This document shows, in pieces, positions 1-64,000 of a DNA stretch of 64,000 nucleotides (its first letter is position 1; each line of letters begins with the position of its first letter). Made by a program: the position numbers and the translations under genes. Origin of the DNA: Candidatus Jettenia sp. AMX2 (GTDB taxonomy: Bacteria; Planctomycetota; Brocadiia; Brocadiales; Brocadiaceae); the NCBI GenBank assembly GCA_030583665.1, contig CP129469.1, positions 310,001 through 374,000 on the forward strand. Reading direction: 5' to 3'. Under the pieces are notes generated by a model. That model searched no databases. It worked only from the letters and a program-made list of their open reading frames with translations, and was not told the DNA's origin.

Positions 1-434
1 AAAGAGATAAAGGCCATGGGGAAACAAGAGCAGATTACAATGCACCATTGCATTCAAGGCTGGACTGTGATTGCCCAGTGGGCAGGCCTGCCGGTGGCCA
101 GGCTGGCTGAACTGGTAAGACCTCTGCCTGAGGCAAAAATCTGTGTTTTCCACTCTTTCGGTGAAGGTTTGTATGGTGGGGGGGGTATTACGAGACACAA
201 ACGATAAAAAACGTCTTGAAAAGCCAGTGTATTTTGGCATACGAAAAGAATAATAAACCACCTGACCTATTGTATGGAGCGCCATTACGGCTGCGTGTTG
301 AAAATCAACTAGGCTATAAAATGATCAAGTGGATCAAATCTATTGAGTTTGTTGTGAGTGAGAAATGTATTGGCAAAGGACATGGCGGCAAGAATGAGGA
401 TGATGAGTATTTCGACAGAGAACCTCATATCTGA
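1..434 (+). pseudogene. Molybdopterin-dependent oxidoreductase (sulfite oxidase-like), C-terminal part, frameshifted
   Basis: The reading frame is open at the window edge, so the start lies outside. Residues such as HHCIQGWTVIAQW and VFHSFGEG resemble the Mo-cofactor binding domain of sulfite-oxidase-like enzymes. The frame runs into a run of eight G (178-185) and stops at 205-207. Another frame continues the homology with YYE and later GAPLRLRVENQLGYKMIKWI, the usual C-terminal part of this fold, ending at 434. One extra G or two fewer would join the halves. Either the gene is broken, the base count is wrong, or the tract is phase-variable or slippery. The family is clear; the substrate is unknown. 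Confidence 0.75.
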
Positions 435-580
435 ATCTTGGTTTGAGGTTAAACGTTTACCATTATGAATGCCCCTGACCCAGCCACGCCGGAAAAGATT
501 TTGTTTTACAGAATTGGTAGAAATAATATACAATAGTTCTGTTTTTCTTCCGACTCGTTCTGGTCAGAAATCTTAAACAG

Positions 581-647
581 AGATTCTTCGGTCGCTTAGC
601 TCCAGCAGTATGCCAAGCATAGTCATTCTGCGTGAAGCGAAGAATCT
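581..647. repeat. Imperfect hairpin repeat with AGATTCTTCG ends, copy 1
   Basis: The element begins AGATTCTTCG (581-590) and ends with the exact inverse CGAAGAATCT (638-647), with TCATTCTGCG before the right arm. A related copy lies at 35989-36055 with the same ends and the same internal ATTCTGCG. It sits directly upstream of the aldehyde dehydrogenase ribosome binding site. It is probably a small dispersed palindromic (REP/MITE-like) element. Apart from this repeat, I see nothing in the gap 435-668. Confidence 0.6.
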
Positions 648-668
648 AATTTATAAGGAGGGTAAAAC

Positions 669-2159
669 ATGGGGATTATAGAAGGAAAGAATTATATTGG
701 AGGGATGTTTGTTGACGGCGCTTCCGGTGAGAGGTTTGAGAGCCGGAATCCCGCTAATTTTGAGGAGGTATTGGGAACGTTTCCCCTTTCTTCCGGGGAA
801 GATGTAAATAATGCCGTCAGTTCTGCCAAAGTAGCTTATGACTGCTGGAGGCGCTTATCACGTATCAGACGCGGTGAATACCTTGACGAGTTTATCCGGT
901 TAGTCAAGAAAGACCATGAAGAAATAGCCCGTTTGATGGCGAAGGAATGCGGGAAAGGGATTATAGAGTGTCGTGCAGATGTAACAGAAGGTATCCATAT
1001 GGCACAATATGTATTTGGTACGGTACGTATGCCTTTTGGTGATATAGTTGCTTCTGAAATTCCCGAGAAGGATTCCTTTATGCGCAGAAAACCCAAAGGG
1101 GTTGTAGCGGCAATCCCTGCATGGAATTTCCCTTTTGCCGTCCCCCTCTGGTTAATCTGCCCGTCGGTGGTGGAAGGAAATACCGTTGTTCTTAAACCCT
1201 CCAGAGAAACTGCCTGCATGGGTAATATGATTGCAGAATATGCTCAGAAAGCCGGTTTTCCCAAAGGCGTTATTAATGTAGTGCAGGGAGCATGCGGGGA
1301 TGCATTGGTAAGGCATACAGATACCCATGTGGTACTGTTCGTCGGCTCTAATGCCGTTGGATCGGAAATAAAGAAGATTGTTGCCGGTTTTGACAATAAA
1401 ATGGCGGCTTGCGAGATGGGAGGAAAAAACGCCCTTATCGTTCTTGATGATGCCAATCTGGAACTTGCTGTTAATGCCGCTGTTATCAGCGCCTTTAAAA
1501 CATCGGGACAGCGATGTACCTCTGCAAGCCGTTTGATTGTGCATGAGAAAGTTTTCAACGAATTTGAAAAAATGTTCGTTGAAATAACAAAGAGAATAAA
1601 GATCGGCGATCCTCTGGATGAATCGGTATTTATGGGCCCTGTAATCAATCAGGCAGCAACAGAGAAGATTGCAGGTTATAATGATCTTGCCAAGAAAGAA
1701 GGCGCAGAGGTATTGCTGGATGGCGGGAGGCTTTCTGATAGTACTTATAAAAAAGGTTATTTTATGTCTCCCTTTGTATACCGTATGAAGCACAGCCGGG
1801 AAAGCCGTGTACTACAGGAGGAGGTTTTCGGGCCGCACGTTGCCATTATTCCCGTGAAAGATAGTGATGAGGCCGTAGAGGTTTATAACGATACAGAATA
1901 TGGCCTTGCATGTGCCGTGATTACTGAGGATTACCGGAAGGCAAGAAAGATACGGGAAGAGTGTGAGTATGGTCTTGGCTATGTAAATTTGCCTACCATT
2001 GGCGCCGAGGTGCATCTTCCCTTCGGCGGTGTGAAAAAAAGCGGAACAGGGTTGCCATCAGGCAGTGCATTAATGGACGTGGTAACGCACCGTACCGCCT
2101 GGACGGTCAATCATGCTGCAGAAATCATAATGGCTCAGGGATTAACGATAAAGTTTTGA
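669..2159 (+). CDS. NAD(P)-dependent aldehyde dehydrogenase
   Basis: This 496-residue protein has the normal length of the ALDH superfamily, which oxidises aldehydes to carboxylates with NAD(P)+. Visible signatures are the cofactor-binding AWNFPFAVPLW and VLKPSRETA, the general-base glutamate in CEMGGKN, the catalytic cysteine in SGQRCTSASR, and the late EEVFGPH motif. The start ATG follows a good ribosome binding site (AAGGAGGG). The overall pattern recalls semialdehyde dehydrogenases of the ALDH7/succinate-semialdehyde group, but the substrate cannot be fixed. It stands alone, with RNase R converging on it from the other strand. Confidence 0.9.
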   Translation: MGIIEGKNYIGGMFVDGASGERFESRNPANFEEVLGTFPLSSGEDVNNAVSSAKVAYDCWRRLSRIRRGEYLDEFIRLVKKDHEEIARLMAKECGKGIIECRADVTEGIHMAQYVFGTVRMPFGDIVASEIPEKDSFMRRKPKGVVAAIPAWNFPFAVPLWLICPSVVEGNTVVLKPSRETACMGNMIAEYAQKAGFPKGVINVVQGACGDALVRHTDTHVVLFVGSNAVGSEIKKIVAGFDNKMAACEMGGKNALIVLDDANLELAVNAAVISAFKTSGQRCTSASRLIVHEKVFNEFEKMFVEITKRIKIGDPLDESVFMGPVINQAATEKIAGYNDLAKKEGAEVLLDGGRLSDSTYKKGYFMSPFVYRMKHSRESRVLQEEVFGPHVAIIPVKDSDEAVEVYNDTEYGLACAVITEDYRKARKIREECEYGLGYVNLPTIGAEVHLPFGGVKKSGTGLPSGSALMDVVTHRTAWTVNHAAEIIMAQGLTIKF

Positions 2160-2184
2160 CCGATAAATAATTGCTGGTTTTATA

Positions 2185-4326
2185 CTACTTGCGGCTATCG
2201 TAATGGATAAAATCTATTTCTCTTTTTAGAAAATCTATCTTATAGATCTTTACTCTCAGGGTATCTCCGATTCTGTACATCTTTTTGCTCCTGATACCAA
2301 CAAGTGCCATATTCTTTTTGTCTATCCGGTATATGTCATCCGAGAGGGTACGGATATGGACAAGTCCTTCCAGGAGGTATTTATCGAGCTGGACAAAAAA
2401 CCCGAATTCCAGAATGCCGGTAATAACTCCGTCGAAGATATCTCCAACCCGGTCCTGAAAGAAACGGAGTAATTTTAATTTGTTAATCTCGTTTTCGGCA
2501 TCATCCGCCCTGCGTTCGGTTACAGAGCAATGTTTTGCCCACTCAGGGAGAGTACTTTTCCATAAGTCCTGTAGTGCGGGGGATGATAATTCACCAGAAA
2601 AATACTGATCGAGTATCCTGTGGACAATAAGGTCCGGGTAGCGGCGGATCGGTGAAGTAAAATGGGTATAGTGATCGAACGCAAGCGCAAAATGTCTTCC
2701 CTCGCCCGCCTCATACGTTGCCTGTTTCATTGATTTTAAAAGTACCAGATTTATTGTATATGCCTCCGGTTTGCCGCGTACCTTGTTTAATAATTTTTGC
2801 AATTGCTTACTCTTAAAGGGGTCTATCTTTGTATTTTCCAGCCCGCGGACAAAGGTTGCAAATTCCAGCATATCCTCCTCATCGGGCTCCGGATGAACAC
2901 GGGATAATAATGGCATTTTCTTTTCAAACATAAACGTTGATACAGTTTCATTTGCCAGAAGCATGAATTCTTCTACCAATTTATGGGAGATATCCCTTTC
3001 CACCTTTTCTGCATCTACAACAAAACCATCTTTGTCCAATTTCAGGGAGATTTCAGGCAGGTCTAGTTCTATTGCCCCCCGTTCCAATCTGTTTTTAAAA
3101 AGAAGTTCAGCAACATGTCCCATATCATGCAGCATGTTCCGGATGTTTTCAGGCAGAGACAGGGTGATTTCGTTGCTAAGAATGGCACTCGCCTGTTTGT
3201 AGGTTAAACGCCTGGCTACCCTGATAACAGAATGTTTGATTTCTGTTTTTTTGACACGCCCCTTCTGATCAAGCGTGACGAAAACACTCTTGGTGAGCCT
3301 GTCTTCTCCTTCCCTCAGGCTGCAGATTGCATTGGATAACGCCTCGGGAAGCATAGGAATTACTTCTCCCGGCAAATAGACGCTTGTGCCACGGAGGCGG
3401 GCTTCGTTATCAATAGAGGTGTCCGGTTTTACATAGTAAGAAACGTCGGCAATGTGGATACCGAGCAGCCAGCCACCGTGCCTGGTCTTTTCGAGAGATA
3501 TGGCATCATCGAAATCCTTGGCATCGTCCGGATCAATGGTAACCGCCGGCTCATTACGCAAGTCAAGCCTGTCTTTGATTTCTTCCTGTGAAACACGCTG
3601 GGGAATTTTTTGCGTTTCATCGAGTGATTCTTCACTAAAAACATGTGGTAATTTAAATTGATAAACAATTGAACGGAGATCGACTCTGGGATCTCCTTCC
3701 TTTCCCAGTATTTCAATAACCTCTCCCTCGGGATTAAGATGCCTTGACGGCCATTCTATAATCCTGACGACTACTTTGTCTCCCGGTTTGGCGCCCTTGG
3801 AAGTCTTTTCTGCAATATAGATGTCCTTAAACAGCCGCGGATTATCCGGTGCAACAAACAGGAGTCGTTTCGATTTTTCGAAAGTGCCAACGACCGTTTC
3901 GTTTACCCTTTTTAATACATTAACAATCTGTCCGGATGCACTTTTCTTCCTTTCAAGCTTTTTCCGGGGAATTTGAATCGTAGGTGGTATCCGCACCACC
4001 ACAAGATCTCCATGCATAGCCGATCCCATGTCTTCCTCATCGATATAGATATCCTTGCCCACGTCTTTTTTTGCAGGGATTACAAAACCAAACCCGCGCG
4101 GATTACAGTCTAACGTACCTACCATCAGATGCACCTTTTTGGGGTCCGCATACTGTTTCTGTTTGATCCTTACAATATCGCCGGAGAATTCCAGTTGATA
4201 TAAGAGATTGGAAAACGATTGATATTCCTTATCGGAAATTTCAAAATGCTCTGCCAGCTCTGCGACCGTCATGGGACTGTATTTTTTACTACGGATAAAA
4301 TGGAGAATTGTGGAAGGGTCGATCAT
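2185..4326 (-). CDS. rnr: Ribonuclease R (3'-5' exoribonuclease)
   Basis: RNase R degrades structured RNA from the 3' end and takes part in RNA turnover and quality control. In this 713-residue protein, residues 1-65 look like the winged-helix/OB N-terminus, followed by cold-shock-type OB folds. The RNB catalytic domain begins near residue 260, with the metal-binding motif TIDPDDAKDFDDA. A C-terminal S1 domain starts around residue 620 (GDIFDGVITGILEFGFF). The length is close to the family norm (700-800). The ATG is preceded by AGGAG on the minus strand. It is a single gene, convergent with the aldehyde dehydrogenase. Confidence 0.95.
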   Translation of the reverse strand: MIDPSTILHFIRSKKYSPMTVAELAEHFEISDKEYQSFSNLLYQLEFSGDIVRIKQKQYADPKKVHLMVGTLDCNPRGFGFVIPAKKDVGKDIYIDEEDMGSAMHGDLVVVRIPPTIQIPRKKLERKKSASGQIVNVLKRVNETVVGTFEKSKRLLFVAPDNPRLFKDIYIAEKTSKGAKPGDKVVVRIIEWPSRHLNPEGEVIEILGKEGDPRVDLRSIVYQFKLPHVFSEESLDETQKIPQRVSQEEIKDRLDLRNEPAVTIDPDDAKDFDDAISLEKTRHGGWLLGIHIADVSYYVKPDTSIDNEARLRGTSVYLPGEVIPMLPEALSNAICSLREGEDRLTKSVFVTLDQKGRVKKTEIKHSVIRVARRLTYKQASAILSNEITLSLPENIRNMLHDMGHVAELLFKNRLERGAIELDLPEISLKLDKDGFVVDAEKVERDISHKLVEEFMLLANETVSTFMFEKKMPLLSRVHPEPDEEDMLEFATFVRGLENTKIDPFKSKQLQKLLNKVRGKPEAYTINLVLLKSMKQATYEAGEGRHFALAFDHYTHFTSPIRRYPDLIVHRILDQYFSGELSSPALQDLWKSTLPEWAKHCSVTERRADDAENEINKLKLLRFFQDRVGDIFDGVITGILEFGFFVQLDKYLLEGLVHIRTLSDDIYRIDKKNMALVGIRSKKMYRIGDTLRVKIYKIDFLKREIDFIHYDSRK

Positions 4327-4559
4327 ATTGCTCCTAAGAATAAAATTAAATACATCTTATAGCGCGACATATGCAATAATCGCAAATCATTAATTCTCAA
4401 TCCGGAATGGTACGTAGTAGTTAATATCACGATACCCAACACCTGAATTTGTGTGAGTAAACAGAAAGACACACTTTTTACTGATTTGTCCAGGTCAGGT
4501 ATTTTCTCTGTATATTGCCATAATATTATCTTATTTTAAAGGTAAAATCTCCGGAGAAA

Positions 4560-5504
4560 TTATTTTTTATAAAGCCTTCTTTCAAACATTTTGACGTATT
4601 CTGTCCATGAGCTACTGGTATCTTTATGCTCAAGTACTGCCTTTGCTGCAGCCTGCATCTTTGCATCCAGGTTATCCAGGTGGTGCAGGGCTATGGCCTC
4701 AGGTGTGCCTGGCTTTACTGGCGATCCCCACTCATGTTCACCGTGATGGCTTAGTATCAAATGAAAGAGGACATTGAGCAGATCCGGAGGGAATCCCTCA
4801 ATTTTTAGTGCTTTTTCATAGACCATAAGAACGCCTGAAATAAGATGCCCGGTGAGTTGTCCTTCATCGGTATATTGAAAACTGCGTTCATATGACAATT
4901 CCCGTGTCTTTCCAATATCATGTAAAATAACCCCCGTGATCAATAAATCCCTCTTTATCATTGGATAGTGTTTTGAAAGGCTGATTGCCATAGTAGCAAC
5001 AGAAAGCACATGCTCCAGTAATCCCCCCAGGAAAGCATGGTGATTCTGCATGGCAGCAGGCACTGTAGAAAATACCTTGCAGAAAGATTCATCGGTAAAG
5101 AATGCGTTCAGCAGTTTTGAAAGGTAAGGGTCCTGAATTGTCGCAATGATTTCCTTCAGTTCATCCAGCATTTTTGGAATATCGTTTTCAGTACTGGGAA
5201 CAAATTCGCTCATTTGCACATTTTCCGGAGCGATGCGGGTAAGTTCTGTAATGTTAATTTGCAAGGTTCCATTGAAGGTTTCAACCTTACCCTTTATAGA
5301 AATAAAATTGTCTTTCTCAAAACTATCACAAAGCTCGGGTGTTGCATCCCACCGCCTGGCTTCAATATAGCCGGTTTTATCTGTTAATTGCAGACTGAGA
5401 TAAAGTTTTTTCCCTTTTGTTTCCTTAACTTCTTTCTTCAATACAAGGAATGTGTCTTCTACGGTATCGCCGTTTTTAAGGTAAGAGATATATGTTCTGG
5501 GCAT
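4560..5504 (-). CDS. HD-domain 3'-5' exoribonuclease, YhaM-like
   Basis: The 314-residue protein has an N-terminal OB-fold nucleic-acid binding domain (about residues 15-95, with KGKVETFNGTLQINI). A metal-dependent HD phosphohydrolase domain follows (about 150-290), with HHAFLGGLLEHV, VILHDIGKT and LSHHGEHEWG. This OB+HD order and length are those of YhaM/CBF1-type exoribonucleases of Gram-positive bacteria, also found in planctomycetes and deltaproteobacteria. It lies just upstream of rnr on the same strand (233-bp gap), so two RNA-decay enzymes are neighbours. No strong ribosome binding site is visible before the ATG. Confidence 0.85.
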   Translation of the reverse strand: MPRTYISYLKNGDTVEDTFLVLKKEVKETKGKKLYLSLQLTDKTGYIEARRWDATPELCDSFEKDNFISIKGKVETFNGTLQINITELTRIAPENVQMSEFVPSTENDIPKMLDELKEIIATIQDPYLSKLLNAFFTDESFCKVFSTVPAAMQNHHAFLGGLLEHVLSVATMAISLSKHYPMIKRDLLITGVILHDIGKTRELSYERSFQYTDEGQLTGHLISGVLMVYEKALKIEGFPPDLLNVLFHLILSHHGEHEWGSPVKPGTPEAIALHHLDNLDAKMQAAAKAVLEHKDTSSSWTEYVKMFERRLYKK

Positions 5505-5756
5505 TGTGGAATTGTTTTCATTATGTAATATTCAATAAATAATAAAAAAAGAAATAACCGAACGGATTTTACGCAAGTAGCTGATTAATGTCAAGAAGTA
5601 TAAATCTACCTGGTATTTTTTTATTGCATTAAAGCGTTTTACTGATTACTATGTGATACGTATTGTTTATTTAAAATACTGATATTACCGGAGATGATAA
5701 ACATTGCAGAGAAAGAACCGGCAGAAAATATTCATGAAGAGACAGGCAATTTTACT

Positions 5757-7877
5757 ATGGTAGACCTGCTTTTTGAAATCGGTACGGAAGAGATCCCTGC
5801 CGGTTATATCATTCCAGCTTTGAACCAAATAAAGGCATTATTTGAGGAATTGGCAGGAAAGAATCGCCTGGAAACGAAATGTATCTATTGCACAGGGACA
5901 CCGAGAAGGTTGGTATTATTTGCAGAGGGTTTACCACAGAAGCAGGAGAATATTACCGAAGAGGTTCAGGGGCCTGCTGCTGCAATTGCTTTTGACAAGA
6001 CGGGAAAACCAACAAAGGCAGGTGAGGGATTTGCAAGATCACAGGGTGTTCAGATGCATGATCTGCATATAAAAAAGACCCCAAGAGGAGATTACTGTTT
6101 CGTAACAAAAAGGATAGAAGGCAAGAAAACTATATGCCTTTTACCTGATATCCTCACAGATATAATCAAAGGCATTTCATTTCCTAAATCAATGAAATGG
6201 AAAGAAGGACGCTTGTTTTTCGCGCGTCCAATACGTTCGCTTCTTACCCTTTTTGGGAATGCGGTTATTCCTCTGGAAATTAACGGGATTAAGGCCGACC
6301 GGTATGCTTCCGGCCATCCTTTCCTGTCCGGGAAGAGAATAGCTATACCAACGGCAGATTACAGGTGTTACAAACAGCTTCTTAAAAACGAGAAGGTTGT
6401 GATTGATATCGATGAACGCAGGGAAGCAATACGGTCAAAAATACTTGAGTTCATGATGCCGTATGATGCTGTACTTGATGACGAAGAGCTTCTCAATGAG
6501 GTAACAAATCTGGTAGAATATCCCAACGCTATCGAATGTTGTTTTGATAAAGAATTTCTTGATATTCCGGCCGAAGTTATAGAAACTGCCATGAAAGAAC
6601 ATCAGCGCTATTTCCCGGTAAAAAAAAGAGACGGAAAGCTGATGGAGAAATTCATAGCTGTACTGAATCGCAACAGAAGCACTACCCATACCGCTGTCAG
6701 GGGGAATGAACGGGTATTAAAGGCACGTCTCTCAGATGCCAGGTATTTTTGGAAGGAGGACAGAAAAATCAGCCTTGAAAAACGGGTAGAGGATTTGAAG
6801 AATCTTTCTTTCCTTGAAAGGCTAGGGAATTACTATGACAGGACACAAAGAGTCATTGAGGTTTCCGATTGGATAGCACATAAGGTAATTGCTTCGGGGA
6901 AATTGAAAATTGAAGATGCGATATTAGTCAGGCGTACAGCGTTATTGTGTAAAGCAGATCTTGTGACACAGATGGTAGGGGAGTTCCCGTCATTACAGGG
7001 GATCATGGGAAGGGAATATGCCCGGTGGGATGGAGAAGATTCTTCGGTTGCCATTGCAATTGCTGAACATTACCTGCCCCGGTATGCGGCAGATGCTATT
7101 CCGGTTACTAAGATTGGTGCAATCGTAGGTTTGGCGGATAAATTTGATATGATATCCAGTTGCTTTGCCCTGGAACTTACTCCAACGGGTTCACAGGATC
7201 CTTATTCCTTAAGAAGACATTCCTATGGTATTATTCGTATTATAGAGAAGCATGGATTTTCTTTAGAACTTTCCGAAGTACTTTGCCATTCCTTATCCTT
7301 GCTTCCCGTATTTGCGCAGCCAACCCGCGAACTCATTACATGCGAAAAGATAATAGCAGGTATAAAGGAATTTTTTAAAGACAGACTGTTTCAGATAAAT
7401 ATAGAAAGAGGATACCGGTACGACTTGGTAAAAGCTGTATTGCATGCAGGGGCCGGATTCGATGATATCCATAACTTTCTGGAAAGGTTAAAGATTATCG
7501 CTGATATTTCCCAGGAAACATGGTGGCCTGATTTGGTGACGGTAGTAGAAAGAACATTTAATATCGGCAAGAAGGCAAATGCTGAAGGGCAGGTAGATGA
7601 AGATTTATTTACCGAACCGGAAGAAAAGGAACTATGGAATATTTATAAAAAAGTTGAATCGGATATCAGGAAAAAGATTGGTGAAAAAAAATATAAGGAG
7701 GCATCATATGAATATTGCCATGCCTTTGCCAGATCCGTTCACACCTTTTTTGACAGGGTATTTGTAAATGTTGAAGATATGAGAATCCGCAATAACAGAC
7801 TTTCACTTTTAAAGGAAATCAATGAGCTGTATTCTGAAAAGATAGCTGATCTTTCACAAATTATTATGCCTAACTAA
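5757..7877 (+). CDS. glyS: Glycyl-tRNA synthetase beta subunit
   Basis: GlyS pairs with the catalytic alpha subunit GlyQ to charge tRNA-Gly in the bacterial alpha2beta2 enzyme. The N-terminus (MVDLLFEIGTEEIPAGYI) is the hallmark family start, and the body includes GPAAAIAFDKTGKPTKAGEGFARSQG split by a few residues and MKEHQRYFPV. The C-terminus holds the DALR-type anticodon-binding region. I chose the ATG at 5757 because it matches the family N-terminus; an in-frame ATG at 5694 would add 21 residues. The resulting protein has 706 residues, which is normal. glyQ is not in this window, so the subunit genes are separated. Confidence 0.93.
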   Translation: MVDLLFEIGTEEIPAGYIIPALNQIKALFEELAGKNRLETKCIYCTGTPRRLVLFAEGLPQKQENITEEVQGPAAAIAFDKTGKPTKAGEGFARSQGVQMHDLHIKKTPRGDYCFVTKRIEGKKTICLLPDILTDIIKGISFPKSMKWKEGRLFFARPIRSLLTLFGNAVIPLEINGIKADRYASGHPFLSGKRIAIPTADYRCYKQLLKNEKVVIDIDERREAIRSKILEFMMPYDAVLDDEELLNEVTNLVEYPNAIECCFDKEFLDIPAEVIETAMKEHQRYFPVKKRDGKLMEKFIAVLNRNRSTTHTAVRGNERVLKARLSDARYFWKEDRKISLEKRVEDLKNLSFLERLGNYYDRTQRVIEVSDWIAHKVIASGKLKIEDAILVRRTALLCKADLVTQMVGEFPSLQGIMGREYARWDGEDSSVAIAIAEHYLPRYAADAIPVTKIGAIVGLADKFDMISSCFALELTPTGSQDPYSLRRHSYGIIRIIEKHGFSLELSEVLCHSLSLLPVFAQPTRELITCEKIIAGIKEFFKDRLFQINIERGYRYDLVKAVLHAGAGFDDIHNFLERLKIIADISQETWWPDLVTVVERTFNIGKKANAEGQVDEDLFTEPEEKELWNIYKKVESDIRKKIGEKKYKEASYEYCHAFARSVHTFFDRVFVNVEDMRIRNNRLSLLKEINELYSEKIADLSQIIMPN

Positions 7878-7914
7878 AACACCGTGTTACCATTATTAAA
7901 AAGGGGGTTATTTT

Positions 7915-8091
7915 ATGAAAAATATAGAATTTACCGTAGAGGGGGATATTCTGAATATAAAAATAGATTTATCTAAGGAGTTTGGTCCTTCGACATCCGG
8001 AAAAAATATTATTATCGCATCAACGGAGGGAAATGTTACCATACCGAATCGTACCGAAAAAATTGGTTTGAATGTTTACCGTAAGAAGTAG
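7915..8091 (+). CDS. Small conserved-looking protein, 58 aa
   Basis: An ATG preceded by AAGGGGG at 8 bp opens a 58-codon frame lying 37 bp after glyS on the same strand. The product starts MKNIEFTVEGDILNIKIDL, contains SGKNIIIASTEGNV and ends IGLNVYRKK. It alternates polar and hydrophobic residues like a small all-beta protein and has no signal peptide or membrane segment. I recall similar short proteins with an SGK-(x)-IIAST-GN core in diverse bacteria but cannot name the family or function. The strong ribosome binding site and beta-like pattern argue that it is real. Confidence 0.7.
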   Translation: MKNIEFTVEGDILNIKIDLSKEFGPSTSGKNIIIASTEGNVTIPNRTEKIGLNVYRKK

Positions 8092-8100
8092 CACGTATTT

Positions 8101-8240
8101 TCCTAACCCGAACGAGTCGAAAGAGTGTCAAAAGTTGGGCAGTATTAAAACCTTCTCTAAAGCCTTACGTGAAGTAAAATTCCAGACTCTATAAAAAATA
8201 TTTTTGCTGAAAATGTAAAAATTTATCTCTAAAGGTACTA
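8101..8240. repeat. 140-bp dispersed intergenic repeat, copy 1
   Basis: This stretch is about 85% identical by eye to 18081-18224, in the same orientation. Shared blocks include CTAACCCGAACG, AAAAGTTGGGCAGTATTAAA, TTCCAGACTCTATAAAAAAT and TTGCTGAAAA. There is no open frame and no clear terminal inverted repeat. Both copies end close to the 3' end or start of unrelated genes. It could be a decayed mobile element, a small RNA or a regulatory module. Confidence 0.75.
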
Positions 8241-8243
8241 CTG

Positions 8244-9761
8244 TTAAAAGAATCCCATGGGATTCTTATCATAAGACACCAGTAGGTTTTTTGTACGGCG
8301 GTAGTGTTCGAGCATTATTTTATGTGTTTCACGGCCAATGCCCGACTGTTTGTACCCCCCGAATGCCGCATGCGCTGGGTACAGATGATAACAGTTAATC
8401 CATATCCTTCCGGCCTCAATCCTGCGTGCTATCTGGTAGGCCTGATGCATGTCTCTTGTCCACAATCCCGCCCCCAAACCATAGAGGACATCGTTTGCAA
8501 TTTGTATTGCATCCTTTTCGTCCTTAAATTTTGTAACGGCGAGTACAGGTCCGAAAATTTCCTCCTGAAATATCCGCATCTTGTTACTTCCCTCAAAAAT
8601 AGACGGTTCCAGGTAAAAACCATCCGGATATTCTTTATTGCGGTAGGGTTTGCCACCTGTAAGACATTTAGCACCCTCCTGTTTACCAATATCGAGATAG
8701 CCGGCGATCTTTTCATACTGCTCCTTTGAAGCCTGAGCCCCCATCATTGTCTCGGTGTCCAGAGGGTTACCCATCTTTATCTTGCTTACGCGTTCTAATG
8801 CCTGTTCCATGAATTTATCATAAATCGATTCCTGTATAAGCGCACGGGAGGGGCAGGTACAAACCTCACCCTGATTCAAAGCAAACATGGTAAAGCCTTC
8901 CAGGCACTTTTCATAAAACGTATCCCTCCCGTTTACGATGCTTTCCATGAAAATATTCGGTGATTTGCCACCCAGTTCAAGGGTAACGGGAATAATGTTT
9001 TCCGATGCGTACTGCATAATGAGCCGTCCCGTTGACGTTTCGCCTGTAAAAGCCACTTTGCCAACCCGTGACGACATTGCCAGAGGTTTGCCTGCTTCTA
9101 TGCCGAAACCGTTTACAATATTGACTACTCCAGGCGGTAAAAGGTTACCGATGAGCTCCATGAGCAGTAAAATGGTAGCTGGCGTTTGTTCTGCCGGTTT
9201 TATTACTACACTGTTGCCTGCTGCAAGCGCGGGTGCCAGCTTCCATGCTGCCATTAACAGAGGAAAATTCCACGGGATAATCTGGCCTACGACACCGACC
9301 GGCTCCTTTACATGATAAGAGACAGTATGCGCATTGAGTTCAGACATCCCACTCTCCTCTGCTCTTATCACACCGGCAAAATACCGGAAATGATCTATTG
9401 CAAGGGGAAGGTCTGCTGCCAGGGTTTCACGCACCGGCTTGCCGTTTTCCCACGTTTCTGCAACGGCGAGCATCTCCAGGCTGGATTCCATACGGTCTGC
9501 AATTTTCAGCAGGATATTGCTTCGTTCGGCAACAGACGTATTCCCCCATTCCTCCCTTACCTCATGCGCCTTATCCAATGCAAGTTCGACATCCTCCTCC
9601 TTTGACCGTGCAACCTTTGTAAATGGCTTCCCGTTAACGGGGGAAACATCATCGAAATACTCTCCGCCTGCCGGAGCAATCCATTTGCCACCGATATAGT
9701 TGTTATAGAACGGTTTGAAGGCAACAAGACTGTCCTTTGTGTTGGGTTCTTTGTAAATCAT
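8244..9761 (-). CDS. Aldehyde dehydrogenase, ExaC/AldB type
   Basis: The 505-residue enzyme oxidises an aliphatic aldehyde such as acetaldehyde with NAD+. It shows [22 protein letters not shown], the general base in LELGGKSPN, the catalytic cysteine in [11 protein letters not shown], and EEIFGPV. The [11 protein letters not shown] motif and the C-terminal ending DKNPMGFF are typical of the acetaldehyde dehydrogenase II (ExaC/AldB) subgroup. It is a monocistronic gene flanked by a dispersed repeat downstream and a long non-coding gap upstream. It is a different subfamily from the dehydrogenase at 669. Confidence 0.9.
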
Positions 9762-10190
9762 GGTTTTATCCTTAATATGTTTAAACTGTGATAAAATATT
9801 TCGTTTTTATGGCAACATGAATCCTATAGTCTGGGCGACGCCTTGTTTCCTGATTGCAGAGGAAAAGGCTGGGTTTCCGGAAGAATTGAAAACGGGCCAA
9901 CATGTTATAAGGATGTTTTACCTTTTCCGGTAATTGGCGAAGAATATAACACAAAACGCCGGCAAAATACAAACGAAAACCGGTATTCCTCCTGGCAATG
10001 TGTGTGCCTTGCCAGGAGAAATTTATTTAAGGTATTTAAAAAATCTGAAATATCGTTTAAAGATCTAAATTATTTCCAAGAATTCCAATTTTTTCTTTTG
10101 ATTCCGGAATAACTGTTTTATGATAGTAAGATATTTTAAAAATGTATAATACTATTCTTTGCAGAAATTGATTCATGTTAGGAGGAAGAA
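9762..10190. other. Intergenic gap between divergent genes
   Basis: No convincing gene is seen between the divergent aldehyde dehydrogenase and PfkB genes. A perfect 10-bp stem with a 10-nt loop lies at 9989-10018 (CTCCTGGCAA with TTGCCAGGAG), but no T-tract follows on either strand, so it does not look like a terminator. Promoters for both flanking genes are expected here but none is close to consensus. Confidence 0.5.
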
Positions 10191-11144
10191 ATGAACATTC
10201 TTGTTTCCGGCTCATTAGCTTATGACAGAATCATGGACTTTCCGGGGAGATTTTCGGACCACATAATTCCCGATAAAATCCATGTGCTGAATGTATGTTT
10301 TATGATAGATGGATTAAAAGAGAACTTTGGGGGTACCGCAGGCAATATTGCCTATGCTCTTTCCCTGCTCGGTGAAAGCCCGGCCATAATAGCTACTGCA
10401 GGGCATGATTTTGAAGCCTACAGAAGCTGGTTAATGAAAAATAAGATTTCTCTGGAACATATCAGGATTATCGAAGAAGAACTTACTGCAGGCGCCTATA
10501 TTACTACAGACAAATCAGATAATCAGATAACAGCCTTTAATCCGGGGGCAATGAAGTTCAGTGCCGATTTTAATGCCGATACCTTTGAGCCTGAAAAAAC
10601 CATTGCTATAATTGCACCGGGGAATCTGGATGATATGATTATTCTTTCGGAGGTCTATAAAAAGAAAAAGATTGATTATATTTTTGATCCTGGACAATCG
10701 CTTCCAGCTTTGAGCCGGGAGTCTCTTGCGGCAATGATTCAGGGGTCTAAAATATTTATCTGTAACGATTATGAACTGCAGCTCACACGTGAGAAGATAT
10801 CGATGACAACAGAAGAAATCCTAAAGAGAACAGAGATACTTATCGTGACAAAAGGAGAATTCGGTTCCGTGATCATGAGAGAAGAAAACAATAGTGTAAA
10901 AACGTATGATATTCCTGCTGCAAAAGCATGTAAGATTGCTGATCCAACCGGTGCAGGGGATGCTTACCGGGCCGGAATGATCAAGGGACTTGCAATTTCA
11001 AAGGATGATATTGTCCATGCTGCAAAAATAGGGTCTGTTTGTGCTGTTTATGCAGTAGAAGTATACGGTTCCCAGAATTTCCATTTTACTCCTGAATCGT
11101 TTAACAGACGCTTTGAAGACGTTTTTGGAATGAAGGCCTTTTAG
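10191..11144 (+). CDS. PfkB-family carbohydrate/nucleoside kinase
   Basis: The 317-residue cytoplasmic protein belongs to the PfkB (ribokinase/adenosine kinase) family. The N-terminal substrate-binding glycine motif is GGTAGNIAYALSLLG. The C-terminal ATP/anion-hole signature is DPTGAGDAYRAG, with the catalytic aspartate. The start has a strong ribosome binding site (AGGAGGAAG). The early GSLAYDRI and the single compact domain resemble adenosine/nucleoside kinases of archaea and anaerobes more than fructokinases, but the substrate is uncertain. No operon partner is visible. Confidence 0.88.
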   Translation: MNILVSGSLAYDRIMDFPGRFSDHIIPDKIHVLNVCFMIDGLKENFGGTAGNIAYALSLLGESPAIIATAGHDFEAYRSWLMKNKISLEHIRIIEEELTAGAYITTDKSDNQITAFNPGAMKFSADFNADTFEPEKTIAIIAPGNLDDMIILSEVYKKKKIDYIFDPGQSLPALSRESLAAMIQGSKIFICNDYELQLTREKISMTTEEILKRTEILIVTKGEFGSVIMREENNSVKTYDIPAAKACKIADPTGAGDAYRAGMIKGLAISKDDIVHAAKIGSVCAVYAVEVYGSQNFHFTPESFNRRFEDVFGMKAF

Positions 11145-11190
11145 AAAATACAAAAACAAAAAAACGAATAGCAGGTATGAGGCGCTTCAT

Positions 11191-12408
11191 TTACGTTAAT
11201 AGATCGAGTGAAATCAAGGACATAATTTGAGCAAAATTGACTAATTCCTTAATACTAATTGACTCGTTGGCCGCATGTGCTTCAGCCTCATCACCGGGGC
11301 CGAATCCGACGGCCACAATTCCTTTTTGAATAAGCTGTTTTGTTACCGTGGCCCCTGATAATCCGTGGGGCTGCGGACAAATGCCGAGGATGGACTGCGT
11401 GTGTCTTGAGATCACTTCTACAAGGAGATTATCTGCCGGAACAGCAGTAGGGGGCTGATCCGAGAGTATCTGTAAATCAAACCGTGCAGAGGAATGTTCC
11501 TCAATATCTTTCATATAATTCATTATGTCATTTACAATTGCACCGGATGAATCACCCGGTAAATAACGGACATCCAGCAGGGCCTTGCAGATGGCAGGTA
11601 CGATGTTAGGTGCCGTTCCTCCGTGGATAGAGCCAAGATTAAGGGTAGGAGACGTATGGAGCGGATGAGATGCCTGTCTGAACTTCAATTGTTTTATCCG
11701 TTCAAGCAGGGTAATCATATTTCCTATTGCATTTATTCCCATTTCAGGTCTGGATCCATGGGCCTGTTTACCGTAAGAGGCGATCTCTAAAAACAGAGCG
11801 CCTTTTTCACTTATATCAATAACCTTCATAGCATGTGCAACATCGGGGATGATGGCAAAATCAGCGCTAATTCCGCATTCATTCAACAGATATTCTAATC
11901 CTAAAACGGATCCCCGCTCTTCATCTGCAACGCCTGCTAGCAAAAACCGTCCCTTTAATCCAGATTCTTTTTCCTTGAGAAACTGTGCAACGGCCATCAG
12001 AGATGCCATTTGCCCTTTATTGTCAGAGGCCCCCCTGCCATAGATACGGCCGTTTTCAATCCATGCCTCAAAAGGGTTTTTGGACCAGCCATCGCCTGCG
12101 GGTACGACATCTAAATGACAAGCGGCAAGCAAGACAGGAGATGCATTTTCCTTACTGCCAATGTATCCGACAATGTTTGTCCTGTTCTTTTCTTTTTCAA
12201 AGATGTTGTAAGGGATTTGTAAAGACCGGAAGAAGTCTTCTACAACCTGGACTGCAAGTATTTCATCACCAGGTGGATTTTCCGTCTTTTTGCTGATTAA
12301 TGCACATGCATGGTCAATTATCTCTTTTTCTTTTTGCTGCATATATTTTTTAACATAGTTGATGTGATCATGTGTCGGATATTGTTTCATAAGATAAAAC
12401 ACCACCAT
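11191..12408 (-). CDS. M20-family metallopeptidase (ArgE/DapE type)
   Basis: The protein (405 residues) is a zinc-dependent amidohydrolase of the M20A group, which includes acetylornithine deacetylase, succinyl-diaminopimelate desuccinylase and carboxypeptidases. Metal ligands are visible in ACHLDVVPAG (His and Asp), GRGASDNKGQ (bridging Asp) and the catalytic ADEERGS (Glu-Glu). A dimerisation domain with GSRPEMGINA follows. The exact substrate cannot be read from sequence, and no arginine or lysine biosynthesis genes are adjacent. The first ATG is used here; a second in-frame ATG at 12390 is equally possible, since neither has a clear ribosome binding site. Confidence 0.85.
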   Translation of the reverse strand: MVVFYLMKQYPTHDHINYVKKYMQQKEKEIIDHACALISKKTENPPGDEILAVQVVEDFFRSLQIPYNIFEKEKNRTNIVGYIGSKENASPVLLAACHLDVVPAGDGWSKNPFEAWIENGRIYGRGASDNKGQMASLMAVAQFLKEKESGLKGRFLLAGVADEERGSVLGLEYLLNECGISADFAIIPDVAHAMKVIDISEKGALFLEIASYGKQAHGSRPEMGINAIGNMITLLERIKQLKFRQASHPLHTSPTLNLGSIHGGTAPNIVPAICKALLDVRYLPGDSSGAIVNDIMNYMKDIEEHSSARFDLQILSDQPPTAVPADNLLVEVISRHTQSILGICPQPHGLSGATVTKQLIQKGIVAVGFGPGDEAEAHAANESISIKELVNFAQIMSLISLDLLT

Positions 12409-12664
12409 GAAAAAATTTGATCAGGATTCTTCAAATAATTACGTTCTGTCTTATATATATCAAGTATACCGTATTACAAGATAAAAATTTCTTTTTTGCA
12501 AGTTTTTTATTTTGCTTATTATTCAGGATTTTACCGTTGTTGTATCGGTGATATTATGGTATTTATTGTGTAAGGAAAGGTTCAAAGCCTGTTTCTATGC
12601 GACATATAATACGTTGTATTGTTGAAAATCTTTCAAAAAACTAAAGCATTATCATGCAAATAAA

Positions 12665-13102
12665 ATGTTTAAGGTGGTAACAAACCTGAATGATTTGATA
12701 AAGGTATTTATCGTACGAGGTATTGTATTTTTAGAGGAGCAGGGAGTTCCTTACTCAATAGAGCATGATGTCTATGATTATTCCGCAATACATGTGCTGG
12801 GAGAAGATAAGGGAGAACCTTTTGCCTCAGGCCGTATACGCGCTTGCGGAGAGTATGCAAAAATAGAGCGCATTGCCGTACGGAGATCGCACCGCGGGAA
12901 GAACCTGGGTCATCAATTAACCGATTTTATGATATCAGTTGCAAGGGAACAGGGGTTCATAAAGTTTAAACTCCATGCACAGGAACAGCTTGTTGACTTT
13001 TATCGAAAGCATGGTTTTAAGATTGCAGGGGATAAATTTAAAGAGGCGGGCGTCGGTCACTTTTTAATGATGCTTGATGATCATGAAAGAATCCAATTTT
13101 AG
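12665..13102 (+). CDS. GNAT-family N-acetyltransferase
   Basis: The 145-residue single-domain protein has the acetyl-CoA binding signature RIAVRRSHRGKNLGHQL (about residues 69-85) and a C-terminal DFYRKHGFKIAG strand-helix typical of the GNAT fold. The early block FLEEQGVPYSIEHDVYD resembles ElaA/YjcF-type acetyltransferases. The acceptor substrate is unknown. It lies alone between a peptidase and rubrerythrin, and a rubrerythrin message may start just downstream. No obvious ribosome binding site precedes the ATG. Confidence 0.85.
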   Translation: MFKVVTNLNDLIKVFIVRGIVFLEEQGVPYSIEHDVYDYSAIHVLGEDKGEPFASGRIRACGEYAKIERIAVRRSHRGKNLGHQLTDFMISVAREQGFIKFKLHAQEQLVDFYRKHGFKIAGDKFKEAGVGHFLMMLDDHERIQF

Positions 13103-13209
13103 AGGAGGCTTATTTATAATGCACGATTTTACCTGGTTTTTCGTGTATAAGACGTTCTATATATAAGTAAAGAATATTTTTTATTTCTGAAACAGGAAAG
13201 GAGAAATTT

Positions 13210-13758
13210 ATGAAAGCAATAACTGAACAGCACTTAATTAACGCCTTTGGAGGTGAAAGTCAGGCACATATGCGGTATCTCCACTTTGCCAATCAGGCTG
13301 ATAAGGAAAATTTTTCCAATGTTGCCCGTCTGTTTAGGGCAATTTCACATGCAGAGTATATTCATGCCGGTGACCATTTTCGGGAACTCGTTCACCTGGA
13401 AGGGGGGTTTGTGGCAAACAGCATGGCTGCATTTGGGCCAGGAGATACAAAAAAGAACCTGCGGTTAGCTATTATGGGAGAGAATTTTGAAATCACGGAG
13501 ATGTATCCCGCCTATATTGAGGTAGCAAAATTTCAGGGTGAGAAAGGGGCAGAGAAGAGCTTTCAATGGGCTTACGGTACTGAAAAGATGCATAAGGCAC
13601 TTTTTGAAAAGGCGAAAGCGAATGTTGATAAAGGTATTGATGTAACACTGGGGCCTATACAGGTTTGCAATATCTGTGGCTATACCCTTGAAGGAGAGGC
13701 TCCGGATAAATGCCCTCTCTGTGAGGCAAAAAAGGAAAATTTCGTTCCTTTTGCATAA
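13210..13758 (+). CDS. rbr: Rubrerythrin
   Basis: Rubrerythrin reduces hydrogen peroxide in the cytoplasm of anaerobes. The four-helix diiron domain spans residues 1-135, with ligands in GGESQAHMRY, AISHAEYIHAGDHF, GENFEITEMYPAYIEVA and a further ExxH-like TEKMHKALFEKA. The C-terminal rubredoxin domain has the two CxxC knuckles CNIC and CPLC around residues 155-175. Length (182 residues) and domain order match classical rubrerythrin of strict anaerobes. The ATG follows a good AAAGGAG site. A second ferritin-like protein lies at 18752. Confidence 0.94.
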   Translation: MKAITEQHLINAFGGESQAHMRYLHFANQADKENFSNVARLFRAISHAEYIHAGDHFRELVHLEGGFVANSMAAFGPGDTKKNLRLAIMGENFEITEMYPAYIEVAKFQGEKGAEKSFQWAYGTEKMHKALFEKAKANVDKGIDVTLGPIQVCNICGYTLEGEAPDKCPLCEAKKENFVPFA

Positions 13759-14524
13759 GAGGATATGATGGACTGGAATTTTTGAATCTGTCGCTAAGAT
13801 GTATTCTTTATGAGAGATACGTATGAGGATGCAGTACCGGAAAATATAAAGATGCGATGAGGCTTCATACAGAAAAAATTGAAAGCGGTGATAAATAGTA
13901 CGGTTGCTTTCTTGAAATGCCGTAAATGATTAATTTATTTGAAATTTTAAATAGAAAAGCATTATTCTGTGTGATATAATTGCAAGGCGTAATATATCCC
14001 TGCAAATTTAAAGAGGTCTCAAATGGTTTATTTAACGGGAAATTATTAATACCAGAATACCATAAAAGGTTTGCCTGCAATAGTATGAATATATCACCGG
14101 GAATTTTTAACTACCGAACATCTTTCATATCTTGAAGTAACAAGAAGTTATTACAATCAAAGAAAATTTTGCGGATCAATCATGCAAAAGCGTATTACGA
14201 ATATGATAAAGGTATGAAAAGAAATATATTCTTTTCTTTATCATGGCTCAAGAACGGGTTTTGATTCCCATTAAGAAAATATGAATCAACCCCACGTGCA
14301 TTGTTCCCCTTGCAGAGAAACAAAAGTTAGCTTTTTCATATATTCTTAAACTTGCCCACTACCTTTACAAACTGAGTCTTGAAATAAACAAGCACCTTTA
14401 CAGGAATGGTTGTCATACCATTATACGTGAGATAAATTTTCCGGAGACCTTATTGAGTAAAGGAGGTAATACTGAAATAAAACCGCAGTAAAATTGCTGC
14501 TTTTACAAAAGAAATACAAATTTG
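13759..14524. other. Long AT-rich gap upstream of the c-di-GMP riboswitch
   Basis: No frame here looks coding. There is a hairpin at 14205-14242 (GATAAA and GAAAAGAA pairing with TTCTTTTC and TTTATC) without a T-tract. The right end is the presumed promoter and leader region for the riboswitch-controlled GGDEF-EAL gene. The remainder may be decayed sequence. Confidence 0.4.
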
Positions 14525-14596
14525 AAAAAGGCAAACTATCCGCGAGGGTAGGACGCAAAGCCATGGGCCTTTACGAAAGGCCGCCAGGCTGCCTTA
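14525..14596 (+). promoter_or_regulatory. Cyclic di-GMP-I riboswitch (GEMM)
   Basis: The leader carries the conserved GEMM blocks in order: AAAGGCAAACT, a first hairpin CTATCC/GGGTAG closed by a GCGA tetraloop, then GGACGCAAAGCC, a second stem GGGCCTTT/AAAGGCC, and the closing GCCAGGCTGCC. This is the class I c-di-GMP aptamer. It lies 38 nt upstream of the ATG at 14635 and just before the ribosome binding site GAGGAGG (14617-14623). A short stem (TCACA/TGTGA) lies next to that site, so translation control is plausible. The regulated gene itself encodes a GGDEF-EAL protein, implying feedback. Confidence 0.93.
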
Positions 14597-14634
14597 TTTG
14601 TTTCACATTCTTTTGTGAGGAGGAAAAGTACACG

Positions 14635-17178
14635 ATGAAACGTGCACGTGCTTGTTTTGTATTTATTTTATCTTTCTTAAAAGAAAAAACCCCATATAAA
14701 ATTTCCACAAGAGGCATGACCTCGCGATTCCTGTTTGCTTTGGGGATTGTGGCATGTCTGGGTATTGTGGCCTGCCTGATAATAGTAAACAAGCCAATAA
14801 AACAACAGGGGTGTGGTGGAGCTGTTTTCAAAGCAAGCGAAGTACTTTGGCTTTTGCCATATCAGAAAGCAGCTTCTTCCCATCGTTTTGCGTATAACCC
14901 AGAAGAAAATGAACAGGAAAAAAGCCGTAGCAAATCACGATATTCTGCCTGTGGTATAGAAGACTATCCGGAAGGCCTGATACAGTGTAATCACCTGCCT
15001 GTTGCGATGGATACAAATCAGTACCAAAAAGAGAAAGGGGACAGCAGCCTCCAATTGCAAAGATTTTTAAAAGGGGGGCTGGGTTTTACCTTATTGGCAA
15101 TATTTGTTATGGTTTTACGTGATGCAACTATCCAGAAGAAAACCGGTAAATTGTTCCAGAGACATCCTGTTTCTGTCTCTGCCATCTTTGACACCGTTAG
15201 TGTGCTGATAGTGGTGCTTGACACGGCAGGAAACATCGTCTATTTTAACCGAACCGGTGAGCGTGTAACAGGTTATTCATTGACGGAAGTAAAAGGGAAA
15301 TGTTTCTGGGAATTGTTTCTTGTTCCGGAAGAAATTGATACATTTAAGGCGGTTTTTGAAAATCTCCAAAAGGAGCAACTCCAGGGAGAAAAGGTATCCA
15401 CGTGGTTGACAAAGAACGGCGATCGCAGGCTGATAGAATGGTCAAATACCACCCTCTTCAAAAATGCATCGGTTGAGTATATCATTATAACGGGTACCGA
15501 TATTACCGTGAGAAGGAAGGAAGAGGAAAGACTTCTAAGACTATCCCATGCGTTGGAGCAGAGTCCCAGTTCAATTGTCATAACCGATACCAGGGGCCAT
15601 ATTGAATACGTCAATGCTAAATTTACTCGGCTAACGGGATACAGCCCGGAAGAAGTTATTGGAAAAAATCCCCGGATTCTTAAATCAGGTGATACCTTGC
15701 CTGAAGAATATACCCGGTTATGGGAGATGATTACCTCCGGAAAGGAATGGCGGGGGGAGTTTCATAATATTAAAAAAAATGGCGAATCATATTGGGAATC
15801 GGTATCTATTTCCCCGGTAAGAAACGAAGAGGGGGTAATAACCCATTTTATAGCGATTAAGGAAGATATTACAGAACACAAGAAGTTTGAATCCCAGCTT
15901 GAGTTTCTGGCCTCCCACGATCCGCTTACGAATCTGTTTAACCGGAGACGTTTCCTGGAGGAACTTGAAGGATGGTTTGCATATGCGGAGCGGTACAACA
16001 GCAGCGGGGCACTGTTGTTTTTAGATATAGACCATTTTAAGCCCATCAATGATATGCTGGGTCACAATGAAGGTGACAGGTTGATTGTTGCTTTTGCGGA
16101 ACTCGTTCAGAAACGAATCAGGGAGAGTGATGTCCTGGCAAGGATGGGGGGTGATGAATTTGCTCTTCTCCTGCCGAATATCAACGTTGAGGGAGCCTTG
16201 TCCGTTGCAGAGCAGATCAGAAAATCCGTGCAGCAGGATATTGCGGCATTCGATAAGCAATTTAAGGGTATTACAATCAGTATTGGCATGGCATTGTTTC
16301 CTCATCACGGGAAGACAGCAAAAGCACTTTTAACGGGTGCGGATCTTGCCATGTACCATGCAAAGGAGACCGGCAGAAACAGGGTCTGTGTGTATGAGCC
16401 TGATTATAGGGCAAAGGCAGAGCTGCGGTTAAGCTGGGAAGAGCGTATCCGTACGGCCCTGAAGCGGGACCGGCTGGCATTGTACTTTCAGCCCGTTCTT
16501 GATCTGAAAAACAACTCCCTTGCCGGATGCGAGGCGTTACTGAGGATGAAAGGCGGGGATGGCGAAATAATCTTACCGAGGGATTTCCTGAAGATTGCAG
16601 AGCAGTCGAGATTGATCCACGACATCGACCGGTGGGTAATCTGCAGGGCGATCCAGGTAATTGCCTGGCAGGGATTTGCTGAGAAAAACTGGAAACTTGA
16701 AGTCAATCTTTCCGGCAAGGTGTTTCACGATACGGAAATACTGTCGTTCATAAAACAGGAATTAAACCATTATGCCATTGCTCACGGGACATTACTCTTT
16801 GAAATTTCAGAGATGGCCATCATTCCAAATCTGGCAAAAGCGCAGCATTATATTGACACCCTGAAGGCTTTAGGCTGCCTTTTTGCTCTTGACAATTTTG
16901 GCAGCGGTTTTTCATTGTTTTATTATCTGAAGCAATTACCGGTTGATTACATTAAGATAAATGGTGGTATGATTTATAATCTTCCGAATGACCCTGGGGA
17001 TCAGCATATCGTTAAAGCGATAGTTGATATGGCGCATGGGCTGGGGAAAAAGGTGATTGCAGGGTTTGTAAATGACGAGGAGACAATGCAGATGTTGAAG
17101 AATTATGGTGTTGATTATGTGCAGGGATATTATATCGGTATGCCCGCTGAAACAATGGAATACCGGACCGTACGATAA
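14635..17178 (+). CDS. Membrane PAS-PAS-GGDEF-EAL protein, degenerate EAL
   Basis: Starting at the ATG after GAGGAGG, the protein has 847 residues. A membrane segment lies near residues 32-52 (LFALGIVACLGIVACLIIV), an extracytoplasmic loop of about 100 residues follows, and a second segment lies near 150-165. Two PAS domains come next, then GGDEF and EAL. The GGDEF motif is intact (RMGGDEFALL), with an RxxD inhibitory site (RESD) five residues before it. The EAL motif is present (CEALLRM), but DDFG is DNFG and the catalytic AEGVE is AGFVN, so phosphodiesterase activity is doubtful. It probably makes c-di-GMP and may bind it through the EAL domain. A c-di-GMP riboswitch precedes it. A longer frame from 14494 would run through the riboswitch and is rejected. 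Confidence 0.93.
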   Translation: MKRARACFVFILSFLKEKTPYKISTRGMTSRFLFALGIVACLGIVACLIIVNKPIKQQGCGGAVFKASEVLWLLPYQKAASSHRFAYNPEENEQEKSRSKSRYSACGIEDYPEGLIQCNHLPVAMDTNQYQKEKGDSSLQLQRFLKGGLGFTLLAIFVMVLRDATIQKKTGKLFQRHPVSVSAIFDTVSVLIVVLDTAGNIVYFNRTGERVTGYSLTEVKGKCFWELFLVPEEIDTFKAVFENLQKEQLQGEKVSTWLTKNGDRRLIEWSNTTLFKNASVEYIIITGTDITVRRKEEERLLRLSHALEQSPSSIVITDTRGHIEYVNAKFTRLTGYSPEEVIGKNPRILKSGDTLPEEYTRLWEMITSGKEWRGEFHNIKKNGESYWESVSISPVRNEEGVITHFIAIKEDITEHKKFESQLEFLASHDPLTNLFNRRRFLEELEGWFAYAERYNSSGALLFLDIDHFKPINDMLGHNEGDRLIVAFAELVQKRIRESDVLARMGGDEFALLLPNINVEGALSVAEQIRKSVQQDIAAFDKQFKGITISIGMALFPHHGKTAKALLTGADLAMYHAKETGRNRVCVYEPDYRAKAELRLSWEERIRTALKRDRLALYFQPVLDLKNNSLAGCEALLRMKGGDGEIILPRDFLKIAEQSRLIHDIDRWVICRAIQVIAWQGFAEKNWKLEVNLSGKVFHDTEILSFIKQELNHYAIAHGTLLFEISEMAIIPNLAKAQHYIDTLKALGCLFALDNFGSGFSLFYYLKQLPVDYIKINGGMIYNLPNDPGDQHIVKAIVDMAHGLGKKVIAGFVNDEETMQMLKNYGVDYVQGYYIGMPAETMEYRTVR

Positions 17179-17213
17179 TATTTAACCTGTATTGATTTGG
17201 TTGTGGTTTGCCG

Positions 17214-18065
17214 TCAGATGTCTTGAACCATGCTTCTCAGAAGGATGAGGTTCGTTTTAAACCATTCTTCGCCTCCGGGTGTTTCAAGTATCTTTGGTAT
17301 CTTCTTAAATCTTGTGTCATTCATAAGAAAGTGAAAAGGGGCCTTTCCAAGGAATCCGTACCCGATATTTTCATGCCGGTCGATGCGCGTTCCCACATCC
17401 TTTTTGGAATCATTTATGTGAAAAAGGGCTATTTTATCCAGGCCTACGATGTCATCAAATTTCTTAAAAGTTTCACCATATGTTTTTTCTGTTCTTATAT
17501 CATATCCCGATGCCAAGGCATGACAAGTATCAAAGCAGATACCGATCCTGCTCTTATCGCTGACAAGATCAATAATCTTTGCCAGATGTTCAAATGTATA
17601 ACCCACCGTGGAACCTTGCCCGGCCGTATTTTCTATAAGCAATTTTGTCTTAAAACACTTTGTTTGACTGATGATAACATTTATGCTTTCGGAAATAATT
17701 TTAAGGCATTCGTCCTCGGTAATCCTCTTGCCATGTGAACCAGGATGTACTACGATTCCCATAGCATGCAGAGACCCGGCTCTCATAATTTCTTCGAGAA
17801 AGGCGTCTCTTGATTTCTTTAATTTTTCCTTATCAGGACTACCAAGGTTAATAAGGTATGAATTATGAACCGTCACAACGTTGATATTTGATTTCTCAAG
17901 GTTTTCCCGGTAACGGATAATTTCTTCTCCGGACAGTGGTTTCGCCTCCCATCGTAATTGCTGCTTACTGAATATCTGTATGGCATTGCATTGTAAATCT
18001 CTTCCGCGCAGCGGGGCTTTTTCTACCCCTCCGGATACTGAAATGTGTGCGCCCAATAAATCCAT
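17214..18065 (-). CDS. nfo: Deoxyribonuclease IV (AP endonuclease)
   Basis: Endonuclease IV cleaves abasic sites in base excision repair with three zinc ions. The 283-residue TIM-barrel protein begins GAHISVSGGVEKA. It shows the metal-ligand blocks VTVHNSYLINLGS, VVHPGSHG, ENTAGQGS, CFDTCHALASGYD, HINDSKKDVGTRIDRHENIG and the final LETPGG. Length is that of the family. It converges on the GGDEF-EAL gene and may be monocistronic. Its upstream region is filled with repeats. Confidence 0.95.
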   Translation of the reverse strand: MDLLGAHISVSGGVEKAPLRGRDLQCNAIQIFSKQQLRWEAKPLSGEEIIRYRENLEKSNINVVTVHNSYLINLGSPDKEKLKKSRDAFLEEIMRAGSLHAMGIVVHPGSHGKRITEDECLKIISESINVIISQTKCFKTKLLIENTAGQGSTVGYTFEHLAKIIDLVSDKSRIGICFDTCHALASGYDIRTEKTYGETFKKFDDIVGLDKIALFHINDSKKDVGTRIDRHENIGYGFLGKAPFHFLMNDTRFKKIPKILETPGGEEWFKTNLILLRSMVQDI

Positions 18066-18080
18066 GTCGTTGTCCTTATG

Positions 18081-18224
18081 TTCTAACCCGAACGGAGTCG
18101 GAAGAGTGCCAAAAGTTGGGCAGTATTAAAGCCTTCTCCAATGCCTTACGTAAAGCGGAATTCCAGACTCTATAAAAAATATTCTTGCTGAAAAATGTAA
18201 AAATGTATCTCTGAAGGTGCTATA
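18081..18224. repeat. 140-bp dispersed intergenic repeat, copy 2
   Basis: This is the second copy of the element at 8101-8240, in the same orientation and beginning 15 bp upstream of the nfo start. It shares TTGGGCAGTATTAAA, TTCCAGACTCTATAAAAAATATT and GTATCTCTGAAGGT-like blocks with a few single-base gaps. It has no coding capacity. Conservation of the full length in two unrelated gaps suggests a mobile or functional unit rather than chance. Confidence 0.75.
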
Positions 18225-18310
18225 CAATTACATGAGGCTTCTTCGGCAGCACATATAATTTTTATCTATGAGCCCCAAAAGAAAAACATGATTATGGTTT
18301 TAACTTTTTT

Positions 18311-18496
18311 TAATCCCGAAGGGATGTCATGATTATAGCAAAAGGCACAAAACATAGATTAAACCCCGAAGGGGTGACAGAGAATACAGATTATTAATGC
18401 TATTCCCCCGGAATTATCGTTGTTTTATGCCACCCCTTCGGGGTTGTTAATCAATGGTTATGTATTGGCTATAATCATTTCACCCCTTCGGGGTTA
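18311..18496. repeat. Cluster of four CCCCGAAGGGG palindromes forming a large inverted repeat
   Basis: Four palindromes of the type ACCCCGAAGGGGT lie at about 18313-18325, 18361-18376, 18431-18446 and 18480-18496; the first is a variant (TCCCGAAGGGA). The left pair and right pair are mirror images: each contains ATGATTATAGC next to the outer palindrome and GATTAA next to the inner one. The left arm is 18311-18376 and the right arm 18431-18496. The arrangement resembles BIME-type clusters of REP sequences. No gene lies inside. Confidence 0.8.
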
Positions 18497-18599
18497 CCTC
18501 ATATTTACCCACAGGTTAGTTTGATAAGTTACTACAATCAAATGACTTATAGTTTTTAAGACTTTTAAAACTCAATTTTAAAACCACTCGCTTTTCAAT

Positions 18600-18642
18600 A
18601 ACTTACCGGACATGTGTCCTGATCCAGGCCCCTTGGTAAGTT
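18600..18642. other. Nested hairpin element
   Basis: AACTTACC (18600-18607) pairs exactly with GGTAAGTT (18635-18642). Immediately inside is a second palindrome, GGACATGTGTCC (18608-18619). The element lies about 110 bp upstream of the ferritin-like gene and could be a structured leader or another small palindromic repeat. There is no T-tract, so a terminator is unlikely. Confidence 0.45.
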
Positions 18643-18751
18643 CGCAACAATTAAGTTTTCTGGAAAAACCAAACTGTTGTTTTTTTTATTTCAAATTTAT
18701 GATAAACTGAAAAGGAAGAAAATACTAATAAAAAACAAAAGGAGGGAGAAA

Positions 18752-19234
18752 ATGAATATCTATGATTATGCAATGCAAATGGAAAAGGACGGCGAAGCAT
18801 ATTACCGGGAATTGAGCAGTATGGTGAACAATGCAGGGCTGAAGAAAATATTTGTCTTGCTTGCTGAGGCTGAAGTCGTCCATTACAGCGTTTTTTCCAG
18901 GATGAAGAAATGCGAAAAAGTACAGATGGCAGATACTCCGATCCTCACAGATGTAAAAAACATATTTGTAAAAATGAGAGAGGAAAAGGAGATTGCGGGC
19001 GTTAATACATCACAAATAGCATTGTATAAGAAGGCACAGGAGATAGAGAAAAAGAGCCGGTTATTTTATTTGGAAAAATCAGAGGAGGTAAACGACCCCT
19101 CCCAGAAGGAGATATTTATAAAGATTGCTGAAGAAGAAAAAAAACATTTTTCTATCCTGGATAATATTATTGCTTTTGTCTCAGATTCAGAAAACTGGCT
19201 TGAAAACGCAGAATGGTACCGTATTGATTATTAA
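18752..19234 (+). CDS. Ferritin-like/rubrerythrin-like diiron protein without rubredoxin domain
   Basis: The ATG at 18752 follows a near-perfect GGAGGG site and gives 160 residues. Two repeats of a helix pair carry the diiron ligands: MEKDGEAYYREL with AEAEVVHYSVFSRM, and AQEIEKKSRLFYLEKSEE with AEEEKKHFSILDNI. This is the ferritin-like fold seen in rubrerythrin-related proteins (YhjR-like), which handle iron or peroxide in anaerobes. No C-terminal rubredoxin module is present. The exact role is unknown. An extended frame from 18677 has no ribosome binding site. Confidence 0.85.
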   Translation: MNIYDYAMQMEKDGEAYYRELSSMVNNAGLKKIFVLLAEAEVVHYSVFSRMKKCEKVQMADTPILTDVKNIFVKMREEKEIAGVNTSQIALYKKAQEIEKKSRLFYLEKSEEVNDPSQKEIFIKIAEEEKKHFSILDNIIAFVSDSENWLENAEWYRIDY

Positions 19235-19267
19235 CAATGGCATTCAGCTCCGTTCCGGCTGATCATG

Positions 19268-19361
19268 CTATAGCCAAACAAGCCAGGTTTTCAGTGCGCA
19301 ATCCAATAAACATCAGAAATTTAACCGGTATTTTTCGAAAAACACAAGCTTTTGGCTATAG
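19268..19361. repeat. Spaced inverted repeat in the intergenic region
   Basis: CTATAGCCAAA (19268-19278) and TTTGGCTATAG (19351-19361) are exact inverses, 72 nt apart, downstream of the ferritin-like gene. No frame is present between them. They may bound a small non-autonomous element or a long hairpin that ends convergent transcription. Function is unknown. Confidence 0.4.
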
Positions 19362-19448
19362 AGCGACTTAAATAATGCCGTATAATTTCCGTAAGGTATT
19401 GTTGGATTTTTCATAATGTCAACGATTTTAGGCATTATTTATCTTGAA

Positions 19449-21692
19449 CTATTCGGTAACCTTTGTCATGTCCCATGCGCCGGTAGGTCCTTTCATCTGT
19501 AAAATTTGCGTTCCATTAAGCTTTCCGGTCACCTGGCGCCAGCGTCCGTCCCGGTACAGGTGAGAGCCTCTGAATGACTGGCCGGAAACCGATTCTATGC
19601 GCAGGATGACATCGCCTGCAGCATAATGCCGGTTATTTGATTGTGTAGCAATGCCGATTCCTTCCTGTAGCCTGAAACCATAGCGGTGCTGGCTGTTTGA
19701 CCATTCTCCGTTAAAAACGGCAACGCTGTTGTTTCCGTCATTTGCTGCTAAAGCACCCTGTGTAGTTGCAATTTCAGGTTTCATTGTTGCTGTTTCAGCC
19801 TGAACGCTGTCTTGTTCCAGCAACTTCCGGATATTGGTTGAGGATGAGGGGCTGACACGGTAGCGTTTCATGGAACCTCCATCGAAGGTGAGTAAGGTTA
19901 ATGTGCCGTCTGTACCTATTTCCCAGGTACCGTTCGTATCTTTTAGGACATCTCCCGCGTTAATCCGTATGCCTGTGGACTGCCCATTCACGTGGAGGAC
20001 ATAAACGGTTCCGGTACCGCTTGGATGTCGTTCGTTTTCTAGCCAGAATACATGTTGACTATCCGGGGTAAAGAGGGGGGCAGAATAAACTTTTTCGCTG
20101 ATAAACCTGCCATTTATGAAAAGGCCGGTCTTTTTGGGATCATCAATGCGGAAACCCCGGTGAGCGATGTACTTTCCGTCAGGACTGAGCGTATAGTGGT
20201 GCGTCTTCAGTTGCAACGCTCTGAAGCTCCCGGAGAACCCTCCGCTGAGCTTTACCTCTGGTACGGGTTTCCCGTTGACCACAAGGGTAGTGATTTCGTT
20301 GCGGGCAGCAGGACCGGCGACAAACGCATATGTAGCACCGTTATCGCTAAAAAAAAACGTATCGCTGACTCCAAACATATCCGGTAGCGTTTGCCGTTTC
20401 CCATCAACCACAAAATGGAACATTCGGGGGGTTGTATTTTCGCTCGTCATATAGCCGTAACGTCCGCCGTCCCTGGCAAAAGCGTAACGCGGCGAGCGCA
20501 ACGACAGAAATACTGCAAATCCTTCCGATTCTTCTTCATTGACGACCACAAACTGCCGGCCTGCATTCATGGCGGCATAGAGGAATTTTGATGAATCCGG
20601 GGTAAAGGCAGGAGGGTTGACATGAGATTCTATGTACTGATAAGCATTACCTTTCCTGCCATCCAGAATCATAAAGTGTGTTTGTGCAATGCCCGTACAA
20701 TGCGCAGCCCAGCGACTTCCGTCCGGGCTGAAAAATACCCTGAGTACCTGCACCCCTTCAGTGTTCGGTACTACCTTGCCATCGATTGTAAGTGCCCATT
20801 TTCCTGCGGTATTGACAATGGCTGCGATCCGGTTGCCTGCAGGTGAAATCCATATCTGGTTGATTGCATCTCCCTTGAAAAGTGGCTTGCCATCAACTAA
20901 AAGCGTTGCCGATCCCGGATGGCTGCGGTCAACTGCCACAAGTTTGTTATCACCGGTGAACTGGGGATTGTCTCCTGGATAAGAGCTGGATTTGCCGTCG
21001 AGCAGAAACCATTCTTCGCTGGGTTTCTGCGGATAAGTACCGGAAGCGATATAACGGGAACCATCCCGGCTGAAAACAATTGCCGGGTTCCGGTGGCTGG
21101 CTGGAAGGGGTTTACCGTCAATAAACATACGGTAGTAATCGGTATCAGCTTTTGCCTTGAACCAGAGATGTCTGCCATTTCCTATAAATCTAAGAGGTCC
21201 GTAACCAAAAACCTTCACCCCTATCGGCCCGCGGGTGACCTCTTTGCCATCAAGGATAACAACATATTCGTCTCCCTGACGGGCGGCGTAGGCATAGTGT
21301 TTGCCATCCTCGCTGAAAACAATCGGTGAACCTTCACCGCTTAATACGGTAGTCCTGGAATTATTGAGAGTTACAGCAATTCCATCAGGATTCAGTATCT
21401 GGTCGAACGTTGGGCCTTCGGCACCGTCAACGGTCACTGTCATACGACTGCCCTTTTGGGAGATATAGCCAACGCGGACGTTTTTGGAGCTTATGACATA
21501 GGTAACTCCTGGCACGGCCGGGCCAACGACCTCCTCTTCGACCTTAGGTGCTGTGTAAACTTCCCTGGTGATGGAAACGCAAAGCAGGCAAAATATTACC
21601 GTAGCAGATGTGAATAGCCATAGGAAATTTCTCAAGTCTGATAGGTAAGTGACCAACTGCTGGTTTGCCTGGTTTTTGCGCATTATCTTCAT
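19449..21692 (-). CDS. Membrane-anchored beta-propeller-like protein
   Basis: The 747-residue protein has a single N-terminal membrane segment (about residues 24-44, LFTSATVIFCLLCVSI) and a large exported part. At least ten repeats follow the pattern FSPDG-(x)-YAA-(x)-VDGK, as in WD40-like/TolB-type propellers. Examples are VFSEDGKHYAYAARQG, FFSPDGSRWAAH, FTPDSSKFLYAAM and LSPDGKYIAHRG. A C-terminal region of about 120 residues without these repeats may be a separate beta domain. I do not recognise a named family. Its start is 71 bp from the left end of an IS1380 element, so its original promoter may have been displaced. Confidence 0.8.
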   Translation of the reverse strand: MKIMRKNQANQQLVTYLSDLRNFLWLFTSATVIFCLLCVSITREVYTAPKVEEEVVGPAVPGVTYVISSKNVRVGYISQKGSRMTVTVDGAEGPTFDQILNPDGIAVTLNNSRTTVLSGEGSPIVFSEDGKHYAYAARQGDEYVVILDGKEVTRGPIGVKVFGYGPLRFIGNGRHLWFKAKADTDYYRMFIDGKPLPASHRNPAIVFSRDGSRYIASGTYPQKPSEEWFLLDGKSSSYPGDNPQFTGDNKLVAVDRSHPGSATLLVDGKPLFKGDAINQIWISPAGNRIAAIVNTAGKWALTIDGKVVPNTEGVQVLRVFFSPDGSRWAAHCTGIAQTHFMILDGRKGNAYQYIESHVNPPAFTPDSSKFLYAAMNAGRQFVVVNEEESEGFAVFLSLRSPRYAFARDGGRYGYMTSENTTPRMFHFVVDGKRQTLPDMFGVSDTFFFSDNGATYAFVAGPAARNEITTLVVNGKPVPEVKLSGGFSGSFRALQLKTHHYTLSPDGKYIAHRGFRIDDPKKTGLFINGRFISEKVYSAPLFTPDSQHVFWLENERHPSGTGTVYVLHVNGQSTGIRINAGDVLKDTNGTWEIGTDGTLTLLTFDGGSMKRYRVSPSSSTNIRKLLEQDSVQAETATMKPEIATTQGALAANDGNNSVAVFNGEWSNSQHRYGFRLQEGIGIATQSNNRHYAAGDVILRIESVSGQSFRGSHLYRDGRWRQVTGKLNGTQILQMKGPTGAWDMTKVTE

Positions 21693-21762
21693 TATTCATT
21701 GTCCCCTCAATAAAGTAATTGTGAAATTCCTTCTATTTCTGCAAGTTTTTATAAAATTATTA

Positions 21763-23571
21763 CCTGAATCTTGCACCAAATAGACCGCTCCCGTGTGAGC
21801 GGTAAGATTTATCAAATCACCGTATAAACCACTAGCCGACCGCTCATACCGAGAAGTTTTATCAGTGTATTTTAAGTTCTTTTTTTCTCGCAGATGCCAC
21901 TTCTTGTTCGTGATCAACACCTCATGCAAGAAATTTCTTGCATCAACGTCACGGAGAAAAAGCAGCTTGCTTTATCCCCAGAATTCTGATGTGCCTCGAA
22001 GGCCATCTTCTGCTGTCAAGCCAAGGTCTTACCTGCTGTAGACGTTCATCAAGATATCTCATAAATCGAAAAAGGCCTGCAACCCTACTATCATGCCGGG
22101 AATATTTCACCTCATTGGTATTCGAATGATCTGTAATCTTGGCCGCTATGAACAACAGCTTTAAACGGGCAATCCGTATGGTATTGTCGATCACCTCCCT
22201 TGCAGCACATCTTGATTTCGCTTTATTTTCTTCTTCCTGTCTCGCCTGCTCCAACTGACTATGTCCGGCAAGCATCTTAAATGACCGCCAGATATTGTAG
22301 GAAAGCATTACGATCTGAAAATACGCATAGTTACTCGCAAATTTGTTCGATACTATGGCTGCTAGTCCCTCTCGCTTGGCTTCTCCTATCAGGTTCTCAC
22401 TATCAGCCCTTTTGTCATACTCTTCTATCACTTTATGGGCCTTTTCCTTTTTGTTCGTGACAAATATCCGGTAGCTATACTTCTCATCTTCCAAAAGCTT
22501 CAGTTGAACAGCCTTTCGTACCTCGTCTTCCCGTATGCGCATGGCAACAAAACGACACCCCTGTTTCCACCCCATCGGCTGATAGATACACTCATTGTAT
22601 TCAACCCTGTCGCTCTCTCGTACCTTGTACCACTTTGGTGGATCAAAGGGTGGATTGCATCCCTTGTTGCCAAAGATAAACAGATATCCTTCTTCAATTG
22701 CTGCCTCCACACTCTCCCAACCGATGAACTCCCCGTCACCACGAAGGATTACCTTCTTTACGCAACCAGGAAGATATTTCTTGAAACTCCGAATAACCTC
22801 TCCTACCTCCTCACTCCCCATCGTCTCTCCACTGCGCAACTTGCCAGCAAAATATTCTCGCGTCTCCTCGATAAAACACAGCACGGGACGAAACCCCTTC
22901 TTCCCCCGATTCCTCGTATTATGACCTTTGCGACCTCCCTGCTGATTCCCATAGATGGTCTCTACCGTTGTGTCTATATCGATGTGGATCGTCTCGTACC
23001 CTATCTCGCATAAATGCCATACCCGCTCTCTCAACGCACTCATTACCATCAACAGAGACCTCCCTTGATTTATCCCCAGAGAATTCACATATCGCCAGTA
23101 TGTCGTAACAAACGGAAGTTTTGACACATGAAATATCGAACACAATATCGAGTCTGTCTGGATATACAAAAAATGCCATACCCGGTTGAACCCAATAAAC
23201 AAAAGCATTATAAAACCATACACCATATTATGGTGACCCATATCCGGTGTTCGGGACGGTGGTGTATACAACCCCTCAAATATCTCTCTGAATCGTATCA
23301 ACCCCATAAATTTTACCAGCCCCAAAAGCCCTCCAAATGGACTCAAACGCTCACTGCAATAACTATATGCTGTTGAAGACCCTATTTTACTAGCCTTTGC
23401 TGGACAACCAGCTTCTTCTTGATTTTCCTGCCTCTTGGTGGTATTCTTATTTTGCTTTTTAACCATTTGGGTTACCTCCTCTTATTATTAGGTTAATCTC
23501 ACTTACCCTATTATAACGAGGTAATCCTTATGGTTCACCCTCTTTTATCTTCCACTTGTGCAAGATTCAGG
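21763..23571 (-). mobile_element. Intact IS1380-family insertion sequence
   Basis: The element is 1,809 bp. Its ends are perfect 14-bp inverted repeats, CCTGAATCTTGCAC at 21763-21776 and its inverse at 23558-23571. It is flanked by a 5-bp direct repeat TATTA (21758-21762 and 23572-23576), the footprint of transposition; IS1380 elements are known for CC-starting ends and 4-5 bp duplications. It carries one complete transposase gene. A 20-bp perfect palindrome (21924-21943) lies just after the transposase stop and may end its message. The element sits between two divergent genes. Confidence 0.93.
21949..23466 (-). CDS. IS1380-family DDE transposase
   Basis: The complete 505-residue transposase has an RNase-H-like DDE catalytic domain. 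The acidic residues are visible in HIDIDTTVETIYG, ILRGDGEFIG and RADSENLIGEAKREGL, the last being the Y/RADxEN..E-type motif of this family. The N-terminus shows no frameshift. A ribosome binding site (GAGGAGGT) precedes the ATG. With intact ends and a target duplication around it, the gene may still be active. Confidence 0.93.
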   Translation of the reverse strand: MVKKQNKNTTKRQENQEEAGCPAKASKIGSSTAYSYCSERLSPFGGLLGLVKFMGLIRFREIFEGLYTPPSRTPDMGHHNMVYGFIMLLFIGFNRVWHFLYIQTDSILCSIFHVSKLPFVTTYWRYVNSLGINQGRSLLMVMSALRERVWHLCEIGYETIHIDIDTTVETIYGNQQGGRKGHNTRNRGKKGFRPVLCFIEETREYFAGKLRSGETMGSEEVGEVIRSFKKYLPGCVKKVILRGDGEFIGWESVEAAIEEGYLFIFGNKGCNPPFDPPKWYKVRESDRVEYNECIYQPMGWKQGCRFVAMRIREDEVRKAVQLKLLEDEKYSYRIFVTNKKEKAHKVIEEYDKRADSENLIGEAKREGLAAIVSNKFASNYAYFQIVMLSYNIWRSFKMLAGHSQLEQARQEEENKAKSRCAAREVIDNTIRIARLKLLFIAAKITDHSNTNEVKYSRHDSRVAGLFRFMRYLDERLQQVRPWLDSRRWPSRHIRILGIKQAAFSP

Positions 23572-23792
23572 TATTAAATCAAAAACAAAAAAGATAGCAA
23601 GATATTTTTGTTTTCATCACTTGGATTTACCCGAATAAAAGGTGTGTTTTTAAGATTAAAGAAACCCTTGCAATCCTGGTATTTTTGTTTTACTATCGGT
23701 TTTAAGTTAAAAAAAGTTTTTTTATCGATTATTTTTCTGCCTTGCCTTAGCGAATACATTTCGTTGTTATACAGTATCAAAGGAGAAAACAT

Positions 23793-26726
23793 ATGTTACC
23801 GTCAAAACCTTTTTTTCGCTTCGGTAGTAGTTTTGCTTCCTGGTCATGGCCTGCCCGTGTAATAGTCATTGGTTGCTTTCTTATTTCTCTTTATGCGGTT
23901 GTTGGTTTTTTCGTACTCCCACCACTTGTCAAAACACAAGTGATAAAAAAGCTTTCCGCTTACACGGGACGTAATGTTGATCTCAACAAACTGCATATGA
24001 ATCCGTTTACTCTTTCGGTGACGCTAAGGGATTTTGCTTTGTACGAAAAAAATGCCAGCCAGTTTATGAGATTTGAAGATATTTACATCAATTTTCAGAT
24101 AAGTTCCCTATTTCGCAGGGCATACACCTTTTCGAAAATCCGGCTGACTTCCCCTCATCTCCATATCATACGGCAAACTGACGGGTCATTCAATTTTCAG
24201 GATTTACTTGCACCTTCCGGTGAAAATAATGGAGAAAAACAAGGTGGACTACCTCCCCTCCTCATACACCATCTTTTCATAGATAGTGCACACCTGGTTT
24301 TTGAGGATTACACACGATCAGCGCCTTTCATGGAAAAAGTGGAAGCCTTCAGTTTTTCTTTACATCATTTCACGACACGTCCTCATCGTGAAGGTCTTTA
24401 TGAATTCGAAGCTACCACGGGGAGGGGGGCAATGCTGAAATATCGTGGCAATATCAGTGTGATACCCTTGTACTCAAAAGGAAGCATGGAACTTACACGC
24501 TTCCAGTTGGATAAATTGTGGGCATATCTACAGGAACAGCTTGATTTTGAAATAACCACAGCGGAAGCGGATGTCTGGGGGATGTATGAATTCTCGTTTA
24601 CAGAGGGGAAGCCCGAGTTGCGTTTGCAAGACAGTAGGGTACTTGTTCGTTCTCTTTCAATTATGAGCAAGGAAGACGGAGCGGAGGTTATTATCCTCCC
24701 TATCCTTTCTTTTGATGGTGTTAACATTGATTATCAGAGACAGGAAATAAACATCGATCTTATTCAAAGTGATTCCGCAAAGATTCACAGCGTATTGGAA
24801 AAAGATGGTAACTTCAACTTGCAGAAAATATTCCCAGTAAATACAACCGGCAATGTATCTGCAACGCATCACATGGACCAGGCGGAACAGGACCGGTGGC
24901 AAATCAGTATCAACAAGATTGATCTTGCTGATTATGCGATTACCATGAAGGATCAAACCACAATACCTACCGCGCACCTTGATCTTTCTCCGTTAGATCT
25001 TAAGATAGAAGGTTTACGGTTTGGTATGCCTGGCGAGGCTCGTATTGAATTGCAGACCGGTGTTAATCAAACAGGGATTATTCAGGTTGCCGGTACAGTA
25101 TTGCCTGAACCTCCCACTGCCGGGCTGGATGTGCAGCTTGTGAATGTTGCACTTATGCCATTTCAGCCATACTTGCACAACTATGCAAAACTTGAGATAC
25201 GAGAAGGAGACCTGTCACTTGGTGGCTACCTTTCGTATGCAAAACCTGGTATGGAGCAGAATATTCATTTTAGCGGAGATATCCGTATAGTGTCAACCCA
25301 TACAGCAGATTCCGTATTTTCAAAAGATATTATTCGTTGGGAACTTCTGGATATTAAACAGGTAACATATACAAGCAATCCTGCTTTGCTTTCGATCCAA
25401 GAGGTTGTTGCCAATGGCTTCTTTACGAATATAGTCATCGGACCGGACGGTACTGCCAATATCCAGCACATTCTCAGAAAGGATAACTTTTCAGCAGAGG
25501 AAACGCATAATCAGCTGCAAGATAATAAGATGCTTATCCTGATCGACCAGGTTACCATAAAAGACAGCGCCATGAACTTTGCAGATTTTTCTCTTGAACC
25601 AAACTTTGTTGCTGGCATCCAGGAACTGAACGGAACGGTGAAGGGGCTTTCTTCCGAGCAGCTTGCACGGGCGGATATTGACTTGACAGGAATGGTTGAC
25701 AACTATGCTCCGGTAGTTATACAGGGGAAAATTAATCCCCTTAGTGAAGAGGCGTATACCGATATTACCATGAATTTTCGCAATATTGAGCTTACCACTT
25801 TTTCACCATATTCAGCAAAATTTGCCGGATACCAAATAGAAAAGGGGAAGCTATCACTGGAGTTGCATTATAAACTTTCTGAAAAAATTCTGAAAGGTGA
25901 AAACCACATAATTCTGGACCAGTTTACATTTGGGGAAAGAGTGGATAGTCCTGATGCTACCACCCTGCCAGTTCGTCTTGCAATTGCCATACTAAAAGAT
26001 TCGCGTGGTGTAATTGATGTTAATCTTCCCGTACGCGGTGATCTGAATAATCCGCAGTTCAGGCTTGGGCCCTTGCTCATGAGGGCATTTGTGAACCTTG
26101 TTGTGAGAGCAACTATGTCTCCGTTTAGCATGCTCGCTGCGTTGGTGGGGGCTGAAGGTGAGTCGTTGGAGTTCGTAGTCTTTGTACCTGGTTCAAGCGT
26201 GCTGAGTCAGGAACAGCAGTCAAAACTTGCTAAAATTGCGAGGGCACTTGAGGCCCGGCCACAACTCATCCTTAACCTGAGAGGTATTGCTGCTGCACCC
26301 GCTGATCTCCATGCGCTTGCAGAGCAAGCGATTTTATCCCATATTCTTACAAATCAGAGAATTCATGCCGATCGTTCTCTTTCTGAAACGGAACAAAGGA
26401 GGTTGTTCAATCTTTACCTCGAAATGTTTGAAAAAGAAGACCCTTATGATTTAGTACCGCATACTGATAGTGCGGGAGTAAGGATTTCCAGGGATGTCCA
26501 TAGGGATGCGGTTATTTCTGCCGCGATCAAAAGGCTTATAGAAAAGTATCCCGTTTCGGAAGGCGATTTGCGTAAGCTTGCACAGGCACGAGCTGCAAAG
26601 ATTAAAGATTATTTGATACAGCAGGGTGGTTTGTCTGAATCCCGTATATTCCTTCTGGAAGTTGATACAAAAGCGCATGCCACAGATAATGAGGTCAGAA
26701 TGCCACTTGTACTGGGTGCGCGTTAA
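23793..26726 (+). CDS. DUF748/AsmA-like envelope protein
   Basis: The 977-residue protein has one N-terminal membrane segment (about residues 23-45) followed by a very long beta-rich periplasmic part. Repeated blocks such as KIRLTSPHLHIIRQTDGSFNFQ split around DG-FN motifs, KDGNFNLQKIF and ADIDLTGMV are typical of AsmA/YhdP-related DUF748 proteins, which are thought to bridge the envelope and move lipids. The C-terminal portion (FVPGSSVLSQEQQSKLAKIA and further on) resembles an OmpA-like peptidoglycan-binding region, as known in this family. The ATG follows AAAGGAG. It is divergent from the propeller gene across the IS element. Confidence 0.88.
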   Translation: MLPSKPFFRFGSSFASWSWPARVIVIGCFLISLYAVVGFFVLPPLVKTQVIKKLSAYTGRNVDLNKLHMNPFTLSVTLRDFALYEKNASQFMRFEDIYINFQISSLFRRAYTFSKIRLTSPHLHIIRQTDGSFNFQDLLAPSGENNGEKQGGLPPLLIHHLFIDSAHLVFEDYTRSAPFMEKVEAFSFSLHHFTTRPHREGLYEFEATTGRGAMLKYRGNISVIPLYSKGSMELTRFQLDKLWAYLQEQLDFEITTAEADVWGMYEFSFTEGKPELRLQDSRVLVRSLSIMSKEDGAEVIILPILSFDGVNIDYQRQEINIDLIQSDSAKIHSVLEKDGNFNLQKIFPVNTTGNVSATHHMDQAEQDRWQISINKIDLADYAITMKDQTTIPTAHLDLSPLDLKIEGLRFGMPGEARIELQTGVNQTGIIQVAGTVLPEPPTAGLDVQLVNVALMPFQPYLHNYAKLEIREGDLSLGGYLSYAKPGMEQNIHFSGDIRIVSTHTADSVFSKDIIRWELLDIKQVTYTSNPALLSIQEVVANGFFTNIVIGPDGTANIQHILRKDNFSAEETHNQLQDNKMLILIDQVTIKDSAMNFADFSLEPNFVAGIQELNGTVKGLSSEQLARADIDLTGMVDNYAPVVIQGKINPLSEEAYTDITMNFRNIELTTFSPYSAKFAGYQIEKGKLSLELHYKLSEKILKGENHIILDQFTFGERVDSPDATTLPVRLAIAILKDSRGVIDVNLPVRGDLNNPQFRLGPLLMRAFVNLVVRATMSPFSMLAALVGAEGESLEFVVFVPGSSVLSQEQQSKLAKIARALEARPQLILNLRGIAAAPADLHALAEQAILSHILTNQRIHADRSLSETEQRRLFNLYLEMFEKEDPYDLVPHTDSAGVRISRDVHRDAVISAAIKRLIEKYPVSEGDLRKLAQARAAKIKDYLIQQGGLSESRIFLLEVDTKAHATDNEVRMPLVLGAR

Positions 26727-26836
26727 CTTGCAGGAGGGCTTTTGTCATACGCTATTCTGACTGGCGGCACTTTGCCGGATGCCATAGCCGATGGTTGTTT
26801 CTGAAGACGTGTTGAATACGTATGAAGGAATATCTG

Positions 26837-28384
26837 CTATTGTTCTCCTGTCCGTGACTCATTAATAAACTTCTCCGTTGAGTCATCAATGGAACGTTCC
26901 GAACGCCCTCCGGGTTTATGTATGTAGAAAGAGTTGCGATTTGCATTCCGATCCGATGCGGGTGGTAAAGCGATTCGGTATTTAACCAGCTGTTGATGAT
27001 CTGCAATGCGCAGGTCTGCACGGTAAATGTTGTTGAACTTCCAGAGCATTTTGATGAAATTGGTCTGTCCCCTTAGCAGATTACACAAGACAGTTTTTCC
27101 TGCGGAAGAGATCCCTGCCCATCCCATATGTTTTTTATTCATAATTTGCTGGGTCTTCGTGAGTTCCTCATAAAATTCAGACAAGGGCAGTTTTGTGGGC
27201 AATACTGCGTGTTGTATATCAAAAAGCCGAAAGTCGAGGGTGCGGAGTTTGTGCGATTCTGTCTGCCAGGTTTCGGTTCCGGGATAGGGGGTGTTTACGC
27301 TGATATTAACGATTTCAGGGATTTCCTGGCACCACCGGCGAACAACTTCAAAGCGCTGCCGGTCCCAACTGGTATCTGCGATTATGTTAACAGCAACGGT
27401 AATTCCTATAGAACGGGCGAATTCCAGCGATTCAAAATTTTTGTCCAGGCTGACACGTTTGCGATATTTCTTTAATCCTTCGTCATCAATTGCTTCCAGT
27501 CCCATAAAGATATATTTAAGGCCAAGTCTTTTCCAGAATTGAAAGACATCCTTATTACGAAGCAGTACATCGCCGCGCGTTTCCAGGTAATAATTTTTTT
27601 TTATTCCTTTTCGTATGATAGCTTCTCCGATTTCAAAACCATGCTTTGCCTGCACAAAGGCAACGTCGTCTACGATAAAAATTCCCTTTTCTTTTATCAT
27701 TGCCAGGTCTTCCACGGCTTTTTCAGGGTTTACTATACGATAGCTGCGGCCGTAAAAAGTCCAGGCGCTGCAAAAAGAACAATCCCACGGGCAACCGCGG
27801 CTAAATTCAACAGATGCGCATGGATCCAGCATGCCAATGAAATACTTATGCCGGTAACGCAGAAGATCTCGTGCAGGGTGTATATCATCAAGGTTGTTAA
27901 CGAAACGAGGGGGAGGCCCCATTCCCTCCAAAGTCACGACGCCAGGAACCTTTATGATAGCTCTTCGGTCGTTTTCTATAGCCTCGAGGAGCAGGGCAAT
28001 GGAAGCCTCTCCTTCACCGGTGAGAATACAGTCAATAGCTCCGCCAGCATACAGAAGAAATTCTCTTGCAGTAAAAGAGGCGCTGTGTCCGCCGGCAAAA
28101 ATGAAGCTGTCCGGTAGTATTTTTCTGGTTAGTATTGCAAGGTCAACAATCTCCGGTATATTCGGCAAATAATTGCAGGAAAAAGCTATAACATCAGGCC
28201 TCCATCGGTCTATTATTTTAAAATAATCCCCGTGCGTTTCAACCTGCAGATCAATTACCCGGACGGTATGTCCCGTACGTCGAACTGCCTGTGCCACGAT
28301 TTCCAATCCTAATGGCTCAAGCCTCAGGAAAATCTTTGAATACATGAGTGCACCCGGATGAACAGCAAGAAATTTCATAGGCAT
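26837..28384 (-). CDS. hpnR: B12-binding radical SAM protein, probable hopanoid C-3 methylase HpnR
   Basis: HpnR methylates hopanoids at C-3 of the A ring. The 515-residue protein has an N-terminal cobalamin-binding domain (residues 1-140, with AVHPGALMY and LRLEPLGLEIVAQA). The radical SAM domain has the cluster motif CPWDCSFC in FSRGCPWDCSFCSAWTFYG. The conserved HpnR-like blocks DWRPDV/AFSCNYLPN, GGHSASFTAREFL, RDLLRYRHKYFIGMLDPCAS and a C-terminal IDDSTEKFI are all present. The next upstream genes on the same strand are an anti-sigma factor and an ECF sigma factor (169-bp gap). Other B12 radical SAM methylases are possible, but the family-specific blocks favour HpnR. Confidence 0.8.
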   Translation of the reverse strand: MPMKFLAVHPGALMYSKIFLRLEPLGLEIVAQAVRRTGHTVRVIDLQVETHGDYFKIIDRWRPDVIAFSCNYLPNIPEIVDLAILTRKILPDSFIFAGGHSASFTAREFLLYAGGAIDCILTGEGEASIALLLEAIENDRRAIIKVPGVVTLEGMGPPPRFVNNLDDIHPARDLLRYRHKYFIGMLDPCASVEFSRGCPWDCSFCSAWTFYGRSYRIVNPEKAVEDLAMIKEKGIFIVDDVAFVQAKHGFEIGEAIIRKGIKKNYYLETRGDVLLRNKDVFQFWKRLGLKYIFMGLEAIDDEGLKKYRKRVSLDKNFESLEFARSIGITVAVNIIADTSWDRQRFEVVRRWCQEIPEIVNISVNTPYPGTETWQTESHKLRTLDFRLFDIQHAVLPTKLPLSEFYEELTKTQQIMNKKHMGWAGISSAGKTVLCNLLRGQTNFIKMLWKFNNIYRADLRIADHQQLVKYRIALPPASDRNANRNSFYIHKPGGRSERSIDDSTEKFINESRTGEQ

Positions 28385-28553
28385 TTAATGTTTTTTTAAT
28401 GTCTGCCGAGAGGGTAATTGTAGAGAGATTACTATTGTGCAGTTTTTCTCAGATCGTGCAAGGTTCTGTCCTGTTTTCATCAGACAGGAGGACATGTTGA
28501 GTCTGGTTGAGTTGCGGTTTTCCAAGACTGAATACATTTCACTGAACGTGAAT

Positions 28554-29393
28554 TCAGTAAGAGGTAAGTGCTTCTGCGAAACGTAACAATTCATTTGTAT
28601 TAATATCGGAAGTAAGGCAATAGGCAAGACCTTCTTCTTTCCACAAGACAGAATGGAATCTTCCCCGGTTCCCGATATAGAATTCTTTTGAACCTAACTG
28701 GATCTTTTCAAGGTTCTTTATCGGAAAATCGTCACGGTGGATGGTCTGGAGTGATAGTTTATTCCCTCCTTTATCGAAGATAACACAGGAACTATTTTCC
28801 TTGCCGAATCTGACCGGTATTCCTCCCACGACACGAATCTGATTTGTGCCCAGGAGCGGAGATGAATTCCGGAGTCTCGTGTTCAGTGTTTTTTCAAGAT
28901 ATTCGTTGATATTGCCGACGACTGAGGTGCTTTCATTAAATACCAGATTATTATTTACAGCTACAACATGGTTTTTTACAGCATTGTCAACGATGGATGT
29001 CGTGGTAGTATTATAGTAGATAATTCCTATCGCTATTGTGAGAAGGACAGAGGCTGCCAGTGCAAATGAACGGGATGAAAACCACGATTGCTTCGTTTTT
29101 TGCCCGGTAACAATCTTTTTTCTGGTATGCGTTATGGCATTATGAGTACTGTGTGTATTTTCTCTGTCAACGGAACTGAGTCCTCTCTGTATTTTGCTGC
29201 GGAGATATGCCGGCGCTGTTATATTTACCGTATGTTTCTTTACAAGGTTTCTGATGCCTTTTTCAAATTCATATCGTTGCCGGCATCCATCACAATGGTT
29301 CAGATGCATGTGAATTGAAAAATACTGTGGTTTGTCTACTTCCTTATCTATGAATTCGTGTAGGTGTTTAATAATATCTATACAAGCCATCAT
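28554..29393 (-). CDS. Zinc-finger anti-sigma factor
   Basis: The roughly 279-residue product has an N-terminal ZAS-type zinc motif (HMHLNHCDGCRQRYEF, HxxxCxxC) that in this family binds an ECF sigma factor. A single membrane segment follows near residues 110-127 (ALAASVLLTIAIGIIYY), then an extracytoplasmic domain of about 150 residues. The start was placed at ATG 29393 because it overlaps the sigma factor stop codon (ATGATG/TGA) next to GGGAGGA, indicating translational coupling. A longer frame to 29435 would overlap the sigma gene more deeply. What the outer domain senses is unknown. Confidence 0.88.
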   Translation of the reverse strand: MMACIDIIKHLHEFIDKEVDKPQYFSIHMHLNHCDGCRQRYEFEKGIRNLVKKHTVNITAPAYLRSKIQRGLSSVDRENTHSTHNAITHTRKKIVTGQKTKQSWFSSRSFALAASVLLTIAIGIIYYNTTTTSIVDNAVKNHVVAVNNNLVFNESTSVVGNINEYLEKTLNTRLRNSSPLLGTNQIRVVGGIPVRFGKENSSCVIFDKGGNKLSLQTIHRDDFPIKNLEKIQLGSKEFYIGNRGRFHSVLWKEEGLAYCLTSDINTNELLRFAEALTSY

Positions 29394-29980
29394 TCCTCCC
29401 TTTTTATAAAACCCCTGTCTTTTGCATATTCCCACAGGCTTTTCTGAAGCAATTTTCTGCCACGATTTAACCTGGATTTTATTGTGCCAATAGGCACATG
29501 AGTGATTTCTGCAATATCTTTATAGGATAATTCCTCCACATCAGAGAGCAGAATAGCTTCGCGGTATTCAATTGGTAAACTTTCAATTGCTCGCTTTACA
29601 TCGTCTTCCATCAGGCTGTTTAAGTCAGCGTATTTCCCTTCCAGCGTATCAGATAATTCTTCAGTAGCATCCTCTTTGCTGTATGCCAGTCCAGAGTTTA
29701 CCGTCTCAACATCTTCATAAAACAGTTCATTCGGGGTGTTTATGGTTTTCCGGTATTTATTTATAAAGGTATTTCGAAGTATTTTAAAGAGCCATGCTTT
29801 TATATTGGTTCCTTTCTGGAAGGTGTCAAAGAACCGATATGCCTTTAAATAGGTTTCCTGAACAAGATCTTCAGCCTCTTCTTTATTCGATGCTAATCGC
29901 ATCGCCATATTATAGAGGGAATCAAGATATTTCATGGCAATGTCTTCAAACTCTTTTCTGTTATTTTTCTCATCCCTCAT
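29390..29980 (-). CDS. ECF-family RNA polymerase sigma factor
   Basis: The 196-residue protein has region 2 (SLYNMAMRLASNKEEAEDLVQETYLKAYRFFDTF, split here by helix boundaries, with the -10 recognising NIKAWLFKILRNTFIN). A linker follows, then region 4 with a helix-turn-helix (ELSYKDIAEITHVPIGTIKSRL). It lacks regions 1 and 3, as expected for ECF sigma factors. The gene overlaps the following anti-sigma gene, the classical arrangement for a sequestered sigma. hpnR lies downstream in the same direction and may be a target. Confidence 0.93.
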   Translation of the reverse strand: MRDEKNNRKEFEDIAMKYLDSLYNMAMRLASNKEEAEDLVQETYLKAYRFFDTFQKGTNIKAWLFKILRNTFINKYRKTINTPNELFYEDVETVNSGLAYSKEDATEELSDTLEGKYADLNSLMEDDVKRAIESLPIEYREAILLSDVEELSYKDIAEITHVPIGTIKSRLNRGRKLLQKSLWEYAKDRGFIKREE

Positions 29981-30173
29981 TGTTTATTATTTCCAACCAT
30001 TAAGAAGACAATCAGGTAAACAAAAAATATTTCTGTAAGGTTCCACATTGTGACTTTATTATATAAATTTATATGCGTAAATTCAAGCTAATCTATGATT
30101 TGTGAAAAGACGGGAAAGATATTGTTTCGTGGATTTGCTTGACAGAATATTTTTATAAGGTTACCATACCAGC

Positions 30174-31187
30174 ATGAAACTTGGTACAAGTTATTTTGGA
30201 AGCCGCATTGTACGGCATGTCAGAGACGATATGAAGATTATGGTTGACAGCGGATGTAATTTTGTTGTCCACACCATGAGTGAACATGATATCACCTATC
30301 ATTCAGGAACCATGATTGACATTGTAAGGGTAAGTCATGATGCCGGACTGGAGGTTTTTCTTGACCCTTGGGGTGTGGGGCGGGTGTTTGGCGGGGAATC
30401 ATTTTCGCTTTTTACGGGAGAGTATCCAAACTGCAGGCAGCGGTTAAATTTCCCCGAAGGTGAAATAAGGATAAACAAGGCATGTTTAAATTCAAAAATA
30501 TTCAGGGATGCCATGCTGGCATGGATTGAGTTCGCCGCAAAAACAGGGGCAGAAGGTGTGTTTTGGGATGAACCCCATCTTTTTTTCGGGGAGTTTAAAC
30601 CTTTGTTTGGAGGTGTAAAAAGGGATATCTGGGGATGTACTTGTGAAAGGTGTATGAATATTTTCCAAACCACATATGGATATGAAATGCCTGTGGATTT
30701 TGCCGATGATGTGAAGTCCTTCCGCCAGGCAACAATTGTGGACTTTCTTGAATATCTGGCAAACGAGGCATCGGGGAGAGGTTTAAAGAATGCTCTCTGT
30801 TTGTTTCCTGTAGCTGATCCAAGATACGGGATCTATGACTGGGGAAAAGCTGCCATGATTAAGAATGTTGATATTTTCGGGAGTGATCCTTATTGGTACG
30901 GCTATAACAGGAATGTCGTTGAATTTGTGGGTAGCATATCTAGAGAAGTGATTACTTTGTCACAGAAATATGATAAAGAACCCCAGATCTGGATACAAGG
31001 TTACCGGGTGCCCGCAAACAGGGAAGGTGAAATCCTGACAGCAATAGACGTGGCTTATGATTCAGGTATCCGTAATATAGCAACCTGGAGTTTTGAGGGA
31101 ACAGATTGTATGACCTATGTACGGTCGGAACGTCCCGATATTGTTTGGCAGAATGTCAGAAAATCTTATTTAAAATACCGTGAATGA
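30174..31187 (+). CDS. Uncharacterised TIM-barrel-like protein
   Basis: I do not recognise the family of this 337-residue soluble protein. Several blocks resemble glycoside-hydrolase-like barrels: GVFWDEPHLFF with acidic residues at a strand end, LFPVADPRYGIYDW, IFGSDPYWYG and a late IATWSFEGTD. A CTCERC pair of cysteines near residue 155 could bind metal. There is no signal peptide. It overlaps bioB by 8 bp, so the two are translationally linked, yet it is not a known biotin gene. A TTGACA (30139-30144) with a weak -10 near 30162 would put transcription start almost at the ATG. Confidence 0.7.
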   Translation: MKLGTSYFGSRIVRHVRDDMKIMVDSGCNFVVHTMSEHDITYHSGTMIDIVRVSHDAGLEVFLDPWGVGRVFGGESFSLFTGEYPNCRQRLNFPEGEIRINKACLNSKIFRDAMLAWIEFAAKTGAEGVFWDEPHLFFGEFKPLFGGVKRDIWGCTCERCMNIFQTTYGYEMPVDFADDVKSFRQATIVDFLEYLANEASGRGLKNALCLFPVADPRYGIYDWGKAAMIKNVDIFGSDPYWYGYNRNVVEFVGSISREVITLSQKYDKEPQIWIQGYRVPANREGEILTAIDVAYDSGIRNIATWSFEGTDCMTYVRSERPDIVWQNVRKSYLKYRE

Positions 31188-32157
31188 CAGAATAAAAAAC
31201 ATTGCTGGCCAATCTTTGGGGGGCAGGCAGATTAGCCGCGACGATGCCCTCTATCTTATGGAAACAGATGGTGATGATCTCTACGACTTGTTCTATTGGG
31301 CCAACCGGATACGCTTAAAGTATTTCGGACGTTCGGTAAAAGCATGCGCTATCGTTAGTGCAAGACAGGGGAAATGTACGGAAGATTGCAGTTTTTGTTC
31401 TCAGTCTGTTCGCTACCGAACAAACATAGATACATTTCCGTTTGTTGACACCGGCAGAATAGCTGAAGTTGCCAGGCGTGCAGAGCAGGAAGGCTCGGGT
31501 TCTCTTGGAATTGTTATCAGTGGATACAGTATCAGTAATTCCAGTGAACTTGCTGATATTTGCGAAGGAATAGAAACTGTTGCGAAAAACACCTCGGTTC
31601 ATCCGCATGGCTCTTTTGGTGTATTAACAAGGGAAGCTGCTCAGTCTTTGGTAAAAAGCGGATTAAAAAGGATTAATCATAACCTGGAAACATCCGAAAG
31701 GTTTTTCCCAAGCATTTGTTCGACCCATACGTTTCGTGACCGGCTCAATACTATCCGTATTGCAAAAGAAGCCGGATTGGAGGTATGCAGTGGTGCAATT
31801 TTTGGGATGGGAGAGGGGACCGATGACCGTGTTGATCTTTTATTCCTGCTGAAGCAACTGGAGGTTGACGTTGTTCCTCTCAATTTTCTACAGCCAGTGC
31901 CGGGTACACCATTGGAGAATCATGTTTCCCTGGAGCCAATGGAAATTTTAAAGATTATTTCCGTGTCCCGGTTTATTTTACCTGATAAGGAAATTAAGAT
32001 TGCCGGCGGCCGCGAAAAGAATTTGAGGGATTTGCAGTCCTGGATGTTTTATGCCGGTGCTAGCAGTACCATGATTGGAAACTATCTGACTACGAAAGGG
32101 AGAAAGGTTGAAGAAGATTTGCAGATGCTCAAGGATCTCAAACTTGTCCTGAGGTAA
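31180..32157 (+). CDS. bioB: Biotin synthase
   Basis: BioB inserts sulfur into dethiobiotin. The 325-residue radical SAM enzyme carries the cluster motif CTEDCSFCSQS, the auxiliary [2Fe-2S] region and the family blocks RINHNLETS, GAIFGMGEG, VPLNFLQPVPGTPL and the terminal AGASSTMIGNYLTTKGR. The start is a GTG overlapping the previous stop by 8 bp. bioF follows 73 bp later, supporting the biotin assignment. bioA, bioC and bioD are not in the window. Confidence 0.93.
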   Translation: MNDRIKNIAGQSLGGRQISRDDALYLMETDGDDLYDLFYWANRIRLKYFGRSVKACAIVSARQGKCTEDCSFCSQSVRYRTNIDTFPFVDTGRIAEVARRAEQEGSGSLGIVISGYSISNSSELADICEGIETVAKNTSVHPHGSFGVLTREAAQSLVKSGLKRINHNLETSERFFPSICSTHTFRDRLNTIRIAKEAGLEVCSGAIFGMGEGTDDRVDLLFLLKQLEVDVVPLNFLQPVPGTPLENHVSLEPMEILKIISVSRFILPDKEIKIAGGREKNLRDLQSWMFYAGASSTMIGNYLTTKGRKVEEDLQMLKDLKLVLR

Positions 32158-32230
32158 ATGGTTACGGGTAGATATATGGGTTGACAAGGCTTTATAAGTG
32201 TATGATATAGTATGATATAGATGGTCTGAA

Positions 32231-33409
32231 ATGATTGATTTTGTTTCTGATGAATTACAAGTATTAAAAGATCGTGCTTTGATGCGTGAGTACCGGACTA
32301 TTGAAGGACCGCAGGACAGATGCATACAGATAGAAGGGAAATCCTACCTGTCGTTCTGTTCAAACAATTACCTTGGCCTTGCTAATCATCCAAAGATAAA
32401 ACAGGCTGTCATCGATGCTATTCATCAGTACGGCTGGGGTGCAGGTGCATCGCGGCTGGTATCCGGCAATATGAAGATTCACCAGGAGCTTGAGAGGAAG
32501 ATTGCAGAATTTAAAGGAACTGAGGCGGCCCTCTTGTTTCCTACCGGCTACATGGCAAATGTTGGTTCCCTTTGTTCCCTTGTCACGAAGGGCGATATAG
32601 TCATCGGGGATAAACTGAACCATGCAAGCATTATTGATGGGTGCCGTCAGTCAGGTGCGACCTTTCGTATTTATCCACACAAAATGACGAATTATTTGGA
32701 ATCCCTGTTACAAAAGTCATCGATGTTTCGCAGGAGATTGATCGTTACCGACAGTGTATTCAGTATGGATGGCGATACTGCGCCATTGCCGGAGATTGTG
32801 GGACTTGCCAGAAAATATGACGCCATCGTCATGATAGACGATGCGCATGCTACGGGGGTATTTGGTCAGCATGGGAAAGGGATAGCAGAATATTATAACC
32901 TTGAAGGAAAGGTTGATATTGTTATGGGATCGCTGAGTAAGGCAGTTGGCAGTGTTGGTGGATTTATTGCCGGAAGCAGGCATCTTATAGAATTTTTGAA
33001 AAATAAGGCACGGTCTTTTATGTACACAACAGCCCTGCCGCCTGCTGTATGTGCTGCATCCTTAACCGGATTAATACTTATTCAGGAGAACGCATTTCTC
33101 GTAAAAAAGTTATGGGAAAATATTGATTACATAAAATGCCGTCTATCAGAATTCACAAGAATAACAGTAGAGAGCCCTATTATTCCTGTGGTTGCCGGAA
33201 CACCAGAGGATGCTCTTTGTCTTTCCTTGAAGCTCTTTAAAAATGGCATTGTCATTCCTGCAATCCGGCCTCCCACAGTGCCTTCAGGTACAAGCCGGTT
33301 ACGTATTTCCTTAATGGCTACCCATAACAAAAACGATATAGATAAACTCCTGGATACTTTAAAAGGTACCGGATTTTTAAAAGAATATGCACAGACCTGC
33401 ATGGGTTGA
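32231..33409 (+). CDS. bioF: 8-amino-7-oxononanoate synthase
   Basis: BioF condenses pimeloyl-ACP/CoA with L-alanine using pyridoxal phosphate. This 392-residue alpha-oxoamine synthase shows LSFCSNNYLGLA, DKLNHASIIDG, MIDDAHATGVFG, and the PLP lysine in GSLSKAVGSVGG. The family also contains glycine C-acetyltransferase (Kbl); the neighbouring bioB favours BioF. A TTGACA (32181) with tandem TATGATATAG repeats precedes it and may be an internal promoter, though spacing is poor. Its end overlaps alr by 23 bp. Confidence 0.85.
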   Translation: MIDFVSDELQVLKDRALMREYRTIEGPQDRCIQIEGKSYLSFCSNNYLGLANHPKIKQAVIDAIHQYGWGAGASRLVSGNMKIHQELERKIAEFKGTEAALLFPTGYMANVGSLCSLVTKGDIVIGDKLNHASIIDGCRQSGATFRIYPHKMTNYLESLLQKSSMFRRRLIVTDSVFSMDGDTAPLPEIVGLARKYDAIVMIDDAHATGVFGQHGKGIAEYYNLEGKVDIVMGSLSKAVGSVGGFIAGSRHLIEFLKNKARSFMYTTALPPAVCAASLTGLILIQENAFLVKKLWENIDYIKCRLSEFTRITVESPIIPVVAGTPEDALCLSLKLFKNGIVIPAIRPPTVPSGTSRLRISLMATHNKNDIDKLLDTLKGTGFLKEYAQTCMG

Positions 33410-34520
33410 AATTGATTTAAATGCCTTAAGGCACAATGTGCTGGCCATAAAAAAACGGATTGGGCCTCAGGTAAGCATTATAGGTATTGTAAAGGCCAAC
33501 GCTTATGGCCATGGTGACTACGAAGTAAGCAAAGTTCTTTTGGCAGGCGGGGTTGACATGCTCGGCATAGCAATTCCTGAAGAAGGGATTCAACTGAGAA
33601 CCCAGGGGATAAAAGCGCCTATATTACTCCTGGGAGGAGTCTTTGAAGAACAGATTGATACAGTTATAAAGCATGATTTGATACCAGCTATCTATGATCT
33701 GAAACTTGCCTCTCTTTTGGCGAAGCGGGCATCTGATTTTAATAAGGTCATAAAAGTCCATATCTATGTTGATACAGGTATGGGGAGCATTGGGGTAAAG
33801 CATACCGGTGCAGCAGAATTTGTAAAATCGGTAAAAAGTCTGAAAAATCTTTTCATCGACGGCATATATACCCATTGCTCATGTTCTGACGAAAAGGAGT
33901 CAGAGTTCACAAATTTACAGATAAAAAGATTTCGCGAGGTACTGTCATCTGTCCAGGCGCTGAATATTACCGTTCCGTTAATTCATATGGCAAATAGTGG
34001 CGCAATTCTGAGATATTCTGATGCATACTTCACTGCGGTCAGACCTGGCCTGTCTCTTTACGGATTATATCCTTCCGAAGAGCCGGTAAGGGATATCGGC
34101 CTGAAACCTGTGATGTCTTTCAAGACAAGGATTATTCATATTAAAGATATGGAATCGGGGGATTTTGTTGGCTATGGCAGGTCATTTAAAATTACCAGGT
34201 TTAGCCGTATTGCAACACTTCCCTTGGGGTATGATGATGGTTACAGCCGTTTGTTGTCAAACAGGGGGAAGGTTATTGTACGGGGTGAAAAGGCATCGGT
34301 TGTTGGAAAGGTTTGTATGGATCAGTGTTTTGCGGATGTAACTGATATTAAAGGTGTGTCAGTAGGGGATGAAGTTGTCTTATATGGGACACAAGGTCAG
34401 GAAACGATACCAGTGGAATCGGTTGCTCAACAGCTTCACACCATACCGTATGAAGTTACGTGCAGTATCGGCAGGCGTGTGCCCAGAATCTGTATTAACG
34501 ATTTTGGAGTTCGGAAATAG
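33387..34520 (+). CDS. alr: Alanine racemase
   Basis: Alr interconverts L- and D-alanine for peptidoglycan, using PLP. The 377-residue protein has the cofactor lysine in GIVKANAYGHG, the barrel blocks DGIYTHCSCSDEKE, VRPGLSLYGLYP and the C-terminal domain with FVGYGRSF and GKVCMDQCFADVT. In the canonical enzyme a carbamylated lysine and an arginine flank VDTGMGRxG; here the stretch reads HIYVDTGMGSIG, so Lys is Tyr and Arg is Ser. The start overlaps bioF by 23 bp, implying one transcript with bioB-bioF, where L-alanine is a BioF substrate. Confidence 0.9.
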   Translation: MHRPAWVEIDLNALRHNVLAIKKRIGPQVSIIGIVKANAYGHGDYEVSKVLLAGGVDMLGIAIPEEGIQLRTQGIKAPILLLGGVFEEQIDTVIKHDLIPAIYDLKLASLLAKRASDFNKVIKVHIYVDTGMGSIGVKHTGAAEFVKSVKSLKNLFIDGIYTHCSCSDEKESEFTNLQIKRFREVLSSVQALNITVPLIHMANSGAILRYSDAYFTAVRPGLSLYGLYPSEEPVRDIGLKPVMSFKTRIIHIKDMESGDFVGYGRSFKITRFSRIATLPLGYDDGYSRLLSNRGKVIVRGEKASVVGKVCMDQCFADVTDIKGVSVGDEVVLYGTQGQETIPVESVAQQLHTIPYEVTCSIGRRVPRICINDFGVRK

Positions 34521-34546
34521 AGGCACATGGCAACGTGCCCTGCACG

Positions 34547-35920
34547 CTATGTTATGCCTAATTTACCCATTTTATAACGTAATACCCTTCTTGTTGTCTT
34601 TAAGAACTGAGCTGCCCTGGTTTGTTTACCGTTTGCTTTTAAAAGGGCTTTTTCTATCAACTCTTTTTCTATACGCGAGATGATTTCTTCGAGCGAAGAA
34701 TTTTCCGGTAAATCAACAGGATGAGAGATATTAAGGGGTTCTGTATAATTACTTATTCTGATTTCCAGTGGTAGATGTTCAACGAGAATGGTTTCACAAT
34801 CTCCGTAAAGGGTCAGGATCCTCTCCATAACATTTTTTAGCTCTCTGATATTCCCGGGCCAGTGGTACCTTTCTAACAGTTTCATCGCTGACGGATGGAT
34901 CCTTCTGGCCTTTGAATAAAGTTCAACCTTATATTTCTGGAAATAATGATCTATAAGAGAGGGAATATCCTCCTTCCTTTCCCGTACAGGAGGTAAATCT
35001 ATAGGGACGACATTTATCCGGTAAAATAGGTCCTCGCGAAATAATCCTTTGGTTATCGCAGATTTGAGGTCAACATTTGTTGCTGCGATGAGCCTGACAT
35101 CGATGCTGATCGTCTTGGTTCCGCCTATACGTATGAATTCGTATTCCTGCAAAACCCGTAGAAGTTTTGCCTGATTGGATAAGCTCATTTCACTTATTTC
35201 ATCAAGAAATATTGTACCTCCGTTAGCGAGTTCAAACCGGCCTGTTTTCTTTTCTGTTGCATTCGTAAATGCCCCCTTTTCATGTCCAAATAATTCACTT
35301 TCCAGGAGGTTGTCATGCAGATTGGGGCAACTTACCGCAACAAAAGGTTTTATCTTTCTTTGACTCTGCAGATGTATTGCCCTCGCAATAAGTTCTTTTC
35401 CTGTGCCGCTTTCACCCCTTAGGAGTACCGGTGTATTTGATTTTGCTACTCTGATAATAGTATCGAATATTTGTTTCATGGGTTGACTATTCCCGATGAT
35501 ATTACTGAACTCAAAATTCTTGTTTACTTCTGACCGGAGGTATGTGACCTCCTGTGAAAGATCCCTTGACTGAAGAGTCTTTTCAATAATTAGTTTGATT
35601 TCCTCAATATCAAACGGTTTTATAATATAATCAGAGGCTCCTGATTTCATGGCATCTATAGCCGTTTGAACAGTTTTTATAGCGGTAACTACGATAACAT
35701 CGACATCGGAATAAGCTTTATTCACCTCTTTGAGAACATCCACGCCGTGCATTCCTGGCATTATAAGATCAAGAATTATCAGATGAACGATTTCTTTGTT
35801 CAGAATTTCTAATGCCTTCAAACCATCGCTGGCAGTCAGAACCCTGTAATTATCTTTTAATATCATTTTAAATGATTCGAGGATGCCTGGTTCATCATCA
35901 ACTACTAAAATGGTTTTCAT
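34547..35920 (-). CDS. NtrC-family sigma-54-dependent response regulator
   Basis: The 457-residue regulator has a receiver domain (acidic VVDDE, phospho-acceptor in [11 protein letters not shown], lysine in IIKPF). An AAA+ domain follows with Walker A GESGTGKE and the sigma-54 contact loop GAFTNA (canonical GAFTGA), and then a C-terminal Fis-type helix-turn-helix ([20 protein letters not shown]). All catalytic receiver residues are intact, so it is phosphorylated by a kinase that is not nearby; it is an orphan regulator. It converges on alr. Targets are unknown. Confidence 0.93.
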
Positions 35921-35988
35921 GTACCGTTACCCTCTGTTTTAAGTGTTAAAAAGATAATATAACATTCACGTTTGGAAATCTCAAACAA

Positions 35989-36055
35989 AGATTCTTCGGG
36001 CATTTCACTCCCTCGGAATCACAAGTAAGATCATTCTGCGCTAGGTGAAGAATCT
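35989..36055. repeat. Imperfect hairpin repeat with AGATTCTTCG ends, copy 2
   Basis: The ends AGATTCTTCG (35989-35998) and TGAAGAATCT (36046-36055) are near inverses. The interior shares ATCATTCTGCG with the copy at 581-647, and flanking TCTCAAACA resembles the other copy's TCTTAAACA. It lies between pabC and the NtrC-type regulator. It is probably a dispersed palindromic element, possibly acting at the RNA level. Confidence 0.6.
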
Positions 36056-36078
36056 GATTTCGCAGAACACCGGCAAGA

Positions 36079-36930
36079 TTAAGCAGTTAATTCCTTGTAT
36101 CTGTCAAGCAGGAATTTTGTTATGCCTCCCGGCATGGATTTTCCCACTGGTCTTTCATTAATCTTTGAAATTGGCATAATTTCCATAAGTGAGCTGGTGA
36201 TGAAAACTTCATCTGCATGGAGTATCCTTTCTAATCCAAACAATTCTTCTGTAACAGGAATGTTGTGTTTTTTGCCTAATTCCAGAACAATTTTGCGTGT
36301 AATACCCGGAAGAATGTTGGCATTCAACGGTGGAGTAATAACGGTATTTCCTTCGATCAGAAAGATATTGCCCACGGTACATTCAGTAATATTATTATCG
36401 GTATTTAAAACAATTGCATCATGAGCACCGCTCTCAATCGCCTCTTTTTTAATAAGGTAATTAGTCAGAAAATTTAATGTCTTATGGCGTGAAAGGGGAC
36501 AAGTAGTACTTCTTTTTATAGAGGAAACCACGAGAGACGCGCCTGTTTTGTAAAGTGACAGCGGATAGAGTATGAGTGGTTTTATATGGATCACAAAGGT
36601 TGGATATTCTGTCCTCGCGGGGACAAGCCCGTTAACACCGGGACCACGGGAAAGTGTCATCCGTATGTAAGCATCCGTTAAACGGTTTCGTGTGAGAAGT
36701 TGTTCTATGGCCTGCCGGATTTTTTGTGGTGTGTAAGGAAAAGGTATCTCAAGATATTGAGCTGAATGTGTGAGGCGGGTAATATGATCTTCCAGCCGGA
36801 ATGGTTTTTTCTGGTATGTTCTTAACGTTTCGAAAAGGCCATCCCCGTAAAGAAAACCGCGATCCAGGGTTCTTAAACGCCCTTCAGTTTCAGCAATGAT
36901 TCTGTTATTTAGGAAGATAGAATAGAGCAT
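36079..36930 (-). CDS. pabC: Class IV aminotransferase, probable aminodeoxychorismate lyase
   Basis: PabC cleaves aminodeoxychorismate to p-aminobenzoate for folate. The 283-residue PLP fold-type IV protein shows DRGFLYGDGLFETLRTY near the start, the PLP lysine in SRHKTLNFLTNY, and the TECTVGNIFLI and LPGITRKIVLELG blocks. Branched-chain or D-amino-acid aminotransferases share these motifs, but the gene directly follows pabB on the same strand (54-bp gap), which favours the folate role. Length is typical. Confidence 0.83.
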   Translation of the reverse strand: MLYSIFLNNRIIAETEGRLRTLDRGFLYGDGLFETLRTYQKKPFRLEDHITRLTHSAQYLEIPFPYTPQKIRQAIEQLLTRNRLTDAYIRMTLSRGPGVNGLVPARTEYPTFVIHIKPLILYPLSLYKTGASLVVSSIKRSTTCPLSRHKTLNFLTNYLIKKEAIESGAHDAIVLNTDNNITECTVGNIFLIEGNTVITPPLNANILPGITRKIVLELGKKHNIPVTEELFGLERILHADEVFITSSLMEIMPISKINERPVGKSMPGGITKFLLDRYKELTA

Positions 36931-36984
36931 AGTTATTTTTGTTTTTTTTCTCAGCCGTCTTTTGTTATGGTTGTCTGACGTACA

Positions 36985-38379
36985 TCACAGTGAATCAATA
37001 AGGGCTTTGGCCTTATGCATCGTCTCTTCATATTCTTCTTCCTCATTTGAATCTGCAACAATACCGCTTCCTACCTGAAAGTACACCATCCTGCCTTTCA
37101 CAATAAAAGTTCGTATGGCAATGTTGAGATCCATATTTCCGTTGAACCCTATGTATCCGATTGCACCAGTATAAACACTTCGTTTTGTTGGTTCAAGTTC
37201 ATCGATAATCTGCATGGCACGGATCTTTGGTGCTCCGGTAACCGACCCCCCAGGGAAGGTAGCCTTGAGCAAGTCGATTACATCGTAGTGTTTTTGCAAG
37301 TTGCCTTCGATAGTAGATACGAGATGATACACGGTAGGATAGGTTTCCAGGGTTTTCTTTTCAACAACCTTCACAGAGCCGTAATCACATACACGTCCGA
37401 GGTCGTTACGCTCCAAATCAACGATCATGGTAAGTTCCGCATCGTCTTTTTGACTGGTGAGCAGGTCCTGCTTCATACGCATATCGGCTTCTTCATCTCT
37501 CCCGCGAGGCCGTGTACCTTTAATCGGGCGTGTCTGCACATGCCTGTTACTTACGCGGAGGAAAAGTTCCGGCGATGAACTGAGAATTGCAATATCATCG
37601 AAAGCCAGATAGCATGAGTACGGGGCAGGATTTACCGATCGCAATTTTTTATAAAGCTCATGAGGCGGAATCCCAATCTGTGTTTCAATCCGCTGAGAGA
37701 GATTAACCTGGTATACATCACCAGCTCGTATATACTCCTTGATGCGTCCGATTGCCTGCAAATAAGGCTTTTTGTCAAAATTGAAATGCAATACGGGTTC
37801 AGGTGATCCCGGATGATATTTGTTATTTAGAGGTTCATTCGGGCAATAGGGTTTTTTTAAAACGTAAGCAATATGTGCTATCTTATCTTTTAGTAATGGA
37901 TCTATGCCAAAATCAACCCCGATTACAGAACACGTATTCAGGAAATTGTCATAAAAAATAATGGTATTATAAAATCCCATATACATATCGGGCAATCCGA
38001 TATCATCAATGGTCTTGCTGTCCAGGTTTTCGATAAAATGATACAGTTCATAACCGAAATACCCAACAGAGCCACAAAAAAAAGGGATGGATTCAATGGT
38101 GTCTTTAATAGAGAATTGTTTTAGTAACTCACGGAGATGCTCAAATGGATTTCCTTTCGTTTCAAGAACACCATCTTTATCAGTCAGGGTGATTTTACGG
38201 TCTTTTGTTTTTATGGTTAAAAAAGGATTAAAACCAAGAAATGAATACCTCGAGAAACTTTCATCAGGCAAAGCGCTGTCCAGAAAAAAAAGATTTGTCG
38301 TAGAAACAAAACGGTTAAATGCCTCTAAAGGAGGGCATGCATCATTGACTTCCCGAATAAAAATTTCATCTGACAGCAC
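36985..38379 (-). CDS. pabB: Aminodeoxychorismate synthase component I
   Basis: PabB converts chorismate and ammonia to aminodeoxychorismate, the first step to p-aminobenzoate. The 464-residue chorismate-binding protein has an N-terminal half with GYFGYELYHF and a catalytic half with AGDVYQVNLSQR, LSSSPELFL, the nucleophilic lysine in RPIKGTRPRG (PIKGT is the PabB form, PIAGT the TrpE form), DLERNDLGRVC, and TFPGGSVTGAPKIRAM. pabC follows. A near-consensus promoter lies 50-80 bp upstream. The glutaminase PabA is not in the window. Confidence 0.92.
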   Translation of the reverse strand: MLSDEIFIREVNDACPPLEAFNRFVSTTNLFFLDSALPDESFSRYSFLGFNPFLTIKTKDRKITLTDKDGVLETKGNPFEHLRELLKQFSIKDTIESIPFFCGSVGYFGYELYHFIENLDSKTIDDIGLPDMYMGFYNTIIFYDNFLNTCSVIGVDFGIDPLLKDKIAHIAYVLKKPYCPNEPLNNKYHPGSPEPVLHFNFDKKPYLQAIGRIKEYIRAGDVYQVNLSQRIETQIGIPPHELYKKLRSVNPAPYSCYLAFDDIAILSSSPELFLRVSNRHVQTRPIKGTRPRGRDEEADMRMKQDLLTSQKDDAELTMIVDLERNDLGRVCDYGSVKVVEKKTLETYPTVYHLVSTIEGNLQKHYDVIDLLKATFPGGSVTGAPKIRAMQIIDELEPTKRSVYTGAIGYIGFNGNMDLNIAIRTFIVKGRMVYFQVGSGIVADSNEEEEYEETMHKAKALIDSL

Positions 38380-38430
38380 GTATGTTTTTCTATCTCCATT
38401 GGTTTAACGGAAAATTTACTTTTGATGATA

Positions 38431-38459
38431 ATTCTAGATAGGTTGGAAATTTTTGTCAA
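38431..38459 (-). promoter_or_regulatory. Sigma-70-type promoter for pabB-pabC
   Basis: On the minus strand, TTGACA (38454-38459) is followed after exactly 17 bp by TAGAAT (38431-38436). The predicted start is near 38424, about 45 bp before the pabB ATG. This matches consensus at eleven of twelve positions. Confidence 0.75.
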
Positions 38460-38570
38460 GGCAAATTACCCTGCAGTATAGTATCATACCACGTTTTATT
38501 CTTGTTATTCCTGTATGAATATGATAGCATGCGATGCAAGTTTACCATATAGTCCGGAGCGGGCTTTCCT

Positions 38571-39443
38571 ATGCAAGAAGATATCGATAAATACCTCTCG
38601 TATATTACGTACGATAAGAATTTTTCCTCACAAACCCTGCGTGCATATCAGAACGATCTCGGCCAATACCGTTTATTTCTGATGAAGGAAGGATTGGGTA
38701 ATCCCGGAGAAGTTAATCGCTTATTATTAAGAAAATACCTTGCCTTTCTGAAGCAACAAAACTATTCAAAAACTACCATTGCAAGGAAAATGGTGTCAAT
38801 ACGGTCGTTTTATAAATTTCTCTGCCGTGAAGGCATTCTGGAATGCAATCCCGTTGAAAATATCAGAACGCCAAAAATGGTTAGGAAACTTCCTGAATTC
38901 ATGAACGTCAATGATGCCGGGATACTTTTAAACCAGCCGGATTTGAATTCACTGTTAAGCATCCGCGACAAGGCGATTATGGAAACCCTCTATAGTACGG
39001 GTATAAGAGTAAGCGAACTAGCCGGAATAAACAGTGCTGATATAGACTTCCTGAATGAAGTTGTTAAGGTGAGAGGAAAAGGGAAAAAAGAACGTCTTGT
39101 ACCTATTGGAAATTATGCTATACAGGCGATACAATTATACTTAGAGAGAAGAGGGAACAGTGAAAACCATGCTCTGTTTTTAAATAAACGGGGAGGGCGC
39201 CTTACAGAACGAAGTGTGGCAAGAATGTTGGAAAAATATGTAAAGAAGTCAGGTATGAATAAAAAGATTTCTCCCCATACATTCCGGCACAGTTTTGCGA
39301 CTCACCTGTTAGACCGTGGTGCAGACCTGCGGTCCGTACAGGAACTCCTTGGACATGCCAACCTTTCCACAACCCAAATTTACACCCATATAACTACAGA
39401 GCGATTAAAGCAGGTATACGACAAAACCCATCCCAGGGCATAA
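38571..39443 (+). CDS. xerC: Tyrosine recombinase XerC/XerD
   Basis: This 290-residue recombinase resolves chromosome dimers at dif. The N-terminal SAM-like core-binding domain (LRAYQNDLGQYRLFL, SIRSFYKFLCREG) precedes the catalytic domain. The active-site residues are the arginine in STGIRVSELAG, the lysine region GKGKKERLVPIG, HTFRHSFATHLLDRGADL (His-x-x-Arg), LLGHANLSTTQIYTH (His and the nucleophile Tyr). Length and motifs fit housekeeping Xer proteins; XerC versus XerD cannot be decided. No integron or phage genes are adjacent. Confidence 0.9.
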   Translation: MQEDIDKYLSYITYDKNFSSQTLRAYQNDLGQYRLFLMKEGLGNPGEVNRLLLRKYLAFLKQQNYSKTTIARKMVSIRSFYKFLCREGILECNPVENIRTPKMVRKLPEFMNVNDAGILLNQPDLNSLLSIRDKAIMETLYSTGIRVSELAGINSADIDFLNEVVKVRGKGKKERLVPIGNYAIQAIQLYLERRGNSENHALFLNKRGGRLTERSVARMLEKYVKKSGMNKKISPHTFRHSFATHLLDRGADLRSVQELLGHANLSTTQIYTHITTERLKQVYDKTHPRA

Positions 39444-39986
39444 GCTGCGTATTGTAAAGAATCAAGTCCTCATAAAACCTCGTGTATCTATTCAGGTTCA
39501 AGGTATAATTTCATCCTGAAATCTCTATTGCATAATGGAATATTTTTGTCAATACAGAAAATCTTGCATCTGGGAAATTAAATAAAAACCGGAAAATATT
39601 ATTTCCTGGGTAACATATTGATTTTATACCACTTAGATAATAATTAGCGGGCAGTGTTTGTTTTTATATAAAGTTGGTATATTTTTCGTTACGTTATGCA
39701 GTGCAGAGAAAAATGTTAATAAATGCAATTATTAAGTTTCGGTAATTTGCTTATAGAGGCTTTGCCAGTACGATGTTTGCATATCAGAATGGCGCTGGCA
39801 CTGTCAAAAAGAAAACGGTGTACGGAGATGTTCAGAAAAAAGACGAGAACTGTTGAAGGCAGGAAGATTATTGATGTTAAGTTTGAGGTCGAAAAAAATG
39901 ATAAAGATACTGAAAGAAAGATGGTGGGCTATTTAACCCGTTTAACGGATTTTATTAATAGGTCTTCAAATAGGGAGAGAGGAAAA
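39444..39986 (+). other. Gap before the HPP transporter; possible N-terminal extension
   Basis: From an ATG at 39723 a frame runs without stop into the HPP gene and would add 88 mostly charged residues (for example FEVEKNDKDTERKMVGYL). It has no ribosome binding site at that ATG, whereas 39987 has one. The extension could be a real cytoplasmic tail or leader sequence. I see no RNA gene or repeat in the first 280 bases. Confidence 0.4.
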
Positions 39987-40523
39987 ATGCCGCTACTTGG
40001 TGAAATAAATAAAGTATGTGAGTATGTAAAAAAGTTGCCTAGGTCACCACAACCTGCAATTCCACAAAGGGAGGTTTGGCTCTCATTATGGGGGGCGTTT
40101 ATAGGTGTGGGATTTACAGCATTGCTTGCTTATCTATGGAAATGTCCGATGTTATTAGGGCCGTTTGGGGCAAGCGCAGTATTGATTTATGGCGCATACA
40201 AGGCGCCACTTGCACAGCCAAGGAACGTTCTTCTGGGACATTTTCTAGCGGCATGTATAGGTATTGTTGTGTATGATTTCTTCGGTACTTCCTTTTGGTC
40301 TATTGGTCTCGGTGTTGCGCTTGCCCTTGTGCTCATGACGGTAACGTATTCCATCCATCCACCGGCCGGTGCCACCGCATATGTGGCGATTCAGACCGGT
40401 GGCTTGGGTTCCGGGTATATGTATATCCTAAACCCGGTTGTTTTGGGGGCCTTTATTTTGGTTCTAGTCGGTGTTATTTTCAATAAACTTGGAAAGAGAG
40501 ATTATCCTGCACACTGGTGGTAA
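39987..40523 (+). CDS. HPP-family membrane protein (putative nitrite transporter)
   Basis: The 178-residue protein has four to five hydrophobic helices and the family-defining motif SIHPPAGATA. Other conserved parts are LLGPFGASAVLIYG and AQPRNVLLGHFLAA. Plant chloroplast and cyanobacterial HPP proteins have been reported to carry nitrite, so nitrite or another small anion is a reasonable guess. The chosen ATG has GGGAGAGAGG upstream. A sensor-like protein follows after 68 bp and an FNT-family anion channel ends the same cluster, which supports a role in nitrite handling. Function here is inferred. Confidence 0.82.
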   Translation: MPLLGEINKVCEYVKKLPRSPQPAIPQREVWLSLWGAFIGVGFTALLAYLWKCPMLLGPFGASAVLIYGAYKAPLAQPRNVLLGHFLAACIGIVVYDFFGTSFWSIGLGVALALVLMTVTYSIHPPAGATAYVAIQTGGLGSGYMYILNPVVLGAFILVLVGVIFNKLGKRDYPAHWW

Positions 40524-40591
40524 GCTTCTTAATATAAAGGCGTAATATACCTTAAACCTCAGGGGTAAAATTTTATTCACGGAGAAAACTA

Positions 40592-42880
40592 ATGTATATT
40601 TCGATTAAAAATCGACTCATTTTCCTATTAATTGCATTTACCCTCTTGCCGTTTGTCTTGCTCAGGGTTATTGCTTATCCCCGTGTGCAATCTGATCTGC
40701 GGGAAGTCATTATCCGAAACCTTGATGGTATAGGACATAAGCAGGCAGAATTGGTATCTAATTGGGTCCATGAAAGAATGATGAATGTTCGTGCCATTGC
40801 CATGAATCCTTTTATGGCAAAAGGTGCAGCCGTTACAAGTGAAGACAAGGATTATACCGATATCGTTCAATTTCTTGAAGTAGTAAAGAATGAGTTTGGG
40901 TATAAGGGGATCCTGGTTAGTAACGAAAAAGGTATAATAACAGTTGCTACGGAAGGGGAAAGGACGGGTAATGATATTTCGGGAACAGATTATTTTGAGG
41001 AAGCACTCAAAGGAAAAACTTATGTATCAGGTATTATTCCCTCTGAAATCCCGCTCATCAACGAATATGGGGAAAAGGAACTAGGACTGCCAACGATGTT
41101 CGTCTCGTCTCCGTTACGGGACAGTGAGGGTTATATAACAGGTATTGTTGCGTTAAGGATTGATGCAACGAGACTGAACGATTTGATGCTGAGCCTGAAT
41201 TTGGGCAGAACTGGGGAGACCTATCTGGTAAGTAAAGAAGGTTACATGCTAACTGAGTCCAGATTTGCAGGTCATCTGAGGGAAATGGGTTTAATAAAAA
41301 AGAGGTGTGCCCTGGAGTTGAAGCTGGTGAATCAGGAAACGGGGAAATTAACGACTGGTGTTCTGCAATGCATTTCCGGTGTCAATGGTTTTGATGCGGA
41401 AGGATATAAAGATTATAGCGGGGTGACTGTTCTGGGCGTATGGAGATGGTTGCCTGAGTTCAATTGGGGGATCATAACAGAGATTGATAAGGATGAAGGC
41501 TATGGGGCGGTTTATAATCTTAATTACATAGTGACTGCTGTGCTACTTATACTTGCATTTCCTTTTGTGCTTGTGGCGTATCTTGTCGGCAAAAAACTTT
41601 CAACGCCTATTCTCGAACTCACAGAAGTAACAAGGAAGATGTCGTCGGGAGATCTATCACAGCGGGTAACTATTCAAAGAGAAGACGAGATTGGAGAACT
41701 GGCGAATTCCTTCAATGCTATGGCAAGGTCCCTTGATGAGAAAACGAAGGAGATCATAACATCTGAGAAAAGATACCGGGAGATATTTAATTCAATCAAG
41801 GAGGGTGTTTACCAGTCAGAACCTGGAGTGGATGGAGTATTTACCTTCATTAACCAGGCAGGGGCAGAGATCCTGGGCTATGATTCGCCGGAAGAGGTGA
41901 TAGGGATGAAGGTGAAGAATATGTATGTAGATACGGAAGACCGGAGCAGGCTCTGTGAAAAACTGGAAAAAGAGGGTGTTTGGAAGGAATTTGTATCTCT
42001 GTGTAAGAGGAAAAACGGAGAGAGCTTCTATGCAGAGCGTACGAGTAGTATTCTCAAGGATGAGCAGGGAAAAACCATTGCAATCTATGGGGTATTCAGA
42101 GATATTTCGGAAAGGAAAAAGGCTGAGGCAGAGATTATAGAATCAGAGAGACGATATCGGCTACTCTTTGATTCACTCAGGGAAGGGGTTTATCAATCAG
42201 AGCCAACGGTAGATGGGGTATTTCTGTGGGTGAATCAGGCCGGGGCAGAAATCCTTGGATATTCGTCGCCCGGTGAAGTGATCGGAACACCGGTAAAGGA
42301 TATGTATGTTAACCCGGAAGACCGTAAAGCAGTGGTGGAGAAGCTCCTGAGGGATGGGGTATGGAAGGAGTTCTCCTCGCTTTGTAAGAGGAAAAACGGA
42401 GAACAATTTTATATGGAACGCACATCAAGCCTTTCAAGGGATGACAGAGGCAACCCTGTGCGGATCGATGGAATATTCAGGGACATTACGGCGCGAAAGA
42501 AATTAGAAATGGAGTTAAAAGAATCGGAAAGGCATCACAGGGAATTACTGAATACATTAAAGGAGGGCATATATCAGTGTGAGCCTACAGAAGACGGGGT
42601 ATTTACTTGGATTAATCGGGCAGGAGCGGAGATACTTGGCTACAGCTCACCTTCAGAAGTAATTGGAACACGGGTAAAGGATATATATGTAAATCCTGAT
42701 GACCGCAGAGAATTGCTCGAAAAACTGGAGAAGGAGGGAGTGTGGAAAGATTTTACCTCGTATTGTAAAAGGAAAAACGGGGAACGGTTTATTTCTGAAA
42801 GAACCTGTAATCTTGTACGTGATGAAAATGGTAAGCCGGTACGAATTGAGGGCATATTCAGAGATATAACAGAAGAGTAA
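40592..42880 (+). CDS. dCache-HAMP-PASx3 membrane sensor without output domain
   Basis: The 762-residue protein starts with a membrane helix (residues 8-28) and an extracytoplasmic double-Cache domain (about 35-305; signature RTGETYLVSKEGYMLTESR). A second helix (about 312-332) and a HAMP domain (LSTPILELTEVTRKMSSGDL onwards) follow. Three nearly identical PAS domains of about 124 residues fill 391-762. The protein ends right after the third PAS (GIFRDITEE), so there is no histidine kinase, GGDEF, EAL or methyl-accepting domain. It must signal through a partner. It lies between the HPP and FNT transporter genes, so nitrite or a related anion is a candidate ligand. Start has a GGAG site. Confidence 0.88.
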   Translation: MYISIKNRLIFLLIAFTLLPFVLLRVIAYPRVQSDLREVIIRNLDGIGHKQAELVSNWVHERMMNVRAIAMNPFMAKGAAVTSEDKDYTDIVQFLEVVKNEFGYKGILVSNEKGIITVATEGERTGNDISGTDYFEEALKGKTYVSGIIPSEIPLINEYGEKELGLPTMFVSSPLRDSEGYITGIVALRIDATRLNDLMLSLNLGRTGETYLVSKEGYMLTESRFAGHLREMGLIKKRCALELKLVNQETGKLTTGVLQCISGVNGFDAEGYKDYSGVTVLGVWRWLPEFNWGIITEIDKDEGYGAVYNLNYIVTAVLLILAFPFVLVAYLVGKKLSTPILELTEVTRKMSSGDLSQRVTIQREDEIGELANSFNAMARSLDEKTKEIITSEKRYREIFNSIKEGVYQSEPGVDGVFTFINQAGAEILGYDSPEEVIGMKVKNMYVDTEDRSRLCEKLEKEGVWKEFVSLCKRKNGESFYAERTSSILKDEQGKTIAIYGVFRDISERKKAEAEIIESERRYRLLFDSLREGVYQSEPTVDGVFLWVNQAGAEILGYSSPGEVIGTPVKDMYVNPEDRKAVVEKLLRDGVWKEFSSLCKRKNGEQFYMERTSSLSRDDRGNPVRIDGIFRDITARKKLEMELKESERHHRELLNTLKEGIYQCEPTEDGVFTWINRAGAEILGYSSPSEVIGTRVKDIYVNPDDRRELLEKLEKEGVWKDFTSYCKRKNGERFISERTCNLVRDENGKPVRIEGIFRDITEE
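41762..42877 (+). repeat. Threefold internal repeat encoding PAS domains
   Basis: Three in-tandem units of about 372 bp begin near 41762, 42134 and 42506. Each encodes the same landmarks: EGVYQ or EGIYQ, QAGAEILGY or RAGAEILGY, EVIG, GVWK, CKRKNGE and FRDI. The similarity suggests recent duplication within the sensor gene. Such long direct repeats could recombine and change the PAS number. Confidence 0.85.
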
Positions 42881-42926
42881 AGGTTTTATTTAACAATAAA
42901 GTACCTTGAACCGGGAGTAGAAAAAT

Positions 42927-43460
42927 ATGGCAAATGAAACCATGAAGGGGTTATCAGTTAACGCAAAGACCCTTATTGTGATATTGCTTTTTGTGAATGT
43001 TGGTTTTGCATCGAAGATGCTTAATAAATACTACAAAATGAAAGAAACAGGTTATACGAGGGAGCAGACATTCCATGAACAACTCGAACAAAGAGTGATG
43101 AAGGCCTTTGGTTCGATGGAAGAATTGAATAAGGTGGTGAGTGATATTACAAGGCAGAAGGAAGATGCGGAAAAGCTTGCTGAATCTTTCAGAGAGCAGG
43201 GGAATCAATTAAGACTTGCTAACAGGAAACTGGAAGATGCAAAGGCTACATTGGAGGAGGAGAAGGCCCGTCTGCAAAAAGAGATATGGGAAAGGGAAGA
43301 TTCTTTGTCACTTGCAAAAAAAACTTTAAGTATTAAGGATGCTACAATCCAGGAATTAACAGCGAAATTGGAAGAATTCGAAAAAGAGAATGCTGCACTT
43401 AAGAAATTGCTTGAAGAACAAACGGGGTTGCAGAAGGAATGGGAGATCCCAGGGCAATAA
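42927..43460 (+). CDS. Membrane-anchored coiled-coil protein
   Basis: The 177-residue protein has one N-terminal membrane segment (residues 14-31, KTLIVILLFVNVGFAS) and then an almost continuous heptad-rich coiled coil from about residue 55 to 170, full of Glu, Lys and Leu (LEDAKATLEEEKARLQKEI and onward). No enzymatic domain is visible and I cannot name a family. It lies 46 bp after the PAS sensor and 43 bp before a pseudo-receiver, all on the same strand. It may couple the sensor to the partner proteins or act as a scaffold for the channel. Confidence 0.75.
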   Translation: MANETMKGLSVNAKTLIVILLFVNVGFASKMLNKYYKMKETGYTREQTFHEQLEQRVMKAFGSMEELNKVVSDITRQKEDAEKLAESFREQGNQLRLANRKLEDAKATLEEEKARLQKEIWEREDSLSLAKKTLSIKDATIQELTAKLEEFEKENAALKKLLEEQTGLQKEWEIPGQ

Positions 43461-43503
43461 GCAGGATACTATTTATTTCATAAATAGAGTATGAAAGATT
43501 TTT

Positions 43504-43935
43504 ATGCCAAGGGTCTTAATTATAGAAGAGCAGGAGAAATTACGAAGATTACTGGTGAATATCTTCAAGCAGGAGGGATTTGGTATATGTGAAGGAATTA
43601 TAGGGAAGAGGGCAAACGAGCTGCTTGAAAAAAATCCATATGATCTCATTATTGTCGGTCTTTCCGGAAAGCCTGCTGAAGGTTGTGAGATCGTGAGGTC
43701 GATAAAGGTTTCCGGCAGTTTGGCAGAAGTTGTTGTGATAGTCCCAAAAAGCGGTTACGACATGGATCAGGTGGTTCGTTGCGGTATCTATGATTATCTT
43801 ATAAAGCCCTTTCTCCAAAAAGACTTAATTGAAATAGGGAAAAAGGCACTTGAAAAAAAACAACTGGCTGACAAGGTAAGAAGTTTGGAACAGATGATGG
43901 ATATGGACAGAGGTAATTTGAAAAGGAAGATGTAA
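43504..43935 (+). CDS. Pseudo-receiver (response-regulator-like) protein
   Basis: The 143-residue single domain has the CheY-like fold (start VLIIEEQEKLRRLLVNIF, end YDYLIKPFLQKDLIEIG). The phospho-acceptor aspartate is missing: the position reads DLIIVGLSGKP instead of the usual DLIxxDxxMP. The conserved Thr/Ser after the fourth strand also appears replaced (VVIVPKSG), while the lysine in LIKPF remains. There is no output domain; a short C-terminal helix follows. It is probably a phosphorylation-independent adaptor working with the sensor and coiled-coil protein. Confidence 0.8.
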   Translation: MPRVLIIEEQEKLRRLLVNIFKQEGFGICEGIIGKRANELLEKNPYDLIIVGLSGKPAEGCEIVRSIKVSGSLAEVVVIVPKSGYDMDQVVRCGIYDYLIKPFLQKDLIEIGKKALEKKQLADKVRSLEQMMDMDRGNLKRKM

Positions 43936-44098
43936 AAAAACATTATTCTGGCAAGGAAAGGGGGTGTATTAAAGAACGTGGCATAAGGATATAAGGGTAA
44001 GGAAAAAAAGAAGGATTGTATCGAAGGGGCGCAAGAAGGGTTGGATGAATATTTAGATTTTACAGAGTGAATATAACAATTTTTTAGGAGAACAGTTC

Positions 44099-45016
44099 AT
44101 GTTATATACCGCAAACGTTGATGCAATTGCAGCGGTGTCTCTCAAAAAGGCCACCGCATTGAAACATAGTTTGACAGGATTTTTGACGCTATCTGTATTA
44201 GCCGGTTTTTATGTCGGATTCGGTGTTATTCTTGCAATGATTTGTGCGGCTCCTGTTGCAGCACTCAATCCCGGTATTGGGAAAATAATTGCTGGTGCAA
44301 CCTTTGGTATAGCTTTGTCGCTGGTAATTGTTGCCGGATGCGAGCTGTTTACCGGATATAATTTGTTGATCATGAAAGGTGGGTTCAGAGGTACTGTAAC
44401 CATAGGTGATGCTATGTTAGGCTGGTTCTGGACCTATCTGGGGAATCTTGGGGGATCAATGATTTTTGGGCTTATGATTATAATGACAGGCATCTTTGCT
44501 GCTGATCCATGGCGGACCTTTCTCTTAAACGTTGCTACTTATAAATGTAATGCGCCATGGTGGGAATTATTCTTCAGGGGTATTTTTTGTAACTGGCTGG
44601 TGTGTTTAGCGATATGGAGTAGTTTTAGATGTGGAGGTAACAATTCTGCTACACTCATTATGATTTGGTGGTGTCTCTTTGCTTTCATTACAACCGGTAT
44701 GGAACACAGCATAGCAAATATGACAATATTAACCATTGCAAACCTGCTGCCTGGTGCTGCACCCGCGGTTACCTGGGGGAAGATGTTTGGTTGGAATCTC
44801 GTTCCTGTTACCTTGGGGAATATTGTAGGGGGGACATTTTTTGTGACGTTCCTCTACTGGTTTGCTACATATATGGATGAAAGGGGTGCAAGGAAGCTTG
44901 AGGCTTTAAGGGCAGCCGGTGTGACCGATGAAACCAGGGGTTACAGGGTTCCGAGCGGGGAGCTTAAACAGGAAGAGATTAAAGATGTTAGGGTGAAGAT
45001 GAAAGAGAAAGAGTAA
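44099..45016 (+). CDS. Formate/nitrite channel of the FNT family (FocA/NirC)
   Basis: FNT proteins are pentameric channels for formate, nitrite or hydrosulfide. The 305-residue protein has six hydrophobic helices and the signatures AGFYVGFGVIL, IIAGATFGIALSLVIVAGCELFTG, YLGNLGGSMIFG, FCNWLVCLAIW and GMEHSIANM, with the central histidine that gates or protonates the anion in FocA. A hydrophilic C-terminal tail of about 40 residues is longer than usual. It ends the cluster that begins with the HPP gene, after a 163-bp gap, and is followed by a strong terminator. Nitrite is the likely substrate in an anammox-type organism; this is inferred. Confidence 0.9.
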   Translation: MLYTANVDAIAAVSLKKATALKHSLTGFLTLSVLAGFYVGFGVILAMICAAPVAALNPGIGKIIAGATFGIALSLVIVAGCELFTGYNLLIMKGGFRGTVTIGDAMLGWFWTYLGNLGGSMIFGLMIIMTGIFAADPWRTFLLNVATYKCNAPWWELFFRGIFCNWLVCLAIWSSFRCGGNNSATLIMIWWCLFAFITTGMEHSIANMTILTIANLLPGAAPAVTWGKMFGWNLVPVTLGNIVGGTFFVTFLYWFATYMDERGARKLEALRAAGVTDETRGYRVPSGELKQEEIKDVRVKMKEKE

Positions 45017-45094
45017 CTTGGCAGATATGTGTGTTTGAATCTGATCAGCAACGGTAGTAGTTGTATGTAAGAGGTAAAGTTTTTGAACCAAAGA

Positions 45095-45125
45095 GGGCCG
45101 GTTAAATTAAAACCGGCCTTTTTTG
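45095..45125 (+). terminator. Intrinsic terminator after the FNT gene
   Basis: GGCCGGTT (45096-45103) and AACCGGCC (45111-45118) form an 8-bp GC-rich stem with a 7-nt loop, followed by six T. It lies about 80 bp after the FNT stop and marks the end of the transporter/sensor cluster. Confidence 0.9.
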
Positions 45126-45223
45126 ATTACTGAAAGAATTTGGCAATATAGATGGGATGGAGAAGATAGCATTTCGGTTTATGCACAGCGAAGTAGTATG
45201 ATTGTGTAAGATTTGATATGATT

Positions 45224-46387
45224 TTACCAGTTATCCCGAGATGGACCTCTATGGACGGGCGCATCTCCTATTGCATAGAGTTTTCCATCATTGGAGCCAA
45301 TGTACAAAGTGCCATCGGCATCAATGCAGGGTGATGATTCTATTGCATCGCCTGTTTCAAAGACCCACTTGAGATTTCCTTGAGAACTGAGCGCATAGAT
45401 ATTTTTGTCTCTGGAACCAAAGTAGATGGTGTCGTCTGCCCCGATAGCCGGAGATGAATGAATAGATGCCCCTGTCTCAAAGCCCCATCGTAATTTCCCG
45501 TCAGAGGCAAGGGCATAGAGATTATTATCTCCTGAGCCAAAATAGATATTCCCCTGGCTGTCTATGGCTGCGGAAGAGTCGATATCATATTGGGTATCAA
45601 ATGTCCATTCAACACGTCCATCAGGACGAAAAACATAGAATTTTGCATCCTCAGAACCGATGCAGATATTTCCAGAAGGGGTTATCAGTGGAGATGCATC
45701 CAAAAGATACCGTGTTCCAAAACTCCATATTGCCTTACCATTTGGTTCCATGTTGAAAAGAAAATAATCTCCTGAACCGAAGTAAATTCTGCCATTTGGT
45801 GCAATGGCCGGAGATGATACGATATGATCAGCAGTTTTTTGGGTCCATTTCAGGTTGCCATTTGAGGTAATAGCGTGCAATTTTTTATCCCAGGATCCAA
45901 CGTAGATTGTACCGTCAGGCCCGATAGCAGGGGAAGAAATGATACCTCCTTCGGTTTTATACTTCCAGAGAATACTGCTGTCCGGGTTTAAAGCATAGAG
46001 ATGGCTATCCCACGATCCAAAAAGGATCGTGCCGTCTTTTCTGATAGCAGGCGAAGACTCAACTTCTCCTTCTGTTTTAAAGAACCATTTCAGTTCACCA
46101 TCTCTCGTAAGGGCATAAAGTTTTTTATCTTTTGACCCGAAATAGATTGTTCCGTTATCTCCGATAACCGGAGATGATGTTATTGCTCCTCCAGTCTGAA
46201 ATGCCCATTTGAGAACGGGTTTTTGAACGCTCATGTAAGGACTTTTTCCTGTACGCTGCAAATCGTGCCTGAACAGAGGCCATGGGGTATCGGCAAGCTG
46301 AGCGTAAAGTATTGCTGATGATATGATGTGAGGAATGAGAAGTAAAGATATTAACAAAGCAAAAAGCCCAGCATATTTTTTTATCAT
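45224..46387 (-). CDS. Exported PQQ-like beta-propeller protein
   Basis: The 387-residue protein has an N-terminal signal or anchor (LFALLISLLLIPHIISSAILY). Eight repeats of about 40 residues follow, each with SSPAIxxDGTIYFGSxDxxLYAL-like wording, as in the PQQ/pyrrolo-quinoline propeller fold (examples: IGPDGTIYVGSWDKKLHAI, AIGADDTIYFGSRDKNIYAL). No catalytic residues are seen, so it is probably a binding or scaffold propeller, for instance like BamB. It lies 15 bp after hisB on the same strand and may be read from the his transcript. A paralogue is cut off at the right window edge. Confidence 0.83.
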   Translation of the reverse strand: MIKKYAGLFALLISLLLIPHIISSAILYAQLADTPWPLFRHDLQRTGKSPYMSVQKPVLKWAFQTGGAITSSPVIGDNGTIYFGSKDKKLYALTRDGELKWFFKTEGEVESSPAIRKDGTILFGSWDSHLYALNPDSSILWKYKTEGGIISSPAIGPDGTIYVGSWDKKLHAITSNGNLKWTQKTADHIVSSPAIAPNGRIYFGSGDYFLFNMEPNGKAIWSFGTRYLLDASPLITPSGNICIGSEDAKFYVFRPDGRVEWTFDTQYDIDSSAAIDSQGNIYFGSGDNNLYALASDGKLRWGFETGASIHSSPAIGADDTIYFGSRDKNIYALSSQGNLKWVFETGDAIESSPCIDADGTLYIGSNDGKLYAIGDAPVHRGPSRDNW

Positions 46388-46402
46388 AAAAAATAGTTTC
46401 CT

Positions 46403-46993
46403 TTAAAGTATTCCTTTTGTTGACGGGATATCTTTTATACGCTCATCCTTGCGAACTGCCTCTTCCAGTGCCTTTGCAAGGCCTTTAAAAATAGCTTCGG
46501 CCATGTGATGCGTATTCTTTCCATAGGGGACATTTACATGAATAGTGATACCAGCATGAACGCTTAATGCGTTCAAAAACTCCTCTATAAGTTCTGTATC
46601 AAAATTTCCAACCCTTTCAGCAGGGAATTTTACATTAAATATCAATTCCGGCCTTCCACTGATATCCAATGCGATGTTTGCGAGGGATTCCTGCATGGGT
46701 ACACTAACACTTGAAAAACGCCGGATTCCCTTTTTCTTGCCTAATGCATCTTTTATCCCCTGCCCTAGACATATTCCTACATCCTCTGCGGTATGATGGC
46801 CATCTACGGTAAGGTCTCCGGTTGCCTTGATTATCAAATCAAACAATGCATGTCTTGCAAGTAGATGAAGCATATGATCGAGGAAACCGATGCCTGTGTT
46901 GATCTGGCTATCTCCTTCTCCATCAAGGTTAATTGTTAACTCGATCTGTGTTTCTGTTGTCTTTCTATGAATAGTCGCAGTACGTTTTGTCAT
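46403..46993 (-). CDS. hisB: Imidazoleglycerol-phosphate dehydratase
   Basis: HisB catalyses the sixth step of histidine synthesis with manganese. The 196-residue protein shows FLDHMLHLLARHALFDL, the metal-binding DGHHTAEDVGI, HHMAEAIFKGLAKAL and other family blocks. The ATG at 46993 (MTKRTATI) preceded by GTGGGAAAG is preferred over a GTG five codons upstream. It is the monofunctional form, without the fused phosphatase of enterobacteria. hisC and hisD precede it. Confidence 0.94.
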   Translation of the reverse strand: MTKRTATIHRKTTETQIELTINLDGEGDSQINTGIGFLDHMLHLLARHALFDLIIKATGDLTVDGHHTAEDVGICLGQGIKDALGKKKGIRRFSSVSVPMQESLANIALDISGRPELIFNVKFPAERVGNFDTELIEEFLNALSVHAGITIHVNVPYGKNTHHMAEAIFKGLAKALEEAVRKDERIKDIPSTKGIL

Positions 46994-47086
46994 TGAACTT
47001 TCCCACAATGGTGACGAGTTTAGTCTTTATTTTATGATCTGAACAAATCGTTCGGCTGAGCTCACGGCGAAATCTGCAAAAGCACT

Positions 47087-48172
47087 CTATTTTGGAGATG
47101 ATCCCTTTTTCTCAAAGGAAGTTAAATGAACAAGCAGCTCTCTGAGGTGTTTTAACAAGATGTCAATTTCTTCTTTTGTCCCAATAGTAATTCTCAGGCA
47201 ATTATCCAGTCTTCTTAAGTTAAAATATCTCACGAGTACCTTTCTTGATTTTAAAGCCTGATACAATTCATATGCAGAAATGCCTTCCATGCATTCGGCA
47301 AGGATAAAGTTGGTTTTTGATGGATATACAGAGAACCCCATATCCTGCAAAGCCGTAGTAAGAGACTGCCTTGTTTCTGTTATTTTTCTGACATTCATCT
47401 TCATGTTATCCTGGTCTTCAAGCGCGGCCACAGCAGCTGCAATGCTAAGCCTGTCAACGTTGTATGAATCTTTTACCTTCATCAGTCCCTGAATGATCGG
47501 TTCCTGAGCAATGCAAAAGCCAAATCGAATGCCGGCCAATGAATATGATTTTGATAGGGTGCGAAGAATAATGATATTATCGTGATGTTCAACAAGGGAG
47601 AGACAATTTTCTTCAGAGAAATCAGCATATGCTTCGTCAATAACGAGCACTCCATCTATCCGTGAAGCAATTCCCGATATTTCATCAGGTGATATCATGG
47701 TTCCCGAAGGGGAATTTGGATTTGCGATGAAGGTAACTTTTGCATCCTTTACAACGAAACCTTCCGGAAGTGAATAATTTCCCGTAAAATCAATAGTGTA
47801 TGCTGAGGCATCCTGCAATTCTGCCAGCGTTTCATAAAGCATATAGGAGGGATAAGGGAAGACCACTTTATCTCCGGGATTTACAAAGCTTCGTATAATA
47901 ATTGATAACAGGTCGTCTGAGCCATTTCCTGCCATAACACGCTCCGGCTTTATTCCCAGTATTTCTGCTATCTTTAGTCTGGCGGCTGTTGCGGCAGGGT
48001 CAGGATAAAGACGGAGGCTTTCATTTATCGTCTCTCTCAAAGCCTGTAAAACTTTTGGAGAAGGTGGATAGGGGTTTTCGTTTGTATTCAGTTTTATAAA
48101 GACACCGTCCTTTGGTTGTTCACCAGGTATGTATCCTGATATCTTTTCAATAGTATTCCTAAAATAACTCAA
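47087..48172 (-). CDS. hisC: Histidinol-phosphate aminotransferase
   Basis: The 361-residue PLP fold-type I enzyme converts imidazole-acetol phosphate to histidinol phosphate. Seen are LNTNENPYPPSPKV, GNGSDDLLSIII, NPNSPSGTM, DEAYADFS and the PLP lysine in TLSKSYSLAGIRFGF. Its ATG overlaps the hisD stop by 4 bp (ATGA), so the two are translationally coupled. Length is typical. Confidence 0.94.
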   Translation of the reverse strand: MSYFRNTIEKISGYIPGEQPKDGVFIKLNTNENPYPPSPKVLQALRETINESLRLYPDPAATAARLKIAEILGIKPERVMAGNGSDDLLSIIIRSFVNPGDKVVFPYPSYMLYETLAELQDASAYTIDFTGNYSLPEGFVVKDAKVTFIANPNSPSGTMISPDEISGIASRIDGVLVIDEAYADFSEENCLSLVEHHDNIIILRTLSKSYSLAGIRFGFCIAQEPIIQGLMKVKDSYNVDRLSIAAAVAALEDQDNMKMNVRKITETRQSLTTALQDMGFSVYPSKTNFILAECMEGISAYELYQALKSRKVLVRYFNLRRLDNCLRITIGTKEEIDILLKHLRELLVHLTSFEKKGSSPK

Positions 48173-49548
48173 TTTTGCTGCTCCTTAACCTTCTTGCGCC
48201 CTTTTCCCGCATGTTTTGAACGGGGGTAAGAATACGGTAGGCTGTTTTTCTGTTGATTTAATCTTATTTGTACAGAATGCGTATGTGCATCTAATCCTTC
48301 CGACATCGAGATTTCAACTAAATCGCCGCAAACACCTCTGAGGGCTGATTTGGAATAGGTAATTATGCTGGTTCTCTTCAGGAAATCATTTACTGATAAT
48401 CCTGAAGAGAAGCGGGCTGTACCGCTTGTGGGGAGCACATGGGAAGGCCCTGCGATATAATCTCCCAGAGCAACGGGTGTATAGGGTCCCATAAAAATCG
48501 CTCCTGCATGTCTGATGCCGGATAGTATACCCTTGGGATTATGTACCATGATTTGTAAATGTTCAGGGGCAAGTATATTAGTAATTTTTACACATTCATC
48601 AATATCTTTTGCCAGTAAAATGGTGCCAAATTTATCAAGGCATTTCATCGTATCTTTGCGCCGTTTAAGTGTGCAGAGTTGTTGTTTTAATTCCGTTAGT
48701 ACTCCCTTTACCAAAGACTCCGAGAAAGTAACCAATATTGAGATACCCGGTGTATGTTCTGCCTGAGATAATAGATCAGATGCAACAAATGACGGATTTG
48801 CAAGGTCATCTGCTATAATTAAGACTTCGCTGGGGCCTGCAAGCATATCGATGCCAGTATGACCGAAGACCTCTTTTTTAGCAAGCGTTACAAATATATT
48901 CCCCGGTCCTACGATCTTATCAACCTTTGGAATCGTTTCCGTCCCAAAAGCGAGGGCAGCGATTGATTGTGCGCCTCCTACCTTGTAAATTTCAGTAATG
49001 CCGGCTTCTTTTGCTGCTACAAGCCTTTCCGGGGGAATGGTTCCGTCTTTTGCCGGCGGTGTGACCATGATTATCCTGTTAACACCTGCTACGCGGGCCG
49101 GTATGGCATTCATTAATACGGTTGAAGGATAAGAAGCAGCGCCGCCAGGAACGTAAATTCCTACACTATCAAGAGGTGAATACAATGTATCAAGGATAAT
49201 GCCCCTGGATTTTAATGAGGTAACGTTGCGAATCCGTATATGCTCCTGATATGTCCATATATTTGTGATTGCTCGCTTAATGGATGTTATAAAAGAGGGG
49301 GATATTTTTTTATACGCATCTGCAATTTCTGTATTTCCTGCCTTAAATTCCTCTGGCAAAAGAGAAACATTATCAAAGCGTTTACTATAGCTTACGATTG
49401 CCTTGTCCCCCCGTTTTTGTACATCGCGAATAATTCTGGTTACGATTGCTTTTTGGCGGGGGAAGTTATTTAGAACACTTAGTTGTTGCTTGAGTTTTTC
49501 AATTTCTTTCTGAATATCACATTCCCAAGTCTTAAGGATCCGCAACAT
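48169..49548 (-). CDS. hisD: Histidinol dehydrogenase
   Basis: HisD performs the last two steps of histidine synthesis, oxidising histidinol with NAD+ and zinc. The 459-residue protein contains [70 protein letters not shown] and the zinc-region [10 protein letters not shown]. The C-terminus has an extra basic tail ([15 protein letters not shown]). It is the first gene of hisD-hisC-hisB on the minus strand and is preceded by a consensus promoter and a terminator-like hairpin. No clear ribosome binding site is seen. Confidence 0.95.
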
Positions 49549-49563
49549 GTTAGTTTAATTCTC

Positions 49564-49592
49564 AAAAAAATAACGAGGCGGTATGCCTCGTT
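49564..49592 (-). terminator. Intrinsic terminator/attenuator in the hisD leader
   Basis: On the minus strand AACGAGGC and GCCTCGTT (positions 49585-49592 and 49572-49579) form an 8-bp stem with a 5-nt loop, followed by A and seven T (49564-49570). It lies between the consensus promoter (49637-49665) and the hisD ATG (49548), so transcripts must read through it. It could be an attenuator or the end of a short leader RNA. No leader peptide or histidine-codon run is seen before it. Confidence 0.75.
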
Positions 49593-49636
49593 CAAAGAGG
49601 GAGTATTTATTTCAATAAGATTAATAATAAGCTCTG

Positions 49637-49665
49637 ATTATATTTTTTACCGAAAATATTGTCAA
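49637..49665 (-). promoter_or_regulatory. Perfect consensus sigma-70 promoter upstream of hisD
   Basis: On the minus strand TTGACA (49660-49665) and TATAAT (49637-49642) are exact consensus hexamers with a 17-bp spacer. The predicted start is near 49630, giving a leader of about 80 nt with an intrinsic terminator inside. Confidence 0.88.
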
Positions 49666-49810
49666 GGATGATTATTCATTTCAATAAAATACGCTTGATA
49701 TTAAGAATGTGCGGGTTTACAATAAGAAAAATGATTGAGAAGAAACTAACGGATAGATATTTATCGTATTTTATTTTCGTTAGTAAATTTTATTTGAAGA
49801 GGAGGCCTTT

Positions 49811-49918
49811 ATGTGTACGACATGTCCAGCACATAATCCTAGGGTAAAAAAGAAAGGTGAAGCAGGAATGGGAAAAGGAAAAGGAGAGAAAAAGGCAAAG
49901 AAAGAGGGGAAAAAATAA
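49811..49918 (+). CDS. Small CxxC, lysine-rich protein, 35 aa
   Basis: An ATG with a strong GAGGAGG site (spacing 5) opens a 35-codon frame: MCTTCPAHNPRVKKKGEAG followed by a tail of Gly, Lys and Glu. The CxxC pair could bind metal or be redox-active, and the basic tail could bind nucleic acid. It is the only gene in the gap and is followed 5 bp later by a strong terminator, so it is probably a monocistronic gene. No family is recognised. A structured leader (ACTAACG/CGTTAGT, about 49745-49784) precedes it. Confidence 0.65.
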   Translation: MCTTCPAHNPRVKKKGEAGMGKGKGEKKAKKEGKK

Positions 49919-49923
49919 AGAAT

Positions 49924-49962
49924 TCCCTCCGGTAACAAACTGTACCGGAGGGAGTTTTTTTT
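49924..49962. terminator. Bidirectional intrinsic terminator
   Basis: TCCCTCCGGTA (49924-49934) and TACCGGAGGGA (49943-49953) form a perfect 11-bp stem with an 8-nt loop. Eight T follow on the plus strand (49955-49962), ending the 35-aa gene. On the minus strand the stem follows the RNase P RNA 3' end and is itself followed by a T-rich stretch. It therefore separates the two convergent units. Confidence 0.9.
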
Positions 49963-50366
49963 GTCAAGCAGACAATAAGCCGAGTTTTGTCGTGGATGAT
50001 CATTTATCTAGTTCCGTTGTTGCCAGCGGAATCAAACGGCTCACCCGGAGGTTATTATAGCGAAGCGGACCACTTCATTCCTCCCTATTTAGCCTTTCTC
50101 CCAGTGGGGTTTGCCATGCCTCCAATGTCACCATTGAAGCGGTGGGCTCTTACATTAAGTCGATATGTATCCCTGCCAAAAACAGGGAAACGACCCCGCC
50201 ATTTCACCCTTATCCTGCAAAAAGCAGGACGGTATATTTTCTGTTGCACTTTCCTTCCCGTTACCGGGACTCCGCGTTACGGAGCACTGCGTCCTGTGGA
50301 GCTCGGACTTTCCTCCCATTCCAACCATGAAAGGGTTGGAACCGGCGATCACCTTGCCTGCTTGAC
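49963..50366 (-). ncRNA. rnpB: RNase P RNA (bacterial type A)
   Basis: RNase P RNA is the catalytic part of the enzyme that matures tRNA 5' ends. The minus strand carries the universally conserved GAGGAAAGTCCGAGCTCC near the 5' end (CR-I, about 50298-50315). Near the 3' end it carries AGATAAATGATC and GACAAAACTCGGCTTA (CR-V). The ends GTCAAGCAGGCAA and TTGTCTGCTTGAC pair as helix P1, which defines the coordinates. Length (404 nt) is normal. It starts 1-2 nt after the stop of the zinc-ribbon gene, so it is probably cotranscribed or has a promoter within that gene. Confidence 0.95.
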
Positions 50367-50367
50367 C

Positions 50368-51084
50368 TCATTCTTCATCATGATTCTCTAAATATAAGAT
50401 TCTGCCGCAACTGTGGCAAAAGGTAATTTCTTTGTTAGATAAGAGCTGATTAAGGGTTTGTGCCGTTATAGACATAAAACAACCCTGACACACCCTGTTA
50501 ACAACATTGACTACAGCCAAAGCGTCTTTATGGCTAACCAATCTGTTATAGTGAAGCAAAGCTTCCTGATCCACTAAACTTGTATATTCATCGCGCTTCT
50601 TTCTGAGGTTATTCATCTCATCCTCTATTGTTTTCAGATCGATTTCAACCTGTTTCTGGAGTTCCTTTAACAGGGATTCTTCGCTTTCGATTTCCTTCTG
50701 GAAAGATTTGTAATCCCTCTGTTGTTCATCGAAGGTATCCATCATGCGCAGGATGTCTTCTTCAATGACAGCCTTGTCAGCTTCTTTCCCTGCTATCTCA
50801 GACCTTAATGCACTGTATTCCTTGTTTGTTTTGACCTGATTTAATTGCGTCCGTAATTTATTGATCTCTGCTTCCTTGCTTTTTAGATCAAGTTCCTTCA
50901 TATGAATCGTTTTCTGAAAATTTTTCATTTCTTCAGCGAGTTTCAACAGCTTTTCTTTTTTTTTCTGAATCTGGTTCTGTTTCTTCTGGATATCATAACT
51001 TCTATAGAGTTTATCACCCTCTAATCTTCTCAATTTTGTGTCTATCGACTGTAATCTCCGGAGTGCCGTTATCCTCTCGCTCAT
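50368..51084 (-). CDS. Coiled-coil protein with C4-type zinc ribbon
   Basis: The 238-residue protein has a long coiled coil (residues 10-185, heptad-rich) and a C-terminal zinc ribbon with CQGC and CHSC knuckles around residues 200-225 (zf-RING_7 domain). Members of this widespread family (for example HP0958 or CdsZ) act in flagellar or type III assembly or bind RNA; the role here is unknown. It lies 73 bp after rpoD on the same strand and just before rnpB, so it belongs to the dnaG-rpoD region. Confidence 0.88.
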   Translation of the reverse strand: MSERITALRRLQSIDTKLRRLEGDKLYRSYDIQKKQNQIQKKKEKLLKLAEEMKNFQKTIHMKELDLKSKEAEINKLRTQLNQVKTNKEYSALRSEIAGKEADKAVIEEDILRMMDTFDEQQRDYKSFQKEIESEESLLKELQKQVEIDLKTIEDEMNNLRKKRDEYTSLVDQEALLHYNRLVSHKDALAVVNVVNRVCQGCFMSITAQTLNQLLSNKEITFCHSCGRILYLENHDEE

Positions 51085-51157
51085 TGATTCCTTTCTGCAA
51101 ATATTTTTACCTGCATTATCAGATTCGTTGATGTTGTCATGTTGTATTGTAACAGTA

Positions 51158-52804
51158 TTAACTCATTCCATCCAGGAAACCTTCGAGTTTACGGCTTCTG
51201 ATCGGATGTTGTAGTTTCCGCACGGCCTTTGCTTCTATCTGCCGGACCCTTTCCCTGGTAACTTTAAATATCTTGCCAACCTCTTCCAGCGTGTAAGTAT
51301 ATCCATCACCAATGCCATATCGAAGTTTAATAATTTCTCTTTCACGGTAGGTTAGCGTTTCCAGTACGCTTTCAATCTTATCCTTTAACATTTCCTGGGT
51401 TGCCGCAGACACGGGTGATTCAGCCTTTTCATCTTCAATAAAATCACCAAAAGAACTATCTTCGCTCTCACCTACCGGCCTATCCAGGGAAATCTGATGA
51501 CGGGATATTTTCAGAACGCGTCTTGCTTCTTCCACACTGATTTTTACTTCCCGTGCAATTTCTTCTATTGTTGGTTCACGTCCTTTTTCCTGCAAGAGTT
51601 TTTTTGAAACGTTCCGGATTTTACTCATGGTTTCAATCATATGGACAGGAATTCGGATTGTTCTTGCCTGATCAGCAATAGATCGGGTGATTGCCTGACG
51701 TATCCACCAGGTCGCATAGGTACTGAATTTGTAACCTCTCCGGTATTCGTATTTGTCTACTGCACGCATAAGTCCGGTATTGCCTTCCTGGATTAAATCC
51801 AGGAAACTTAAACCACGGTTTCTGTATTTTTTGGCAATACTGACAACCAGTCTTAGGTTTGCACCGGAAAGTTTTCGTTTGGCGGCCTCATGTTCCCTGT
51901 AAATATCGTCAATAGATTCTGCACGGCGTTTCAGTCTGCAAGGAGACTCCAGAACCATTCCCTCCAGTTTTTCATACTGCTCCTCCAGCTCTTTGTAACG
52001 TCCATTAGACCTGGAACGCGATTTGCGCTCTTCGTGTTGTGCTTCCAGGCTCTCCATTTCGGAAACAATCTCCTGTAGCCTTTTCATCATGGGTTGTATA
52101 CGCTTTGTACGGATATTTATTTCTTCGAGCAGGTCGATTCCTTTTCGCCTCCTGTTCCGGATAGCCCGGAGCAGCCTTATTTTTTCTTTTTCCGAGATGT
52201 GCTTCCGTTTCGCAAGAAAGTAATCCTCCCTGTTTTTTTGAAGGATTGCTTTGAGTATCTTTGCGCTTTTCGGGAACTGTTCTAAAATTTCATTCTTGCA
52301 GTTATCGACCATTGCATTCACCTTCAGTGTCCTGTCAAATGAGAGTTCCCCGTTGTTGACGTCTTCCAGGATTCTAAGACAGGTAGCCAATGATAAATCG
52401 GAATGCAATACCTTTTTTAAAAACCTTTTTCTTGTAACTTCAATTTTTTTAGCGAGCATGATCTCTTCGTCTCTTGTAAGTAAAGGGATTTCTCCCATTT
52501 GGGTGAGATACATGCGAACCGGATCATCTATTTTTTCACTGATGGTTGGAATCTCTCCAAACTCCAGATCTACATCCTGATAAATTTCTCCTTCCTCACT
52601 GTCGGTAATGTCGCGGGTTTCAATATCTGTTTCATCGACCAAATCAATTCCTACTTCATCCAGCATCATCAGGATATCATCAATCTTTTCAGGAGAAATA
52701 TCTGCATCATCGGGCAGCATATCATTCAATTCTTCATATGTTAAATAACCTTTTTCCTTTCCTTTTTGCACAAGTTGCTTAATTTTTTGATTTAAATTTT
52801 CCAT
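51158..52804 (-). CDS. rpoD: Primary sigma factor RpoD (sigma-70)
   Basis: RpoD directs RNA polymerase to housekeeping promoters. The 548-residue protein has an N-terminal region 1.1 (about 1-80) and region 1.2 ([21 protein letters not shown]). A non-conserved region lies between 1.2 and 2, then region 2 with [27 protein letters not shown] and [19 protein letters not shown], region 3 ([19 protein letters not shown]), and region 4 helix-turn-helix ([20 protein letters not shown]). It is preceded by dnaG on the same strand, the common rpsU-dnaG-rpoD style order. Confidence 0.96.
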
Positions 52805-52891
52805 ATGAAAGATAGACCCCCCTTAAAAAACCATTATTAGATGGAAAGAATAATCTTCTATTAAATTATCCTGATGAGATCACAAAAACAA

Positions 52892-54694
52892 TTACCGCCC
52901 AATACCTTGATTTTTTAAGGTATGGATATGCTTGTTTCTTTTGTGAAGCTCATTTAATAATATGGTAATCTCTTCTTCGTTATTCTTCCCACTCTTAACA
53001 ATCTCCAGCATTTTCTTCTTTGTCTGGCAAATCTGTTTCTTGTTATTTCGTTTTTTAAAGTATGTTATACATGCCTCCAGCCTTTCTTTATGATTTGTGA
53101 CATTTTGAAATTCTGCAGTGGTCACAATATCTGTTACTATTCTACCGAGGTTTGCATTGTCTAAATGAAGGAGGACATCTTCATACTTTATCTGTTTATT
53201 TTTATGGTATAATTCAGTAATCTTCCCTGCAATCGCAATGAGGTCCTTATTACTGAATTCTCCCAGGCCGATATCTTGTAATACTGTAGGAATAAGGTCG
53301 TTACATGATAGCATCAGATAGAGTACTTCCCGTTCTGCCAGCGTTGAGGCATTGGTCCGGTGTTCAACAGCCCCCTTTATTCCTGTAGCAGGCATGTATT
53401 TAAATTTTTGCAGATAGGCCCGCAAGCTAGTCTCCTCAACGGACATTTCTTCTGCAATCATTTTAATAAGCAAATTGCGTTTAATACTGTCAGGTATTTT
53501 TATTGCAGTTGAAAGAACATCATTAATAGCATTTGTTTTACCCTGAAGAGTAGACATATCCCATTTGGTTGCGGCCATCTCTATTTTAAAACTGAAAAAA
53601 TCCCCTGCATTGTCAATGCATTTCAATAACTTTTCCGCCCCTTCCCTGATCAGAAAGTCACAAGGGTCGTAGCCTCCCGGCAACTGAGCTACCCTGACAT
53701 CAAATTCTTCTTCAATGAAAATGTCCAGGCTTCTGTCAGAAGATTTCCTGCCTGCACTGTCTGAATCCATGAGAAGTATTACCTGATTACAATAGTTTTG
53801 CAGTTGTTTTAAATGTTGTTTTGAGATAGCTGTCCCCAATACGGCAACAGACCAGTCAATGCCGTGCTGATGCGCCATAACGACATCTGTATAGCCCTCC
53901 ATAAGTATTACCCGACGCTGTTTTTGTATTGCATTCTTAGCAATATCAATGCCATACAGGACATTGCTCTTGTTAAAAAGAATGGTTTCCGGTGAGTTTA
54001 GATATTTTGGGGTTGCGTCATTTAGTGTTCTGGCCCCAAAACCGATAACCTGTTTCCTTACGTCAAATATAGGAAATATCAATCTGTTGCGAAACCTGTC
54101 ATAGTAAGTATTTCCCTCCTTTTTGCGGATAATGAGGCCCGCCTTTTCTAATTGCTCATGAGTAATGTTGTGGTCTTTACATATTTTTAAGAGTGTATCC
54201 CAACCATTAGGGGCATAGCCAAGACAGAAGGTCTCAATGGACTGATTATTTATCTGCCGTTGCTGAGCATAAGCCATTGCGGTGTTCCCATATTCCTTAT
54301 GGAGTAAAATCTTATGATAAAGCTTTGCAACAATATTGTTTACGTTAATAAGACTTATTTTCCCGATATCTGAGGCAGATGTTTTTTTTACAGATAAAAA
54401 GGAAATATCGATATGTGCCTTGGCGGCTACCAATTTTACTGCTTCTACGAAATCGACACTTTCCTGTTTCATGATAAAATGGAATACTGTTCCACCTTCG
54501 CCACACCCAAAGCATTTAAAAAATTTTTTTTCCGGGTTGACCGTAAATGAGGGTGTTTTTTCCTGATGAAAAGGACATAAACCAACAAAATTTCGACCAC
54601 TCTGTTTTAGATGAACGTATTCCGATATGATTTGAGTAATATTTGAGGTTTGCTGGATTTCCAGAATTTTTTCTTGTGGTATAATGTTTACCAT
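52892..54694 (-). CDS. dnaG: DNA primase
   Basis: DnaG makes RNA primers at replication forks. The product starts at MVNIIPQEKILEIQQ and has about 600 residues. The N-terminal zinc-binding domain shows CPFHQEKTPSFTVNPEKKFF split before CFGCGEGG (CHC2 type). The catalytic TOPRIM core has the acidic motifs LMEGYTDVVMAHQ and LLMDSDSAGRKSSDRS. The C-terminal DnaB-binding region is less conserved. A frame extending to 54820 has no family similarity and no ribosome binding site. It precedes rpoD by 87 bp. Confidence 0.94.
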   Translation of the reverse strand: MVNIIPQEKILEIQQTSNITQIISEYVHLKQSGRNFVGLCPFHQEKTPSFTVNPEKKFFKCFGCGEGGTVFHFIMKQESVDFVEAVKLVAAKAHIDISFLSVKKTSASDIGKISLINVNNIVAKLYHKILLHKEYGNTAMAYAQQRQINNQSIETFCLGYAPNGWDTLLKICKDHNITHEQLEKAGLIIRKKEGNTYYDRFRNRLIFPIFDVRKQVIGFGARTLNDATPKYLNSPETILFNKSNVLYGIDIAKNAIQKQRRVILMEGYTDVVMAHQHGIDWSVAVLGTAISKQHLKQLQNYCNQVILLMDSDSAGRKSSDRSLDIFIEEEFDVRVAQLPGGYDPCDFLIREGAEKLLKCIDNAGDFFSFKIEMAATKWDMSTLQGKTNAINDVLSTAIKIPDSIKRNLLIKMIAEEMSVEETSLRAYLQKFKYMPATGIKGAVEHRTNASTLAEREVLYLMLSCNDLIPTVLQDIGLGEFSNKDLIAIAGKITELYHKNKQIKYEDVLLHLDNANLGRIVTDIVTTAEFQNVTNHKERLEACITYFKKRNNKKQICQTKKKMLEIVKSGKNNEEEITILLNELHKRNKHIHTLKNQGIGR

Positions 54695-54968
54695 TAAACG
54701 GAGGATTTTATATTGTTCGAGTAATATTCTAAACCCTAAAATTATATCACTTAAAAAGACAATGTCAATTGAATTGGGAATAATTATCTGGATCAACGGA
54801 TCAATACAAAGGAAAGACAAAATAGTGAAGGAGAGAACCAGATAATAATCGTCAATGCTCTTTAAAAAACTTGTAATTTTACAAATTTTTGCTTTAATAG
54901 ATATCTTAAATAAGGAAAAATAATTTCTACTATCTATCTTTTATTCAAACAAATATTATGGTGCCAAA

Positions 54969-55427
54969 ATGTCACAGATTAATATTATGAAATATATAGA
55001 AAGCTACGGTAAGAAAAAAGAAGCGGCTATTCCGATTTTGCAGGCCATTCAAAATGACTATGGATACCTTCCTCTTGATGTGTTGAACCAGGTTTGTGAA
55101 GCTTCTGAGATAACGAAATCCCATCTCTATGGCGTAGCCACATTTTATTCACAGTTTAAACTAACTCCCAAAGGGAAAAATGCCATTAAAATCTGCAAGG
55201 GAACCGCCTGTCATGTGAAGGGTGCAGATGTTTCCATAGAAGCATTTAAAGACCAGCTAGGTATTGCTATTGACGAGACTACAGAAGATGGTGAGTTTTC
55301 CATGGAAACCGTGGCATGTCTGGGATGCTGTTCTCTTGCCCCTGTCGTCATGATTAATGAGGATGTTTACGGTGAGTTATCATCATCTAAAGTTAGGAGT
55401 ACGTTAAAAAAATATGGGAAAGAATAA
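54969..55427 (+). CDS. NuoE-like [2Fe-2S] subunit, thioredoxin fold
   Basis: The 152-residue protein is the 24-kDa-type ferredoxin of complex I and of bifurcating hydrogenases or transhydrogenases. Cysteine ligands lie in CKGTACHVKGAD and CLGCCSLAPVVM; the N-terminal helical part has GYLPLDVLNQV and GVATFYSQF. It overlaps the NuoF-like gene by 14 bp, so all three genes of this cluster form one operon. In the Sporomusa-type transhydrogenase this subunit is StnA. Confidence 0.92.
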   Translation: MSQINIMKYIESYGKKKEAAIPILQAIQNDYGYLPLDVLNQVCEASEITKSHLYGVATFYSQFKLTPKGKNAIKICKGTACHVKGADVSIEAFKDQLGIAIDETTEDGEFSMETVACLGCCSLAPVVMINEDVYGELSSSKVRSTLKKYGKE

Positions 55428-57201
55428 TCAGAACATTCAATTTGTAGTGGGTTTAGGAAGCTGTGGTATAGCGGCCGGAGCCAAAGATCTCTATGAATCA
55501 CTGGCTTCAAGGATTAAAAACAATTCTGGTGTTTCATTAAGCCACACATCATGTAATGGTATGTGTTTTCGGGAGCCAATACTCGGAGTTTTTTATCCCG
55601 ATGGTAATCATCTGATACTGGGTAATGTTCATAACAAAGACCTGGATAAGGTGTTAGAACCGCTGCTAAACCAGGAACCGGTAAATGAAAAATTTGTTAT
55701 CGAGGATTCACGCCAACAGGACAAAAAAGAAAGTTTTTGGCAGAAACAACATAAAATTGTTTTGGAGAATTGTGGGATTATTGATCCGGATGATATTGAA
55801 TCCTATCTGAAAAGAGGAGGATATTCAGCAATAAAAAAAGCCTTGGGTTCCATGTCTCCGGAACAGGTTATTGAGGAAATAAAAGCCTCTGGTTTAAGAG
55901 GGCGCGGGGGTGCCGGATTTCCTACCGGTACAAAATGGCAGTTTGCAAGAAATAGCAATGAGGCAGAAAAAAAATATATGATCTGCAACGGAGATGAAGG
56001 GGATCCTGGGGCATTTATGGATAGAGCTATATTGGAAAGCGACCCGCACAGGGTGATTGAAGGGTTAGTTATCGGGGGATATGCCATTGGAGCAAACTAT
56101 GGTTATATTTACGTTCGGGCAGAGTATCCGCTGGCAATAAAGCGATTAAAGTTTGCAATTGGTCAAGCGGTAGAAAAAAACTTTTTGGGAGACAATATCC
56201 TTAATAGTGGTTTTTCTTTTCATCTGAAGATTAAAGAAGGGGCAGGGGCTTTTGTGTGCGGTGAAGAAACGGCGTTGATCGCTTCTATCGAAGGTGATCG
56301 CGGACATCCCAGGTTACGACCTCCTTTCCCTGCAAAATCAGGGTTATGGGGATATCCTACGAATATAAACAATGTGGAAACGCTGGCATCTGTGCCTTGG
56401 ATTATCAACAATGGTTCATCAAAGTATGCCTCATACGGAACTTCAAAGAGCAAGGGGACGAAGGTTTTCTCCCTGGCCGGGAAAATTGCCCGTGGTGGAT
56501 TAGTTGAAGTGGATATGGGAATTTCCTTACGCGATATTATTTATACGATCGGGGGAGGAACTTCTTCCGGAAAACCTTTCAAGGCAGTTCAGCTGGGTGG
56601 TCCTTCAGGGGGGTGTGTTCCGGAAAGTTTGATTGATACACCCGTAGATTATGAGAGCATTGCAGCAACAGGGGCTATTATGGGTTCCGGTGGAATGGTG
56701 GTAATGGATGATGACACTTGCATTGTAGACGTAGCGAAGTTCTTCCTTACCTTTACGCAAAAGGAATCCTGTGGAAAATGCACTTTCTGCCGTGTTGGAA
56801 CTACCAGATTGCTGGAAATTTTAGAAAAAATCACCTCGGGCAGAGGTGAGATGTCAGATTTGGAGGCATTGACGGATCTCTCGGTAAAGATAAAAGATCT
56901 TTCCCTGTGTGGACTGGGAAAGACTGCTCCCAATCCGATAATTACGACGATTAACTATTTTAGAAGTGAATACGAAGAACACATTAAAGATAAAAAATGC
57001 AGGGCCGGTGTCTGTAAAGAACTGATTAATTTCTCGGTTATTGAAAAAGCCTGTACGGGATGCCACCTGTGTTTTAAGAACTGTCCGGTGAATGCCATAT
57101 CCGGAACTCCAAAAAAGAAGCATACTATTGACCAAAGGATATGTATAAAATGCGGAATGTGTTATGAGGTTTGTAAATTTCATGCTATTTATAAGGGATA
57201 A
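55414..57201 (+). CDS. NuoF-like NADH/FMN subunit with extra ferredoxin domains
   Basis: This 595-residue protein binds NADH, FMN and several iron-sulfur clusters. In order: an N-terminal thioredoxin-like [2Fe-2S] domain (residues 1-90, with GLGSCG and SCNGMCFREP); the FMN/NADH fold (GLRGRGGAGFPTGTKW, NGDEGDPGAFMDR, GAGAFVCGEETALIASIEG); a soluble ligand-binding SLBB region; the N3-type cluster (ESCGKCTFCRVGT); and a C-terminal two-[4Fe-4S] ferredoxin (CTGCHLCFKNCP, CIKCGMCYEVC). This is the HndC/HydB/StnB architecture, not respiratory complex I, whose proton-pumping subunits are absent. Electrons likely come from or go to NAD(H). Confidence 0.92.
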   Translation: MGKNNQNIQFVVGLGSCGIAAGAKDLYESLASRIKNNSGVSLSHTSCNGMCFREPILGVFYPDGNHLILGNVHNKDLDKVLEPLLNQEPVNEKFVIEDSRQQDKKESFWQKQHKIVLENCGIIDPDDIESYLKRGGYSAIKKALGSMSPEQVIEEIKASGLRGRGGAGFPTGTKWQFARNSNEAEKKYMICNGDEGDPGAFMDRAILESDPHRVIEGLVIGGYAIGANYGYIYVRAEYPLAIKRLKFAIGQAVEKNFLGDNILNSGFSFHLKIKEGAGAFVCGEETALIASIEGDRGHPRLRPPFPAKSGLWGYPTNINNVETLASVPWIINNGSSKYASYGTSKSKGTKVFSLAGKIARGGLVEVDMGISLRDIIYTIGGGTSSGKPFKAVQLGGPSGGCVPESLIDTPVDYESIAATGAIMGSGGMVVMDDDTCIVDVAKFFLTFTQKESCGKCTFCRVGTTRLLEILEKITSGRGEMSDLEALTDLSVKIKDLSLCGLGKTAPNPIITTINYFRSEYEEHIKDKKCRAGVCKELINFSVIEKACTGCHLCFKNCPVNAISGTPKKKHTIDQRICIKCGMCYEVCKFHAIYKG

Positions 57202-57203
57202 CC

Positions 57204-59285
57204 ATGTCAAATAAAGTAAATGTAACCATAGATGGAAAGGCGTACCGGTTTGATGCGGGTACAACCATTTTAGATGCAGCAAAATCGCTGGGTGTAGAAA
57301 TTCCTACACTATGCCATAATGATAAAATATCACATTATGCCGGTTGTTGGGTCTGTACGGTAGAACTGAAAAGCGGCCGGGGAGGGATGGTGCCTTCCTG
57401 TGCCACAAAACTTGAGGACGGTATGGTTGTGGAATTGGATAACAAAAGAGTAAAAGAGTCGCGGAAAGCGTCTCTGGACTTGCTTCTTTCTGACCATTTT
57501 GGAGATTGTTATGCACCCTGCAATCAAAAAGGATGTCCTGCAAATATTGATATTCAGGGTTTTCTTTTCCTGGAAGCCAGTGGATTGTATAAAGAAGCTG
57601 CAAATCTTATTCGGGAAAAAGCACCTTTTCCAAATGTGTTAGGCCGCGTTTGTCCAAGGCCATGTGAGGAAGTTTGCCGGCGACAAAAAGTGGATAAGTC
57701 AATCTTGATCGGTATTCAAAAACGGTATATCGCTGAAATGGAGGAAAAAGAAGGAGGGCCCTTTTTGCCAAAATTACCCCAGGGATCTTCCGGGAAAAAG
57801 GTGTCGATTATCGGCGCCGGGCCGGCCGGCCTCACTGCAGCATATTACCTAAGATTGCAGGGTCATGAAGTCACCATGTACGAACGTCATCCAAAACATG
57901 GCGGAATGCTCCGTTACGGAATACCTTATTACCGGCTTCCTGAAGATGTCATGGACCTGGAAGGCGATGCGATTGTAAACCAGTTGGGGGTGACTATTCA
58001 TTATAACGCTGAAGTGGGCAAATCCGTTGACTTTGATACCATCCTTCAAAATTCCGATGCGGTTCTTTTAGCCGTAGGAGCTTCCAGGGCTACTCCGATG
58101 GGGATAGAAGGGGAGGAACTTCCCGGGGTCTTTCCCGGCATTGATTTCCTGGAAAAGCTGGCTAAATACCAATCCGTGGATGTTGGGAAACGGGTTGTTG
58201 TTGTAGGAGGTGGAAGCACTGCAATGGATGCAGCCCGTTCTGCAATCCGGCTGGGAGCCAAAGCAACGGTAGTTTATCGGCGTTCGAAGAGTGAGATGCC
58301 TGCTCATCATGCAGAGGTTCGTGATGCTTATGATGAAGGAGTGGATATAAAGGTTTTGACCAATCCCATTAAAATTGAAAAAATACCGCAGGGTCTTAAA
58401 ATCACCTGTATAAAAATGGAATTAAGTGAGCCTGACGAGAGTGGGCGGAGACGTCCCATTGCGATTAGCGGCAGTGAATTTGAGATCGAAGCGGATTCTG
58501 TTATTATGGCGATTGGACAGAAAGTAGATTTTTCTTTTATAAAAAACAAGGAATTTAATAAATGGGGACAGTTTGATGCGAAAGGGAAAACATACCAAAC
58601 TCTTGCCGATCCGAAAATCTTTGTTGCCGGAGATTGTTACAAAGGTCCCGACCTTGCTGTTCGGGCCGTTGCTGATGCAAGAAAAGCTGCACAGTCGATA
58701 AACCAGTTCCTCAAAGGAGAAGAGGTTGTTGGGGAGGAAATTCGCTTTAGTTCTTACCCTGGGGACCTCGACATCTTGCCTCAGGAAATGTTTGAGGCAT
58801 TTACACCCCATACCAGGAAAGAGATTGATTTACTGCCGGTCAGTAAACGAGCTGGAAATTTTGATGAAGTCGAGCAGGGTTTTACCGCACAAGAGATGAC
58901 TGATGAGGCAAAACGGTGTCTGGAATGCGGTTGCAATGTTGTTGACATCTGCTTATTAAAGAAACATTCTCAGGTTTATCAGGCGGAACAAAATTTATAT
59001 GCGGGAACGAGAAGAACATACAGAGCAGATTACTCCCATGAAAAAATAAAGATGGAAACACATAAGTGCATAAATTGCAGTGCATGTGTGCGGGCAGTTA
59101 TTGAAATTAAGAAATGTCATATTCTGAATAATGCAGGACGAGGTTTTTCAACGCGTATCGTTCCAATGATAAACGTTCCTTTAGGCAAAACACATTGCGA
59201 TGGTTGTGAAGAATGTGTTAAGGTTTGTCCGACTGCAGGAGTACGGATTAACAGGGATATCTATTTGACAAGCAATCACGGATAA
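57204..59285 (+). CDS. Ferredoxin plus GltD-like FAD/NADPH oxidoreductase fusion (StnC-like)
   Basis: The 693-residue flavoprotein begins with a [2Fe-2S] NuoG/HydA-like ferredoxin (residues 1-80, LCHNDKISHYAGCWVC). A GltD/NfnB-type module follows, with two [4Fe-4S] clusters (CYAPCNQKGCPANI, GRVCPRPCEEVC), the FAD site IIGAGPAGLTAAYYL and the NADPH site VVVGGGSTAMDAARSAIRLG. A C-terminal ferredoxin with CINCSACV and CDGCEECVKVCP ends the protein. There is no H-cluster or molybdopterin domain, so this is neither a hydrogenase nor a formate dehydrogenase subunit by itself. It starts 2 bp after the NuoF-like stop. Together with NuoE and NuoF it matches the plan of StnABC, which couples NADH, NADPH and ferredoxin. 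Confidence 0.87.
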   Translation: MSNKVNVTIDGKAYRFDAGTTILDAAKSLGVEIPTLCHNDKISHYAGCWVCTVELKSGRGGMVPSCATKLEDGMVVELDNKRVKESRKASLDLLLSDHFGDCYAPCNQKGCPANIDIQGFLFLEASGLYKEAANLIREKAPFPNVLGRVCPRPCEEVCRRQKVDKSILIGIQKRYIAEMEEKEGGPFLPKLPQGSSGKKVSIIGAGPAGLTAAYYLRLQGHEVTMYERHPKHGGMLRYGIPYYRLPEDVMDLEGDAIVNQLGVTIHYNAEVGKSVDFDTILQNSDAVLLAVGASRATPMGIEGEELPGVFPGIDFLEKLAKYQSVDVGKRVVVVGGGSTAMDAARSAIRLGAKATVVYRRSKSEMPAHHAEVRDAYDEGVDIKVLTNPIKIEKIPQGLKITCIKMELSEPDESGRRRPIAISGSEFEIEADSVIMAIGQKVDFSFIKNKEFNKWGQFDAKGKTYQTLADPKIFVAGDCYKGPDLAVRAVADARKAAQSINQFLKGEEVVGEEIRFSSYPGDLDILPQEMFEAFTPHTRKEIDLLPVSKRAGNFDEVEQGFTAQEMTDEAKRCLECGCNVVDICLLKKHSQVYQAEQNLYAGTRRTYRADYSHEKIKMETHKCINCSACVRAVIEIKKCHILNNAGRGFSTRIVPMINVPLGKTHCDGCEECVKVCPTAGVRINRDIYLTSNHG

Positions 59286-59427
59286 AGGGTTGGATTGAGG
59301 AAGAACCTGTACATTTCATAAAAATAAACTGTCCGAGGCGAAGATTAATGCAGTCTCTCAAGTTGCCACAAACTGACGGATAACCTCGTCTGGGCCAGGT
59401 TTATAATACGGTATTTTGTAATTACAA

Positions 59428-60198
59428 TTACATTCTGACCACAATACCTTTTCTGGCTAAAAATTCCTTTACTTCCCGGATAGAAATTTCCCGGTAATGA
59501 AATATTGATGCAGCCAAAGCGGCATCTGCCTTTCCTTCGGTGAAAACATCATAAAAATGTTTCCATGTACCTGCTCCGCCCGATGCGATAATGGGTATAT
59601 CTACAGCCTCTGATATAGTTCTGTTTAATACAATATCATACCCATCCTTTGTGCCGTCGCAGTCCATACTGGTAAGTAATATTTCACCAGCCCCCCTTTC
59701 TTTGACTGTTTTTGCCCATTCAACAGCATTTAACCCGGTAGGTGTCCTGCCTCCGTTTATGTAGACTTCCCATTGTGGAGTATTCAGATTACTTTTTACT
59801 TTTTTTGCATCAATTGCAACTACAATGCATTGGCTTCCAAACCTTCGGGATGATTCTGTGACAAATTCCGGGTTTTTCACCGCAGCGGTATTTATTGAAA
59901 CTTTGTCTGCTCCCGCGTTCAGTAATCGGCGTATGTCATTGATGTTTTTAATCCCACCCCCTACGGTGAATGGTATAAATACCTGCTCAGCAGTTTTTTG
60001 CACAACGTCAAGAATAATATCTCTTTTTTCGTGGGATGCAGTGATATCGAGAAATGTGAGTTCGTCAGCTCCTTCCCTGTCATATTGGGCTGCTATTTCT
60101 ACCGGGTCTCCGGCATCTTTCAGATTTGAGAAATTAGTGCCTTTTACAACACGCCCGTCTTTAACGTCCAAACAAGGTATAATTCGTTTAGCCAGCAT
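59428..60198 (-). CDS. hisF: Imidazole glycerol phosphate synthase cyclase subunit
   Basis: HisF forms imidazole glycerol phosphate and AICAR from PRFAR and ammonia. The 256-residue barrel has the catalytic aspartates in [14 protein letters not shown] and VVAIDAKKV, and the phosphate loops VGGGIKNI and [11 protein letters not shown]. Length is exactly typical. It is separated from hisDCB at 46403-49548, so histidine genes are scattered, and hisH is not in the window. Confidence 0.95.
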
Positions 60199-60384
60199 AC
60201 AAGTTCATGGTAAAGGGATTTCCATTTTTTTTAAACAACGAACAAACTGTTGTGTATCGGAGACTCCACGAAAAAGGTCACTGCGGTTTTTTTTAAATTT
60301 GTAGTGGGTTATCGAACGGTGCATGAAGAAAGATACAACCTCTTAACCTTCGTTGTAAGGGAGGACTGAAGGAATACTTTGAAA

Positions 60385-61155
60385 TTAAAAATCTTTTTCC
60401 GGACTGCTCGCCTTTGCATAGAGTCTTTTTGGTATTCGTCCGGAAAGATATGCAAGGCGGCCGGATTCACAAGCCAGTCTCATGGCTCTTGCCATCTTCA
60501 CAGGGTCTTTTGCATGAGCAATGGCTGTATTCAACAGCACCCCTTCACTACCAAGTTCCATAGCAATAGTTACATCTGATGCAGTACCAACTCCGGCATC
60601 AACAATAATGGGTACCTTTGCTGATTCAAGAATAATGCGTATGTTATTTCTGTTAAGGATACCTTGGCCTGACCCAATGGGAGATCCTGCTGGCATAACA
60701 CAAGCAGCTCCCGCATCTTCCAGCCTTTTTGCAACAATTGGATCGTCAGAAGTATAGACAAGTACGGTAAAACCTTCTTTACTCAGTATACTCGTTGCCT
60801 TGAGGGTATCCACAGGATCAGGTAAAAGCGTCTTCTCATCGCCAAGCACTTCCAGTTTGATCATATCGGAGATACCTGTTTCACGGGCTAAGCGCGCTAC
60901 CCGAACTGCTTCGTCAGCGGAATAACATCCTGCTGTATTGGGCAAGATGGTATATCGTTTTGTATCAATATAATCCAGCAGGGATTCAGACGTATTCATT
61001 TTTGCCCTGCGGACAGCTACCGTTACCACTTCAGCGCCGCTTGCCTCCAGGGCCTGGACCATAATAGGAAAAGAAGGATATTTTCCTGTACCCACAAGAA
61101 GCCGGGAGGAAAACTCGTGTTTCCCGATCTTTATTTTTTCATCTGCAAATTCCAT
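60385..61155 (-). CDS. thiG: Thiazole synthase
   Basis: ThiG builds the thiazole ring of thiamine from deoxyxylulose phosphate, dehydroglycine and ThiS thiocarboxylate. The 256-residue barrel shows [36 protein letters not shown], the Schiff-base lysine in [22 protein letters not shown] and [18 protein letters not shown]. It follows thiS by 9 bp, so they are cotranscribed. Other thiamine genes (thiF, thiH) are not near. Confidence 0.95.
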
Positions 61156-61164
61156 GCGTTAATG

Positions 61165-61365
61165 TTAGCCACCACCTACAAAAATTACCACTTCCAGCAC
61201 ATCAGCATCTTTTATTTTCTGAGAAGAATGTTCCTTGCGAGGGATAATATTTGAATTTAATTCAACAACAGTGCGATGCTTATCAAAATTATACAACTCA
61301 AGCAGCCTGTCGATGGTGATTCCTGTCGGACATTCCTTTGTTTCGCCATTTAACGTAATTTTCAT
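61165..61365 (-). CDS. thiS: Sulfur carrier protein ThiS
   Basis: This 66-residue ubiquitin-like protein carries the sulfur for thiazole formation on its C-terminal glycine. It ends EVVIFVGGG, with the essential Gly-Gly, and has NGETKECPTGITIDRLLE and VELNSNIIPRKEH of the family. It is directly upstream of thiG. The family usually ends exactly GG; a third Gly precedes it here. Confidence 0.9.
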   Translation of the reverse strand: MKITLNGETKECPTGITIDRLLELYNFDKHRTVVELNSNIIPRKEHSSQKIKDADVLEVVIFVGGG

Positions 61366-61489
61366 TGCTCGCAGAGTAACGTATAAATATTATTGTATAA
61401 AATGATTACAGCGATTTCTGTTAACCTTAAAACAATTAGTTGAGAAAGCACCGAAAAAAAACTTATACAAAAACAACTAACAAAAATTC

Positions 61490-61641
61490 GTAACAATTTC
61501 GTTTTTTGAAAAAGTAGGGGCGAAGCATTTGCCGGTTTAGACTATGAACGCATTTATACCAATTTATAGCAAATGCTTCGCCCCTGCACTGTGTAGTAAA
61601 CATCGCTATTATTGGCATTTTTCAAAAAACGAAATTGTTAC
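61490..61641. mobile_element. MITE-like element with perfect 24-bp terminal inverted repeats
   Basis: The two ends (61490-61513 and 61618-61641) are exact 24-bp inverses beginning GTAACAATTTCG. Flanking AAAAATTC (61482-61489) and AAAAATTT (61642-61649) look like a degenerate target duplication. Inside is a second inverted repeat, AGGGGCGAAGCATTTGC (61516-61532), inverted at 61569-61585. The 152-bp length and the absence of a gene make it a miniature non-autonomous element, with one palindrome nested in another. It lies between divergent thiS and nrnA. Confidence 0.8.
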
Positions 61642-61687
61642 AAAAATTTTAACGTAACTGAAAATAAAATGCAAGTTAAAAGAGGGT

Positions 61688-61717
61688 TTGACAAAAGAGT
61701 TCTCTTGCGAATATAAT
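61688..61717 (+). promoter_or_regulatory. Sigma-70-type promoter for nrnA
   Basis: TTGACA (61688-61693) and TATAAT (61712-61717), both exact consensus, are separated by 18 bp. The predicted start is near 61724, about 75 nt upstream of the TTG codon at 61798 that has the AAGGAG site. The promoter is adjacent to the MITE-like element, about 46 bp from its right end. Confidence 0.85.
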
Positions 61718-61797
61718 AACGTTCAGGTTCCTTTGATACCTTGAATAAATACTATTTTGAAAAGATATACAGATTAAAACAGGTAAGGAGTAATGCG

Positions 61798-62802
61798 TTG
61801 AAAGTTGGCACGGTAAAAACGCTTGGGAAAGATATTTTTAATACCATACAACAACATGATTGTTTTATGATTACTTCACATGTTCGGACTGATGGAGACG
61901 GTATTGGATCTGAAATAGCCATCTATCATACTTTGAAAGCTTTCGGGAAATCAGTGGGAATTGTTAATGATTCTCAGGTTCCTCAAGCCTTTAAATTTAT
62001 CGTTCCTGATACTGGAATGTATATTTATCCTGAAATTCCGCCAGCACATGCAACTGTTGTTTTTACCCTGGATTGTCCAACCCTTGACCGGCTTGGCAAA
62101 ATTAAAGAAATTCTTCCTCATGATTCAATAATTATTAATATAGACCATCATATTTCCAATGAGTATTTTGGTACTATCAACTGGGTTGACGAAAACATGT
62201 GCTCAACAGGTGAGATGATTTTATTGCTTTTGAGGGAAATGAATATCGAAATTAATCCTGATATTGCTACTGCGTTATATGTTGCAATTGTTACAGATAC
62301 TGGAAGATTCACACACTCAAATACTACGCCGGGTGCACTGAGGGCTGCTGCTTTTCTTATCGAAAAGGGGGCAAGACATAGTGAAATCTCCAATTATGTG
62401 TATAATGCGCATCCATTTACTATGATTCAATTACATGCACAAGTACTTAACACGATCAGGCTTCACATGGAGAACAAGGTTGCAACAATTTTATTGACGA
62501 GGGAGATGCTGGACAAGACACAAATTAATGCCATTGATGCACAGGAATTTGCCGATATTCCTGTATCGATCGACGGTGTTTCCGTAGGTGTGTTATTCCG
62601 TGAGATGAAAGAACCTGACTGGGTTAAAGTGAGTCTAAGAAGCCGTAATGGATTTAATGTAAATAACATAGCTAAGACATTTGGGGGTGGAGGTCATAAA
62701 TATGCTTCTGGATTTGAGATTAAAGGCAGTATAGCAAAAGTGCAGGAACTTGTTTTACATGAATTAGAGAAGGCGTTATCTGTAAAAATGCAGACCCTTT
62801 AG
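61798..62802 (+). CDS. nrnA: DHH-family phosphoesterase, NrnA-like oligoribonuclease
   Basis: NrnA-type proteins degrade short RNA oligonucleotides and pAp. The roughly 334-residue protein has the DHH motifs SHVRTDGDGIGSE, TLDCPTLDR, INIDHHISNEYFG and GEMI. The DHHA1 C-terminal signature is FGGGGHKYASGF. The start is taken at TTG 61798 because AAGGAG lies 7 bp upstream; a TTG at 61741 adds 19 residues without a ribosome binding site. It heads a possible unit with the uracil-DNA glycosylase. Specialised cyclic-dinucleotide phosphodiesterases share this fold. Confidence 0.88.
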   Translation: MKVGTVKTLGKDIFNTIQQHDCFMITSHVRTDGDGIGSEIAIYHTLKAFGKSVGIVNDSQVPQAFKFIVPDTGMYIYPEIPPAHATVVFTLDCPTLDRLGKIKEILPHDSIIINIDHHISNEYFGTINWVDENMCSTGEMILLLLREMNIEINPDIATALYVAIVTDTGRFTHSNTTPGALRAAAFLIEKGARHSEISNYVYNAHPFTMIQLHAQVLNTIRLHMENKVATILLTREMLDKTQINAIDAQEFADIPVSIDGVSVGVLFREMKEPDWVKVSLRSRNGFNVNNIAKTFGGGGHKYASGFEIKGSIAKVQELVLHELEKALSVKMQTL

Positions 62803-62887
62803 TTCGCCTGTTTTCAAAGAAAGCTTTAATCCAGCAATTAAATCTCATTTTTATATAATACTTTATTCTGCTTATTTAAAATTAATT

Positions 62888-63682
62888 ATGTGTGTAAGTG
62901 ATATAAAAAAAGAGTTGGTTTCTGTCATTCGCGCTTTTAAAACAACGATTGAAATTGAAAAAGAATTCGGTGTTGATACGGTTACCTGTGACAAATTGAA
63001 TACAAGGAAAAGTCCTGATGCGACGGAACCTTTAACAGACACGATCACTTCCTTTCCTATGGCATCAAAATCTGTTGAAAAGAAAACCACTGTGACCGAA
63101 AATAAAAAAAGGGCCGGGAAACTTTTGGAATTATTGCAGCAAGAGATGTTGGTCTGTCATAAGTGTCCGTTACAGAAAACAAGGACAAATCTTGTTTTTG
63201 GTACCGGCAATCCTGCGGCAGATCTTATGTTTGTTGGTGAAGCTCCAGGTCGTGACGAAGATACTCAAGGGGAGCCTTTTGTGGGCCGTGCCGGTCAACT
63301 ACTTAATAAGATCATTGAGGCTATTGGTATGAACCGGGGCGATGTCTATATTGCGAATGTGTTGAAATGCCGACCTCCGGCAAACCGGAACCCCCTTCCG
63401 GATGAAATTGCCCTTTGTATGCCGTATCTTCTGAAACAAATAGAAATAATTAAACCTAAGGTGCTTTGTGCTCTTGGAACCTTTGCAGCGCAAACATTAC
63501 TGGGTACAAAAGCTTCGGTTGGTGCTCTAAGAGGCAAATTTCACGATTATAAAGGTATTCCTCTGATGGTTACTTTCCATCCGGCATATCTTCTGAGAAA
63601 CCCAAATGATAAGGTAAAAGTATGGGAAGATATAAAGAAGGTCCGTGATCTTTTAAACAAATTGGCTTATAAAGTATCCTGA
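62888..63682 (+). CDS. Uracil-DNA glycosylase family 4
   Basis: The enzyme removes uracil from DNA and binds a [4Fe-4S] cluster. The catalytic domain (about residues 80-264) contains VCHKCPL, GEAPGRDEDTQGEPFVGRAGQLL, ANVLKCRPPANRNP, the cluster-region CMPYLL and VTFHPAYLLRN. An extra N-terminal region of about 75 residues, rich in lysine and glutamate, has no recognised domain. It lies 85 bp after nrnA in the same direction. Confidence 0.9.
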   Translation: MCVSDIKKELVSVIRAFKTTIEIEKEFGVDTVTCDKLNTRKSPDATEPLTDTITSFPMASKSVEKKTTVTENKKRAGKLLELLQQEMLVCHKCPLQKTRTNLVFGTGNPAADLMFVGEAPGRDEDTQGEPFVGRAGQLLNKIIEAIGMNRGDVYIANVLKCRPPANRNPLPDEIALCMPYLLKQIEIIKPKVLCALGTFAAQTLLGTKASVGALRGKFHDYKGIPLMVTFHPAYLLRNPNDKVKVWEDIKKVRDLLNKLAYKVS

Positions 63683-63745
63683 CTCTGATATGTATGGACT
63701 GAAAAGGATTTTATACCAAACTAGGATTACGGCTACGAGCGTATT

Positions 63746-64000
63746 TTATTGTTCAAAAAGCGGTGTTGAAGATGTTTTTTGGACATTGCCAATGGCATAC
63801 AAATAGGTGTCGTTTGACCCAACATAAATAGTTCCGTCTGGGCCAATAGCAGGGGACGATTCAATGGTATCTTTTGTTTGAAAAGACCATTTAAGGGTTC
63901 CGTCTGTAATAATCGCATAAATTTTTCCGTCACTCGATCCGATATAAGTCGTTCCCTCCGCATCAATAACGGGAGAAGATGCTATCCAGCGGCTTGTTTT
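63746..64000 (-). CDS. PQQ-like beta-propeller protein, C-terminal part (cut by window edge)
   Basis: Reading the minus strand from the window edge gives 84 codons and a stop. The product contains two propeller repeats, SSPVIDAEGTTYIGSSDGKIYAI and SSPAIGPDGTIYVGSNDTYLYAI in shortened form, and ends KTSSTPLFEQ. The repeats match the protein encoded at 45224-46387, so the two are paralogues. The start lies outside the window. It converges with the uracil-DNA glycosylase gene. Confidence 0.85.
   Translation of the reverse strand, partial: KTSRWIASSPVIDAEGTTYIGSSDGKIYAIITDGTLKWSFQTKDTIESSPAIGPDGTIYVGSNDTYLYAIGNVQKTSSTPLFEQ

Follow-up and report, generated by a model that had tools for sequence, protein, structure and literature searches.

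Transport of nitrite in anammox bacteria has been studied in Kuenenia stuttgartiensis, in which kuste3050-3055 were named a nitrite transporter gene cluster by Hu et al. 2019 (PMC6423088). When nitrite was withheld, transcripts of kuste3050 to kuste3055 dropped 7.5-, 10-, 3-, 3-, 5- and 36-fold, respectively, and the proteins of kuste3052, kuste3054 and kuste3055 were all detected at similar label-free intensity (PMC6423088). In a 2020 study of nutrient limitation in K. stuttgartiensis, nitrite limitation raised focA_2 and HPP, both of which were proposed to be nitrite transporters (PMC7438415). The sensor and coiled-coil genes of the cluster are labelled 'hypothetical' or 'unknown' in PMC6423088, and sensing is not discussed in either paper.

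The two transporters encoded by the locus reported here belong to separate, previously described families. The channel matches the same family profile as the other FNT proteins (NirC, FocA and the hydrosulphide channel), its nearest solved structures being 3TDO and NirC 4FC4, and it differs from family channels such as NirC and FocA in being co-encoded with a Cache-PAS receptor. PF04982 and the HPP motif, seen here as SIHPPAG, are common to the second transporter and to the HPP nitrite transporter of cyanobacteria and chloroplasts (Maeda et al. 2014, as cited in PMC7438415). The present HPP differs in that it is bacterial and shares an operon with an FNT channel and a sensor.

Results

The window, by which we mean the whole stretch of 64,000 nucleotides that was analysed (G000:C1:310001-374000), comes from a genome consisting of a single 3.46-Mb contig. 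Hydrazine synthase alpha is encoded in this genome, and the host is therefore an anammox bacterium. A preliminary description of the window had recognized five same-strand genes for an HPP transporter, an output-less PAS sensor, a coiled-coil protein (CC), a pseudo-receiver and an FNT channel, ended by a strong terminator. Reading of the ORFs, Pfam and the sequence itself bear this out, with all five genes on the + strand and with order and domains as first named:

39987..40523, + strand: HPP-family membrane protein, putative nitrite transporter, 178 aa; PF04982 (TM_HPP) 2.5e-47; orthologue of KSMBR1_1075 (PMC7438415)
40592..42880, + strand: output-less membrane sensor, TM-dCache-TM-HAMP-PAS-PAS-PAS, 762 aa; Pfam, AlphaFold2/Foldseek and Cache tree
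42927..43460, + strand: CC, coiled-coil protein with one TM, 177 aa; restricted to Brocadiaceae and Scalindua
43504..43935, + strand: stand-alone receiver, 143 aa, Asp to Gly; Response_reg 5.3e-13
43936..44098, + strand: conserved leader preceding FNT; 25 sequences compared
43956..43973, + strand: GAAAGGGGGTGTATTAAA, Shine-Dalgarno-like element; core kept in 25/25 leaders
44099..45016, + strand: FNT channel, NirC/hydrosulphide-channel-like, 305 aa; PF01226 (Form_Nir_trans) 4.5e-66
45096..45124, no strand assigned: intrinsic terminator with convergent genes on either side; from the sequence

The terminator, judged by eye, reads GGCCGGTT-aaattaa-AACCGGCC-TTTTTT; the terminator scan reported just the - strand face of this hairpin. 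We place the HPP start at 39987 because it is backed by a good ribosome-binding site, because the Pfam match in the longer ORF is limited to the C-terminal 152 residues, and because several relatives have starts giving 171-178 aa. In the FNT protein, the Form_Nir_trans profile covers residues 11-255.

The window cluster is the orthologue of K. stuttgartiensis kuste3050-3055 (KSMBR1_1070-1075); in both, the genes run HPP, Cache, PAS, CC, FNT, and the K. stuttgartiensis transcripts respond to nitrite. In the genome that we infer to be that of K. stuttgartiensis (G010, with six FNT and two HPP), six ORFs fit kuste3050-3055 one to one; by gene count at this locus (L105), kuste3052 corresponds to Cache-HAMP, kuste3053 to PAS, kuste3054 to CC and kuste3055 to FNT. 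The K. stuttgartiensis cluster is unlike that of the window in three respects: its HPP is broken by an in-frame stop in this genome, two genes, Cache-HAMP and PAS, stand in place of a single sensor gene, and there is no receiver. Putative nitrite transport by the cluster is well supported on the basis of the published expression of this orthologue, and the same nitrite-responsive expression supports the preliminary proposal of an anion (nitrite) uptake module. The locus is best explained as the main set of nitrite-uptake genes in Brocadiaceae and Scalindua.

Conservation, on which the preliminary description had staked its module, is extensive. The HPP / Cache-PAS sensor / coiled coil / FNT neighbourhood is kept at about 40 loci in Brocadiaceae and Scalindua, HPP and CC each occur in 33/33 Brocadiaceae genomes, and CC occurs in 12/14 Scalindua; found again in dozens of genomes, the neighbourhood is far from chance. 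Identity of CC between Brocadiaceae genera is mostly 64-78%. In the genomes of 84,980 species of the GTDB collection, all CC matches with a genus in their title come from Brocadia, Jettenia, Kuenenia, Loosdrechtia or Scalindua, and CC was not found in other Brocadiales families, though some of these hold hydrazine synthase. Beyond Brocadiales, where HPP itself is present, none of eight inspected loci, some of which are short, has HPP adjoining FNT. Gene order is HPP-sensor-CC-(receiver)-FNT in Brocadiaceae and FNT-HPP-sensor-CC in Scalindua, in which some CC proteins extend into a PAS domain. The Kuenenia sensor consists of two genes, Cache-HAMP and PAS, with a 4-base overlap at two of three loci read, which suggests that their products function jointly. 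As an optional member, the receiver is absent from Kuenenia, Scalindua, one further genome (G008) and second cluster copies.

According to Pfam, the 762-aa sensor contains no HisKA, HATPase_c, GGDEF, MCP, cyclase or DNA-binding domain. A sensor domain of the NarX/NarQ four-helix-bundle type is not present either; instead, AlphaFold2/Foldseek supports a double Cache fold, which matches many amino-acid and C4 receptors and is neutral on nitrite as ligand. The nitrite put forward in the preliminary description has published expression support as a substrate and is unsupported as a ligand of the Cache domain. In the Cache tree, the sensor, one member of an expanded family, falls on the branch of the module A sensors, those of the FNT and HPP cluster (94% SH-aLRT). 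Several members of its clade sit away from transporters, for example an 889-aa protein that is 91% identical over the first 390 residues. Through Cache and HAMP the sensor is homologous to the histidine kinase described below (44% identity). It is not a simple truncation of that kinase, as the two lie on separate tree branches and the nearest relatives of the sensor in its own genome are other output-less proteins.

Related receptors accompany other transporters. A second arrangement, module B, is composed of a fully intact receiver, a Cache/CC fusion, PAS, a NarK-like MFS protein and SLAC1, and is conserved in Brocadiaceae and Scalindua; its Cache/CC-PAS-MFS part adjoins module A genes in four genomes (G020, G026, G028 and G023). 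The CC of the window, with one TM and a coiled coil, has no family match in Pfam, and its TM segment is homologous to that of the Cache/CC fusion in module B (hhalign probability 95.4, with 40% over 45 columns). The long Scalindua SLAC1 was considered as a possible carrier of a signalling domain; this was rejected, the protein being a tandem SLAC1 only. A third form, in which a SemiSWEET-like PQ-loop is fused to Cache-HAMP-PAS, occurs in five genomes, in three of which a separate 94-aa PQ-loop gene lies directly downstream. No output domain was found in module A, module B or the PQ-loop fusion. The output-less sensor of the preliminary description, its domains assigned by Pfam, is accordingly a real conserved design that recurs in three forms.

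An intact histidine kinase with the architecture Cache-HAMP-PAS-GAF-PAS-HisKA-HATPase was found in 31 Brocadiaceae genomes, and in 25 of these it is encoded no more than 10 kb upstream of HPP, with the gene for an NtrC-type sigma-54 regulator after it. The kinase core is 77-100% identical. In the genome of the window, the pair lies at G000:C1:271-276 kb (L109), about 76 kb from HPP, so that the earlier statement that neither a kinase nor an intact receiver is present is true of the window stretch only. The strongly co-occurring kinase that the preliminary description had named as evidence against its own reading is thus partly in place. Scalindua retain modules A and B, and no close kinase orthologue was found there; the receptor can therefore work without the kinase. 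Upstream of HPP no conserved sigma-54 promoter was found, and a recurrent TGAAAC..TTGCA match was rejected since it appears to fall within the NtrC coding region.

Within its own genome, the stand-alone receiver is most similar to that of the NtrC regulator (G000:C1:274686-276098, 38%). Because this similarity continues into the NtrC linker (KKALEKKxLxDKVRxLE), the small protein probably arose by copying of this NtrC receiver. Its phospho-acceptor Asp is replaced by Gly. Among 27 distinct orthologues, Asp is present in 24, Lys in 26 and Thr in 1, and since most retain Asp, its loss in the window is recent and local, a peculiarity of this genome. The term pseudo-receiver is thus apt here and not in general, and phosphorylation-independence cannot rest on it.

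The 163-nt gap preceding FNT is a conserved leader and not empty space. An element, GAAAGGRGGTGTRNTAAA, lies 124-157 nt upstream of the FNT start; its core is kept in the 25 leaders and the sequence between drifts. The element (GAAAGGRGGTGT) matches the 16S anti-Shine-Dalgarno end, and the anti-SD is present in the genome. No conserved start codon follows it in the 25 leaders, and no conserved RNA fold was found in the FNT leader. The FNT leader holds the one perfect match in the genome, and a single near match precedes a ferredoxin gene by about 80 nt. The element resembles the STAB-SD 5' mRNA stabilizer of cry3A (PMC4113751) in its GAAAGGAGG-like sequence, its position about 130-150 nt upstream and the lack of a translation start. 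It differs in that RNase J, which such a stabilizer is expected to block, is not above cut-off in the window's genome (TIGR00649). The element may help to explain the stronger response of FNT compared with the preceding genes.

Discussion

We propose that the cluster encodes a receptor complex acting on its transporters and that a kinase/NtrC arm controls its transcription, a combined model that we consider about equally apt to prove right or wrong. In this model, FNT, together with HPP, would carry nitrite across the membrane. The dCache-HAMP-PAS3 protein would sense a small molecule on the outer side of the membrane, with its PAS domains perhaps detecting another signal internally. Sensor and CC might form a membrane receptor that has neither enzymatic nor DNA-binding output and that acts post-translationally, by contact with the adjacent transporter complex. 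In Brocadiaceae, the separate Cache-PAS histidine kinase and NtrC-type sigma-54 regulator would tune expression of the cluster. The small receiver, which would derive from a copy of the NtrC receiver and linker, would probably connect the two arms, either binding to the kinase or forming a pair with NtrC; that of the window would no longer be phosphorylatable at the usual site. We infer the contact between sensor/CC and transporters, the direction of control, regulation of the cluster by kinase/NtrC, the ligand and what the receiver does.

The chief reason for favouring direct coupling is circumstantial: the same sensor family adjoins or is fused to other transporters, which suggests that these sensors control transporters directly. 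On this ground, a signalling complex acting on the channels, as in the preliminary description, stays the leading idea, favoured but unproven; the phosphorylation-independence ascribed to it is not supported. Several observations count against direct coupling. An intact kinase/NtrC pair by HPP in most Brocadiaceae suffices to explain regulation, and a purely transcriptional sensor would also fit the gene neighbourhood taken alone. In addition, sensor and CC transcripts of K. stuttgartiensis shift 3-5-fold as against 36-fold for FNT (PMC6423088), and several sensor-clade members are located away from transporters.

Under the main rival, the sensor and CC would serve the histidine kinase as accessory subunits, with the sensor and the kinase, a homologous Cache-HAMP protein, joined in mixed dimers or signalling arrays; the receiver would be a phosphate sink or dominant NtrC partner, and control would be of transcription only. 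It is in keeping with the position of the kinase and NtrC beside HPP in 25/31 Brocadiaceae, the homology of sensor and kinase through Cache and HAMP, the apparent NtrC origin of receiver and linker, and the nitrite-responsive expression (PMC6423088). However, Scalindua and second module copies keep HPP, sensor, CC and FNT without kinase, NtrC or receiver, a sigma-54 promoter upstream of HPP was not found, and a transporter-like PQ-loop domain occurs fused to members of the sensor family; we regard this rival as serious, if rather unlikely. The wholly phosphorylation-independent complex first envisaged, with the pseudo-receiver as a structural switch, is improbable: the window receiver is without Asp and nearly all orthologues are without the conserved Thr, but 24/27 orthologues retain Asp and 26/27 Lys, the module B receiver is fully intact, and an intact kinase/NtrC pair is linked. 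Finally, sensor, CC and receiver could be passengers of operon history with no bearing on transport. The receiver is variable and absent in some genera, and in the likely K. stuttgartiensis genome HPP is interrupted by an in-frame stop. We nevertheless consider this highly improbable in view of the similarity of CC across Brocadiaceae genera (mostly 64-78%), the persistence of CC orthologues in Scalindua, and sensor and CC proteins at FNT-like levels (PMC6423088).

Returning to direct coupling, we tentatively extend it to an anammox class of output-less Cache/PAS receptors that might directly regulate transporters in at least three settings, namely FNT with HPP, NarK-like with SLAC1, and the SemiSWEET-like PQ-loop fusion; we doubt this wider claim somewhat more than we credit it. 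The conserved receptors beside the main nitrite channel of anammox bacteria, and their recurrence with NarK-like, SLAC1 and PQ-loop proteins, provide concrete, testable parts. If these receptors do act on their transporters by contact, bacteria would have here a way of signalling that needs neither a kinase nor a second messenger nor DNA binding.

A transport protein and a sensor that operate as a pair are familiar from DctB/DctA. Likewise, in Ks-Amt5, cited in PMC7438415 as an ammonium channel fused to a kinase, a transport protein is paired with a sensor. The receptor described here differs from both in that it is a sensor without a kinase, whose coupling to the adjacent FNT and HPP transporters is proposed from the recurrence of its family with transporters.

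Variants of the sensor and associated modules

Output-less sensors related to that of module A (the HPP/sensor/coiled-coil/receiver/FNT cluster), and a second transporter module, occur at loci outside the window:

L175:6124-8793 (-), second output-less sensor, 889 aa, with an extra PAS domain
L176:6370-8562 (-), PQ-loop (SemiSWEET-like) domain and output-less Cache-HAMP-PAS sensor in one fused protein
L131 (G000:C1:490000-498000; -), module B: receiver, Cache/coiled-coil fusion, PAS-only protein, NarK-like MFS transporter and SLAC1 anion channel

The 889-aa sensor shares 91% identity with the window sensor across its first 390 residues and is a recent copy, located away from transporters of the module A kind. 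In the Kuenenia locus L105 (likely K. stuttgartiensis), the sensor is split into two genes, Cache-HAMP and PAS, which overlap by 4 bases, and an in-frame TAG interrupts the HPP gene. The PQ-loop/sensor fusion recurs at L267, L268, L269 and L272, and is followed by a separate 94-aa PQ-loop gene in three genomes (L267-L269). Module B, whose receiver at L131 is intact, is kept across Brocadiaceae and Scalindua, and module A adjoins it in several genomes. At L177:5739-9744 (-), a NirJ/AhbD-like radical SAM gene of the haem biosynthesis type precedes a 686-aa Cache histidine kinase-like protein.

Other elements of the window

Window 14521-14597, c-di-GMP-I riboswitch (Rfam RF03167)
Window 21949-23466 (-), 505-aa ORF resembling an IS1380-type transposase, by eye
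Window 43956-43973, within the leader of FNT, a conserved element resembling a Shine-Dalgarno sequence

The riboswitch falls shortly within the called start of ORF 14494-17178, a GGDEF/EAL protein as judged by eye, and the true start is probably downstream of the called one. No conserved start codon follows the Shine-Dalgarno-like element, which has one near copy, at G000:C1:2533696, ahead of a ferredoxin gene.
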